Of a DNA stretch of 64,000 nucleotides, positions 1 through 64,000 are shown one piece after another. This DNA comes from Hericium rajendrae (lineage: Eukaryota; Basidiomycota; Agaricomycetes; Russulales; Hericiaceae). Numbering within the stretch: position 1 is the first letter of the stretch; each line of letters begins with the position of its first letter. Below the pieces are notes generated by a model. It was not told the DNA's origin. It did no database searches and worked only from the letters and a program-made list of their open reading frames with translations. The stretch is from contig CM065886.1 of NCBI GenBank assembly GCA_033439255.1, positions 1,860,001-1,924,000 of the forward strand, in the 5' to 3' direction. The position numbers and the translations under genes are program-made.

Positions 1-1866
1 ATGCAAAGCAACAAATTGAAGTGCTCATGGACGTCGCTGCTGGGTTGACAACGTGTCTCCTGGAGCCATCACCGGAGATCGATTTGGACCATTTTGGTCT
101 TGCCCTTGTATTCATTACAAGTATGGCAGACCATACTTTGTGTGCACGATCGAGATCTTGCATGCATGAAAGGAGTGATTTGATGATTGTCAAGAAGATC
201 TGTTGTTTGATGGTGTATTCCTGTTGGAGCCACTTGTCCCACTTTTCTTTGTAATCATCCAGTTGCTTGGTCATCGGATTGACATTCTTTTTGTCTTTAT
301 CGAGTGATATCAATGGTTCCTTTGGTTCCTTGGCAGTGCCTCTCAGATGGTGCATCAAACCTTTTACTCCGATCATGGTCACAATGCAGGTTTTGTACGT
401 CACCCAGTTCGAGCCATTGGCTGTGAGCTTCGGGACAGTGCAAAGGTTGAATGAGTTGTTGAGCAACATTGATTCAGAACCAGGGCCCATAACCTCTTAG
501 AAGAACCAGGGTATGGGAGGTATCTAAAATGATACTGAGCAGTCAGGACTCAGTAATAGAAGAATTCACTGCATTGATTATGTACCTAGAATGATACCGA
601 GCAGTCAGGACTGCCCATGGAGTAAGTACATTAATAATCAATGAAAGAAGCATAGATCACATACCTCAGTGATAGAAGAATTCACTGAGGTAAACATCCT
701 GCAAACTTGTGCCTACATCAACAGCACGAGGGGCTGAAAGCAACTGTACAGTAGTGTACATAATCGATCTGGGCTCCAGGCCTGAAACATCTAATCTAAA
801 GGTAAGGAACGAGATAAGATGAAAATCACACTTAGTGTGCTTTGGTAATGGGCATTTGCCCCAATCTCAACAAAGGTACAGGCAAGTGACACACCTGCAC
901 ATGGCAACACACAATGTGTGTATATAGTTGTGCTGACTGACATGCTCACATTCAGCTGTAGCCATCTCTGAGCTGTCACTGGCCCATCCACAAGGTATAT
1001 CGAGATGTGGTGAACCAGCATAGGGTGTGGCCAGTGAACATGAAGCACAGTGGGCTGGCATGAGGTGTAGCAGGCATGCACGAGGCACTGGCCCCAGCAC
1101 AATGCTACATGCCAAGTATAAGGCATGAGGTACAGGTACATGACATGCCTACACAGGTGTACTAACTGATGTGCTTGTGCATACATCAGGAACCCTTACA
1201 ACTTTCTGACTGCATCAGTAAACCAGCATTTGTCTGAATGGTGTCTGACTTTGTCTAATCTGATCTGATTCTGTCTGATTCTGTCTGGTCCAGATGATCA
1301 GACAATCAGACCAATTAGATGGGTCCCTATCGTCAAGTGCCTTTCAGACATTTTTGTCTGATGTCAGACTGAAGTCTGAGTCTATCTGGGCTCTATATAA
1401 TAATAATCTATATGTAATTCCATCCATATGTGGGTCAGAAGTTTAGACATTTTAGACAACTGTCAGACAGTCAGACAGTCAGACATTTCCCCTTTTCCTG
1501 ATGTGTCTGATTCTATCTGATTCTAATCTGAGTCTAATCTGATTGAATCTGATTGAATCTGACTGAATCTGACTGAATCTGATTGATCTGTAATCTTTTT
1601 ACAGATAAATCAGATTTCAATCAGATTTTATCAGATTCAATCAGATTAAAATCAGACCATCAGAAAGTTGTAAGGGTTCCTGATGTAGCTATGACCATTT
1701 ATCAGCCATACATATGCTAGCATGTGTAGCATTTGAGCTCATGCATAAGACATCAGAGGCAGAGCATGGTGTGTCTGATCTATGTGTGAGGTAATTTATA
1801 TACCTTCATTAATAATAAAAAAAGGAATCGTTTTGCCATGCACAGCATTGGCCCTCTTCCCCCAAG
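1..1866 (-). mobile_element. Copia LTR retrotransposon remnant, gag end plus LTR
   Basis: Bases 1-480 closely match the gag end of the Copia copy at 20.9-24.0 kb, in the same orientation. A primer-binding site (CCCATAACC on the plus strand) lies at 481-494. From about 495 to 1866 is the LTR, ending at the CCCCCAAGTA boundary shared with the other copy. The element runs off the left edge of the window. It is broken and old: the LTR carries an inserted short element at 1184-1685, and the whole lies inside another inverted-repeat element whose right half starts at 1867. Confidence 0.8.
1184..1685. mobile_element. CATCAG-ended short inverted-repeat element, 502 bp, TSD TA
   Basis: The ends are inverted repeats that begin CATCAGGAACCCTTACAACT. 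TA is duplicated at 1182-1183 and 1686-1687. The related LTR at 23811-23827 lacks the insertion and reads straight through, so the boundaries are well supported. The interior is full of TCTGAT/ATCAGA words and holds no coding sequence. A second terminus-like CATCAGTAAACC lies 24 bases inside the left end, which may be a nested remnant. Confidence 0.85.
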
Positions 1867-2046
1867 TATCTATTAGTTAGAGATTACAAACTTATCTATC
1901 TGACAATAAATGTCTTTACTTAAATGTAAAAGTTTGATCAGATATTTGCCTGTTAAGATTGCTTTCAGGTGGATCAGGTCAATCAGGAGCTGTCAGTAGG
2001 GTTAGAAATTGTCAGGTCAATCAGAAAGTTGTCAACCTTCCTGATG
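1867..2046. mobile_element. Right half of a 581-bp CATCAG-ended element
   Basis: Nearly identical to the right ~180 bp of the two 581-bp elements at 50042-50622 and 53445-54025, ending GTCAACCTTCCTGATG. The left half is not adjacent. The Copia remnant at 1-1866 meets it at 1867, so the Copia element probably inserted into this one. Its right end cuts into the last exon of the JmjC-like gene. Confidence 0.85.
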
Positions 2047-5000
2047 TTGGCAAAGTGCAGGTTGACCATCTTGAAAAAATGCAGTGGATTATGTGCATGA
2101 GAAACTGGATGACCTGTGGCAAGATAATGATCAAGAAGATTGGTGAGACACAGAGAGTTATGAATTCTGATCATTTCTGCCTTTGGATCATGCTTCTTCT
2201 TTCTCTTTTCAATGGATAAAGTGTCTGAGAAAACAACAGCATTTGATGCTGCTAAGAATATCTCCATGCCTGCTCTTGTGTTAAGCTCAGGTATCTCAGC
2301 TAAAGACAAATTTAAATTTAGATCTTGTTAGTTACAGGCTACAAAATCACTTACCATATGAAGGGATATCTCTTTCTTCAAGATGTAGTATGGTGTTAGC
2401 CCACCAGGATACAAAGTTGGCCAGAAGAGGGCGAACAGCAGGATGAGAGGTGTTTGTCAAATAGTGACCAGCAATTTGAGAGTGAACTTGACCATAGAAG
2501 CTACGAGCCAGAGTGCTTTGAGCATAAAAATGCTTTCCAAATACAATGATATTGGTAACACCATACACCCAATGGAAGGCTCCTGGAATTTGAGCCCTAA
2601 AATAATGTAAGCTTCTTTCAAGTATTACTACATAGAAAAAAACTCGCAGAGTGGTTGTAGGACTGAGTAAAATGGCCTCAGCCCAATAATCACTCAAGTC
2701 TATCTCTCGCACGTCAATATCACTGTAGATCTCAACTTGACTAAGGTCATTGTCGGCTGAGTCCTTGAGAGTCAAAAGAACCCAAAGCTTTTCACCAACC
2801 AGTGGCCTGGAGATAGTTCCAAGACCATCTGTATCCTGATGAAAATCAGAAATGGAGTGAACAGTAGCTGTAGTGGCCCAGAAAAGATCTGTCACAGGGC
2901 GTGGTTGATAATCAAGACCAAACTCGGCCTCTATATGTAGCAGGACCTGTTCATGTGTAGCCAAACCTCTGCAAAGGTACAAAACAGAATTAAATACAAT
3001 GCAACAGTAGAAAAATAAAGTTTTACCTGAAATTGGAAATGTCCACCAGATCATTCCTGCAAGGATTTGTCAAACCATTGATGATCTTGTTCTTGTACCA
3101 TGACTCATCAGCATCGAGGATATTAACATTGACATGACCAATGCCAGCTTTCCAGATGTCCAAGCGAGTTCCAACCCTCAGTTGAGCACTGGCATTCTCT
3201 GAACTTCGGTATGCCATATCTGATTTGACATTTATAAGCAAAATCAGTTGACAGAAAATGGATTGCAGTACCTTGGACATCAACCCTCTCATATAAGTTA
3301 CCAAGCCTGCCCATAGAATCTAAGTCCCATTTCCAGGGTGCATTGTTCTCCTGATCACAGATCAGAATATGTCTGTATGCAAAGATTTTTTGAATAGTCT
3401 GAGCATTGAATGAAGCAAAGTCCTTCTGAGTGCAAACATAGACAGAAGATCTTGTATCAGAATCTTGAGGTTGAATATCTTCATCATGTGAACAAGGAAG
3501 GCTCATGCAAGGAACACCATCAATCAAAGAGTCTTCCAAAGCTCTCTGTAACTTTTTTCCAAAGTCTAATTGAAAATGGTCCTATAAAAATTTGTCAACA
3601 TGTTTTACAGCATTAAATTACTGAATAAACACTGACTTGTCCAGCCATTATAACTGGTCGATATGGCACCATGATTTTTTGCCTTGTAACAGGATTATAA
3701 GCTGACATGAAAATTTGTTCCTGTTCCAACTAACACATATTTATAAGTAATCATTATTCACATATAGAGAATTAAATTTACTTGAGCTGATGCTTTATCT
3801 AGCTGAGGAATTTGCTGGTATTGATTATAAAATTATAAACAGATTATAAACATTCAGATCAAGTCACTTACATTCTCTTCAACAGGTTCAAATCTGCTCA
3901 TATAAGCATTTAGAGCCTTCACAAAGGCAGTGTCTTTGCTAGGTTTTACTAAGGTTCTGTTGGGATATTTCCTTTCTTCTAGGTTGATATCTTGAAACAT
4001 GTTCTGTAGAGCATCTGTCTGAGCTTTGGTACTTTATCAGTACTAGCACTAGGATTTTCTTTTTTTCATTTACCAGCAGCACTTTCACCACCTTGTATTC
4101 CTGCACTAGTAGTCTTTTTCTTGGTGCTAGCAGTGGATCCTCCTCCTTTACTAGTACTTGCTTTCTTTGACGTCTTGGTACTTGCTTTAGGGGCCTTGGT
4201 AGTCTTCTTTGATGTCTTCTTAGTCTTCTTTGGCGTCTTCTCGACAGTGCTTTCACCAGCATTTGAAACTGCAGCCTTCTTTCCTCGTTCGGACTGGCGC
4301 AGCAAAGTTTTTTCTAACTTTCCATGAGTCATTTTTCTTTCAAAAAAGATATTGAGAGCTTACTGTGTATACCCTCGCCGACCCAATTTGTAGTGACAGC
4401 TAGCAACAACTTCCCTTTAGCAACGCTGTCGATAGTGTCAGGTTTGAAATCCAACACGCGATCCATCTCTACTTGAGCTTTATCGTTGATGCTTCCTCTG
4501 ATATTGTTGATCTGAGCCACAAGAGCTTGGATTTCTGCTTCATCATTAGGATTTTGCATGATCTCATCTTCTTCTTCGATTGCAGAAGATCCTGATCAAA
4601 AGGAAACCTTATGAGACATGCTCACTTAGAACTGAACAAAACTAACCAGTGAGGTCTGGATTCTCAAACCAATTGGATACTCCTGGATTTTTAATCTCAT
4701 CTCGCTTGGAGACACAAGCATTCTAATGATGAAGAATCTGTTCAATTTGACTTTGTGCTGGCGCGCCTCTAGCAATAGCAAACAAAGCTACCCAGACCAA
4801 ATTTTCGATATCTTGAATTACAGATGGTTTTCCTGCATTTCCCAGGGAGTATAATGTCTATTATTCAAGCATTAATGTTGGCTTTAACATGTGAATTATC
4901 TCAATATTAACTTGCCTGTACATACACAATCTGCGTGGGATTATTGTTGGATAATGCCAGTTTGATAAAGAGAACAAGAAGGGAGACTGTCAGTGCTGCA

Positions 5001-6880
5001 AGGACTGGGCTCAGCCATTTTCGACGCTTTGGCAGTTTCTTTGCTGCTTCTGATGACAGCCCTGCATTCCTATGAAAAAAAAAAAAAATAGATAATCACC
5101 AGCATGCCTGAAGGATCAAAATGCACATGCACGTCTGCAGTTTCTTTTCATACTCATTTTCTGATCTGAATAGATCACCCTAAAGTAGCATGATGTTAAG
5201 TAGACTATAAGTGTCAGTTGTATACAAAAACACATACTTCCATAATTGCATGCAGACCTGCTGCTGCCATTTTAAAGTTCTGTAGCACGGTATTCTGCCT
5301 CGCATTTTTTTCATGTGCCTGAAAACTTTGAAGCAAAGACGACACCACCGTCACTAAAGCGGCAATATCCCATGTCTCAATTCCCCACTGATCTTTCACA
5401 GCCAATTCACTATTACTGTCATTGTTTTCAACGAAGGTTGTGAAGGTGTCGGTCAACATATCAGGCCAGTTTTGCAATTCTCTGATTATCTAGAAATCGT
5501 GCAGAGCAGCTTATGAGTAATGTGCTGTGAAGGAAAATTGAGGACACTTACATTTTTTAGAGCAGTGGAATTCTTGACGATCTCCTTGTATCTTTTGTCT
5601 GGAAGCCGAACCGTCTGCTCAACAGGGTGATTATTGAGGAGACGAGCAATGATGTCGACGACATGGTATCGGAGAACCACGTTAGTGGTGGTACCTTGCA
5701 TTGCAGAGCTCAATGCCAGCCAAAGCTCGTTTAGTCCTGGAAAGTCCTGACGACCTCGAGTGAAAAAGTACCACAGTGGAAGTTTGTCCCTGTTCTCCAA
5801 ATCTTCGTAGAAACCTCACGTGCCCCAGTCATCTATCATCTCGAAGAATTGCTAGAGAATCTATAGTTGAGCTCAAGACTTATTCATAAGTAGAAGACCT
5901 TACCGTGAACACGGACGTCACTTTGACATGATCAGAGGGCTTGATGAACCCAACAGTGGTATCCTCAGACAGATCACCATGCTGCACATCCTCTACATCC
6001 AAAGAAGCAGAAAACAGTCTTTGAATTGAAGATGCACATCAGGAACCCTTAGAACTTTCTGATTGATCTGATTTGATCTGATTTGATCTGATGTCAATCT
6101 GATTGATCTGAAAAGAGCTTTAAAGGAGTTCTGATCTATGTATTATATATAAAGAGACTTAAGTATTCTACTTGTCAATATCTCAATTCTCAAATACTTG
6201 ATTTAAAAAAAAATCAGACCAATCAGATTGAAATCAGATCAATCAGATTGACATCAGATCAAATCAGATCAATCAGAAAGTTCTGAGGGCTCCTGATGCA
6301 GTGAAAAGGTCAGGATTGAACCACGGAAAGTCTTGCAAGACCACTGCGGACAGACGAAAGTCTGATTTAGTGGTTTGTGCTGAAGAGACCGCCTCCACCA
6401 ACTCTGGATATCTAGCTCTCAGTGCTCGAAACGCAAAAGGAGAAGCTTCCTCGCTACAACAGATGTTAGATTATGTTTGAGAAATGTATAAGTTAGTTCC
6501 ATGGAGACAGACCTAGCATCCGGCATTGTGTTTGCCCCTTCCTCACTACAACGAACATCAGATGACTTTTGACGAACATATAAGTTAGGTTTCTCGACAA
6601 ACCTGGGGTCTCGGGTGGTGTTTCCCACATTCACACTGCAATGATGTTAGCAGAGCTTTGAGGATATATAGTAGCTTGTTGACAAACCTGGGGTCTCGGG
6701 CAGTGTTTGTGATGTCCATGCCAAAGATCTGATGATCGGATAGCTTCTGTGCCATAGAATAGATTATTGTTAGCTTAGGTGGAAAAATCAGAATGTAATA
6801 AATGAGACCTGTTGAGCAAATGCAATGCAGAGATGTGCTTGTCAAGCAAGAGAGACAGAGTCCAGCCACATCGTACCAAG
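2047..6880 (-). CDS. JmjC-like dioxygenase-family gene, multi-exon, 3' end disrupted
   Basis: Read on the minus strand as many short exons with GT-AG introns. The C-terminal third (about 3540-2347) has the JmjC pattern: an H-x-D in DFHQDTDG near 2845, then KLWVLL, a distal histidine in PGAFHWVYG near 2570, and GKHFY near 2535. JmjC proteins are Fe(II)/2-oxoglutarate oxygenases, many of which demethylate histones; the actual substrate here is unknown. Upstream exons encode a Lys/Thr-rich tail-like segment (4066-4332), an acidic helical segment (4329-4559) and conserved-looking exons at 5214-5800 and 5900-6000. The exons at 6300-6880 are less sure. The last exon (2309-2047) runs into a CATCAG element, so the natural C-terminus is missing, and another such element lies at 6037-6298. 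The family call is good; the exon chain and whether it still makes protein are uncertain. Confidence 0.6.
6037..6298. mobile_element. CATCAG-ended element, 262 bp, TSD CA
   Basis: Inverted ends CATCAGGAACCCTTAGAACT and complement, with a CA duplication at 6035-6036 and 6299-6300. The interior is made of TGATCTGAT-type words with a short AT-rich centre. It sits inside the upstream part of the JmjC-like gene, in either an intron or an exon. Confidence 0.85.
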
Positions 6881-7090
6881 CATCAGGAAGGTTGACAACT
6901 TTTTGCTAGACCTGCGAGCAATCTGAGAGCATCTGAGAGCATCTGATTGACCTGCAGATTTTCTGATCTTCTCTGAGAGTGTCTGATTTATTTGTCAGAC
7001 AATATCAGAAAATCTGCAGGTCAATCAGATGCTCTCAGATGCTCTCAGATTGCTCGCAGGTCTAGCAGAAAGTTGTCAACCTTCCTGATG
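6881..7090. mobile_element. CATCAG-ended element, 210 bp, TSD AG
   Basis: A near-perfect long hairpin. Each ~90-bp arm begins CATCAGGAAGGTTGACAACT and contains repeated GAGCATCTGA words. AG is duplicated at 6879-6880 and 7091-7092. A same-length copy of this subfamily lies at 14260-14469. Confidence 0.88.
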
Positions 7091-7103
7091 AGGGGTTGAA
7101 GGT

Positions 7104-7153
7104 CACGTGACGTTCACCATGGTACGGCCGTACCATGGTGAACGCGTCACGTG
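7104..7153. promoter_or_regulatory. 34-bp perfect palindrome flanked by CACGTG boxes
   Basis: Bases 7111-7144 form a perfect palindrome whose core reads CCATGGTACGGCCGTACCAT. CACGTG (the E-box bound by basic helix-loop-helix factors such as fungal Cbf1/Pho4) lies at 7104-7109 and 7148-7153, almost symmetrically. It is upstream of the DUF6532-like gene. Related modules occur at 13.0, 13.8, 19.7 and 37.3 kb, so it is either a tiny mobile palindrome or a recurring binding module. Confidence 0.75.
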
Positions 7154-7159
7154 CTCCAC

Positions 7160-8500
7160 CGGAGCAAGACTGCAGCTACTCCGCACCGTGTGTCATCAGG
7201 CTCGAAGACTCCAAGAAAAGTGGTAAAGTACCATTATAGTTTATTACACATTTTTACTAACTAGGCTTCTGTTATTCTTTTAGAGTCGTACTCCTTCTGG
7301 CACAACAGAAGATGACTCAGTGCATAGCTATAAATCTCATTGTTGTATGTTATTAACTTATTGTAGGACTCTTCAGACAGTGCGACGGATGTCGACGGCC
7401 AGTTGACATCCAGTCGCCAGCATGGTGGCACAAATGACGATGCACCTGTACCGCTGCCGCAGTGGAATGATTATTTCATTCCACTGTGGTGCGACATGTG
7501 TAGCACGTTCCCAGATCCTGTTCATATTCTCAAGATGGTTGACCTGGTGCAAGACTTATATGACAAATGCTTTCCTGACGACCCTCATCAATATCATAAG
7601 AAGGATCGTGCTTATCGTCTGGTGAGTTGCTATCTTTCGTTTCTTATTTTTGATGATCATTTTTTTTGGCAGGTTGTGCAGCGCACGTATGACTGGCGAA
7701 AGCACTTTGGTAAGACAGCTATTCATGTTGTGCGCGACTATCTGCTGGATCACTGGATCACCAACTTGACCTTCGAGAAGCATGAGAAGCATGAGCCGAA
7801 TCGTATTCTTGCTGCTGCACGCTTTCATCTTGGACGGGAGTGGGAGACTCCTACACGGCCTGAGGATGATGATGCTGAGGATAGTGGGACTTATCCCTTT
7901 ATCTTTGAGGACTTTGAGCTCAAGGAAAAGGGAGGAGGCTCAGTATGTCTTCTATTTTTCCTGTTTCTTTTGTTAACCAAATTTGCAGAGAGTTTCTGGC
8001 ATGTTCAAGAACCCCATGATCATCAAGACCTTTGCCTATGCCCATCTCTCTTCCATCTCCCAGCTTCCTACTAATTCCAAGCAGAATGCCTGGCCCAGGA
8101 CTGCTCTTTGTCTGGCTGTGGTGGCTGTAAGTCCTTTTAATTTCTTTCTTCTTGTTGCTGACTTTGTGTAGGTGGAGCATGCTTTGTTCAGGCTCCTACC
8201 TACTGCAGAGCTTCCTCTTAATCTCAGAGATATTGCTGGTAGAAAGTTCAGCTCTCGCAACTAGGGTGCAGCCTGCATGCACTACATGAAGACCATCAAT
8301 TTACTTTCTGACAAGAAGTGGGAAGGCATCATGGAGCTTGCTGAGGAGGCCAGCTCCTCCAGGGGCAAGAAGCTGCCTGAGGTGGAGTCTCAGGTCATGG
8401 ATGCTAATACTGTTAGGAGAGCAGCACTCTTAGATTATATGAGTGCAGATGAAGAGTTTGTGTTTCTTTTCTCTTTCTGCATAGTGATCTGACTTGATTT
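7160..8500 (+). pseudogene. DUF6532-like gene with one in-frame stop
   Basis: Exons on the plus strand give a Ser/Asp-rich N-terminus (about 7360-7430), then a globular region with VQRTYDWRKHFGK, the FKNPMIIKTFAYAHL segment near 8000 and an alanine-rich helix near 8110. This resembles the basidiomycete DUF6532 family, whose function is unknown. Introns are visible at about 7622-7672, 7942-7988 and 8129-8172. The reading is open except for a TAG at 8262-8264, between FSSRN and GAACMHYMK, so it is either a pseudogene or uses an unnoticed splice. The start was not fixed: the frame runs back through an upstream exon without an ATG near 7360. The TCTGA repeat abuts the 3' end. Family assignment is from remembered pattern only. 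Confidence 0.5.
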
Positions 8501-9710
8501 TTTTTTAGAGATTAGATTTGATACCCTCCTATAGTTTGTGTTTCATTTCTTTATTTGAGTCTATTCTGATTTAATTTTCTGTAGGACCTGACTCTGGATT
8601 TTGTCTGAGTTTGTCTGATTTGTCTGATTTTTGTTCTGAGCTGACTCTAACTTTTTTTTTCTAAACAGGATCTGAAGCTTCTTGATTTTATGTGAGTATG
8701 TCTGATTTTGTCTTATTGTTCTGAGCTGACTTCTGGTTTAGCTTTGCTGATACATCTGACTGCTTTAATGATTTTAATGATTTACTTTACTGTTAATTTC
8801 CTTTCATCTATGGCCTACTTTTTTGGGTTTGTGCTGCATTGGGTGTTTTAGTTGATCTACCTGCATAATTTTAGAGTGCAGTGGTTTTGACATTTTGGTG
8901 TGATTCTGAGCATCTGATTATTGATCTAAAAGATCTGATTTTAAGCTAAAAGTGCTTCTAAAGGGTCTGAAATGACTTCTAACTATTCTGAAATTAAACC
9001 TGACTTGTGTCTGATATGACTTGAAATATATCTGAACTGACTGTTATGAGTCTGATCTTGTCTGATTTTGTATCTTAGAGAGTTCTGACATATTTGATTG
9101 ATCTGACAACCCTTCAATCATGTTAGACATACATGCAGGCTTTAACTCTGATAACCCTGAGCTATTAGAGCTTATCTGTAAAGATATATAGACTTCATCT
9201 GAAAATAAACTGAGATCAGATTTTACTTTAAAATCAGAGCATGTCTGATAGTCAGGCTGCAATCTGATAGTCAGGCAATCCTCTGAAATCAGATCAACAA
9301 TTCTAACCTCAGACAACTCTCTGATATTAGAATATATCTGACTGTCAGATTCAAAGTCTAATGTCAGACTTTTAATCTGAGAGTTAGACAAATCTCTAAC
9401 ATCAGATTAAAGTCTGATAGTCAGGCAAATTCTGATATCAGACAAAAAAATCTGACATCAGACAAACCTCTGACATCAGTATATGTCTGACTGTCAAATT
9501 AAAAACTTAGATTTCAGACTTTTGATCTGATAGTCAGACATTTGTCTGATGTCAGACAATTTTTTCTGATATAGTCTGATAATGTCTGGACAATAGACAC
9601 CCGTAGGAATGTTTGACTATTTAACAACTTAAATTTAGGCAAAATTAAGCATAATTAGGTATATTTCAGGCAAATCTCAGACAAGTCAGACAATTTGAGG
9701 TTTACTGATG
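8500..9710. repeat. TCTGA-saturated region ending in a CATCAG terminus
   Basis: About 1.2 kb dominated by TCTGA/TCAGA words in both orientations, with no convincing reading frame. It ends at 9701-9710 with TTTACTGATG, the terminus of the CATCAGTAAAC subfamily. No matching left terminus was found upstream, so this looks like a large, decayed member or one-ended remnant of the CATCAG-ended group. Confidence 0.6.
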
Positions 9711-12142
9711 CATGTGGCTCACCCTCTGCCATTTCTCTACATCAAATCCAGGCCAATACTGCAAGAAGTCCCGCATTGCCCCGACCCAATTCCTGCGGCT
9801 GTCCCAATTGACTTCGTACAGAGCTTTGCTGCAGTCATCTGTCCATGCAAGAAAGGTCTTGACAGAGGATGTGAGGGTAATATGGTCCACAAATGACGGA
9901 TCAACATGTTTGGCGTGCATTGAATCGAGATCTCCTTCGATGGTCTGGCAGACAAGATGGTATAGCAAGGCGTAGCGTATATCAGGATCATTTGCAGCCC
10001 CATTGTCCACGGCGCAGCCACAATCCAAGGTCGAGATCGCTACATCAGGATCTGCAAGGACAGCCTGGTTATCAGGGCCGAAGATCGTGCTACCACCGTA
10101 TACCCAAAATTGTTCACCATCATACTGAGGATCTACAGCCGGGTCGAACTTGTCACCAAGAATAGGCCACTGTAACTTCCAGTACGAGTGACCAAGGACG
10201 TGTTTCCAATCGCGCGTGTCTAGCCCAGGAGTGCCGCAAGCAGAACGTTTGTCAAAGGCATGCCGTAAAAGGAGAGCGTGACGAAAAAAAGTGGTTTGAT
10301 TGTCAGGTGAGACACCCCAAAAGAGATGGAATGGAGGGACCTTGAAGAGATGTGAAGTGCCTGCATCCAAGATATTGGTGGGATCCACCACATACATCAC
10401 GTTGCGATAGATCTCGACCAGACGACGCATCCACGAGGGCAGGTCAGACGTATTGTACCAGCACCGCCATTCATTATGTTTGATATCTGGCTTAGGATGT
10501 CGTGACTGCGCTGTAGGCAGCAATCAACAAACAGAAACATTAAGACTGCATTAAAGCATACCAATTGAGATTCGCTCTCGCTTGTTGAGAACTCCCTTGT
10601 ATTCATCCGTTGGATTGAATGGGTTGTCGCGAGGAGCACACCCCCGTGCCGCAGACTCGAAATTCCGTGCATCTCTTACGATGAGGGGGTACCACCAGTG
10701 AGGTCCATTATGCTTCAGCATCGCTTCAGGCCACGGAGCCAACTTGCATCGAACCTCGCGTGGGGCCAATCGGACTATTCTCGCTGAGTCGAGTGTCCAT
10801 TCATCGGCCTTCAGAAAAATGTAAACAGATACACCCAACTTGGCCAAGCCAAGGTACACGATAAGATCTGGCACGTAAACTCCTCTAGTTTTACCGCGAC
10901 GCTCCCGAACAACAGCACTCTCCATCCGTATAGATTCTGGAACTTGACAGTCAGACCACCACTCCTTGAAGGCGACAAGCTCTAGAAGAGAGCGCTGCAG
11001 GTGACGGAAAACCATCACGAATTCGTGCCATGCGCGGACACCGTTCTTCAGCATCTCGTAGCAATCCAGAGCTCGTGAGCACGAATGATGAGGCAGGCCA
11101 ATATGTTCCATCCCTGCCGTAGCCTGGATGGCAGGAAAAACCCGTGCCATCATCTCGACAGCCCATTCTCATTCCTGACGAAACATAGCGAGGACAGAGG
11201 GCTCGGCGACATGTTTTTGCCAGTCTTCAGGGTGTGTGATCCACAGTTCTTTCGAAACGGTCTGGCCCAAGATTGCATGACGTTCATGTGAGCTCAAAAG
11301 TACCACAGGAATGTAGGCTAGGTAAGGAGCAGAAGGATCAAATATTTGAGGTAGGTGCATCCACTCATATACTTCCCATAATCCATCCAACTGAAGTTGA
11401 GGTGTGATGGACGTGTCCAATGGCATAGGGATCATGCGTGTATTGGCTGCGGCAACTACTTCATTGGATGATTGCAACGGCGACCACGAGGAATATGAAA
11501 AAGAAAAAACTGAGAACAAACTCGTGAGCTACATCTCTGCTATCAAACCATGCATAAAACGCACCTTGGGAGGATGAGAGGACAATTGAGCCATTGTCCA
11601 GGTGCGAGCAAAAAGAATATGGAAATCAAAGGGGCAACGAGACGAGTATGTAAAGATGAATGTGTCCACCCCTAAACGGCGTACAGCAAGTCGTGCTCAC
11701 AAATACCGCAGAGGGTTGGAGCGACAGGTTAGCTGTATACCAGGGCTTCAGCTTGAAAACAAAAACAAAGCTGGGAACAACAGATTAGGCTGGGGGTAGG
11801 GATTGTGCCAATCACTGGGCCCTTGCAGTGGACAGACGTTGCCTGACCGCAAGGAACTCCAGAGAAGTGACGTAGAGTCGATTTCGGGGGAGGAGTGAGG
11901 AGAAGACACGACGTGCGCATGTGAGCCTGAAAATAAAGTCAAGTCGAAATGGATCTGGAGACAACGGAACGAAAATACTCACCAATACCTTCAAAGTTGC
12001 TGGATGTCTGACTGCACTGGTTGCTGACCCATGCAGAGATTGATGTGGTTCTGTCGAGTGATGCACGGCATGCGAATAGTGACATAAGCAACTGGCAAGC
12101 CACTGCGAAACAGTGGCGACCCTGTCCATTCCGCTGGTACAC
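9711..12142 (-). pseudogene. Orphan agaricomycete-type gene, decayed
   Basis: A long minus-strand coding stretch: 10523-9702 (273 residues), 11153-10551 (200 residues) and 11519-11169, with probable 5' exons at 12142-11708. The middle part carries ALDCYEMLKNGVRAWHEF and a tryptophan-rich DEWTLDSARIVRLAP segment; the last exon is rich in Trp and Tyr (HNEWRCWYNTSDLPSWMRRL). I do not recognise the family; codon use and length argue for a true protein gene. The parts below and above 11169 share a frame interrupted only by a TGA at 11169-11171, where CGA (Arg) would fit. Part of the 5' region (11640-11940) is duplicated in inverse orientation at 24.2 kb. Confidence 0.55.
11640..11940 (-). repeat. 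Inverted duplicate of 24181-24430
   Basis: The reverse complement of this stretch matches 24181-24430 with scattered differences, including GGAGTTCCTTGCGGTCAGGC and TTGTTTTTGTTTTCAAGCTG. It covers a 5' exon and intron edge of the orphan gene to its left. Confidence 0.75.
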
Positions 12143-12180
12143 GTTAGCCTCCCCGTCGTTTCAGTAACTTGCTAGTTACG

Positions 12181-12900
12181 ATTCCTTAGAATCGTTTACT
12201 CTATACCACCTTTTCATAGTGAAAACGACACCAAAATGATGACTATGCCCATTAGGCAGTTGGCTTATATAATCACACATCTTCAATCTGACGAGTTTGC
12301 AGGTTCAACTCCAGCTCTGGCCAAACTTTGTTGATTTAATGTAACTTGATCACTTCTTGATCAATTCACCTATTCTCAAATGCATCTGGATCTGCTCATT
12401 TATTGCTTTCTGACAGTATTTTTTGCATCCTGATCTGTGCAGAACTCATGGAATGCAATGAATTTCTACATTTCCCCTCTATGACACTTGAACTTAAGCT
12501 AACTCAGTCCATTCTCCACTGATTTACTTGTTTTTAAATGCATCTGAATCTACTCACTTATAGCTTTGCTACCATATTTTATGCATCCAAATCGGTTAAG
12601 AACTTGCAGAATGCAAAGTGTTTCATTTTTTCCTCTTCTAAAATGCTTGAACCCTAGCTAACTAGGTCAATTCCCAACCGATTTACTCGTTCTAAAGTGC
12701 ATCAGAATCTACTTATTGATAGCTTTCTAACGGTACCTCATGTGTCAGGATCAGTGCAAAACTCGCAGAATGCGAATTGTTTCTGCATTTTTCCCCTAGA
12801 ATGCTTGAACTCCAGCTAACTTAATCAGTACTCAACCGATTCACTTGTTCTCAAATGCATCCTAATATATCAGAAAGCCAGTCTTCAACACAATTTACTG
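12181..12900 (+). repeat. tRNA-like-headed repeat with ~150-bp tandem units, plus copy
   Basis: Begins with a segment (12235-12325) resembling a tRNA: TTAGGCAGTTGGCTTA like an A box and GGTTCAACTCC like a B box, about 50 bases apart. It is followed by three to four diverged units of about 150 bp, each with a CCGATTCACTTGTTCT-like start, a GCATC-TGATC-GCAGAACTC middle and a CTTGA-CTAGCTAACT end. The inverse copy lies at 19960-20740. No coding sequence is seen. Whether the head derives from a real tRNA is inference. Confidence 0.6.
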
Positions 12901-13018
12901 CTCACAGAAAGATACAGCCACTAAAATGATACACAGCAAACAAATGTACATACTGTTTATTGATTCAAATGAGCAAAAAAATGCAATTTATTGGTAGCAG
13001 TGGGTCCTGAGACTCGGT

Positions 13019-13059
13019 CATGTGATCCTACAAGACCTTGTGCGGCCGAACAAGGTCTT
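13019..13059. promoter_or_regulatory. CGGCCG-centred near-palindrome with CATGTG box
   Basis: Bases 13032-13059 form a 28-bp near-perfect palindrome with arms AAGACCTTGT and ACAAGGTCTT around GCGGCCGA. CATGTG lies at 13019-13024. Its design resembles the 7.1-kb module, but the arm sequence differs. Confidence 0.6.
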
Positions 13060-13791
13060 AGTGCCCGCTTATATAAGCATAAGTCGCCTAGAGAGCCAAT
13101 ACACTGTATATAGTGATTGCTTTATAGCTCTGCAACAAAGCAATCAATCGAGAAACGGTAAATTGTGTTCAAATACCTTGGATTACATCTTTCTAACTCA
13201 ATTTAGAATACAAAAATCGGATCACCCCAAGCAGAGATATTTCTCGATTTATGTGCCACATCAGCAAAACAGTATTGTCTTCTATCTCAACAACCAATGG
13301 TGCTACAATGTTGTAAACTATACTATTAGAAAGCTACTGTAAATGCGATTTCAACAAGCCCTCATACATCATGATTGATGCAGTATCAGCAGAGCTATAA
13401 AGCAATTAGTCTGCCATATCATCATGGACATATAGTCCAATAGGTTAGCATTTTGCCATGCTATCTTGCTGTTTATGGCACTATTCTAAAGCTATTCTAA
13501 ATCTGATTCCAACAAGCTTTCACTCATTCTGATTCATGTGGTATTGAGAGGGCCATGGTGCAATCTCTATACCACATCATCAGAAGAGATCTAGAAAGTT
13601 GGTGATAGCCCCACACCATCATTGGACACCTCAGCCGCAACTCGCTGCAGATGGGGACTGGGCGTGTCCAAGCCTTATAGTTAGTGTGCACTACTGGTAG
13701 TATCACACTGACTTCAAAGCTATCTGAAGAAAAGAAGAGAAAGCAGAAAGCGCAACAAAAACTACTGCTGACATAAGCTAAGCACAGCCAC

Positions 13792-13833
13792 CAGACCTTG
13801 TGCGGCCGAACAAGGTCTGCTATTGATCACGTG
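13792..13833. promoter_or_regulatory. CGGCCG-centred near-palindrome with CACGTG box
   Basis: The same near-palindrome as at 13.03 kb (13792-13819, arms CAGACCTTGT and ACAAGGTCTG), with CACGTG at 13828-13833 on the opposite side. Confidence 0.6.
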
Positions 13834-14259
13834 ATTGACCATTAGCTTTGTTCAACAATACAATGTTTGATATTGATCATATATTCAATCTTGAATCTTG
13901 TTTGATTAGACATACAACTAGATTACTACTATAATTGTAGATATTACAAGTATCTATAGTATAAGCATATATAATAGTGTATATCATATATCGGGCTGAG
14001 TATAATAAGATATGACAAGTGTGTACTGTATAACACACAAGATTATATATAAAATAAGGTGCTAAGATATATAACATAGCAGAAAATGTAGAGTTATCAG
14101 AGATAGGAGCTGAACTACTCATGATTAGATTAGATTAAATAGTGTTTTTTTTATATGCTTAAAGTGATGTTTGCACAATTGATGCTCTCATGCATTTGTA
14201 TGAGTTTTTTGTTACTCTGGACCTTCATGCTAGTCAACAGGCAATTTTATCAGAAAGTA

Positions 14260-14469
14260 CATCAGGAAGGTTGACAACTTTCTGCTAGACCTGCGAGCAA
14301 TCTGAGAGCATCTGAGAGCATCTGATTGACCTGCAGATTTTCTGATCTTGTCTGACAAATAAATCAGACACTCTCAGATAAGATCAGAAAATTTGCAGGT
14401 CAATCAGATGCTCTCAGATGCTCTCAGATTGCTCGCAGGTCTAGCAGAAAGTTGTCAACCTTCCTGATG
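14260..14469. mobile_element. CATCAG-ended element, 210 bp, TSD TA
   Basis: Almost the same sequence and exactly the same length as 6881-7090. TA is duplicated at 14258-14259 and 14470-14471. Confidence 0.88.
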
Positions 14470-14471
14470 TA

Positions 14472-14980
14472 GTTGCCATATTTGGTCACTAATTTCTGCC
14501 AGTATACAAAATATGATTTGAAAGTGAGAATTCAATTTTAATAGTATTTAATGCATGTAAAATAGAAAAATACTGACTAAGTTATACATTGAAGAGATAT
14601 AAGCTCTATTCAAAAAACTAGTATGAGTCATGTTGTTTTTTGTAAAAGTCAGAAAAAAAAATCCAAATATAGAAATTAAATTCTGCCTTTGATGCTAGCA
14701 GCAATGCATACAAATCAATGGAAGGTGCACAGGCTAACAGGAAATGTATGAGGTAGTAGGAGCATACATAAGTTTACTGTGATGCCCATGGGTTGATACA
14801 TGTGTAAGTAGATCAACAAAGATATACATAGATCAAAAAATGTGAGCCAAGAGTGCATATATGAGTTGGTGTAGTGTATATCATCTGAAAAATTGAAATT
14901 TCACATAGCCCAGTGTTGATCTATATGTCCTATCATAGTACTAGCTTGAAGTAGACAGACGTAGCAGAAAGGTGTGATAT
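14472..14980. other. AT-rich stretch, nothing recognised
   Basis: No open frame, RNA gene or repeat could be supported here. Confidence 0.4.
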
Positions 14981-15470
14981 GTGCTGTGCTCGAGATGCAT
15001 CCAGCACGGTTGGTGGTTCACTGTGTGTATGCTGGCAGTGGGGTCTGTAGTGTGGCGGCACATTCTGTTATGGGCAGAGGCTCACTCTGACAAGTTGTGG
15101 GCACATTCATCACGTCAGACAGAGTGTCAGCTAGCATGTCGTGCAGGGCTTGCTCTGCAGCGGTTGGCGACACGTAGTCTGGAGGCAGTTGGTCAGCCTC
15201 GGGGACAGTATGGTCTGTTGGGGTATCTCTCAGTGCAGCATCATCCCCGTCAATGGTGACTCACTCCTCTGGAGCACAACCATCAAAAAGTTCAATTAGC
15301 CAATCATCCGCAGGCATGTTGATCATCGGCAGCAGTGCAGCATCATCCCAAATGACGTTGCACTCGACAGTGATCAAGTGCTTGCAGGACCAATATACTA
15401 ATATTCCTTTGCTCTTGCTGCTGTAGCTGATGAACTTCTCTTTGTCAGCACATGCATCAAGCTTTCATCA
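14981..15470 (-). mobile_element. Copia pol fragment (downstream of integrase core)
   Basis: The minus strand reads EKFISYSSKSKGILVYWS and VIWDDAALLPM, the C-terminal integrase extension typical of Copia polyproteins, followed by a Pro/Asp-rich linker. It is the kind of segment that would lie just past the truncated end of the Copia copy at 20.9 kb. Broken fragment without LTRs. Confidence 0.7.
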
Positions 15471-15705
15471 CATCAGGAACCTTGACAACTTTCTGATTGA
15501 CCTGCGATGTCTGACAGAATCTGATGCGAGTCAAATCAGATGCATCAGACAGTCTCAGAGAGCTATTAGTTGGTATCAGACAGATCAGATCACTCTCAGA
15601 CACTATCAGATTATTGGACCTCAAGCTGCTGTCAGAGATAAATCAGAATGCTCTCAGATTTGTAAAAATTTCAGATATCAGAAATTCTATTATAATATAC
15701 AACTT
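15471..15705. mobile_element. Left part of a CATCAG-ended element
   Basis: Starts CATCAGGAACCTTGACAACT after CA. TCAGA-rich words continue to about 15700, where the ACTTGG module begins. No right terminus is present. Confidence 0.65.
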
Positions 15706-15706
15706 G

Positions 15707-15860
15707 GTGAAAGAGGGCCGATGCTTCGCACGGCAATACGATTCCTTTTTCATTGTTAGTTATATTTAGAAACAGTGAATAAATGATGTAAAGTCTCACT
15801 TGTCAGATTGATTATAAATCTCTATAAAATATATAGCTACCTCAAGGTCAACATCTGAGA
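15707..15860 (+). repeat. ACTTGG/AAGAGGGCC repeat-head module
   Basis: Starts ACTTGGTGAAAGAGGGCC and continues with CGGCAATACGATTCC and a TCAGATTGATTATAAATCTC stretch. The first ~60 bp match the outer end of the Copia LTRs at 1866 and 23998 (opposite strand) and the start of 44642. The later part matches 45600-45690. Confidence 0.65.
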
Positions 15861-15954
15861 AATATGTCACTGGTATATAACACTATATTAGCTACATAGC
15901 TTTCTTAGGTCTATAGCTGTCCTCTCTTATACATAGCAGTCAAGTAAACTATGC

Positions 15955-16080
15955 AAAGCTATCATAGCTTGTCATAGCTGTCATAGCATAAGGCATAAGC
16001 TATCATAGCTACCATAGCTACCATAGCATAGGGCATAAGCTATCATAGCTGTCATAGTTATTCTAGTATAAGATAACTAT
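15955..16080. repeat. CATAGCT heptamer-rich repeat
   Basis: About a dozen near-copies of CATAGCT/ATCATAGCTA in 125 bases. A second such patch lies at 18460-18680. The stretch onward to 16480 is AT-rich without a gene. Confidence 0.7.
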
Positions 16081-16521
16081 AGAAGCTATATTAACTATAT
16101 AATATATCTCTATCAATATATTATATCTAGCTAGTAAGATTTCTATCTACTCTATATTACTTCTATCAAATATGCTAAAATAGCATATAAAATAAATATA
16201 TTATAGATTCAATAGTCTGATGTCTTACAGTCACAAACATCGAAAATTGGATAAATTATATTACTCAAACAATTTCATTACAAAACATTACTATAGCTAC
16301 AGAGACTACTACAGAACTACAAAAGGTAACAAACTTACAATGACTACAAAAAGCAAAAGATACAAATAAGAAAAGACATGAGTATTAGAAGATAACAAAG
16401 ATAATATATGAAGACTTACCAGATTAGCAAAAAAGCGAAAATCTACAAGACAATTTGAAGACATTAGTATAAGTTATAAGATAATTAAGAATAACAGCAT
16501 ACCTTTAACAACAAAGAGAAC

Positions 16522-16625
16522 AATAATAATAAAATGAGCAAACGACAACGACGAGTGAGCAAATGATGACGACGAGTGAGCAAACAATGACAAGTGAGCA
16601 AACGATGATGACAAATGTGTCGATG
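16522..16625. repeat. Minisatellite with GAGCAAA-GATGAC-type units
   Basis: Four imperfect tandem units of about 23-25 bp, each carrying GTGAGCAAA followed by GA-rich triplets. The derived open frames on either strand are low-complexity and not taken as genes. Confidence 0.65.
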
Positions 16626-16629
16626 TGGC

Positions 16630-17120
16630 AAGGGATGGTGGGGGTTAAAGAGCAAGAGGTAAAGCACATCGCACCAGCCTTATATAGGAATCCCAGACGG
16701 AACTGAGATTTGTGGTTGCTGGGCACTTGCCGAGTGTCGTGACAGAGACTGGATGCCAGACTTTACTACGTTGATGCTGCTGCTCACAGATTCACAGTCC
16801 AGTAGATACACAGTGTTCTCATACATTCTAATTAAATGTATAATCTATCACTGTCCCTTTTTTCATTGAATTTATACAAGTTTATTTGATTTGCTGAGGC
16901 TCGAGCAACAAAGCCTCGCTTGTTCGGTAGCTGAAGCACCAAGTTTAACATGTCAAGACTTCACTCCTTTTTACCAGTCTCCCTTCCCCTCCTTCGTGTT
17001 TCCTCCTCCAGCCTCCTTCCTTCCATTTCTTTCGTTCTCTATCACGGCTGAGATGGTTTTTTTAGCAGATACTTAGAGGGCCTTAGGTGAGTAAAAAAAA
17101 AGCCTCTTATCATTTGTTCG
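16630..17120. other. Unassigned intergenic stretch
   Basis: Contains a TATA-like CTTATATAGG on the plus strand at 16679 and a C/T-rich tract at 16970-17050. No gene could be supported. Confidence 0.35.
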
Positions 17121-17127
17121 TACTAAT

Positions 17128-17166
17128 CAAGAGAGTGTCACTCGTTTTTCGAGTGACACTCTTGAT
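17128..17166. other. Strong hairpin, ~17-bp stem
   Basis: Arms GAGTGTCACTCG and CGAGTGACACTC extend outward to ATCAAGAG and CTCTTGAT around a TTTTT loop, with a 2-base bulge in the left arm. It lies just left of the GCATGC-rich block. Confidence 0.7.
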
Positions 17167-17244
17167 ATCTTTTATTCTGTTGACCTCACATCCCCGTGCT
17201 ACCATCCTACGATCCCACCATCTTTTTTGCACTCTCATCGCCCC

Positions 17245-18365
17245 TTCCTTGGCCTGTCTACGTCACATCCACGCCCCGCGTGCAGCTCGTACACCTCATG
17301 CCTGACTCCAACAGGCTGCGACCCCTGCACATGCCTCCGACCACCATCCCCTTCCATGTGCACCAGTGTGCACAAGGCCACAGCGTGTGCGCATGCATGT
17401 ACCACGTGACATCATCTGCGTGATGTCAACGACATATGCACACGGGCCATGTCATCGCCCATGCTCCACGTCCGTGCATGTGCATGCGTCGTAGTCTCGT
17501 TGCCATGGCAATGGGACTCGGACATCGTTCATGCCTATTGGCCACAACCCCGCATGCTTGCCTCAATCCCCGCAAGGCCTCGTGCTTGCGTTCAACACCG
17601 TGCATGCTTGCAACGTCCTGTCTGCATGCTCAAGCCCCCACACCCATTCACAATGCCCTGCGCCTGCTCACAATGTCTCTGGACATGCACGCCATGCCCG
17701 GTTGCATGTATGCTCCTGCACCTGCTCAACTCAACATGCCCTGCATGTGTGCGCAATGACCTGCACAGGTGCACGACAACCACACATGTGTGACGTGCCA
17801 TACAGTGCCTCTTCATGCATGCAGAATGTCCCGCACGCCCGCTCCAGGCCTCCCGCACATGCTTGACACCCGTGCATGCCCGACATCCCCTGCACATGCC
17901 CAGCTCTGCCTTCACATGTGCACAGATACCAGCGCATGGCGGCACTGCAAGACCCCATCCCACAACAACGCATGCACGACACCCAGCATTCGCACTCAAT
18001 GCCACTTGCCTACAACGCCCTGCATGCGTGCATGCTCCCGCATGCCCACTCAACACCCCGTACCCTCCAGATGCTCTGTGTACATGCGCAACATCCCACG
18101 TGCATGTACATAACCTGCACGCATGCACAGCAGCCCTAACCCCATTTGTGGGCATGGCCACCCGCACACAGCTACACATGGTCTGGCTTGCCGTGCATGG
18201 ACCATGTATGCTGTGCGTGGCCCACGCCTACCCCTGTGCCCTTCATGCTGGCATTCGTGCATGCCATGCCACCTTTTATGTGCACATGCTGTCTTTGCAC
18301 CTGCACCTGCACCCTCCATGGCAACTTGCGTGCCCTCCGCATCCTGTGCCCTACGCAGTAGCTTG
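17245..18365. repeat. GCATGC/TGCA-rich low-complexity block
   Basis: A sharply bounded, C-rich 1.1-kb block in AT-rich surroundings, packed with GCATGC, TGCATG, CACATGC and ACGTG words. Many frames are open on both strands, which is expected because the palindromic words avoid stops; the translations are Cys/His/Met-rich low-complexity sequence without a domain. Milder versions of the same composition occur in the Copia LTRs (800-1180, 23460-23800) and at 45100-45400. Confidence 0.65.
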
Positions 18366-18459
18366 ACTAGCTTACATATGTATGGTAGTAGATTTATTAC
18401 AATTTAATATGATAAATTCTGACTTGTAATATCTGGTGCTTATCTGACTTGTGGTAGTA

Positions 18460-18680
18460 ATCATAGGCATCATAGTAGCCATAGCACACCTTGTTAATCA
18501 TGATAGCCCTATGTATATCAGACTACAGGCTATGGAGGCTATGATAACCCTATGAATGTCACACTGTCTGCTATGTAGGCTATGATAGCTCTCATAACTC
18601 TACATAGCTGGATAAGCAAACTTCATAGCTCTGATAGCTCAATGATAGCACCTATAATGTAACTTGCAGCTATGTCAAAT
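18460..18680. repeat. Second CATAGCT/TATGATAGC-rich patch
   Basis: Repeated CTATGATAGC, TAGGCTATG and CATAGCTCTGATAGC words, resembling 15955-16080. It immediately precedes the ~150-bp tandem array. Confidence 0.6.
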
Positions 18681-18689
18681 TCAAATTTC

Positions 18690-19170
18690 TCAGATGAAGA
18701 TCTTGAAAGGAAGATCTCAATTTCGAGTTTTGATTTTTGAGTTCTGGATGGTATGGGGTCTATGTAGCATGGCTGGAAAGCGATTAATCAGCACATTCAG
18801 GCCCAATTTAGAATGAGTGAATCGGTGGAGAACTGCCAGACTTACCTCAAGGTCAAGATCTTGGGGGGGGAGATCTCAGTTTCGAGTTTTGATTTTCGAG
18901 TTCTGGGCAGATTGGAGTCTATGTAGCATGTCTGGAAAGCGATTAATCAGTACATTCCAGCGCATTTTAGAACAATTAAATCGGCAGAGAACTGCCAAAC
19001 TTATCACAAGGTCAAGATCTTGGGGGGAAGATCTCAGTTTCGAGTTTTGATTTTCGAGTTCTGGGCAGATTGGGGTCTATGTAGCATGTCTGAAAAGCAA
19101 TTAATTAGTACTTTCCAGCCCAATTTAGAACGAGTGAATCGGTGAAGAACTGAGGGACTTACCTCAAGAT
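18690..19170 (+). repeat. ~150-bp tandem repeat array, three units
   Basis: Three units, each with AAGGTCAAGATCTTGGGGGG, then CAGTTTCGAGTTTTGATTTT, GTCTATGTAGCATGTCTGGA, AGCGATTAATCAG and a GAATCGGTG-AGAACTG end. The same unit, more diverged, makes up the arrays at 45.7-48.6 kb; the tRNA-like-headed repeats at 12.3 and 20.0 kb look like distant relatives in unit order and length. Confidence 0.8.
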
Positions 19171-19650
19171 CATTCAGATGATGATGATTGGTTGATTGCT
19201 CACCAGGCAGATAGCCTATCACAGCTCAGAAGACATGAACTGGAAGCAGCTGTCAATGTGGTTTTGACAAGCTCTAATACATATTGGTTTGTGCAAGATT
19301 CAGAGACTTATAAAGAAATTAGTCTGCCAGCTCAGCAAGTGAGATACATACAAGACGACCAAGGTGAGCCGCCGGGTCGAGTACCTCCTGGTTCCAAACT
19401 GTCAACCACTCAGCGGATGACTTGGAGATACCCGTCGAGCCTTGCAGCCAATATGACAAGCATGCAGGATGTAAAGCTCATAAAGAAGTAAGACTTTACT
19501 GCTGGTGCTTCAAAACTGAAATTTTGATTATATAATCAGTCTTCAAAACCATAGATTCATAGGCATTTCTGTACTTATAATATACTATAAGAGTAAACAT
19601 TGTACTAATGCTAATTGCTCATTGATTATATCATTTTTAGTATTAAAAAA
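19171..19650 (+). repeat. Array tail segment, matches 48612-49100
   Basis: Follows the tandem array and matches 48612-49100 closely, up to TTTTTAGTATT, where both copies stop matching their surroundings. It includes the segment GACCAAGGTGAGCC to CAGGATGTAAAGCTCAT. A 99-residue open frame (19192-19491) is not open in the other copy, so it is not called a gene. Confidence 0.75.
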
Positions 19651-19955
19651 TATCAAAAAAGTCTGGCATGAACTGGAATTGAACTTGCAAACTCAAGAGA
19701 ACCACCGAGTTTTGATTATGTAATCATCATGTGATCACCACCATGGTACGGCCGTACCATGGTGAATGACACGTGACCACCTTCACCATAGTACGGCCAT
19801 ACCATAGTGAAGCACTGCTGCATTGAAGCTCATACTAAGACTGAATCTTTCAACAGTCATTAAATGATTTGATCACATAGTATATTGCTATATAGTATAT
19901 ATACTTATTAAGCATGCTCAATGTATACTAAAAATGATTGAGCAACATAAATCAC
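19651..19955. other. Intergenic stretch with tRNA-like remnant
   Basis: The minus strand of 19660-19720 has a B-box-like AGTTCAATTCC and resembles the tRNA-like heads at 12.3 and 20.6 kb. No gene. Confidence 0.4.
19728..19812. promoter_or_regulatory. Two CGGCCG-type palindromes with CACGTG box
   Basis: A perfect 26-bp palindrome at 19739-19764 has the same core as the 7.1-kb module, with CATGTG at 19728-19733 and CACGTG at 19770-19775. A decayed second palindrome follows at 19782-19812, carrying G-to-A and C-to-T changes in the core (GTACGGCCATAC). Confidence 0.75.
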
Positions 19956-19959
19956 AAAA

Positions 19960-20740
19960 CCAAGTTTTTGTGTGAGTTCTACATGGATCATAACACATAA
20001 AATATGACTAGAAAGCAATAAATGAGTAGCATCTGATCCACTTGAGAACAAGTGAATCGGTGAAGAATTGACTAAGATAGCTAAGGATCAAGCATACTAG
20101 CAGAAAAAATACAGAAGTGCTTTGTGTTCTACGAGTTCTGCATGGATCAAAATGCACAAAATATGGTTCAAAAGCTATGAATGAGTAGCATCTGATCTAC
20201 ATGACAACAAGTGAATCGATGAAGAATGAACTGAGATAACTAAGGATCAAGCATACTAGGAGGAGAAATACAGAAGTGCTTTGCATTCTACAAGTTCTGC
20301 ATGGATAAACACACATAAAATACAGCTAGAAAGCGATGAATAAGTAGATTCTCGTGCACTTGAGAATGAGTGAATCGGTCAAGAACTGACTGAGCTAGCT
20401 GGGAATCAAGCATCCTAGGAAAAAAATACAGGAATGCTTTACATTCTGCAAGTTCTGCATGGATCAAGATGCATAAAATATGACTAGAAAGTGATAAATG
20501 ATCAGATTTTGATGCATTTAAGAATGAGTGAATTGGTCTGACCAAGTTATAGTAAACAAAGTGTAAAAGAAAAAGTTCGGCCAGAGCTGGAATTGAACCT
20601 GCAAACTCATCAGATTGAAGATGTGTGATTATATAAGCCAACTGCCTAATGGGCATAGTCATCATTTGCATGTCGTTTTCACTATGAAAAGGTGGTATAG
20701 AGTAAACGATTCTAAGGAATCGTAATTAGAGATAAATGAC
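19960..20740 (-). repeat. tRNA-like-headed repeat, inverse copy
   Basis: The reverse complement of 12181-12900 in overall order: the head at 20740-20570 (B-box-like GGTTCAATTCC on the minus strand) is the best conserved, and about four ~150-bp units follow. The two copies face each other across 8 kb. Confidence 0.7.
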
Positions 20741-20809
20741 TGCTATATCTAACAATAGGTGTTGACTTTCAAATGTATAAGCTTAATTAGATATGATCAT
20801 TTGAAAAGT

Positions 20810-20893
20810 GGTTTCAGACAGATCAGACTCTGCAGTAGCTGCAGATATGGTTAAAAACTGTCAGACTCATCAGAAAATTGTCAGGGTTTCTGA
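20810..20893. mobile_element. Right end of a CATCAG-ended element
   Basis: TCAGA-rich sequence ending CAGGGTTTCTGATGCA at 20893, where the Copia copy begins. No left terminus was seen. Confidence 0.55.
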
Positions 20894-23800
20894 TGCAGTT
20901 CTCAATGCAGACCCAGATGGGGCATCCCCATTCATGCAGGTCCAACAGATCTGGTTTCTCGCTGAATGCCTGTTTATATGGGGTTTGGTTGCCAGTGATC
21001 TTCCTCCTGATACAGTTCCAAAGCCACATGACATGTTGCATAACAGTGGCCCAGAGGAATTTAGGGAGTCCTGCAGCCAATAGCATTGTGAGTGCATGTG
21101 TGATGCTCATGTGGAAAAAAACATTCCACGGTGCCATTCTGTGAAGATGAGTCATGAACTGTCTTTTCATAATGTGTGCCTTGCTTCACGAGATGATCTT
21201 TGAATGTAAGGCTGGTGTACTCGCCACCTTGGTTGGAACAGAAAGTCTGTATTACAGAGACCCTCTGATGAACTTGGACAAATTTCTCATAGTTCACATA
21301 TTTGTTGAAAGCTTCACTCTTGTGCTGGAGGAATGAGATGAGGACCTCATAGGTTGCATCGTCCAATAATGTCATAGCATACCAATGTCTGGCAAGAGAT
21401 GTGATGTGAGCAGGGCTGAATAGATTGGATGATACAAGTTTGCCATAGATCATCGATCGAGGCTGTGTGCATTCTTTCAGAAATGGCACATGCCAGATTT
21501 TCACTTGGACATGGCAGAGTTCCATCTCCTGGATCAGATCATCGAGATTAATGCCAGTGATCATGCCATGCTTGATTAGGGACTTTGCAGCATCAATTGA
21601 CATATGACCTAGCTGGCAATGAAGGTCAGCAGCGGACAGTATGAGATCAGCACTATGGTCATCGACAGCTGCAATGGAAGCTAGCATATGTGCTGTGAGT
21701 GCATCCACAGGACTAGTAAATTTTTAGAGGTTGTTGTCGTGCAGGATGCATGTGATGGTTTGTCTGGCAGAACTGCAAATCTGGCAATGTCTATCATGGA
21801 ACATTGTCGAAAAGCCTGATGCATCAATGCGGCTGATTGAAATCAGAGTAAACACTATGCTCAGCATGTACAGTACATCCTTCAGGGTGATCCTAGTGAC
21901 TGTGTCACCATTTGGAAAGGTAATAATTACATCACTGCAGCCTGTCACAAAGAAGACGTGCTTGTCAACAGTGACAATTGGTTTTGGTTTAGGTGCAATC
22001 TGATGGAAGTTCAAGAATTCCGATCGGAAAGAGAAGTAGTGGTGACTGGTGCCGATGTCAATGCATTGCATTAGGGCTGAGTCGGGAACCATGGCAGCTA
22101 GCACTGAGAAAGCAAAATGGGTCTCGAGGGCAGCAGCCACATTTGCTGTACCTTTCCCATCACTGTCCTTGTCTTTCCTGCTGCTCTTGCCCTTTCTATT
22201 GGATCCCTGCCCCTTCTTTCTGCCTCCTTTCTGCCAGCAATTAGCGGCGCTGTAAAAATGGTGTCTGCAGTTTGAGCACTTGACATTGTTCTTTGTGCCA
22301 GAGCTGCTGCCATTGCCGTTGCCACACATGCCTTGGCTAGCACCACACTTCTTCAGATCAGATCCCATGATGAGCACTGTATCAACCTTGTTGAGCTGGG
22401 CCTTGATCGCATAGTGATCAAATTCCTCATCGATGTGAGAAATGATAATCATTGGCGGGATGGTCTTTCCAGTGATACAAGCAGCTGAGAGCATTGCTGA
22501 GAGGACAGGATCATAGTCGGTGGGGAGCAAGGATAAAATTATGGCAGTGAAATTGGTATCAATTAGTTTAGCCCCCATGCCCGCTAATTCTTCCTTCATG
22601 CGAAGCAACAAATCGAAGTGCTCACAGATGTCACCACTGGGTTGACAGTGTGTCTCCTGGAGCCATTGCCGGAGATCGATTTGGACCATTTTGGTCTTGC
22701 CCTTGTATTCATTACAAGTATAGCAGACCATACTTTGTGTGCACGATCGAGATCTTGCATGCATGAAAGGAGTAATTTGGTGATCATTGAGAAGATCTGT
22801 TGTTTGATGGTGTATTCCTGTTGGAGCCACTTGTCCCACTTCTCTTCATAATCATCCAGTTGCTTGGTCATTGGATTGACATCCTTTTTATCTTTATTGA
22901 GTGATGTCAACGGTTCCTTTGGTTCCTTGGCGGTGCCTCTCAGATGGTGCATCAAACCTTTCACTCCGATCATGATCACAATGCAGGTTTTGTACATCAT
23001 CCAGTTCGAGCCATTGGCTGTGAGCATCAGGACAGTGTAAAGGTTGAATGAGTTGTTGAGCAACATTGATTCAGGACCAGGACCCATAACCTCTTAGAAG
23101 AACCAGGGTATGGGAGGTATCTAAAATAATACTGAGCAGTCAGGACTTAGTGATAGAAGAATTCACTGCATTGATTATGTACCTAAAATGATACCGAGCA
23201 GTCAGGACTGCCCGTGGAGTAAGTACATTAATAACCAATAAAAGAAGCATAGATCGCATACCTCAGTGATAGAAGAATTCACTGAAGTAAACATCCTGCA
23301 AACTTGCACCTACATCAACAGCATAAAGGGCTGAAAGCAACTGTACAGTAGTGTACATAATCGATCTGGGCTCCAGGCCTGAAACATCTACTCTAAAGGT
23401 AAGGAACAAGATAAGATGAAAATCACACTTAGTGTGATTTGGTCGAATGGGCATTTGCCCCGATTTCAACAAAGGTACAGGCAGGTGACACACCTGCACA
23501 TGGCAACACACAATGTGTGTATATAGTTGTGCTGACTGACATGCTCACATTCAGCTGTAGCCATCTCTGAGCTGTCACTGACCCATCCACAAGGTACATC
23601 GAGATGTGGTGGACCAGCATAGGGTGTGGCCAGTGAACATGAAGCACAGTGGGCTGGCATGAGGTGTAGCAGGCATGCACGAGGCACTGGCCCCAGCACA
23701 ATGCTACATGCCAAGTATAAGGCATGAGGTACAGGCCTGCATGCAAGATGTAGTGTACCTGTGCATGGTCATACATGACATGCTTACACAGGTGTGCTAA

Positions 23801-23998
23801 CTGATGTGCTTGTGCATGGCTATGACCATTTATCAGCTATACATATGCTGGCATGTGTAGCATCTGAGCCCATGCATGAGACATCAGAGGCAGGGCATGG
23901 TGTGTCTGATTTATGTGTGAGGTAATTTATATACCTTCATTAATAATAAAAAAAGGAATCGTTTTGCCATGCACAGCATTGGCCCTCTTCCCCCAAGT
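20894..23998 (-). mobile_element. Copia LTR retrotransposon, truncated and broken
   Basis: Minus-strand order from the right: LTR about 23093-23998, with a TATA-like GGTATATAAATTACC; primer-binding site 23081-23092; gag with a CCHC-type zinc knuckle (CSNCRHHFYSAANC, near 22270); protease region (LMQCIDIGTSHHYF); and part of integrase. Reverse transcriptase and the second LTR are absent. The coding region is broken several times, so this is an old fossil. Its LTR matches that of the remnant at 1-1866 and preserves the empty site of the element at 1184-1685. Confidence 0.85.
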
Positions 23999-23999
23999 A

Positions 24000-24720
24000 T
24001 GTAGGTATCTGTACGTTCTACGTCTTCCTATCGACATCCCTCGGATCAACTGCGAGCAGTGCACGCTTAGATGTCACGGTCTCTCTCGACACAGGTGAGT
24101 AGTCACCTGTCTTTTTCATTCTGACCAGCATCTATCTATTATAGGTACTGTCGTCTGGTTCCCATCCCTTTCCCGGACCCGACTCTATGCCATTTGAGTG
24201 GAGTTCCTTGCGGTCAGGCAATGTCTGTCCGCCGCAAGGGCCCGCTGATTGGCACAATCCCTACTCCCGGCCTAATCTGTTGTTCTCGGCTTTGTTTTTG
24301 TTTTCAAGCTGAAGCCCTGGTGTACAGCTAACCTGTCGCTCCAACCCTCTATGGTATTCATGAGCACGACTTGCTGTACGCCATTTAGGGATGGACGCGT
24401 TCATCTTTACATACTCATCTTATTGTTTGGTCTCATATTCTCTTTGCTTGACCACATCTCATCCGGATCTGACTCTTATGTCGTTTCAATGGACTCCCTT
24501 GCAGTTAGGCAACATATGTCCGCTGCAAGGATCTGCTGATTGGCACAACCCCCTACCCCTGGCCTAATGTTCTGGTCTTGGCTTTTTTGTTTCGTTGAAG
24601 GGTCCCCTCCCTGCCACTAGAGTGCTCGCAGTGAGAAGCCCAAGAGACTGGCGGTTGTATGAAGGTATGTCTCATTTGAATTTCAATTGTGCTGTACTAA
24701 ATCCTTGTTCCTGAGTCAAA
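24000..24720 (+). pseudogene. Fragments of the 9.7-12.1 kb orphan gene family
   Basis: 24181-24430 is the inverted match of 11640-11940. A diverged second copy of the same ~200 bp follows at 24440-24600 (GTTAGGCAACATATGTCCGC), so the segment is tandemly repeated. Splice-like sites are visible (CACAG|GTGAGT near 24095). It is a partial, non-coding copy of a 5' exon-intron region. Confidence 0.55.
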
Positions 24721-25540
24721 GAGTCACCCAAAATGACCAAGACCTGCGGGCCCACACGCCGTAGCCACAGCCGTCGTCGCATTGTGTCGCGTCAAGTCAA
24801 GTCGTGTCAAGTCGAGTCGCACCATGTCAGGTCTGGTCGTGGCCACTATCATTGTGGCAAAATAATGATGGAACAATACTTAGGTGGTGGATGCATTGAC
24901 TTACGGGTATTGTTGTGTTTTCCTCGCTTTTCAATCTCGTCAGTATCTCTTTCTATCCCTATTCTATAATATGCCTGTACTGTGCTGTGTCGTAGCCCTT
25001 CCCGTTCTATTGCAATACCTGACTTTCATCCTGCTTTCCGCATTGTATCCCGATGCCTAAACACCCCCGTGTCACCGGTCGCGTTGATAGCGACTCAGAT
25101 GAAGACAACAAAATCGAGATCGAGCTCAACTTTAGTCGCAATCATGGAGCCCGAACGACCTAACATAAAGGTCATATACCCCAGAAAGCAGAAAGTCACG
25201 AAGACAACGCCTGCACCCGTGATTCCGATCCCTACCTTCTTGGAGAACTTATCGAAAAAGGAGTTCAAGCGGCCACAGGTACGTCCATCGCCATTCATTC
25301 CACCATAGAGGCCTGACTCCATGGATTAAGGTGTGAGCATGTTGATGAAAGCTTTCATTGACAGCATGCCCCGCATTCAAGACATGATTATTGGTATCAA
25401 ATTTCACCCAGCCGTGGAAGAGGACTGCCTCTGTCACCAGGACCCAGCTGCAGCAGTCTGTTGATGCATTGACTGTTGGCAGTGCTGGTCGTGTTGCGGA
25501 CAATGCATCAAAGCAACTCACCAACATCATCCATTCCACC
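24721..25540. other. Unassigned stretch with pentamer run
   Basis: 24780-24845 carries GTCAAG/GTCGAG-type pentamers. 25050-25310 has a mixed-charge open frame (MPKHPRVTGRVDSDSDEDNK) that breaks after about 35 residues. I recognise no gene; the stretch may hold further captured gene pieces, like its neighbours. Confidence 0.3.
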
Positions 25541-25559
25541 GAATTCAGAAGTGGAATGG

Positions 25560-26760
25560 TCCGTTGAAATGACGCGCCTTAAGGACATCGAAGGTCAGTT
25601 GAATGCTGTCGGTATCACCATGTTCGTGGGTGAAATGCGGGAGTGTGCGATGACAGAAACCTAATGGAATATGCTGTCCTCCCACATATTGCTGATCCAT
25701 GCACACAGACATCCAGGACATGTTAATGAACAAACCCTTGGAGTGAGCGATCACCATCTGCTTGGCATTGTTGTCCTCCTTGAAGTTCTTCTGTGCATAT
25801 TGTCCAGATGTATCATGGGCCAAGTTAAGCTCGTCCTCCATTCGACTCTCGAATGACAATCGGATAGTCATACCAGACACAGCGTTCAGACAGTCATGGG
25901 TCGCGTCATTGATGATCTGCTGAACGTTGACCTTCCGCTCGGCAATATGCTGCATGATGTAGGTCATGGTCTTCTTGTCCGGAATCTTGTCGCTGATTGT
26001 GATGCTGAAGCCGTTCTGAAATAGCCAGAAGTTGACAACCTGCTGCAATCCTGTGAACAGGATGCGAGTGGCTTCCTGAACCTTCTCGCAGAAGACAACA
26101 TGGATGAGACCACCCTGTGATGCACCAACCGTCTTCTTCTCGACTTCGCCAAAGATGATGTCTCCATGCTCGATCATCATACTGTTGTTGAAAACCAGGT
26201 TGGCAGACTTCGACTCAGGCGAACACTGGATATTGATGTCCCTGGAAATTGTCATGCTGAGGATTTCTTTGCCAGTCCAGAGGGGTTTAGGATTGACGAT
26301 TGCCGGTACAGGGACTGTGCCATTCCAATCGGGGACCCAGAGCAAGATCTTCTAGACCTGATTCCAATCAAGGAAGGTTTATCGGAGGGTAAAGTTCCGG
26401 ACATGACAGAGCGTATCCTGCAAGATACCCATGACAGGCTTGTTCGCTTGGGGAGAGATGATCTAAAATTCACGATAAGGCCTCGTCTGAGAATAATGTT
26501 AAGATATAACGCTGACCTGCCGTGGCACCCATGCTATCTGGCTTATCTCTGCGCAAGTTTCTTCGCTTTGAGGAACACTTCGACAGGAGTGAGATATATT
26601 TTCTTTCGTAAATTGTAAAAGGACTTACTGCAGGTTCATCTCATCTCCATCGAAGTCGGCATTGTACGGAAGGGTTCTGTAGAAAATTGTAGCTCAAGAC
26701 TATGAAAACATCTTTCCCTGTTACTTACACAGATAGATTCAGAGGTAAGGCTGAATGAAA
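25560..26760 (-). pseudogene. RPB1: RNA polymerase II largest subunit (RPB1) fragment
   Basis: The minus strand carries a long match to the middle of RPB1. In order: LNLSV (26750); PYNADFDGDEMNL, the invariant motif that holds the catalytic Mg2+ (26675-26640); SEETCAEISQIAWVPRQ (26580-26510); ANKPVMGILQDTLCHVRNFT (about 26450); then LLWVPDWNGTVPVPAI, PKPLWTGKEILSM, VGASQGGLIHVVFCEK and GFCHRTLPHFTHEHGD (about 26350-25620). Introns between these blocks are retained, so the copy arose at DNA level and not from mRNA. It is dead: premature stops lie in the block around 26390-26350, and both ends of the gene are missing. The true gene would be about 1,700 codons. Confidence 0.9.
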
Positions 26761-26954
26761 AAAGGATATGTCAGGATGCGCCAAGAAAGAAGTGTCGACA
26801 GGACATACTGGAGTTGGGCATTAGATGAACGTGATGGCTCATCATACTCATTTTGTGCAGTGAAGGTTGAGGATTGAAAAGAACGAAGTGGTAAAAGGAG
26901 GATCAGCATTCCACATCCATCCATTGACAGCCAGGGAGCAGTCAAAGTCGAAGC

Positions 26955-27300
26955 AGTCGCAGACAATGATTAGGGGCCCCTGTTCGGAAACTTTGGCCTG
27001 CTCGAGGAAGTTCATGACCTTGTCCGGATTGGAGGAAGTAGATTTCATGACAGATATGCTCGATCTTGCACATCTGACCAGTACGAGTAGTGATTTGAAC
27101 GTACTTGAAATGGACTTCCGGGTCCTCGCTCAGGTTAACAACTGATCCGAGATAGTATTATAAACCTAGACCTATGGTCGGTAAATGAACCTCGTGAGCT
27201 ACGAGAAAGCTCACCTTGGAAGCTCTTAAGGAGTCGAACATGTCGATGAGATTCATCGCTACCTGATAGCCGTGCGTGAGTGCCAACAGCAGCGCGCATG
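26955..27300 (-). pseudogene. CHC1: Clathrin heavy chain fragment
   Basis: The minus strand reads NLIDMFDSLRASK, an intron (about 27222-27172), then YYLGSVVNLSEDPEVHFKYV, TRTGQM, and after a frameshift near 27045 NPDKVMNFLEQAK and PLIIVCDCFDF. These match the proximal-leg region of clathrin heavy chain (DPEVHFKYIQAATKTGQIKE and LPLIIVCDRFDFV in intact proteins). It is about 100 codons of a ~1,680-residue protein and carries an in-frame stop just after the intron. It lies head-to-tail with the RPB1 fragment, on the same strand. Confidence 0.88.
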
Positions 27301-27321
27301 TGTAGATGGTCTACCTGGGCA

Positions 27322-27542
27322 CATCAGGAACTTTCAAAGCTTTCTGATTTACTCTGCAAACATCTGACTATGTCTGATTGTATCTGCATGATCTGCAGCA
27401 ATTGCATCAGATACATCAGATACTCTCAGACAATATCAGGTACTCTCAGCTAGCTGCAGAATCAAAAAAGTATGAATGCAAAATGCTTGCAGACTAATCA
27501 GACTCTGCAGGATAAATCAGAAAGTTTCGAAGGTTCCTGATG
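27322..27542. mobile_element. CATCAG-ended element, 221 bp, TSD CA
   Basis: Ends CATCAGGAACTTTCAAAGCT and an inverted partner with mismatches. CA is duplicated at 27320-27321 and 27543-27544. The interior has CTCAGA/CATCAGATAC words. It sits directly beside the clathrin fragment. Confidence 0.8.
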
Positions 27543-27544
27543 CA

Positions 27545-28160
27545 GGAGGCACAGACGGCGTCATGAGGGTGATAGATAATAGTGAGACAACAGGATGCCA
27601 TTGAGATCGTGCACACGATGGGCCTGTGCGTGCGCGCATGGTTAATTCTGCACGCAACTCCTCAGGCTTCCTTCAAAATCGTAATGGGTGTTCATGCCGC
27701 AGCTCTTCGAGGACAAAGGAGAAGTCTGCATCTGCAAAGTCGGTTGAAGTCATTCAAAAAAGAACTTAATAATAACAGAAGGAACGCACCAGCGAACTTG
27801 ACTCCAATGGCTGCATGCTCTCCAGACCATCCATCCTATCATGCCTTTTCCACCCAAAATGCCCTTCCTCCCATTGCACCAGCTCGAACGGTCTAACACC
27901 TGTAAGGTCTGCAGACTCGGACCGCACGTCCTGGGAAGCCCAATATTGAGGTTGCGGAAAGCCAGTTTCGAGGGACATATGCATGCTGCAGAGCAACATA
28001 TCAGTTCGAAGCCGTGTCCATGCAGCTGCCATCAGGAGCGGGCCGTCGGGGGAGAATGGGGGTCAGATCGTTAACGTCGGGCTATGCATGCTATGTCGTG
28101 ACCATGCATTAGGACGGTGCGATGTCGTGACTGCACAATGAGCATGTCGACAGTGCTATT
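27545..28160. other. Unassigned, possibly further gene fragments
   Basis: The minus strand of 28032-27766 is open for 88 residues with ordinary amino-acid use (QWEEGHFGWKRHDRMDGLE), which hints at a further gene piece. I could not identify it. Confidence 0.3.
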
Positions 28161-28161
28161 A

Positions 28162-28252
28162 CATCAGTAAACTTGACCATTTTTTTGAATGGCTGAAAGT
28201 GGTCTAAATGGGTCTGAATGGGTCTGAACTTCATCTGAAATCTAAAAAATAA
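28162..28252. mobile_element. Half of a CATCAGTAAAC-type element
   Basis: 91 bp identical to the left part of 42202-42424, preceded by TA, then stopping abruptly at TCTAAAAAATAA. No right end. Confidence 0.75.
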
Positions 28253-28842
28253 ACAAGATTTGAATCTGGTATCCAATCTGAAACTACAGACTTACCAAGA
28301 ATTGGAAGTTCAGCGGAAGAGTTAGAATCGAGTCTTCTGCACCGCTGATCTTCTGCTTTGGTTAAGCGAGAACCAGGAACCTTGATGGAAAGTTCCGTAG
28401 TGCTGTTTAACGGAGTTGGCAAACAGCTGAATTGGGACGTTGATCCAGTTGACAGAATCTACAGATCTCTAAAACTTTTAACAATCTTTGCTTCTCCACT
28501 AACACTGTTGCTCCGTCCAATTTTTGCAGCGTGGCCTAAGCTGATTGGCAGTGCCCATTGACATAACCCAGATCCATTTCTCAGATGGTCTGGACACCTT
28601 CGCTTTACTCACATAGAATTGCGAAGTCTATGACTATCCTGGTAACGCTCTTCACCTGTCTATCCACATGATATTTTTCTGACCGTCTACCAATCAAACA
28701 AATCTGTGAAATCACCTCATCTCATTTTTTGTCCAGGTCAAACCGCCCAAATTTTCTTGCATCGCTCCTCTTCTTCCTCATTTTGTCTCCATCTATTTTC
28801 ATATACACGCCTCTCTTCGTCTCCAACTTCTCTTACCGTACA
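28253..28842. promoter_or_regulatory. Upstream region of the gene starting at 28843
   Basis: No coding sequence is supported. The last 150 bases before the ATG are pyrimidine-rich (CTCCTCTTCTTCCTC), the usual look of fungal core promoters without a clear TATA box. Confidence 0.35.
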
Positions 28843-29166
28843 ATGTCTCACTCTCTGATCCAATTTCTGGACAAGTCAGATTGTCGTAAGTCTATGTCCT
28901 TTTGCACTTCCTCCTAGCTAACCGCAATTTGTAGAAACTCATGCTCTCAAAATCTGTGAGGATGCTGCTCAGCAATTGCCGCGTCACCTTCAGCTCAAAC
29001 ATATGTCAGATGTGCGTCTAGCTATCTTCTTGCTTATGACCTCTTTCTGAATGTTGTCTTTCTCAGATCAAATTCTTGCGTGCAAACTATGTTTCACATA
29101 AGGCCCCCGATGGTACTGCAAAGGTTGTCTTACGGAACAGTGATCCTGAGGCGGAACTGGAAGAGG

Positions 29167-29772
29167 TGTCAAAGTGCGAATCTGAGCGATAGGAAGCGAC
29201 TCAGGAGCGCAGGAAGCGAAAGGGAGACACAGGGATCGATTAGAGACTGCAGTCCAATGTGAGCAACTAGATACATGAGAAGGAAATCCTATAACACACC
29301 TGCAGTCCAATGTGAGCAACTAAGGAGCTCACAGTCGATGGGACCGCAGGTGTACGACGCTCTACGGAAGTTGCCGGGCAGTGGCTTCAAAACTGTACAG
29401 TAGACACAACCAACAAGGGCAAGGCCCGAAAGAGCGAAAGTGAAGTAAGCAGAGCAATAGACAAGGCAATGTGAACGAGAGAAATAGAACTGTAGCAACA
29501 AGCAGTTGGCTAAGTGGTAAAGTGTGCTAGACTGACCTGTAAGGGTCCCGGGTTCGAATCCTGACTAGTGCATTAAAGCATAAGATCATAGGTTCAACTC
29601 CCGAGTAGTGCGCACTCAGCAAGTGTCTCTAAGATCGAATCTCAGAGACTACAAGCTAGTCACAAGTCCTAGGCTCGACTCCAGGTGTCCGCATGCTTGC
29701 AGAAGGACCTAGGATCGAACCTTGACTGTGCTGTGATTTTGCACTAGGATGCTGAGTCAAAAGACTTCAACA
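29167..29772 (-). repeat. Copia LTR, element 3' copy
   Basis: 606 bp, plus-strand ends TGTCAAAG...TTCAACA. Contains a 23-bp direct repeat (CTGCAGTCCAATGTGAGCAA..., near 29251 and 29300) and a tRNA-like module on the plus strand. Looks identical to 35681-36286. Confidence 0.92.
29507..29721 (+). promoter_or_regulatory. tRNA-like Pol III box pair plus T-arm-like series
   Basis: TGGCTAAGTGG at 29507-29517 fits the A-box consensus, and GGTTCGAATCC at 29551-29561 is a canonical B box, at normal tRNA spacing. Further B-box-like words start at 29591 (GGTTCAACTC), 29632 (AGATCGAATC), 29672 (GGCTCGACTC) and 29712 (GGATCGAACC), steps of 40, 41, 40 and 40. It is antisense to the element. The same arrangement is found at 30586-30640 onward and 36021-36075 onward. 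No full cloverleaf with a matched acceptor stem was found, so it is tRNA-like and not a called tRNA. Confidence 0.7.
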
Positions 29773-30233
29773 CTCCCCCCGGATGAGGCATGTCTGAGCA
29801 AAAGAAACAAAAGAGTGTAAGTGCAGCAAAGCAAACAGAGACCATGAGAGAAAGAGAGAAAGAAAACATAACACCACTCAGCTCCCCCCGAATCTCTCGA
29901 CTCTCTAACCTTCAACCAATCCAAACATCTCCCGGCACTTAACAACGCGATCCCTCGCCAGGGCCTTCGTCAGTGCGTCCGCAGGCATGTCCGCAGTCCC
30001 AAGAAACACAGGATGCAACACTCCAGAGTCTACCTGGTCCCTCAACCAGTAGAACCGAAGCTGCATGTGCTTCATGCGACCGTGGTGCTCCGGGTGCTTC
30101 GAAGAGGCAATGGCAGACTGATTGTCCATGTGCAGAGTCGAAGGACGTGACAGGACATCATAGCCAAACTCCGAAAGTAGGTTGCGCATCCAACAGACCT
30201 CCTGACCAGCGTCGAAGGCAGCAATGTACTCAG
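29773..30233 (-). repeat. Second copy of the Copia 3' internal end
   Basis: Near-identical to 30852-31312. It covers the end of RNase H and the purine-rich tract next to the LTR. Confidence 0.9.
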
Positions 30234-30851
30234 TGTCAAAGTGCGAATCTGAGCGATAGGGAGCGACTCAGGAGTGCAGGGAGCGAAAGGGAGACACAGG
30301 GATCGATTAGAGACTGCAGTCCAATGTGAGCAACTAAATACATGAGAAAGAAACACTATAACACACCTGCAGTCCAATGTGAGCAACTAAGGAGCTCACA
30401 GTCGATGGGACCGCAGGTGTACGACGCTCTACGGAAGTTGCCGGGCAGTGGCTTCAAAACTGTACAGTAGACACAACCAACAAGGACAAGGCCCGAAAGA
30501 GCGAAAGTGAAGTAAGCCATAGAGTAAGCAGTGCAATAGACAAGGCAATGCGAGCGAGAAAAATAGACCTGTAACAATAACCAGTTGGCTAAGTGGTAAA
30601 GTGTGCTAGACCGACCTGTAAGGGTCCCGGGTTCGAATCCTGACTAGTGCATGAAAGCATAAGGTCATAGGTTCAACTCCCGAGTAGTGCGCACTAAGCA
30701 AGTGTCTCTAAGATCGAATCTCAGAGACTACAAGCTAGTCACAAGTCCTAGGCTCGACTCCAGGTGTCCGCATGCTTGCAGAAGGACCTAGGATCGAGTC
30801 TTGACTGTGCTGTGATTTTGCACTAGGATGCTGAGTCAAAAGACTTCAACA
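30234..30851 (-). repeat. Copia LTR, middle and diverged copy
   Basis: 618 bp, same termini as the outer LTRs but with several substitutions and small insertions, including a longer AAGCCATAGAGTAAGCAG stretch. It keeps the tRNA-like boxes (A box 30586-30596, B box 30630-30640). Confidence 0.9.
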
Positions 30852-33800
30852 CTCCCTCCGGATGAGGCATGTCTGAGCAAAAGAAACAAAAGAGAGTAAG
30901 TGTAGCAAAGCAAGCAGAGACCATAAGAGAAAGAGAGAAAGAAAACATAACACCACTCAGCTCCCCCCGAATCTCTCGACTCTCTAACCTTCAACCAATC
31001 CAAACATCTCCCGGCACTTAACAACGCGATCCCTCGCCAGGGCCTTCGTCAGTGCGTCCGCAGGCATGTCCGCAGTCCCAAGAAACACAGGATGCAACAC
31101 TCCAGAGTCTACCTGGTCCCTCAACCAGTAGAACCGAAGCTGCATGTGCTTCATCCGACCATGGTGCTCCGGGTGCTTCGAAGAGGCAATGGCAGACTGA
31201 TTGTCCATGTGCAGAGTCGAAGGACTGGACAGGACATCATAGCCAAACTCCGAAAGCAGGTTGCGCATCCAGCAGACCTCCTGACCAGCATCGAAGGCAG
31301 CAATGTACTCAGCCTCGGTAGTAGAGGTGGCAACAATTGTCTGAAGCCTCGAACGCCAGCTGACAGCACCAGTACCGATGCGGAGGACATAACCAGATGT
31401 GGAACGACCATTGTCCGGGTTGCCTGCATGATCAGCATCAGAATAGGCAGAGAAGAGCTCAGGCGAAGTCCCAGAGGGACTCGGACCATAAGCAAGCTTC
31501 AAGTCGACTGTGCCCTTGAGATACTTGAGCAAGTGCTGAACGGCCTTCCAATGTGCCATGCCAGGATTGGAGGTGAAGCGGCAGAGGACCCCGACAGCAT
31601 AAGCAATGTCTGGGCGCGTGCCACCTGCGAGATAGAGGAGAGAACCAACTGCACTGATGTAGGGGATGCTCTCCATCTCCTCGCGCTCCTGCGGGGTCTG
31701 CGGACTCATGGCCTTCGAAAGCTGCAATCCAGGCTCCATCGGTGTCGAGAGAGGCTTGCAATCGTTGTGATTGTAGCGTTCGAGCATATCGAGGATGTAC
31801 TGGCGCTGGGAGAGAAAGAGACGACGAGTAGAGCGATCCCGGGTCACTGCAACACCGAGAAGAAATGAAGTCGCACCCAAATCCCGAAGCTTGAAGTGAG
31901 AGGCTAACTCCTCCAAGAGCTCGTCAAGAAGCTTCTCCGAGTTGGATGCCATCGTCCCATCGTCCACAAAGACAGGCACTATAACTCGCACATCACCCTT
32001 CTGGAAAACATAGATGCTGTTGTCCGAGTGAATGCAGGTGAAGCCCATCTTGTGCACGAGAATCTTCGTCAACTTCTTCTTCCACAACAGCGCGGCCTGC
32101 TTTAACCCATAGATAGACTTCATCAGCGCAGACACATCACCTGGATCGCCCTCTACAAACCCCTCTGGCTGCTTCATATAGACCTCTGCATCGAGATCAC
32201 CATTGATGAAGGCATGGGAGATGTCGAAAGAGCGAAGGGAGAGGTCCTCGATGGCTGCAAGGGCAAGGACAGTCCGAATAGAGGCAAACTTGCATGTGGG
32301 AGCGAAGGTCTCGTTGAAATCCATGCCTGGCCGCTGGCTAAAACCCCTTGGCCACCAATCGAGCCTTGTATCGCTCGATAGAGCCGTCCGGGTTCCGCTT
32401 GATCTTGAAGACCCACCGAGACCCAATCGCAGTGCGACCAGGTGGAAGCGGACCTACAGACCAAGTGCCGTTGCGCTTGTGGGCCTCCATCTCCTCCTGA
32501 CATGCGAGAAGCCAGTCCTGTGCATCGGGGCGCTGCATTGCCTCGCGAAAGGACATGGGCTCGGAATCAGCAGAAGAGAGCATCGCACCTTCGGAGAGAA
32601 GATCAAGCTCATCAGGGCTGTCTCTCTCCTGTTCCTCGGGCTCTGAAGCATCAGCTGAAGTCTGCTCGACGTCCGAGCCAGATCCAGATGACGACACTGC
32701 AGGTGTAGGCTCCCGAGCTTCATGAATGGAGGGCAGAGGAGCTTGGACCTTCGCAGAAGACTTGGCCGCGGACTTGATCTTGGACCCAGAGGGCTTCGGA
32801 TCGGTCTTGGGAGTCTTCCACCACTCGCCAGGTTGCTTGCGCTCTCGAGTTCCTCGACGCTCTGGCAAGGCAGGCATGGTCCCTCGAGTCACAGAATGAC
32901 CCCAGCGAGCAGGCTGAACAGCAGGGGCTGCAGCAGGTGGTAGAGCAGCAGGGGCTGCGGGCGGAGGAGAGAGTGCCGGTTCAACGTTGTGCTCCTGTTC
33001 TTCAGCAACAGGCTGTCTTCTGACTGACGGCTGAGAAGAGGGTGCGTCACCATCCCCCTCCAGAACCGGTACAATCATCGGAGCAGAATTCTGAGCATCG
33101 GGCGAGAAAGCAAGCAAACGCGAAGGAGAAGAGGGTGTAGACGTCGATGGGGAGTTCCTAGAACGACTAGAGCAGTCACGCTCATCGAAAGTGGCACACT
33201 CACTGATTACAGACTTGCGAGTCTACGGATTATAAAACTTCCAACCCTTGTACCCCTCCGGATACCCGATAAAGATGCACTTCTCCATATGGGGATCCAG
33301 GGACCTCCTCTTGTCCTTCTGCACGTGCACATAGGCTGCACATCCTCACACTCGCAGATGCGAGACATCAGGCTTTGCGCCATGCCAGAGCTGATAGGGA
33401 GTGGCATTCTCGATGGCAGAGGTACCCACACGATTCCAAACATGCACATAAGCTGCCAGACACTCACCTCAGAATGTCTTCGGCAGCCCAGACTCCGCCA
33501 GCATCGTGGTAACCCCCTCATCCATCGTACGGTTCGCACACTCAGCTACTCCATTTTGCTGAGGCCTGTTCCGCACGGTATGTTGACGAGTGATGCCTGC
33601 AGCAGTGGTAAAAGCAATGAACTCGTTCGACATGTACTCACCCCCCTTATCATCTCGCAAGCCCTTGATCTGCGAGTCAAAGTGATTCTCAGCATAAGCT
33701 TTGAATGCCTTGAATGCAGCAAAGGCCCCATCCTTCGTGCGAAGCAGATAGATGGTGCGAAAGTGGGAGTAGTCGTCAATGAAGCTGATCCAGTGTAACC

Positions 33801-35668
33801 TCCGATGGACTGAACAACGAGAGGGCCATGAAGATCTGTGTGAATAAGCTGCAAAGGCGAGTCCGCACGAGATAGAGAGCTCGGAAAGGGATCTGCATGC
33901 ATCTTGCCTGCGAGACAAGCGACACAGATCGGATCCGGTGTTGCAGACGACTGGAGATCGAGGCCAGTAACGAGGTCTTCACGAATGAGGCGTTGGACAC
34001 CAGCAATGTGATGGTGACAGAGTCGACGATGCCAGAGAGACATATCGAGAGGAAGAGTCGATGCAAGGCATGCAAAGGCGATCGAGTGGATAGTATGACC
34101 CTCGAGGAAGGCAGAGTTCGAGCCGTTGACCTTAGCAGTGAAGAACAGCTCACCAGCGCGCTCGAATCGCATACAGTCGCTTTTGATCACAACAGTGAAG
34201 CCCTTGGCTCGAGTGAGGAAGAGGACTGAGAGGAGATTATTGCGGAGATCAGGGACATGAAGGACTCGAGTAAAGATGACTGGCTGCTGCTCCGTTCCTC
34301 CGACCACTGGCACAAACTGAACCGAGCCTACTCCTGCAGCATAGACGACCTTGTTGTCTGCGAGACGAACGGGAACAACGTGCGGAGTGTAGTCGACGAA
34401 CCAATGGCGATGGGAGGTCATATGAGACGTGGCCCCAGTGTCTGCATTCCAGGAATCATCAGCAACGAAGGAGGGTGAGGCAGAGGCTGCGAGAGAGAGT
34501 GAGAGTGAAGGACTTGCACTTCCAGCAAACTCTCGAACGACGGAGGCAGAATGAGCAACCGCGGGAGCTGCAAAGGTAGATCCTGATGCCATTGCCTTCT
34601 GCTTCTCGTCCCAGGCCTTCCGATGACACTGTTCTTCGCTATGACCACCTCTCTTGCAGTATGTGCACGTCACACGCGGGCCTGAGGGCGTACCAGAGGG
34701 CTTGCCACCGGTCCGCGGAGGCTTGGAGAAAGTCCGAAGTGCAGAGGCACCATCCTTGCCTGAAACATCGCCGGATCGATGCATGCGATTGATCTCCTCG
34801 TTGCGGAACGCTGCTTGAAGCGACGAACGATCCATCTTCTCGAGTAGGAGCAAGGAAGAGGAGAAGGAGGCGTAGTCGGAGGGCAGAGAACGGATCATGG
34901 TCATGCAAACAAGCTCCTCATCGAGCTTGGTGATGTCGAAGGTGTCCGGGCGCAGGTTCTGAACGCGGAGAATGGCCTCATCGATGCGGTTCATCAGAGA
35001 TGCGAGAGACTCCTCCTCACCCTTGCGGATGGAGAAGAGATCGTCCTAGGCATTGAATCGAGCACCGGGACGCTGCGAGAGGTGAACAGAACGAAGGGTG
35101 GTCCAGATAAGCTTAGCATCAGACTTGCAAGCCTGGATATGGATGCGCTGGTCCGGGGCAATAGCAAGAAACAGCGCACCAAGAGCCTTATCGTGCTTCT
35201 CCAACCAATCGGCAACCTTATCCGTCTCCTTCACATCCGGCTTGGGCTCAGTACCACTCACAATACCCCATAGACCCCTCAACCTCAAGACCGCGGTGAT
35301 CTCCTCACTCCACTGAACATAGTTCGAGGACGAAAGCCTCGAAATTTGCATGAGGTGAGAAAATGGGTTCGACATATCTGAGTCGGACCGGGGAAGACCA
35401 GCAAGGCACTATAGTGTAGCGGGCTTGATCGTCGAAGGTAGAAGTCGATAAAATGAAGGGTCGACGCTTTTTGGGAGTGGAGGGGATAGAGATATAAGAG
35501 ATAGATGCAGAGTAACTCAACGATGTTAAGACCCGATGGCTCAGCGGATCGGCACGAAAACTTGTGGGCAACGAAGGTACGCAGAGGCGACGTCGTTGGC
35601 AAAAGATCGGCGAGATCGGACAAGTGGATGGGCAGATATCGATGATGTGAAAACTTCGCTAGAGTGCA

Positions 35669-35680
35669 GGGCCCATAACC
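35669..35680 (-). other. Copia primer-binding site, initiator-tRNA anticodon arm type
   Basis: GGTTATGGGCCC (minus strand) abuts the LTR end directly. It is complementary to the anticodon stem-loop of initiator methionine tRNA (anticodon CAU), as in Copia and Ty5 elements that prime from half-tRNAs. Confidence 0.75.
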
Positions 35681-36286
35681 TGTCAAAGTGCGAATCTGAG
35701 CGATAGGAAGCGACTCAGGAGCGCAGGAAGCGAAAGGGAGACACAGGGATCGATTAGAGACTGCAGTCCAATGTGAGCAACTAGATACATGAGAAGGAAA
35801 TCCTATAACACACCTGCAGTCCAATGTGAGCAACTAAGGAGCTCACAGTCGATGGGACCGCAGGTGTACGACGCTCTACGGAAGTTGCCGGGCAGTGGCT
35901 TCAAAACTGTACAGTAGACACAACCAACAAGGGCAAGGCCCGAAAGAGCGAAAGTGAAGTAAGCAGAGCAATAGACAAGGCAATGTGAACGAGAGAAATA
36001 GAACTGTAGCAACAAGCAGTTGGCTAAGTGGTAAAGTGTGCTAGACTGACCTGTAAGGGTCCCGGGTTCGAATCCTGACTAGTGCATTAAAGCATAAGAT
36101 CATAGGTTCAACTCCCGAGTAGTGCGCACTCAGCAAGTGTCTCTAAGATCGAATCTCAGAGACTACAAGCTAGTCACAAGTCCTAGGCTCGACTCCAGGT
36201 GTCCGCATGCTTGCAGAAGGACCTAGGATCGAACCTTGACTGTGCTGTGATTTTGCACTAGGATGCTGAGTCAAAAGACTTCAACA
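35681..36286 (-). repeat. Copia LTR, element 5' copy
   Basis: 606 bp, looks identical to 29167-29772. Its tRNA-like module (A box 36021-36031, B box 36065-36075) points out of the element, into the sense direction of the interrupted gene. Confidence 0.92.
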
Positions 36287-37218
36287 AGAGGCTGTCTGGG
36301 AGATGCAGGGTGTCTTGCTTGACTATGATTTACCTCCTGTCTTGCATCGTAACCGGTACGTGTCAACTTTATCTCTCTTTTGTCTGTAATAACTTGAATG
36401 ATATCATTTTAGCCTACCTGGAAAGCCTATCTGGGCCAAGCAGAGCGTGCATTTGCTAGGCTTCAGCTCACCAATCTTTGAGCAGGCTATAACGGGCATC
36501 GCTGCCATCCACCATCTCATCGATAGTGTCTATTCGGTAAACAGTCTCAGACCCTGGGTCCCTGATCAGACGGAAGATCATCCGTCTTTCGCCTTTTCCA
36601 ATCGCTATGTCACTCCCCTCTCTCAATCTCAGGGTCATAGTCCTGTTCCATTTGGAGACGTCATAGATCCCCAAGGTATCTTGCTGCAAGCTATGTCTAA
36701 TGTAGGTGCTCATCTCGAAGACAACAAAGTGGAGTATTACGAGAGACAATCTGATACCTTGTACGATCTCTTGTTTTCATCAGTTCAATGTTGCTCTAAT
36801 CTGATGAATAACTATGACTACACTGCTATTGATCCAGCAGTCATACATTCAGGTCAAATAGTTCAGCTGCAGGTATCCTTTGCTACTGTACTGCTTTGGG
36901 CAAAGAAAGGCATATATCAAATGGTGTGCAAGCTCCGATCTATTGCTATTTTGGATCGTCAGCTTCAAGAGGCAACTTTTTTCTTTCGATCTTTATTCAT
37001 CAACCTGGCTCACACGTCATTATTAGGCTTACGACATGCAAGTATATACCACACAGTTTACTAAAACTGTTTCCCCTTCCAAGACTATAAAGAGATGCAT
37101 TGACTATTCAGTGAAGAAGGAGGCAAAGAAGGTGAAGAGCAGCAGCGTCCAAGGGGTTGATCGTGTAGAAGGATTAGAAGACACTTTTATGCAAGATACA
37201 GCATCTTCTGCTACTTAA

Positions 37219-37707
37219 CTTAGTCTTTGCTTTATATAATGCCTCTGAGTTTTGAACGCATATCCTGTTGATGTTGTAGGTTGGATGCTTTAATGGGAGA
37301 GACCATGGATTGTCATCCACAAGTCACGTGACTTCACCATGGTACGGCCGTACCATGATGAGGCATCACATGACTTGTGGCTGTGTTCAATTTTCACACC
37401 GGCCATCAACTCAAGTATACTTTGTCTCTCTTTTCTTCTACCTTCTCTCATCAATTATGGCCTTCCTATATCTCCAGTTTGATTTCACTGATCATGGCTC
37501 AATTTTCTCTAGAAATCTATACCAAGATCTGTGCAGATCCTGTACTGAACTCTGAACAGATGTGTCTGGTGAACTAGCAAGTCCTCAGAACAGTATCACA
37601 CTGATCTATTATTGTCCATATCCGAACGTCCAACCACCTTCTTAGCTTTTTAAAAGCAGTCAGTAATTACCATTTTTTATATCTACTGCTTTATCAATCT
37701 GATCTAC
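37219..37707. other. Intergenic stretch after the split gene
   Basis: Apart from the palindrome at 37317-37380, no gene is supported. Short open frames at 37310-37577 lack domain features. Confidence 0.4.
37317..37380. promoter_or_regulatory. 64-bp near-palindrome with CACGTG and CGGCCG core
   Basis: Outer arms CCACAAGTCACGTGA and its near-complement TCACATGACTTGTGG enclose the core CCATGGTACGGCCGTACCAT. CACGTG lies in the left arm and its CATG variant in the right. This is the longest symmetrical member of the series and looks like a complete unit with ends at CCACAAG/CTTGTGG. Confidence 0.75.
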
Positions 37708-38560
37708 TGTACCATTACAGTCTTAGGCTCGGGTCACAGGTCACAGAGCCTGCTGAGCCCCACCTATTCGACCTTTGGTTCCTGGCCTTTGCAGAGGACC
37801 CGAACGTCTTCTTGATATCGTCCTTGACAATTGCCTGATCTGTCACCCATTCTGAGCTGAGACAATTGTGGAGGTTCGAATGAATGATGCCAAATGTGCT
37901 AAAATTTTGCTCAACGGGTGCCGAGTTTGCAATGATACTCAGCACATATATGGTAAGATTTGCTAGACCGGAAGTGCCATTGAGTGGTGGCGTAACAGTA
38001 CCTGTTGAAGGAGAAGCATCAGGAAGGGGTAGCTTTATGCACCATATAGTGATTGGGTTCACATCCTCTCCTTAGACAGCCAAAGCGAGCTGTTAACCAG
38101 AAAATTCATGCATAATGCTCAAGAACATATCTTCTCCTTCATGTGCTTTGTGTACCGCTCAAGCCCCATAGACTTGTCTGACCACTCCCCAAGGTACTGT
38201 AAATAACTAAGAAAAGCCTCGATGAAGTCGTTATCAGGCTCCATCTGGAAGAACCATTGGAAAGCATCTGTTGCAAGCTTGATCAAAGTACTCTACCACT
38301 TGAAGGGGCTTTGACGAGCAAAGCATGTTGCATGTATAAAAGCATTGAGAACGAGAGTAAGAACAAATACGTCCCAGTCTTGTTTGGCCCAGCACTTCTT
38401 GAGACTCTTGTGAATACTAACACACAGACCTTCATCGTACATGTTCTGCTTTCATTACTGGTCACAAGTCACATCTATCTATGAGCCTATGACACGAAAT
38501 GAGCCTATGGAATTTTTGGTCACAGCTCGACCCCCTCGAGCCTAAAATCGTAATGGTACA
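37708..38560 (-). mobile_element. Deleted hAT transposon copy
   Basis: Inverted ends TGTACCATTACAGTCTTAGG and, at 38560, TGTACCATTACGATTTTAGG (minus strand) bound 853 bp. Next to the left end, the minus strand of 38062-37715 encodes the hAT dimerisation domain: IIANSAPVEQNFSTFGIIHS followed by NCLSSEWV. Decayed upstream transposase sequence reads NDFIEAFLSYLQYLGEWS. The catalytic N-terminal part is missing. I could not find a matching 8-bp duplication. Confidence 0.7.
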
Positions 38561-38798
38561 GTATATGCAGATTCGTCAGCACTTTCCAATCATAAAGCCC
38601 CTTACCAGCTTACAGAAATTTATCTTTATTATGAAGCAGGGTTTGGATATAGAGAGTTATCACTCAGTGACAAGAGAACCTTTAGTCTCTGGAAACTTCA
38701 TCAGGAGAGACGGATCAGAGAAAATATTTGGCCAGCTGAGAACTACAATTTATGCTCTATATATCTATAGGTACTTTGCTTCAGTATACCAGTTACCT
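38561..38798. other. Short intergenic stretch
   Basis: Nothing recognised between the hAT copy and the end of the dioxygenase gene. Confidence 0.4.
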
Positions 38799-38799
38799 G

Positions 38800-41700
38800 T
38801 TACACCTCCAACTCATCCCAATATGCATTTCTTGCCTCTCTTCCCCTTCTAGCCTCAGCATGCAGTCTGGCTGCTTTCACACTCTTTTCAGTTTTGGTTG
38901 CATGTGTCCCCCAGCTCTCTCCACCTCTGTTATCATCTCCTCCTCCATCTGGTGCCTTAGCTGCAGCTATACCCTTGTCAAAGTCACTTTGGAATGGCAT
39001 AACAGTGCCATGCATCTTGGTGGCATCCCAATACCTAAATAATTTATGTCAACATAGACTTGAATATAAAATGTAGATTTGCTTACCATACAGATCCAGT
39101 CAGGGTATGGAAATAAACTCCATACTCGGTATAAGCAAAGTCGAATCCATCTCCTTGCAAGTCCTTGGACTTCTTGATCTGGCTGCAAACAGACCAACCT
39201 TCATCTCTATCAGGATGTTGAGGGGCCACATAACTTCTGCAGTAGTATGTATTGACTCCAGTTGAACCTAGCCTATTGAGTTCAGCTTCCTCATTGTCAC
39301 CCATCAAGTCCTTTCTGGCAATGAGGCCTTCTGGTCCAAGATTTTGAATCAAAATCTCAACATCCTAAAATGTCAAGTATAATATCAGATTTAACAATCA
39401 CTGCTAATTTGTAAACTCATACCTCAGCATGGTCAAATAAAATATCAATATCTTCAACAGTTGTTGCCTTCATGCTATGATATTCAAGATAACCATCTCC
39501 TTTGGTACCTCCTACTGGTTGTCTAGATCCCTTGGCTATCATCTTGCCATATGCCCATTGCTGAAATTGCAACCCTCTGTTGAGTTTAGGATCACTGGAT
39601 GCAAAGACCTTCCTCAGATGTTGTCGAGCCTTTTCTAGGAGTGAAGATTCTATAGCAAAGAATTTCAAACCTCCAACCTATTTATATGTAAGTTAAATAA
39701 CAATGACTCATATATAAAAATTCTGCTTACCATCTTGTTTCCACTCTCCTGAGATATGTCTTCAACCATTAACTGCACAACATCTCTAGAGCATCTGTTC
39801 CAAACTTCCGGTCTATGCTGAATCTTCTTCAATCCCAATTCCTGAGGTGTATAGTACTTGATGTCTTCCTCTTTCATTGTCTGTAATGCATATTACTCTT
39901 GTTGTTAAATGAAAGAATAAAAATGACCATGCCTTAGGCACCATCCTCTCACCAGGAGGAGCACAAGTAATGACAGCATTCTTAAGATGCTCAACATCCA
40001 TTTTTTGGACAGGAAGCTTCCAGATACACTTGTCCTCTGGATTGGAGAGATGAGCACATTTATGACAATCAGAATTGTTAGGATCATCTTCAGTCATAAG
40101 TTGAGAAGACTGTCCAGGATCTTGATTGGTAGGTGGGGGTCTTTTGAAGGCATGCTGGTTTGCAACTTTAGCCAATTTTCTGAGCTTTAGAGTCCGATAG
40201 AATATACGCTGTAGCCTTTCATCCTTTATCACTTTGTTAAACTTTTTTTCTCCTTGTTGGATGAGATAATCGTATAAGTCTTTGAGTCGCCACTGGAAAG
40301 CCTACAATCATTTTATGAGAACTAAATAATTTACAATGTTAAAATGTACTCACATTTATTCCAGCAAGACGATGCAATCCATGTCCTAACCATTGTTCCC
40401 AAGCCAGCTTGAAGTTTTCAAGATTCACCAGAAAAAACACAGAGCTGGGTTGAGAATGATGAGGAATGAGCTGCGGATAATTATTGAATGCCATCAGCAG
40501 CCTTTTATACATCTCAGGGGGTTTTTCTCCAACATCACGATCTTTGATGTCCTACATTTTATCCTTTTATCAATTGTTCTTCATTTTAAAACATATCACA
40601 TACCTTGATTTGAGGCACTGCCTTTGAAATATCAAAAACATGTGGAGGTGTCCAACTCTGCTGGATGACTGCTATAAACTGAGTCCAGCGATGAAATCTA
40701 AATGATGAAGCCACATCTGTATTTTTAAGAAGGGGAAATGTAGTTGGATCTGTGATGTTCTTGAAGACTACGTGAAGATTTGACTTCTATATTCAGAAAA
40801 TAAGTATCATTATAAATACATATTTTATCAAAACAAATACCTTGACAGCTTTTCTCCATGCATTGTCATTGAATACAGAAGGAATCACAACTCGCATCTG
40901 TCTTAATGTCTCCACAGCATCAATTTGGAACTTGTCTACTATGATTGTATCAACAGTGTTCTAAAATAATTGACTTGTAAATAGTTTTCATAGAATGTTT
41001 AAAATTTTTTTACATACATCAGCCCTGAAGAATTTTATTAAACTTGTGGCCCATGTCTTGCAAGCTTGTTCTTTGTTGACATCTGACTGCCCCAAGAAAT
41101 GTTGAAGAAGTTGACGATTGTCAGGTTGAAGTGTGAACTTTTCAATGTTCAGGATCTCGGTGTCCTTGCGCTTGCATTTCTTCACAGCAGAGTCTGCCTT
41201 TGCCTTGATGGCTATTTTCACAATATTAGTTCAAACTCATTTAAACATACAAGGCATACCTGTAAGATGTTCTGCATATTCAGGTTCTAAATAACTCTCT
41301 TCATATGCTTGCTGATCCTCAGAAGATTGGAAGGATGCTCCATCCAATTCAGATGTAGTAAGGCTGATTTTCTGTAGTATGGGTGCCTATACAATGACTC
41401 AGATTTATGTGCTTCAGCTTGGATGAACACAACTCACCCTAGTAGTTTGGAAGAAATCTTGCCACTGCTGCAAGTAGGCCAGATTGGTCTCTCGACCTTG
41501 GTGCTTTACAATCCACATGCTACTCAGACACATTGACACTGCATCAGCCTGATTGCTGATAGAGCAGCCAATTGTCCAAGTTAGATACTGTAGAGCTCGA
41601 GTGATCTAAATTCTCAGATTATTGATCAACACACAAAATTACAATAATTGTTACTTACCCAGATGGAATCATCCACAAGGAGAGCAATCACAGACTCTGT

Positions 41701-41847
41701 CAGTCTTTCACTCATGTCTCCTCCTGGTGATATAGGCAATGAAGGGTCAGAGAGAACAACCCCTAACCCTGGATCTTGCAGCCACTCATGTATATATGGA
41801 TGTTCCCGGACGTTCCACAGCTCGTGTAGAAATGGTTCTAAGTCCAT
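38800..41847 (-). CDS. TET/JBP-like 2-oxoglutarate dioxygenase, about 12 exons
   Basis: Starts MDLEPFLHELWNVREHPY (ATG at 41847-41845; an in-frame ATG also lies at 41907) and ends DELEV at 38800. Introns are short GT-AG, and the exons remain open throughout. The catalytic core is at the C-terminus: YVAPQHPDRDEGWSVCSQIK with an H-x-D iron pair (about 39223-39193), DGFDFAYTEYGVYF, VWYWDATKMHGTVMP with the distal histidine (about 39010), and a basic helical tail. This matches the fungal TET/JBP family, which oxidises 5-methylcytosine or thymine in DNA. Just upstream are CIWKLP and a DCHKC pair that may bind metal. In Agaricomycetes this family is greatly expanded and often travels with transposons (KDZ type). 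It looks intact. Family assignment rests on the core pattern; substrate is inference. Confidence 0.62.
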
Positions 41848-41907
41848 GGTAGTTGTAAAGTAAGATGTAAATGAAAAGGACAAGTTCCAGAGGTGAAGAG
41901 ATGACAC

Positions 41908-42200
41908 AAGCTGCGATCATTCAGAGTCGTCTTGTGAGAAAGGCGCTACTTCACGGTCACATGACCGACATGTCAGTTTGGTTGAAAAGCCAGCGGTAAA
42001 CTCTCGCTTCCTCATGAGCTTTACATCCTGCATGCACAGCACAATGTCATGCTGCCTGAAAGGCTCGACGGGTATCGCCAAGTCATCCGCTGAGAGGTTG
42101 ACGGTTTGGAACCAGAAGGTACCCGACCCGGCGACTCACCTTGGTCGTCTCGTACGTACTTTTCTTTTCTTTTTTAATTCAATTTTCGAGCCATGAGGCA
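41908..42200. promoter_or_regulatory. Upstream region of the dioxygenase gene
   Basis: No coding sequence. GGTCACATGACC, a perfect 12-bp palindrome with an E-box-like CACATG centre, lies at about 41956-41967, roughly 110 bp upstream of the start. Confidence 0.4.
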
Positions 42201-42201
42201 A

Positions 42202-42424
42202 CATCAGTAAACTTGACCATTTTTTTGAATGGCTGAAAGTGGTCTAAATGGGTCTGAATGGGTCTGAACTTCATCTGAAATCTAAAAAATAATCTGAATG
42301 GTCTGATTTTAAATCTGAATCAATCTGAATTCTAACAAATCAGACCATATTCAGACAGTCAGACTCATTCAGATCCATTTAGACCACTTTCAGCCATTCA
42401 GAAAAATGGTCAAGTTTACTGATG
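42202..42424. mobile_element. CATCAG-ended element, 223 bp, TSD AA
   Basis: Ends CATCAGTAAACTTGACCATT and its inverse. AA is duplicated at 42200-42201 and 42425-42426. The arms extend about 90 bp. This is the only complete copy of the CATCAGTAAAC subfamily in the window. Confidence 0.87.
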
Positions 42425-42426
42425 AA

Positions 42427-42862
42427 AGTGGTCATGCTTTGATCGACTTCAAGCGGTCATGGCTTGTTCTCTAACGCTTGACATCTGCCTTACGACGTAC
42501 CTGTGAGTTGACCAGTCCTGATTACTAGGACTAAATGTGCGTATCTCTTGCTTGTTCATTTCAGCTTAGTTGACATCATATAGGTGCTGACAACCCAACT
42601 CCCCATCGGCATCTCTCCCAACGTATCTGCACTAAATGCTTGTGCTGAGCTCTGAGGCTATTGAAGTCCAAGAGGCAGCCATTGAAGGATACAGATTGGA
42701 GGGCACTGAGTCTGTTTTTGTGAGTCATTGCATATATCTGCTGCATCGTTATCATTGATTTTGGGCAGGACATTTCTGTCCACCTTTCTTGATAACAAGT
42801 TTGTACCCACCGTACACCATCCGCACGGCCGACGACACTCACCACGCCATGTCCGCGATCTA
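42427..42862. other. Unassigned intergenic stretch
   Basis: No gene, RNA or repeat recognised between two related short elements. Confidence 0.35.
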
Positions 42863-42998
42863 CATCAGTAAACTTGACCATTTTTCTGAATGGCTGAAAG
42901 TGGTCTAAATGGATCTGAATGAGTCTGACTGTCTGAATATGGTCTGATTTGTTAGAATTCAGATTGATTCAGATTCAAAATCAGACCATTCAGATTCA
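42863..42998. mobile_element. Half of a CATCAGTAAAC-type element
   Basis: Matches the right-hand half of 42202-42424 in inverse orientation, preceded by TA. The match stops near 42998 without a second terminus. Confidence 0.75.
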
Positions 42999-43063
42999 TG
43001 GTACGTGTCTTAGGTTTCTTCTTTGCATTCGCTTATTTCTTATCTGTCCAATCCACGTTCAGT

Positions 43064-43300
43064 ATGTCAGATTCTCTCTTCGCTTCACCAACACCTAACA
43101 ACCCATCTCTTTCTTTTTCTGAGACAAATGTCAAGTTAGATGCAACTGCGCTGCATTTCAAAAATGTCAGGACCAACCTTGAGGCTTGAGTGGTCTAGAG
43201 CTATAGGTCAGTTCCATTCGGTCACATTCCTTGACTACCAGGTGTTCATATCCGTCTGCCCCAAAGATCTGTTCACCGATGAGGGTCAGTAGCTCGTAAA
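43064..43300 (+). pseudogene. Gene 5' fragment, unidentified
   Basis: MSDSLFASPTPNNPSLSFSE opens at about 43064 and stops at 43187. A second frame nearby reads FHSVTFLDYQVFISVCPKDL. It looks like a decayed protein-coding exon of unknown family. Confidence 0.3.
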
Positions 43301-43555
43301 TTCAGCATGTGGTTGTTACTGATTGGTCAGAATATTTGCAATTCTGTCTTGCAGCCAAGGTGATCATGGCAAAATTCCCTCGTCCTTTGTCGAGTGCAGA
43401 GGTCAATTCTTCAAGTCTATCTTTGGCCGGCCCTAAATCGCAAGCATGCAGACCATATAATCTTGAGCAACAGCATCGACTGCCCTTCAGCATCTTGCTG
43501 CCCCCTTGTCCCCTCATTCATCTACTGCATTGTTCTGTCTTGCTATTAGCTGTCA

Positions 43556-43863
43556 TGTCTGGTCGCTCTCTTCGTTCTAAGACCAAAAAGGTCTCTGCTT
43601 CTACTGTTCCCAAGGCTCTAAGCCGCACCGACACCATGCCAGTGACACCAGTCAATCGAGACAAGGAGCGCATTCAACCATCTGCTCCAAAGGGCCTGGC
43701 TCGTAACTCTTCCAGCGCAAGCATGCTAGGATCTCGGTAAGTTGAGAGATTTTCGTACGTGCTAAGTGCCAGTCTAAAACATGTGTTTTTCTTCAGAAAG
43801 TGGACCCTTGCAGGGGACGAGTCTGATGATAAGTCAGATGTACCCTTCACGAAGCGGCTACAT
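43556..43863 (+). pseudogene. N-terminal gene fragment, basic Ser/Thr-rich
   Basis: Starts MSGRSLRSKTKKVSASTVPK. Exon 1 ends at a GTAAGT donor at 43738, and after TTCAG at 43797 exon 2 reads KWTLAGDESDDKSDVPFTKR. It is then cut by a CATCAG element terminus at 43864. The sequence is low-complexity and charged, of unknown family. Confidence 0.4.
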
Positions 43864-44640
43864 CAGCAAACCTTTCCATTTACTTATTGACCTTGTTTGC
43901 CTTTTTTTTGTCTGATTTTTATGGTTTCAGACTCTAATCTGAAAAAAGACCAACCAGACAAGTCAGAAATTTGTCTGACTCCAGAGGTTGTTTTTTTTAA
44001 GACAAACCAGTTGAGATGTGAAAAACCAGATGAGAATCAGAACAAAAAATCAGACCAGATAAGTCAGACCAAACAAACCAGACAAGTCAGATCAGACCAG
44101 ACTAATCAGACCAGACTGACCAGATAAGTCAGATCAGACCAGACTAACCAGACCAGACTAACCAGATAAGCCAGATCAGACCAGACAAATCAGATCAGAC
44201 AAACCAGATAAGTCAGATTAGACCAGATAAACAAGATCAGATATAAAGCTAGACTAGATATAAAGTCAGATCAGACAAGTCAGATAAGATATCAAGTCAG
44301 ACCAGATAAGTCAGATCAGACATTAAGCTAGATCAGACATCAAGCTAGACCAGACTTAATTTTAAGATCAAACTCAGATCTCAGATCAGACTCATAAATC
44401 AGAATGATGATAGCAGCTTTAAATTCTGCAAATCAGGGTATAAAATCAACCAGACCCCATACATAAGACCCAAAAGGTATGCATAGCAAGAAAAAGCATA
44501 AAAAATCACAAAAAGGTAGGATAGAAGAAAAATTAAAGAGATCTAGAAAAGTAACAAAGAGGTCAGAGAGAAGCCAAATTAAACAGATTTAGCAAAGTAA
44601 CAAAAAGAAACAATGAGGAGAATAGAAATTAAAAAGAATA
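43864..44640. repeat. CAGA-rich region headed by a CATCAG terminus
   Basis: Begins CATCAGCAAACC after TA, then about 500 bp of CAGATAAGTCAGATCAGACC-type words to about 44400. From there to 44640 the sequence is A-rich (AAAAAGGTA). No right terminus. Possibly a large or one-ended member of the CATCAG group. Confidence 0.6.
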
Positions 44641-44641
44641 T

Positions 44642-44760
44642 AACTTGGTGGAAGAGGGCCGATGCTTTGCACGGCAATACGATTCCTTTTTTATTGTTAG
44701 CTAGTATATTTTATGAAGGTGCATAAATAAGTAAACTTGCTTCTTGTTCTTTTGCATAAT
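44642..44760 (+). repeat. ACTTGG/AAGAGGGCC repeat-head module
   Basis: ACTTGGTGGAAGAGGGCC followed by CACGGCAATACGATTCC and a TATATT patch. Matches 15707-15760 and, inversely, the outer ends of the Copia LTRs at 1866 and 23998. A further decayed version starts near 45545. Confidence 0.65.
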
Positions 44761-44828
44761 GCAAATTGCCAAAATCTGATAGCATAGTACCTTCAAACTC
44801 ACATTGTCTACCAGTGGTTGCTCCATTG

Positions 44829-45020
44829 TAGGATTCAACATGATTCAGAGTCACCTATGTGTCAACACAGATAAACCTGTGAAATTTACTCACAGGTTTC
44901 TGACCTGCAGATCCAGATCACCTGGTGGCCAAAAACCTGTTCAAATTTAGGTCAAGACTTTGCTAAACTTCATCGACCCACAGGTAACCCATGGTGATCT
45001 GTAACTTGAACTTCAATTGC
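44829..45020 (+). mobile_element. Decayed left end of a hAT element
   Basis: Aligns along its length with the left end of the hAT insertion at 46422, from the TAGG terminus through CAGAGTCACC to the region near 46600. Most differences are loss of CG (for example CCGGATCACCCGGTGG against CCAGATCACCTGGTGG). A right end was not found. Confidence 0.65.
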
Positions 45021-45059
45021 CAAAGTGTTATGATTATTCAGGATATGAGCTCTAATTTA

Positions 45060-45540
45060 TGGTAGTAACTACATATAATTGTAGAGCTAATACTGCTGTA
45101 CTACACCCTCTGCTGCTACCCATCGCACTCTGTAAGTGACATGATTCAATAGCACAGGTTGCCACAGAGCTTGCAGGGGCCATGTATGAGCAGGCACACA
45201 TGCAGTAAGGGGTTGTGTGCAGATAAACACAAGGGCACGTGGTAGCACATGCACCATCTGTGCCATACATGGACATGCAGTCCAAGAATTGCAGGGATGG
45301 CAGGTGCATGTGTGTGCATGCACTGCTGTGACATATGCTATTCTAAGCATGCAAAAGGCAATTGCACACTGTCACAAAATGGGGTACCACTCACCAGAGA
45401 CAGCTGAGGGGATGACATGCTTGTTGAGGAAGTCAAGAATGTCCTCACAGATCTTAACGAGCTTAAGCTCACTCCTGATCCTCTTCCAGTCACTCTTGAT
45501 CATGAAGATCTAAACATCTTCAGTTATACAATATGTACTT
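45060..45540. other. TGCA-rich stretch, no gene
   Basis: 45090-45400 has GCATGC/TGCATG-type words like the interior of the hAT element at 46.4 kb and may be the decayed interior of the copy that begins at 44829. Confidence 0.35.
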
Positions 45541-45544
45541 GATG

Positions 45545-45725
45545 TACTTGAGAGAAGAGAAACAATGCTTTGCATAGCAAGATAATTTTTTTGTTCCACT
45601 ATTAGTTATATTTAATAACAGTATATAAATGAGTAAAGTCTTACTAGTCAGATTGATTATAAATCTCTATGCAATTTATAGCAAATAGTCTATAATAACA
45701 CTAGGTACAAATTGTTATCACTTAA
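45545..45725 (+). repeat. Decayed repeat-head module
   Basis: ACTTGAGAGAAGAGA and CAGATTGATTATAAATCTCT match 15707-15840. It leads into the ~150-bp tandem array, as at 15.7-19.2 kb. Confidence 0.6.
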
Positions 45726-45734
45726 TTAAAGTAT

Positions 45735-48611
45735 GATCAGTGGAGATCTGTTAGACTTACTTTAAGATCAAGAGCCTGGGGGACAAATCTCAATTTTGAG
45801 TCTTGATTTTTGAGTTCTAGACAATACAAGACCTGTATAGCATGGCTGAGAAGCAGTTTATTAGTAAAATTTGAAGCATTTGAGAATAAGAGAATTGGTA
45901 AAGAATTGATGGACTTACCTTACGATCAAGATTTCTGGAGGGGATAATTCCAATTTCAAGTCTTGGTTTTTGAGCTCTGAACAATCTGAGGGCTATGCAT
46001 TATGTAGCATGTCTACAAAGCAATTGATTAGTACATTTCAGGGCATTTTAGAACAAGAGAATCAGTAGAGAACTGCTAGACTTACCTCAAAGTCAAGATG
46101 TTGAGGGGAAAATCTCAATTTTGAGTCTTGATTTTCGAGTTCTGGATGGTTTGGGGGCTATATAGCATGGCTGGAAAGCAATTAATCAGTAGAGTCGAAC
46201 GCATTTTAGAACAAGTGAATCGGTGAAGAATTGATGGACTTACCTCAAGGTCAAGGTTTCTAGGGGGTAATTCTAATTTTGAGTCTTGATTTTCGAGTTC
46301 TAAATGGTTTGAGGAATATATAGCATGGCTGGAAAGCGATTAATCAGCACATTCTGACGCATTTGAGAACAAGTGAATCAGTGAAGAATTGATGGACTTA
46401 CCTCAAGGTCAAGGTTTCTAGTAGGGATGGACACGAGTCAGAGTCACCTGCAGGTCAACACAGGTAAACCCGCGAAATTTACCTGCGGGTTCCCGATCCG
46501 CAGATCCGGATCACCCGGTGGCTGAGACCTGTCCGGATCCAGGTCAAGGTCTTGCAAAAATGCATCAACCTGCGAGTGACCCGCGGGTGACCCATAATTA
46601 TAGTACTTAGTAGTAATCTGCACCCTCATTTTATTTTGGGAAGAGCTACATGAAATATAATCTACAAATGCAAGGACTCTACTGCTACTGAACAGTCAAA
46701 TATATCTACCATAACCTGGCTGCAGGTGAGGCGTAGGGATCGAGTGCGAGATGGCAGGGCCATGTGTGACGCGCGGGGTGCAAACACATGCAGGTGGGGC
46801 CGTACATCGGTGCAAGGGTGCATGCAGGCATACACATGGCGGCATGGTCGTGTTTGAGTGTGTGCGCATGCATTGGTGGACACGCAATGCGGGAGGCCAT
46901 GCGCGAATGCTGGCTCACACAGCTGTGCACATGCGAGCAGCGTCGCTGGCAGCGGCGGGATCATACGGCGCATGGGATGTGATCAAGTTGGGCACTGGTG
47001 TGCCCCACAGGTGGGTGTTGGTGTTGACGAATGCATGTCGACATGCAGGGGAAGTGAGCAGGGTGGGGGTCGGACTGCACGGCAACGTCGACGAGCAGCG
47101 GCGGGTGGAGTTGATGCGAAAGAAACGGGTCGTCCGCTTGGACGCTAATCGATACGATGTAGCGTACTCACCTCATTGTGTGCCACCTCGAATCTCTCGC
47201 CGAACGCCTCATCGCGTGGCCGTCCTTGCTCCATCCTTCGAGCCATCCCAAATGCTAGCGGATGCCTGTCGGCGTCTGCATCCTAACTTCTCGCCTGCGG
47301 AGCCTTTGGCCGTCCTCGATGGCGTCCGCGAAGGTATCCAGATGAGGCATGGCCGTACCTACGCGCGCGTGCAGGAATGTGCATTAGTGCGAACGTGTGC
47401 ATGTGCGCATGTTGATGAGTCCGTATACGATGCGTGCTGGTACGCATATGTCGATGGGGATGGAGAGCGTGTATGGGAGGTGTCGAGTCGGAGGTGTCGA
47501 GTGGGAGGTGGCAGTGTCGTTGTGAGGTTGTGCACCGCGTCATCGCCTATCGAGTCTTCGACACTAGAATAAATAGCAAATTCAGTAAAAAGAATGAATA
47601 CAAATGCAAAACAAATATGAACCAAAAAAACTTACCAGCTGCTGCTGCTGGGCACGAATGGGCCACGCGGGGTGGTCTTGTCACATATGATGGTGTAAGG
47701 AATATTTGGAACCGGGCAGTCTGGCACAGCGTAACAATGGAAGCCAGTGTATTTTCGGCAGGTGGTCGTCGTGACCTGCTCCGACCCCCAGCTGGCATGG
47801 ACGACTCGAGTACGAGGGGCAGCGATACATTGAGGAAAATGACCTGCGAGTGATCCGTGGCGCCGCAGGTACCTGACCCGCGGCTCCGGATCACCCGGTG
47901 GCTGAAACCCGCGCGGATCCAGGTCAGACCTCGCGCTGGGTCAAATACCCGTGGGTTCGGATCCGGATCACCTGCGAGTGCACTCGTGTCGGTCCCTAGT
48001 TTCTAGGGGGTAATTCTAATTTCGAGTCTTGATTTTCGAGTTCTGGATGGTTTGAGGGATATATAGCATGGCTGGAAAGCAATTAATCAGCACATTCTGA
48101 CGCATTTGAGAACAAGTGAATCAGTGAAGAATTGATGGACTTACCTCAAGATCAAGGTTTCTGGGGGGTAATCTCAATTTCGAGTCTTGATTTCCGAGTT
48201 CTAGATGGTTTGGGGGCTATATAGCATGGCTGGAAAGCGATTAATCAGCACATTCTGATGCATTTGAGAACAAGAGAATCAGTGGAGAATTGATGGACTT
48301 ACCTCAAGATTAAGATCTTGGAGGGGATAATCTCAATTTCGAGTCTTGATTTTCGAGTTCTGGATGGTTTGAGGGATATATAGCATGGCTGGAAAGCAAT
48401 TAATCAGTAGAGTCGAACGCATTTGAGAACGAGAGAATCGGTGGAGAATTGATGGACTTACCTCAAGGTCAAGGTTTTTAGGGGGTAATTCCAATTTCGA
48501 GTCTTGATTTTCGAGTTCTGGATGGTTTGAGGGATATATAGCATGGCTGGAAAGCAATTAATCAGCACATTCCAACACATTTGAGAACAAGTAGATTGGT
48601 GGAGAATTGAG
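45735..48611 (+). repeat. ~150-bp tandem repeat array, about eight units, interrupted
   Basis: Units carry ACTTACCTCAAGGTCAAG, TTTCGAGTCTTGATTTTCGA, GGCTATATAGCATGGCTGGA and AAGCGATTAATCAGCACATT. About four units precede and four follow the hAT insertion at 46422-47998. The unit is the same family as at 18.7 kb. Confidence 0.8.
46422..47998. mobile_element. Non-autonomous hAT element, 1,577 bp, TSD GTTTCTAG
   Basis: Inverted ends TAGGGATGGACACGAGT and TAGGGACCGACACGAGT. A perfect 8-bp duplication GTTTCTAG lies at 46414-46421 and 47999-48006. Start TAGGG and 8-bp duplications are hAT hallmarks. A direct repeat of about 50 bp (CCGGATCACCCGGTGGCTGA and onward) lies at 46506 and 47886. The interior is CG-rich with GCATGC words and open frames on both strands, but no transposase domain is visible. 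Confidence 0.9.
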
Positions 48612-49100
48612 GGACTTACCTCAAGCTCATTTGAATAATGATGATTGGTTAATTTTCAACTAAGCAGATATGCTAGCATAGCTCAGAAGGCATTGTCTAA
48701 AAGTAGCTGTCAATGTGATTTTGAAAAGGTATAATACACCCTGGTTGGTGCTAAATTTAGAGACCTATGAATAAATTAGTCTGCCAGCTCAGCAAGTGAG
48801 ATACATACAAGATGACCAAGGTGAGCCATCGGGTTGAGTACCTCCTGGTTCCAAACCGTCAACCACTCAGCGGATGACTTGGAGATACCCATCGAGCCTT
48901 GCAGCCAACATGACAAGCATGCAGGATGTAAAGCTCATGAGGAAGCAAGACTTTACTGCTCTCACACTTCACCACCGAGTTTTGATTATGTAATCAGTCT
49001 TCAACACATAGATTTATAGGCATTTCTGTACTTATAATATACTATAAGAGTAGACATTGTACTAATGCTCATTGCTCATTGATTATATTATTTTTAGTAT
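48612..49100 (+). repeat. Array tail segment, matches 19171-19650
   Basis: The same tail as at 19.2 kb, ending TTTTTAGTATT. The two copies define the right-hand border of the larger repeat family. Confidence 0.75.
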
Positions 49101-49282
49101 TCCTGGATCCGATAGGACCAGGTCTTGTCAGTAACCAGGATTTCCTTATTCAGTAGGCAGCCAAAATTTCCTTTTCAAGCGACACAAATAGAACGCCCCT
49201 AAGTTCACCATGCCCCTAACTTCGTGCTACTTGCGGTCGCGGGAGCAAGTCCTGACTCAGTCAGACTTGACAACCTACCACC

Positions 49283-50041
49283 ATGGCTGTCCGCACCTCG
49301 TTCGTTGAAGACGTTGCTGACGACGACGACCACTGTACCCTTCCATGTCTGCCAAGAGACAGCTCAGTCTTAATTGACACTTCCCCGACTTGTCCTGCGC
49401 TTGGCCGCAGAGGTGTCAGACCAGAACCTAGCACGGGACAGCGACAGAGAGGGAAACATGATGAAGAACCCATTGCGCCTGCTGGCTGACCCGTTAGTCC
49501 ACTGCATAGTGGGCGGAAACGGCCGGCGGGGGATGTCGACGACGAACCTCCATCTAGTAAATGTTCGAGAATGGGAGCAATACCTTCGTTCTCTGGTAAG
49601 TCCTTGTGCACGGTGTTTCTCAATTTGCTAACTGCTTTTCACCCCTCTTCTTTCCCTCCTGGCGTTCTGTTGTCCGTTGCTCGTTGTTCGCCGTTCGTTG
49701 GTCGTTGTGTATTGCCTTTCGTCCGTCGTCACGTTCGTTGATTTCAGTTGACCCGTCCATTCCGCTTACCGATGACCGTACACCGTATACACTTGTTCGT
49801 GATCAGATTGTTGATGAGCATTCGTCTTTCGTGCCAAGTGGGAAATTTGTTCGAACTTCGTTCCTGACGCAGTGGTATTCGTTTGTGGGAGTTCAGCTCG
49901 AGTCAGATCCTCGACAATCAGAGCTTCTTGCTGTGTCTTCTCCTTCCCTAGAATTGTTGCTGTCATCATATGAGGGATGGACACGCCCGAACTTGCGGGC
50001 TGTGGCTGACCGGCATGGACTTCATTTCACTGGACGGACCA
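49283..50041 (+). pseudogene. Helitron protein N-terminal part, SAP-like
   Basis: After an intron (donor about 49598, acceptor at 49747) the frame reads DRTPYTLVRDQIVDEHSSFV, then LRAVADRHGLHFTGRTT. The last piece resembles a SAP-type DNA-binding helix pair. It is cut at 50041 by the first inserted element and resumes at 50625 with KQTILDTLNGNHTC in phase once the insertion and one CA are discounted. A frame change follows between about 50650 and 50730 before the Rep part. The true start (49283 or another ATG) is uncertain. Confidence 0.5.
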
Positions 50042-50622
50042 CATCAGGAAGGTTGACAACTTTCTGATTGACCTGACAATTTCTAACCCTACTGACAGCT
50101 TCTGATTGACCTGATCCACCTGAAAGCAATCTTGAGAAGCAAATATCTGATCAGACTTTTACATTCAAGAAAAGACATTTATTGTCAGATATATAAGTTT
50201 TTAATCTCTAACTAATAGATATATCAAAATCTTTGATATCTAAAATTTTTGAAAATCTGAGAGTGTCTGATTTCAAATCTGGAGGTCAAATATCAGTCAG
50301 ATGGATCAGACAGTGTCAGACACCATCAGATGCTCTCAGACAGTTGCAGATAATTTTCAGATATTTGACCTCCAGATTTGAAAAAATTCTCAGGTCAGAC
50401 ACTCTCAGATTTAGAAAATTTCAGATATCAGAAATTTTGTTATATCTATTAGTTAGAGATTACAAACTTATATATCTAACAATAAATGTCTTTACTTAAA
50501 TGTAAAAGTTTGATCAGATATTTGCCTGTTAAGATTGCTTTCAGGTGGATCAGGTCAATCAGGAGCTGTCAGTAGGGTTAGAAATTGTCAAGTCAATCAG
50601 AAAGTTGTCAACCTTCCTGATG
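50042..50622. mobile_element. CATCAG-ended element, 581 bp, TSD CA
   Basis: Inverted arms of about 190 bp start CATCAGGAAGGTTGACAACT. CA is duplicated at 50040-50041 and 50623-50624. Nearly identical to 53445-54025 and of the same length. Confidence 0.9.
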
Positions 50623-50651
50623 CACCAAACAGACCATTCTGGATACTCTGA

Positions 50652-53444
50652 ATGGTAACCACACCTGTCGGTTGGGTTGTAAGGGTTTATTATACATGTT
50701 TCGGGCATGTACAAACGAGCGTTAGGCCGTCCCGCCCCAGGCGTACCATTCGAACTGCAGCGCCGCAGTTTGGCCCGAGCTCTAATCATAATACAATACG
50801 TCAGCCAATTATCGCAGAAGCTTCGTTTCCAACCGCCCACACAGCGCAGACATCGGAACGAGAAGAGTCATTTCCTCAGTTTTGTGATGAGCAGTGTCGG
50901 TTTGAAATTATACGGGAAGTGCAAGAGCATTTTCGAGACGAGCATTGGGTTATGAAACCGTGCGCGGTGTGTGGACAGAGCAAGTTCAACAGAGATATCA
51001 GTACGATACCTTGCTCAGAAGTGCCTTTGCACCTATTGCGCAACGATAGCATTCTGAACCGAATTTGGCCTGATGACTACAACTTTGAGGCGTATGACCG
51101 TGCATTTCTGGAAAGCCAAGCTTTGGCAGACCCGAACGTGCCAACGAGCATGAGCATGTGCTCGTCGTGTGCTTCGCATTTAGATCGTGAAGAACAGCCG
51201 CCCGATGCAATTGCCAATTTTCAGTACTACGCTCATCATAGGTTACCCTTGGCGGTTCATAATGCATTTCGCAACGCTAGTATTCACAATTTACAATTAG
51301 CATCTGCCTGCCGCGCGACCCAAATATCTTTTGTTTATTCTGCTGAGCAGGTGGCAGGAACGGCGCGGCAAAAATTTTCGCGTGGAAATGTGGCGATCAT
51401 CCCTCAAGATGTGAGTGATGTCCAGAGAGTTTTGCCTCCATGTCCTGATGAAGGCGAGTTTATGATTTGTGTTATTTTTGTTGGTGGAGTCAAAAACCCT
51501 TCAACAGAAGACTTAAAGAAATTCAACCCCGTATTGGCAAATAAGAACCGAGTCGACACCATGCTGCAGTTTTTGACCACGAATAACGAATTCTACAGAA
51601 CGCATGGGATTACATATAGCAGGGAAAATCTTGACCGGCTTTGCCCGGATGCTGACTTTCAGGAAGGCACTGGAATCAGCAGGGCCATAGAAATATGCCA
51701 CATGCCGCAAGCCAACAGAGCTGCTGATGCAGTCAACAGTGGCTATGCGGAACGGGACAGCGATGTAGACGTACCCGATGATGACATCCTCATGGAAGTG
51801 GTTGGATTTGCGAACGCTGCTCAAGGTGGTGTGAGTCATTCGAGCATGAAAGCCCAGGCTTGGGATTGGTGTGTAAACCAACGCCGAGCTTACTGCAAAA
51901 TCGGGTCGGGGACGGAGCTTTTTCCAGACAGAGACCACAGGATGCTTACCTTTTTATTTCCGAACTTGGATCCTTGGGGAATAGGCAGATTTAACCACCC
52001 ACTACGGCAAGGCAAACAGTGTATCTCATTCGAACGTCAGTTGCGGAACTTGCTGTTGCGTTCTGACTCTCCGTTTTCAAAGGATCCCAACTTCGCCTAT
52101 ATAGGTTGGAACATCGTCCAGAAGTTGGAAGCCAGCCGCTCTATGAGTTTTCGTATACGTGATAATCAGTACCAGCCCATGTGTGATGAGTTGACCGCTT
52201 CCGCAGACTTGCTAGAGGTCATGAAAGACAAGTGGGAGGCAAATCCGGCAGCACAGACGACAACGTCGGCAGAAAAGAAAGCTATGGCACTACTGAACAA
52301 ACTGAGAGTGATCTCGAAAGAGTTGAGGGGATCGAATGGACAGCGGTTGAAGATGCAAAATGAAATTCGGGCGCTTTTGAAAGTACATGGCTGCCCGTCT
52401 CTGTTCGTAACGATTAATCCCGCTGATATTCAACATAAGATGGTACATATTTTAGCCGGAGGAGATCCTGATACCTTCCGAGAGTTGTCTGCATTTCAAC
52501 GAGCTAAGCAGGTGGCTGATAATCCGAAAGCCGCTGCATTGTTCTTCGACAATATGATCCAAGCCTTTGTTAAGCTCATTTTACGACACGGTGATAGTCG
52601 TCCCGGTCTGTTCGGCCACTGTCGGGCATACTACGGCACGGTGGAAGCACAAGGGCGAGGCACCCTACATTGCCATATGCTGATATGGCTGCGCGGAAGC
52701 ATGTCCCCGCAAACATTGAGGAATAAGATGCGCGACGATAGTACTTTTTGGCAGACAATGTTCTTGTGGGTAGAATCGATCATTAAGTGTGAATTGCCTG
52801 GGATGACCAGGGTGATGAGTGTGCGATCTGGAGAACAAATTCGAAAACCAGACAGAGGCGAACGGAACGATGTACGTACCTCAGATGCTCCGTTCCTACC
52901 AGACGAACTGGATGAAGAGTCCCTTGTGCTATTTCGCAAGAACTTTGAGGAGTTTGTGAAAGAACTAGCTATCGAATGCAACTGGCACGACCACCGGGAC
53001 ACCTGTTGGAAACATTTGAAACCCGGTCAGCCTCGAGACGATGCACACTGCCGGATGTGCATGGATGGGAAAACCCGTGCTCTTACTGAGATGGACCCAG
53101 ACACGTTCGCATTAAAATTACGGCGTTTGCATCCGTGGATCAATAACTATAATGATCTCATCATGTTCTTATTGAAGTGCAATATGGACGTCAAATTTAT
53201 CGGTTCGGGTGAAGCTGCAAAGGCCTTAGTTTACTACGTTACTGATTATATTACTAAAGCGTCTTTGCCGACTCACTTGGGACTAGCTGCACTGTGCTAT
53301 GCGATCAGGAGTAATGCTGCAAAGTTTGCGAACGATCATGACACGACAGCGACTACTGTTCATCGCAGTCTGATGACAAAGGTTGTGAATGCGATGATGG
53401 CTCGACAAGAGATATCTCACCAACAAGTCATGAGTTTTCTGCTG
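50652..53444 (+). pseudogene. Helitron Rep domain
   Basis: Long open frame with a Cys/His-rich start (DEQCRFEII, CAVCGQSKF, SMCSSCASHL), then the Helitron-like N domain, SLFVTINPADIQH, and the HUH motif GRGTLHCHMLIW at about 52654-52690. The paired catalytic tyrosines are in YYVTDYITK (about 53233-53259). Rep nicks and joins single-stranded DNA during rolling-circle transposition. The frame ends inside the second 581-bp element. It would be intact if that element were absent: element plus duplication is 583 bases, exactly the frame shift seen between the Rep and helicase parts. Confidence 0.9.
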
Positions 53445-54025
53445 CATCAGGAAGGTTGACAACTTTCTGATTGACCTGACAATTTCTAACCCTACTGACA
53501 GCTTCTGATTCACCTGATCCACCTGAAAGCAATCTTGAGAAGCAAATATCTGATCAGACTTTTACATTCAAGAAAAGACATTTATTGTCAGATATATAAG
53601 TTTTTAATCTCTAACTAATAGATATATCAAAATCTTTGATATCTGAAATTTTTGAAAATCTGAGAGTGCCTGATTTCAAATCTGGAGGTCAAATATCAGT
53701 CAGATGGATCAGACAGTGTCAGACACCATCAGATGCTCTCAGACAGTTGCAGATAATTTTCAGATATTTGACCTCCAGATTTGAAAAAATTCTCAGGTCA
53801 GACACTCTCAGATTTAGAAAATTTCAGATATCAGAGATTTTGTTATATCTATTAGTTAGAGATTACAAACTTATATATCTGACAATAAATGTCTTTACTT
53901 AAATGTAAAAGTTTGATCAGATATTTGCCTGTTAAGATTGCTTTCAGGTGGATCAGGTCAATCAGGAGCTGTCAGTAGGGTTAGAAATTATCAGGTCAAT
54001 CAGAAAGTTGTCAACCTTCCTGATG
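53445..54025. mobile_element. CATCAG-ended element, 581 bp, TSD TG
   Basis: Second copy in the same Helitron gene. TG is duplicated at 53443-53444 and 54026-54027, and it lies in the same orientation as the first. It interrupts MSFLL-GGGDRYC, a conserved stretch in Helitron proteins. Confidence 0.92.
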
Positions 54026-54027
54026 TG

Positions 54028-56937
54028 GGAGGGGGCGACCGTTACTGTAACCATACTTTCCGCTCGTTGTACTGGGGGGAACTTGACCGTTATTTGAGAA
54101 AACAGGAGGCCGAACAACGAAACGAATCTGAAATAATCGAAACGGAAACCCCTGAGGACGACTTTTATGCCATCGAGGAGGCTATTGAGCTGGGAACGAG
54201 AATCAATACAACTCGTAACTTCGCCTTCACTGCGAACCTGACGGAAAATGAAATTGAAGATGACAGCAACGACGCTGTGAATGACGACGAGACACCGAAT
54301 GGCAATGGAAGGGGAGAAGACCAGGGTGATGATGACGACCCGCAAATGGTGTCTCTCAGCACTGCAAAGGGCGTTTTGACTGTTTCGAGTTTGTTATATG
54401 ACTATCGTTTGCGAAGTTCTGATGTAAATTTCGAATGTCTCTCTGTCTGGCAATATGTTTCGTGGGTTGAGAAAATCACAAAGGCGGCAAAAGACCGTCG
54501 TCAACAGGCAACTCACCGGCTGCGTCCAAATCGAGCAGTGAAAAGGGTTCCGTTCCTCAATGATGACCACCCGCAATTTGATAGTCATATATGTCGTATG
54601 CGGGTAATTCCCGTTGTCCCTGTATATCTAGGTCCAGCGATTCCGCGCTGTGATATAGGAGGTGAAGATTATGAGCGATACTGCCGTTGCATGTTGACGT
54701 TGTTTAAACCCTGGAGATCAGTCACTGATCTGAAAGCACCAGACGAAACATGGCCCGAAGCATTTGAGAGGACAACCTTCAACGATGAGGTGACTCAAGT
54801 GATAGCAAATATCCACGTCGAAAGAGAGTGTCGTGACGCGCGTGATGCGGAGGTTGCAGCACGCCGTGAGAGTGGAGCGAGTGGATTGCTTGCTGGCGAT
54901 GGCGACCTGTATGGTCAACAGGCAGGAATTTCCGACGAGACTGTCGACGAGATGATTCCGTCCGTTGATCTAAACGCTATTCTTCTGCCTGGAAATGACG
55001 TTGACAGTAATCTCCTGGAATCATCCGTGGACGACTGAGAAGACAGAGCAGATGCACATGTGACAGAAATGCTGAAGTGCCTTGCAAATGTCGGATTACT
55101 ACAGGAGAATGTCCAAGGAGCAGCTGAAACAGAAAACCTTCAGAATGCCAATGAGAAATACAGCTTGTATGATGCTGGCGCCCAGCAGAAACGGATGGCG
55201 TACCTGAAAAAGCATAAACGTCCAAAGATGCGAGTCCCGCGCGTTGACGACAGTGCTGGTTTCTCCCCCCCAAATCTCTGTATTCCTCCATCTGCTTCGT
55301 TAGCGAGGCTCGGAGAACCGAGTGGCAATCAACAATTGTCAGTGCCGGCGGACGAATGGTCCCATGCTGAACCAGTGACCAAGGAAAGCCTTCTGCGCGA
55401 TGTTCTCCGAGATATGAATGTCAATAATAACGATGAACAGAAAATGGCCGTACAAATAGTCGCGGAGCATTACCACACGAATGATCCATCTCAGCTTCTT
55501 ATGTATGTCGCAGGTATAGGTGGTACTGGAAAGAGCCACGTCATAAAGGCAATTGTCGAGTTCTTCAGGCGATGTGACGAAACTGATAACATATTGCTCA
55601 GCGCGCCAACAGGGATAGCAGCCGTCCTTATCGGTGGATATACATTACATTCATTGTGTTTCCTGCCCAAATCGAAAAGACCCGTGAAAGCTGAAGAATT
55701 AGTGGACATCTGGAAGGACGTACAATACTTAGTCATCGATGAGATTTCTATGGTGTCTGCAACTATGTTATCAGATATCTCCTCCCGTCTCAGTGATACA
55801 AAATCGTGGGACCCGAGGACTCACAACAAACCGTTCGGAGGCGTTAACGTGATATTCATGGGCGATTTTGGCCAATTGAAACCTGTAAGAGCGACATCAT
55901 TACTCTCGCATACTTTGCATAGCAAGGTAGATAAGAACAAAGGACAATTCACAAAAGGCCAATCGGCTCTCCACGGAATACACCTTTGGAGGCAGGTGAA
56001 AACTGTCATTGAGCTGAAGAAAAACTGGCATCAGAAGGAAGACCCACTGTATGCTGATTTGGTTACTCGCATACGGGTTGGCAAAGGTACTAGTACTCCG
56101 TCCGCTGAAACCCCCTCGGATTATGACATCCTCTCCCGCCAAATCTTGAACGTTCTTGAATCGCAGGACCCGTCTGCAGTGGACGAATTCCGTGATGCCC
56201 CCGTCATCGTGAAAGAAAAGAAGGTCAGGGACGCGATCAATCTCTGAGTGGCGAAAAAGAAAGCCAAAGAAGCGGGTCACGACCTCAAACTATATGTCTC
56301 AAGGGACAGACAACACCGCAAAGCTTTAACGGGTCGAGTCGTGGAAAGGGTACGTGCAATGAAATCAAATATTACTGACGACCTTCCGATGTTTGTCGGC
56401 ATGAATGTGATGGTGACAGATAATGCGGACGTCATCCACGGCATTGCCAACGGCGCTGAAGGGATCGTTGAACATATCACATCCGACATAGATGAAGAAG
56501 GCAATGAATATGCGACATGCGCCTATGTGAACGTCCCCGATTCGGGTTTTCAGATTGATGGTTTGCAAAAAGACATTGTTCCGATTTTCCCATTGACGGC
56601 CAGTTTCCAATACACAACGCCTGATAAAGTTGAGCATAGTATTTCCAGAACTCAGCTACCGCTCTTGTCTGCATATTCCTATGTCGACTATAAAAGTCAG
56701 GGTCGATCTCTAACGAGAGCCATCGTTGATCTATCCGGTTCACCTAGTCTGCAAAGTGTCTATGTCATGTTGTCTAGGGTGAAGACATTGAAAGGACTTG
56801 CTATTCTGCGATGGTTCCCGCCTGCAAAAATTTGTACTGGCCTCCACCACGAGTTCCGAGAAGAATTTGCGCATCTGGACAACCTGTCCAGGCTAACAAG
56901 ACTCGACTTTCTCGCAAGTCATAAACAATCAACATAG
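54028..56937 (+). pseudogene. Helitron helicase domain, PIF1-type
   Basis: Continues from the Rep part with GGGDRYCNHTFRSLYW, an acidic linker and a superfamily 1 PIF1-like helicase: Walker A GIGGTGKS (about 55516), Walker B LVIDEISMV (about 55730), GDFGQLKPV (about 55862), and the C-terminal YVDYKSQGRSLTRAIVDLSG (about 56683). PIF1-type helicases unwind DNA 5' to 3'. The frame is single from 54028 to 56937 apart from TGA at 55036-55038 and 56245-56247. At both, CGA (Arg) would suit the context, so each may be a methyl-C deamination. Confidence 0.9.
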
Positions 56938-56939
56938 AT

Positions 56940-57570
56940 GGCTCCTGACGGCTTTTGTCATACGGGTATAGTTCGTCAGGGAAAACATTCCATGGCTGAT
57001 AACAGATCGCACCTATGCGCTCATGTGTGGAGAAAACAATGTCCAGGATCTCTGCCACCTGAACGGTACGGGATCATCAGGGAGGATGAGATTGTGTAAC
57101 GTCAAAAGTGTCCGCTCTCGCGCAAATGCAACTGATGTTGATCGACAAAAAGAATGCGACGACAGATGGGCATCAGACAAACTGCCAGTTGATCATAGAC
57201 AGTGGCACCACAGTGATCGAGGGATAAGGTGGATGTTGCCAGAGCGCCTCTCGATTCTAAGAATGCGGACCATCAATCCTTCTTTAGCGCCAGCTTATCC
57301 AATTACGTGAAAACAGACAGACAAAGGAATTGAAAGGTGAACACCAGCCTACAAAGGTTGTCCGCTACACGACGATAATTGGATACATTGGACGAACAGT
57401 TTTTATTATTATTATGGCGTTTTTAACAAACAGCGGAAGAAATAATATACATCACAGGCAAATAGGCGACAGTCACCACAGAACATAGAATAACAAACTC
57501 AAGCAGAATATGACGAGGACGTGTCTGAATCATCACATACAATACTGGAGGGACCGGCCACATGCGGACC
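56940..57570. other. Intergenic, probably Helitron 3' flank
   Basis: No supported gene. The 3' terminus of the Helitron should lie here. GTGTCCGCTCTCG near 57107 and a run of TTATTATTATT near 57405 were noted, but no convincing terminal hairpin was found. Confidence 0.35.
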
Positions 57571-57575
57571 ACGGG

Positions 57576-58565
57576 TCAGGGAGGACGGAGCAGTATGCAT
57601 TCTCTAAATACTTCAGTTAGTTCGGTGCAATGTCCACAAGATGAATAACGCACCATCTTCTGCTCATTTGAAGGACAAAGACGAATGACATGGTCGAAGG
57701 AGAAATGCACGACGGTCGCAGGAACTGAGTCGCGGCGACGAAAGTTGGCAATGTCCAATTTGACTCCAACATCGACAAGATCCCCTTGCGCGAGTTGCAA
57801 GTGACTCAAAGGTCCAACACGTCCATCAAACTTGCGATCAAGAATAGAGGGCCTAGACACAACGCGCCATCGGTTCAACATCTCGTGTGTGGTCGTCAGG
57901 CCTGACGGATCATCCACGAGAGTCAGAACCGATCGCTCGGTCATTCCCGTATGCACCTGCACGAAAATTAGAAGTATTTTCAATCAGATGAACATGATAC
58001 ACACCTTCGTGAATATCCTTCGCTGAAGAAACAAAGTGTCCGGGTCAAAATCATTGGAACCCCCGACAGCCGGGCCAGCGCACAGCGACCTCAATACCAT
58101 GTCTTTCACATTATCCAAGGCCGTGCGCTGCGTGTCAAATTGTTCGGCGAATGCCCCCGGCAACAGTTCAAGGTGCGAAATGGCCCGTGGAGCGTTCATG
58201 CTGGAACTTTACACTGATCAGGACTAAAGCGGGTGACTGAAATATGTAACATACCCATCCCAGTTGCCCGTGGCTGACAAGTTGTGTGCGCCAAGGACCC
58301 CGATGATACGGAAAGAAGCCTCGTAAAGGAGATTTCCATCATGAGGCTGAGGCGTGTAAAAAAGGGAGAATTGACGAGTAGGATCGGTTGAACGCGGGTT
58401 GCTACCAACAAACGCCCACAGCGTGAGTGCGTCAAAAGTGACAGACACCCTCGAACGGGGATCCATATCCTGCGCATCGCAGGCGTCCTGCAACAAATGG
58501 CACACATCGCCAGGGAAGGTGTCACGGACGAGGCGAGAATTGTCGAGAGTGAGCACAAAGGACAT
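57576..58565 (-). CDS. Orphan protein with G-D-x-V strand segment, three exons
   Basis: Exon 1 (58565 to about 58243) starts MSFVLTLDNSRLVRDTFPGD and ends SATGNWD. Exon 2 (about 58200-57980) reads MNAPRAISHLELLPGAFAEQ to RRIFTK. Exon 3 ends at 57576 and holds HLQLAQGDLVDVGVKLDIAN and VVHFSFDHVIRL. Introns have clean GT-AG ends and phases agree; total about 318 residues. A TATA box (TATATA, 58621-58627) lies about 55 bases upstream. I do not recognise the family. The G-D-x-V-x-V segment followed by a charged loop and a hydrophobic strand recurs in the genes at 60.4, 61.1 and 36.8 kb. Confidence 0.65.
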
Positions 58566-58769
58566 GATGCAGAGATGAGTGGCTGGATAAGATGTTCTTT
58601 CTCTGCAATTGTGCGGGCCTTATATATCATCAGACAAACGCCAGACTGCCTTGCTGGCTGTGCACCTTCTCCAACGAACTCTGCGACAAAATCTGACTTA
58701 CCGGTCTCAGCGCGAACGGTAAAACAATTCTCTACACACATCCAACACCCGTGAAACCTCCTCATGGAA

Positions 58770-59440
58770 AAATGAGACGCGACTCGGCGCCGATATGCAA
58801 AATCTGAAACGATGCATCAGCCTCGGGGAAGAATGGACAAACCGAGCAACTCTCTTTCACCTTTCCTTCCGTGACTTGTTTTTAGTCCCGCGACACAACA
58901 CCTAGTCCGCGACTGTCTTGATCTTGTTACTCTTGAGCCGGCAACAATCCTCCACCGCCGACAATGAAATATATTCCCGACAAAGCATATCCGAGACTGT
59001 CATCTAACGATAGGATGGTGAAGTTGAATATCTTCCGCACCTCCGACTGAATCTCCCGTCCCCGTCGTAAAACATGCCTGTACGACAAACGGACGTGACT
59101 CCCAATCCGACACAGTGATCCATTCACAAATCAGTTTGATCCATGCTCCAGCGCATCTGCATCGCAGAAGCGAGACTGCCGCTTACTACCGACATCCTAA
59201 GACCCAAAGTTGTTCCGACACGAGATTCGCCGGATGATCCATTCCTGTCAAAGTCTCTGACCAGCAACGGAGAACTGACACCAAAATAAGGCCGACAATG
59301 CGGAAACCGTTGCTCTGCTAAGTGCGCCGTATAAATACAGGCCAGTCCTCCACGAAATAGTCAGTTCTGACGAGCTCAAGACAGCGTTACTACCAGTACT
59401 TCACTTCTGTAACTCGGTCGAGTCCATCCCTCTTCTGCAA
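58770..59440. promoter_or_regulatory. Intergenic region with TATA box for the gene at 59443
   Basis: TATAAATA at 59330-59337 lies 106 bases before the ATG at 59443. Otherwise nothing was recognised. Confidence 0.5.
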
Positions 59441-59442
59441 CC

Positions 59443-60678
59443 ATGGCTGGAAAACGAAAGCTCGAATCAATTGTAGGCAGCGGCGTTTCTTCCAGATCTA
59501 CGTCGAAGAAAGCTGCGTGAGTTTAAACTTTTCCTTCGCACCAGCTCTGCACTTACTCATTCTGCTCCAGTAACGAGAACAACACGGTTCAAGATGCAGG
59601 TGGAGGCGACGGCCTCCCGATTTCGACCGCAGACCTCATCGATGATGAGGCGAAGGAATCCTCGGCAACCGCGTCCGGTGGAGAAGAGCAGGGCAAGGAG
59701 GGTGTTGATGATGGACATCCGTCAGTACATGAGCACGTGCTTGACGAAGAACCGCCACGAAACCCATCAACGTAAGTTAAGCACTTTTCCTTTCTACCAA
59801 CCGTTCTAACATTTTGACACTGCAGTGCCAATGCATTTGCAACTCACCGACGCTCATCTGCGAAAGAATTGACAGAGGAAGAGTTGGACAGAATATTGGT
59901 TGATCAACCCTTTTACAGGGCAGACCAGATATCGTACGTCACCCTTCACTTTCTGAAAAATAATGTACGCTAACAAGCTCAGTCGCTTCCATGACTTCTT
60001 ATACAAATCTGACCCAGCCCATAACATTTTCCCCCTCCTTAACACTCCAAACTCATTGTGCTGGGAGAAAACCAAGCCTCGTGGTGCTGTCGCTAGCAAC
60101 AACATGCACGTTCGAGGTGCTTCGTCTCCCACCATCATTTGGATATTGGGGACTGTGCGCAAGACTTGGTTTTTCAACTCAAACAGTGATCCGGTTTCTC
60201 GCCCCTCGGTCACCGTCAAGCCCATTTTGCCCGAGATGTTGAAAGCTTCTTCACGTTTACTCGCCAATGCACCTGCTTACCCGACGGCTGGTTCCGATGG
60301 AGAGGAAGTTGACATCCGTGCGTCTACCTTCTCCACTGCCCGTGTCCGAGGTGATCGCGCTCCTCAGGTGCGTAAGTCGTTCTATTCCACATGCACATGT
60401 CTAACTGCTCTCAGGCTGTTGAATTCACGAGTGTGTTTGACGCTACCAGCCTCTATCATGCCCACATGAAACGCATCGAGGCCACTCAAATTAGTTCAGG
60501 GGATGTTGTCCTGTTAGAGGCTTCAGTTTCGCGCTACAGAGATAGTGGAGCACGTCAGTCATCGGGCCCTACCGTTTGGAAGAAGACCTTCAACATGAAG
60601 CGTGTTTGCCTCATTTCGCGAACGGATTGGCAGCCCGAAGAAGATGAAGAAGATTTGTCTTTTTCCGGTACTATCTGA
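59443..60678 (+). CDS. Orphan protein, basic-acidic N-terminus, G-D-V-V segment
   Basis: Five or six exons: MAGKRKLESIVGSGVSS, then an acidic Gly/Glu-rich stretch (59575-59770), SAKELTEEELDRILVD, RFHDFLYKSDPAHNIFPLLN, SPTIIWILGTVRKTWFFNSN, and the last exon with SSGDVVLLEASVSRYR and FNMKRVCLISRTDW, ending in an acidic tail at 60678. Donors GTGAGT (59518), GTAAGT (59772) and GTACGT (59933) and the matching CAG acceptors are clear. The lysine/arginine start could be a nuclear signal. Function unknown; the G-D-x-V segment links it to the neighbouring genes. All exons are open, so it is probably a live gene. Confidence 0.68.
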
Positions 60679-60679
60679 C

Positions 60680-60980
60680 TCCGTCTTGTTTTTTTTTCCG
60701 CATGCCTTGTTCATACGATTTCAGACTCCGTAGCATGTCTTTTCCATATTCTATTATTGTTGTAAAAATAAACATCTCTGTTCGTCCACTGTCCATTTCT
60801 TGTGAACAATTTGTCTGCCTTCCGAGCTGTTCAGTTTAATTTCCACTGCCGGCACTTCCACGCACACATTGGACTTAGTTAACAGCGGAAAATCTGAGCA
60901 GAAAGCAGAACGAGTCTATTGCGAGACAATGAAAGTATGTATTTCTTTGATGCGGCTTTGTGGACAAGTATCCCCATCGT
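60680..60980. terminator. Convergent 3' intergenic region
   Basis: Lies between two genes that converge. TTTTTTTTTCC at 60689 and GTAAAAATAAACATC near 60764 look like transcript-end sequences. No gene. Confidence 0.35.
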
Positions 60981-60983
60981 ACT

Positions 60984-61494
60984 CTACGAATACCAATTGT
61001 CAACATAGTAGATGTAAGTGCGTACACGAAGCATAAAATCTGAGCCTGGAATGGGGTATGCTTCACTACGGCCACGGATAGCGATCTCCACATCTGGGCA
61101 TTTCGACAACGAGCGCTTCGGCGAATTGGAAGACGCCACGATCACCTTCTCAAACCCGAACCGCCGCATAACTGAAACGTTCACAAATACATCTCCCTCG
61201 ACCAAAGCCCATGCCGGACGGCTCTCGTGGGCCGTAGGGAAAGCATGGAAGGTGCGATCACCGTCGACAGAGCTTGTACACTGGTAGGTGGCCATTTCCG
61301 TCGGCTTAGCGACGGCTACCAAAAAACACTAACCCAGAAGGGATGGTTCAGAACCAGGCACGGCAATGTCTCGGCAAATCGCAGCGCACCTGAGCGTCGT
61401 GGTTCAGCGCAACAACCGTTTCTTCATCTACAACGTGAGAGATGCACTCGAACTTCGGGGGAAGCACAGCGGCTAGACGTTTAAGAGCAGACAT
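60984..61494 (-). CDS. Small orphan protein with G-D-V-x-V segment, two exons
   Basis: Exon 1 (61494-61390) encodes MSALKRLAAVLPPKFECISH and ends ALNHDAQ. After a 61-base intron, exon 2 (61328-60984) reads CFLVAVAKPTEMATYQCTSS, then VEGDVFVNVSVMRRFGFEKV and CPDVEIAIRGRSEAYPI. About 149 residues; further 3' exons are possible. Predicted as mostly beta strand, with the same G-D-x-V-x-V-x-V pattern as its neighbours. Family unknown. Confidence 0.55.
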
Positions 61495-61706
61495 TGCAGG
61501 GAGGGCAATAACGAATTCAAGAAAAGGGGTAAGAGATGCAGGTGAAGCTTCAGGTGCGGGCCTTCATTCTTTCTCTTACACAACCAGAGAGCGTATCACA
61601 GTCCAGACCACCTGTCAGCTTCTGAATGCCACCAGTCGCTGCAACTTCTGAACACCACCAGTAACTGTCAGCTATGCGCGATTGACCACGGCCGAACACT
61701 ACTTGC

Positions 61707-61928
61707 TCAACTCACGTTTAGCTGGCCATAATGCAATCGCCGAACCACAGCATCCAAAACAGTTTCACTGTCATACCGAACATAAAGAAATCCTACCTCC
61801 GGCATGAGACAGATGCCGATTGTCAGCTCTGCCGCGTGAAACATACATCGACAGCTTCCGCGAATATTGAAAGGCTCAGAACATGCAAAACCCCACTGCA
61901 CCGACCGCCCGTCGACAATTCCCACCAA
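61707..61928 (-). CDS. Possible small orphan gene
   Basis: A 73-residue open frame (MVGIVDGRSVQWGFACSEPF...) with fairly ordinary composition and a Val/Leu-rich end. No splice partners or family seen; it could be a chance frame. Confidence 0.25.
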   Translation of the reverse strand: MVGIVDGRSVQWGFACSEPFNIRGSCRCMFHAAELTIGICLMPEVGFLYVRYDSETVLDAVVRRLHYGQLNVS

Positions 61929-61942
61929 AAAAACTCATGACT

Positions 61943-62400
61943 TCCATAAAGGTACCGTCCTGCAACGCACGTCTGGTCAACACTAATTGATCGCAGAAAT
62001 GCAACTTACGCGTGATGCGCGTCTGCTCGAGCGTGCACCAGCAAGTTATCTACACTGACGCGACTCATCATGATGTCCACGGAGGAACTACCATTCCTTC
62101 CCTCGACTTTTGGTTCACCACCCCTCGAGCGGTTCAGCGCGACATCGTCTATGCTCAAGACCAAGCGCGCCGGACTATTCCTTTCGTCATCTACCACTGC
62201 GAGAATCGAGACGCCTTGATTCCCGTCCCCCCCCATTGAAAAGAATTTGAATACCGTATGGCGAGGAGAAATACTGGTCTATCGCCGAGCACTCCACTCC
62301 GACAAACTCATCAACCTACGCGTCGGGGAAGAGAAACTCGTATGGAAGGCAATTGAGAGGTTCGTTTTTCTACTGAGACCCTACCGCAGCTAATGCCATC
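61943..62400 (+). pseudogene. Orphan gene with frame break at a C run
   Basis: Exon 1 MTSIK (61943-61957), intron to GCAG at 61996, then QQVIYTDATHHDVHGGTTIP and VIYHCENRDALIPVPP. At a run of eight C near 62228 the frame stops, while the next frame continues sensibly with IEKNLNTVWRGEILVYRRAL and GEEKLVWKAIER. The WRGEILV-R pattern is common in agaricomycete orphan proteins. A one-base change in the C run, or a sequencing error there, would explain the break. Confidence 0.45.
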
Positions 62401-62599
62401 AAGCAGCCTACTCCGCACCCTCGCCTGAATACGTCGGTTCTAAGTCTTCCCCCCAAAAACGAGAAACTGCGTAGTAGACAGAAATCTTATAAAAAAATAT
62501 ATCACATGCTGTTCATCAACTTGTTCTGTGACGTGAGCGCTTGAACGATAGCACACCAGTGTGACTGTGACGATTCAACACTCTTTCTTCAACCGCTCT

Positions 62600-63685
62600 A
62601 TGGATTTGACACCCTCCTTACTCAACAATGGTGCACGCCGCTTCGTTCTTTTCCCCATAATCGACGATAAGGTCCGTACTGCACAAATACTGTCCTGACT
62701 TTCAATAATGTCAAACAGGTCTGGCGCCTGTACAAAACCGCACAAACCAACTTCTGCACCGCCGAATCCATCGTAACAGAAAGGGACGACCTACACCGCC
62801 TGTCTTCTGCAATCCTCCAAGGTCTTGCACACTTCTCTATTGCCAACGGACCTCAATCAGCTACGTGCAACGTGTTGCAGGCAATGACATCGAAATTCGA
62901 GTTAGCTGAAGCGAGGTGTATGCTGGGATTTCACGCCATGTCCGCCAACATACACGTCGAGACTGCTTGCAACCTGACGGAAGCGATCTGCCCCAACGTC
63001 GACATAAGATCCATTGTCTTCTCCGAGGCTACTTTGTCTCCACACACTATCAGGCTACATAACTGGATGACGACCGCCGACAACGAGAACGAGACAGCGT
63101 TCTTGCTAGCCTCAAAAATGCTCATCTACTACACAATACTGTTCTCCGGTCTCACGTTCATCACCACCAACGCTTCGCGGCCAACACTACGACTCTGGGC
63201 CGACAATTACAATACGCACATCTCGACACTGTCCAACTTCCTCAAGCATGTCATAGAAACTATACCCGACCCATCTAGTCAAAGCGCGCTACCAGCTCTG
63301 CTAGCGGAAGCGGTCTCCATGGAATTAGCTTTTGTGAAAGGTCAGACTATGTCCAACGCTACATATATGGACAGTACCTAACGAATACGCAGATACATAC
63401 AAACCGACAATTTGTAAGGCACATATGCGGTCCATTCTATCCAACATAAATGACCTTGCGCACAACCTCGGCTCAACATTGCGCTTATCGTCTCAGAATA
63501 TTGTACGGCCGCGGCGTGCACATTTGCATCCACCCAAAAATCACGCCAACCGCGCGGACGTTTCAGTTCAGACGGATAGACCCTACCCACTGATTTTTGA
63601 CCGCTCTGAGTCCTTGTATGTAAATCCCTTGCCTTCACATCCCACAAGACTGACTCTCTCCAGTACGACTACAGATACCTTCTGA
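62600..63685 (+). CDS. Ribonucleotide reductase small-subunit (R2) homologue, catalytically dead
   Basis: Exon 1 (62600-62671) encodes MDLTPSLLNNGARRFVLFPI plus IDDK. After a 47-base intron exon 2 (from 62719) reads VWRLYKTAQTNFCTAESI, ILQGLAHFSIANG, AEARCMLGFHAMSANIHVE and LWADNYNTHISTLSNFLKHV. This aligns along its length with class I R2 proteins ([47 protein letters not shown]). R2 makes the di-iron tyrosyl radical needed for dNTP synthesis. Here all four carboxylate iron ligands and the radical tyrosine are replaced (D to V, E to A, E to S, E to Y, Y to A) while both histidines remain. A later segment reads MRSILSNINDLAHNLG, and after another intron (63617-63661) the protein ends SFTTTDTF, like the R1-docking tail of R2 (FTLDADF). 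Between exon 2 and that segment the frame needs a 19-base gap at 63374-63392. Possibly an Rnr4-like partner or regulator. Confidence 0.8.
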
Positions 63686-63701
63686 GATTTCACGCAACAG
63701 A

Positions 63702-64000
63702 ATGGTAAAACACATCTTATCTCTATCGTACAATACTCACCCAAATTTTCAGGACACCTTATGGAACGCGGTTGTCATCCACCCCAACTACCAGAACGAA
63801 TCACCTCTCTCGTCTAAGACGACATTCAACTCGTACTTTGACAGCGCAGCATTGTCTCTCGATTCCACTAGCTCTATCCCCACGTCTGAGATAGCGTCAT
63901 TACTCTGCGCTGGACCCTGTGTCAACATCGCCAACATCTATGACAGATCTCCGACGGTCTTCGACTGGTACTACTCCATTTTCGCCACGCACCCCGACCT
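63702..64000 (+). CDS. 5' part of an unidentified gene, runs off window
   Basis: The ATG at 63702 is followed directly by a GTAAAA donor; after TTTTCAG at 63752 the frame reads DTLWNAVVIHPNYQNESPLS, FNSYFDSAALSLDS and PTVFDWYYSIFATHPD, open to the window edge. No family recognised. It is tightly spaced behind the R2 homologue (about 16 bases), on the same strand. Confidence 0.5.
   Translation, partial: MVKHILSLSYNTHPNFQDTLWNAVVIHPNYQNESPLSSKTTFNSYFDSAALSLDSTSSIPTSEIASLLCAGPCVNIANIYDRSPTVFDWYYSIFATHPD

Follow-up and report, generated by a model that had tools for sequence, protein, structure and literature searches.

A predicted ribonucleotide reductase R2 paralogue stripped of its radical machinery, downstream of a broken Helitron in Hericium rajendrae

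A gene near the end of a 64,000-nucleotide stretch of the Hericium rajendrae genome (the window) is predicted to encode a relative of the ribonucleotide reductase subunit R2 in which nearly the whole radical machinery has been replaced. We tentatively read it as a catalytically dead paralogue of eukaryotic-type class Ia R2 whose gene is intact and whose product has a non-catalytic role in binding or modulation. Why would such a gene be of interest? Ribonucleotide reductase sets the DNA precursor supply. Dead R2 subunits are already known from yeast and apicomplexans, and an intact gene with these losses would be a natural test of the non-chemical roles of the R2 scaffold. The protein is possibly a protein inhibitor of ribonucleotide reductase.

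Gene Model

The gene lies at 62600-63685 on the plus strand, 112 bp downstream of a TATA-like box (62488..62496), and in the spliced model comprises four exons and three GT-AG introns encoding 312 amino acids. Exon 1 (62600..62671) encodes residues 1-24 and is separated by a 47 bp intron (62672..62718) from exon 2 (62719..63340), which supplies residues 25-231 plus one base and holds the bulk of the R2-like domain. A second intron of 52 bp (63341..63392) precedes exon 3 (63393..63615), which encodes a divergent C-terminal portion. The third intron, of 48 bp in the model used (63616..63663), leads to exon 4 (63664..63685), which encodes the last part of the sequence SFTTTDTF before the stop; an alternative acceptor at 63674 gives a different end. 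A further ATG follows the stop by 16 bases and may open another gene (63702-64000) that runs out of the window; its visible part has no Pfam match.

R2 Homology and Fold

The 312-residue protein matches Pfam family PF00268 (Ribonuc_red_sm) with 56.2 bits and an E-value of 4.6e-15, against a cut-off of 33.6 bits. R2s account for 14 of the 15 PDB sequences among the phmmer matches listed at E<=1, the best being human p53R2 (3.2e-13). A search of NCBIfam gave no match. The signal is concentrated at the N-terminus: residues 5-125 are 31% identical to 32 viral R2s in a profile comparison, and the profile Z-score is 22.4 for residues 1-120 against 0.2 for residues 121-312 (60 shuffles each). Residues 124-312 alone find no R2 in Pfam or PDB.

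Is the protein a fragment of R2 fused to unrelated sequence? Residues 1-252 were scanned beside nine copies in which residues 121-252 had been shuffled. The unshuffled sequence scored 56.0 bits and covered profile positions 1-247, while all nine shuffled copies fell to 37.7-40.2 bits, a loss of about 16-18, with the match ending by residue 127. This anchored control restores the second-half signal and rules out a chimera. Since residues past 120 are continuous with the first half, they count as R2-homologous, and the homology of the predicted protein continues thinly to about residue 240. An earlier sequence-only reading, which had the gene aligning across most of R2, is upheld by the Pfam score and by this control, and the predicted protein is of R2 descent across about residues 14-240.

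Both fold-defining motifs named in that reading, RRFVLFPI (in exon 1) and EARC..GF, are present in the protein. The second, EARCMLGF, is encoded at 62908..62931 on the plus strand and compares with EARCFYGF in human p53R2. RRF and EARC are common to the R2-like protein and p53R2 and occur in none of 31 viral R2s. When the 207 residues of exon 2 were modeled with 31 viral R2 rows in the input, the resulting model was modest, with ten helices and a mean pLDDT of 65.7, and the best 50 of its 553 Foldseek matches (E<=10) were all ribonucleotide reductase entries, with top values of E 4.0e-4 and TM 0.80 by query length. Modeled without R2 rows, exon 2 was again all helical at a confidence of 45.3, and R2 was found in 0 of 24 Foldseek matches. 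The expected structural match to R2 thus appears with R2 rows in the input and disappears without them; this support for the fold is partly circular because the model was shaped by those rows.

Iron Site, Radical Tyrosine, and Relay

The six iron ligands of R2 are an Asp, three Glu, and two His, with identities as given in PMC3824934. Four MAFFT modes agreed on every ligand call (4/4), and the phmmer alignment to p53R2 gave the same calls. Only one ligand of the six is kept, H103 (62953..62955; all codons here are on the plus strand). V43 (62773..62775) stands in place of the Asp ligand, A100 (62944..62946) in place of the first Glu, and A107 (62965..62967) in place of the radical tyrosine. 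In a weaker region of the alignment, M158 (63118..63120) replaces the third acidic ligand, a Glu, and the segment from H191 to L195 (63217..63231) has His for the relay Asp, I192 for the fourth acidic ligand, also a Glu, and L195 for the second ligand His. The nearest Asp or Glu to residues 158 and 192 lies more than five residues away when the protein is read by eye, so both losses hold under register shifts of that size.

The proposal that all four acidic ligands and the radical tyrosine had been replaced was therefore borne out at V43, A100, M158, I192, and A107, in every MAFFT mode and in phmmer. The companion proposal that both ligand histidines persist was half right: H103 is in register, but the column of the second holds L195 in each of the four MAFFT alignments and in the phmmer one, and H191 could serve as that histidine only if the alignment moved four residues. 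At the columns that we take to be the Trp, Asp, and Tyr of the relay, MAFFT places C37, H191, and, for the tail Tyr, Arg or Ala. The predicted protein is without the iron site, the radical tyrosine, and the relay residues, and an R2 of this kind should not drive R1.

C-Terminal Tail

The sequence-only reading also saw an R1-docking-like C-terminus in SFTTTDTF. This tail arises only with the intron 3 acceptor ending at 63663. Our intron-scoring script gave its top rank to the acceptor at 63674, with which the protein has 316 amino acids and ends in LYLLRFHATEW. The two acceptors share a donor and a CTGAC branch-like motif, which lies 10 or 21 bases before the AG. Because the tail needs one acceptor and the script favors another that yields no such tail, the sequence is at most suggestive of docking.

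FTTTDTF agrees with the published R2 heptapeptide FTLDADF at three of seven positions, namely both end Phe residues and Thr2, and has lost Asp4 and Asp6. The window contains 4049 heptapeptides that precede a stop; 23 of them have three matches to FTLDADF and only one has the pattern F-T-----F. Measured against SFTLDADF, whose Ser we presume to belong to the motif, the tail agrees at four of eight positions, a score equaled by 3 of 3816 random octapeptides and reached by 2 of the 23 possible splice ends, the model used included. The F-T-----F ending is rare by chance; the claim of a docking-like tail is weakened by its dependence on one acceptor and by the loss of both acidic positions.

The last seven residues of R2 bind R1 and, as a free peptide, inhibit ribonucleotide reductase, so docking alone can inhibit (PMC9221315). 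Published R1 complexes have a hydrophobic subsite and a positively charged one (PMC9221315); with both aspartates lost, docking would be weaker or changed. R1 docking through the predicted tail may accordingly be weak or absent.

A Kept Gene or a Decaying Copy?

The spliced frame has no stop and no frameshift. When the coding sequence was subjected to simulated neutral substitution down to 24-38% identity, it acquired a mean of 8.3-10.5 stops and none of 400 trials at either identity level stayed open, a result that gives no date of loss because constrained divergence followed by recent death would look identical. Third-position GC is 183/313 compared to 45.5% in the flank and introns (p = 2.8e-6), and the in-frame codon log-odds are about 5 SD higher than in 500 shuffles. 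Frame, introns, and codon bias of the predicted gene are intact, and the TATA-like box is a further feature that does not suggest decay.

Conserved R2 positions are retained unevenly along the protein. Of the columns with 90% or higher conservation across 32 viral R2s, 32 of 78 are kept in residues 1-120, 12 of 75 in residues 121-232, and 10 of 42 in residues 233-312. The first two segments differ with a Fisher p of 7e-4, a contrast that misalignment in the second half would exaggerate. Such unevenness is unlike uniform decay, which would favor neither half. The CpG observed/expected ratio is 1.15 in each of the final two kilobases of the window. The open frame, introns, codon bias, retention, and CpG favor a gene that was probably kept rather than decayed, and the absence of stops, the codon bias, and the uneven retention lend indirect support to selection on it.

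Relatives and Origin

Where did the gene come from? A scan of viral contigs for close relatives found no match to the R2-like protein, and a scan of prokaryote genomes returned two pattern matches, neither of which was confirmed. Among 50,697 phage records, five matched the protein with identities of 25-30%, and three of the five carry a ribonucleotide reductase annotation. With no close relative from the scans of viral contigs and prokaryote genomes, a recent viral or prokaryotic origin is unsupported. Among the literature matches listed (titles and the starts of abstracts), there was no fungal Helitron with R2 and no basidiomycete pseudo-R2.

Genomic Setting

Upstream of the gene lie the pieces of a Helitron RepHel at 50652..56934 on the plus strand, recognized by the Pfam domains Helitron_like_N and PIF1. 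The element is broken: its frame has TGA codons at 55036-55038 and 56245-56247, and one copy of a repeat interrupts it at about 53440-54028. The R2-like gene starts 5.7 kb downstream of the RepHel end on the same strand. No gene model between the two has a Pfam family above the cut-off, and five smaller models of this orphan region had no Pfam match. The description of the gene as adjacent to a Helitron and in the company of orphan genes therefore holds.

A well-formed neighbor is a multi-exon orphan gene at 59443..60678 on the plus strand, encoding 343 amino acids in the model used, whereas the model that the script ranked highest has 327. Its protein is acidic toward the N-terminus. A TATA-like box, TATAAATA, sits 113 bp ahead of its ATG. 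Its only Pfam hit, DUF7002, has an E-value of 0.21 and falls under the cut-off; PDB gave none at E<=5, and the one pattern match of the 343-residue protein in viral contigs was not confirmed.

The Helitron, the orphans, and the R2-like gene share a normal CpG value. The observed/expected ratio is at least 0.89 in 13 of the 15 one-kilobase windows from 49001 to 64000, the remaining two carrying repeat insertions. In positions 1-49000 it is below 0.89 in 46 of 49 windows and at most 0.6 in 29 of 49, with a lowest value of 0.03. Long frames resembling a Copia-type polyprotein occupy 30987-35045 on the minus strand, where the ratio is 0.78. A search of the whole window for further copies of the gene block found, besides the block itself, one self-inverted match within it. 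A repeat of about 600 bp is present in two copies in and before RepHel (50042-50627 and 53440-54028), 99% identical over 300 nt, its inverted arms being some 213 nt long; ends resembling it were seen by eye near 2030 and 6890.

Discussion

What would a dead R2 do? On our preferred reading, the gene would be expressed and its product would fold as an R2-like helical protein, pairing with the host's active R2 and/or docking on R1, the latter by way of the F-T-----F tail where that splice form is made. It would then be a beta-prime subunit without catalytic activity. On R1, a radical-free R2-like protein would lower ribonucleotide reductase activity; in a pair with active R2, it could be of help, by analogy with Saccharomyces Rnr4. 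A binding, modulating role is probably the likeliest, and it may be that of a helper or of an inhibitor.

The same losses could also belong to a diverged R2 paralogue that died recently or is dying and has no function today. The catalytic residues are gone, the surroundings are rich in repeats, and the RepHel alongside is broken, with two in-frame stops in about 1,900 open codons; by our estimate, the lack of any stop in 312 codons would be nothing unusual for a gene of RepHel's age. Against this stand the open frame, the GT-AG introns, the codon bias, the uneven retention, and the normal CpG, and we consider a dying copy unlikely. Reuse of the R2 fold outside ribonucleotide reductase, with the tail a remnant or a product of chance, would account for residues 121-312 having no R2 signal of their own and for a tail that is acceptor-dependent and has neither acidic position. 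It fits poorly with the N-terminal half of R2 being the best-kept stretch and with the rarity of the F-T-----F ending (1/4049), and it too is unlikely.

A gene downstream of a broken Helitron and among orphan genes also makes mobile cargo a live rival: the adjacent element could have captured the gene and its orphan neighbors, which would serve it, for example through dNTP supply. The gene is on the same strand as RepHel, downstream of it, and within the same 15-kb stretch of normal CpG, which starts near 49 kb and continues to the end of the window. The cap genes of Pleurotus HELPO1 Helitrons, one to four in number, of obscure origin, and in some cases highly expressed, occupy such a position 3' of RepHel (PMC4289320); the cap-gene domains named there do not include R2. 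A plus-strand search from 56.9 to 64.0 kb for a CTRRT-type 3' end preceded by a stem of at least 6 found none. Helitron ends of a second type, CTTG, are known in HELPO2. The 5.7 kb gap also counts against cargo, as does codon choice: C-ending codons (two-fold plus Ile) make up 62/90 in the R2-like gene versus 245/524 in RepHel (p = 1.4e-4), although the difference from the 343-residue neighbor (43/77, p = 0.11) is not significant. We regard cargo as unlikely. Still far less probable is a mobile-element block whose dead R2 competes for host R1, so that the Helitron or its cargo would control host dNTP supply. In Neurospora, R1 (un-24) itself acts in nonself recognition (PMC3618301), and such a decoy could therefore also act in nuclear or genomic conflict.

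The preferred reading of a dead but intact R2 paralogue has parallels. Saccharomyces Rnr4 is likewise an R2 paralogue missing residues required for the di-iron centre (PMC3824934, PMC9431586), and Rnr4 and PfR4 are reported partners within ribonucleotide reductase complexes (PMC3824934). In the Hericium protein, all acidic ligands and the relay are lost. It scores 35.5 bits in phmmer against Rnr4, 39.7 against Rnr2, and 52.9 against human p53R2; orthology with Rnr4 is unsupported by these values, which as bit scores without a tree are a weak test. The earlier comparison with Rnr4 holds good in kind, for the gene is open and spliceable and its catalytic residues are replaced. Apicomplexan R2e2 and PfR4 are also non-canonical R2s, PfR4 with reported binding to R1 and R2; in R2e2 the radical Tyr is described in Plasmodium members only and the C-terminal relay Tyr as missing (PMC3824934). 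In contrast to the Hericium protein, R2e2 retains most functional residues, and the tail of Plasmodium R2e2 is conserved and acidic, with the sequence QIxFDEDF or QIxLDEDF (PMC3824934); the Hericium protein has neither feature. The Hericium gene appears to be a more stripped variant of the dead R2s represented by Rnr4 and some R2e2.

Class Ie R2s, the metal-free VPK and QSK variants, also have their metal-binding glutamates replaced, but they are of bacterial class Ib descent, unlike the R2-like protein, and act through a tyrosine modified to DOPA (PMC11846895). This class is ruled out here, as the tyrosine needed for DOPA is A107. Cryptococcus Rnr22 is, like the Hericium protein, an extra basidiomycete R2 paralogue; unlike it, Rnr22 retains the conserved amino acids, and its overexpression can replace Rnr21 (PMC9431586).
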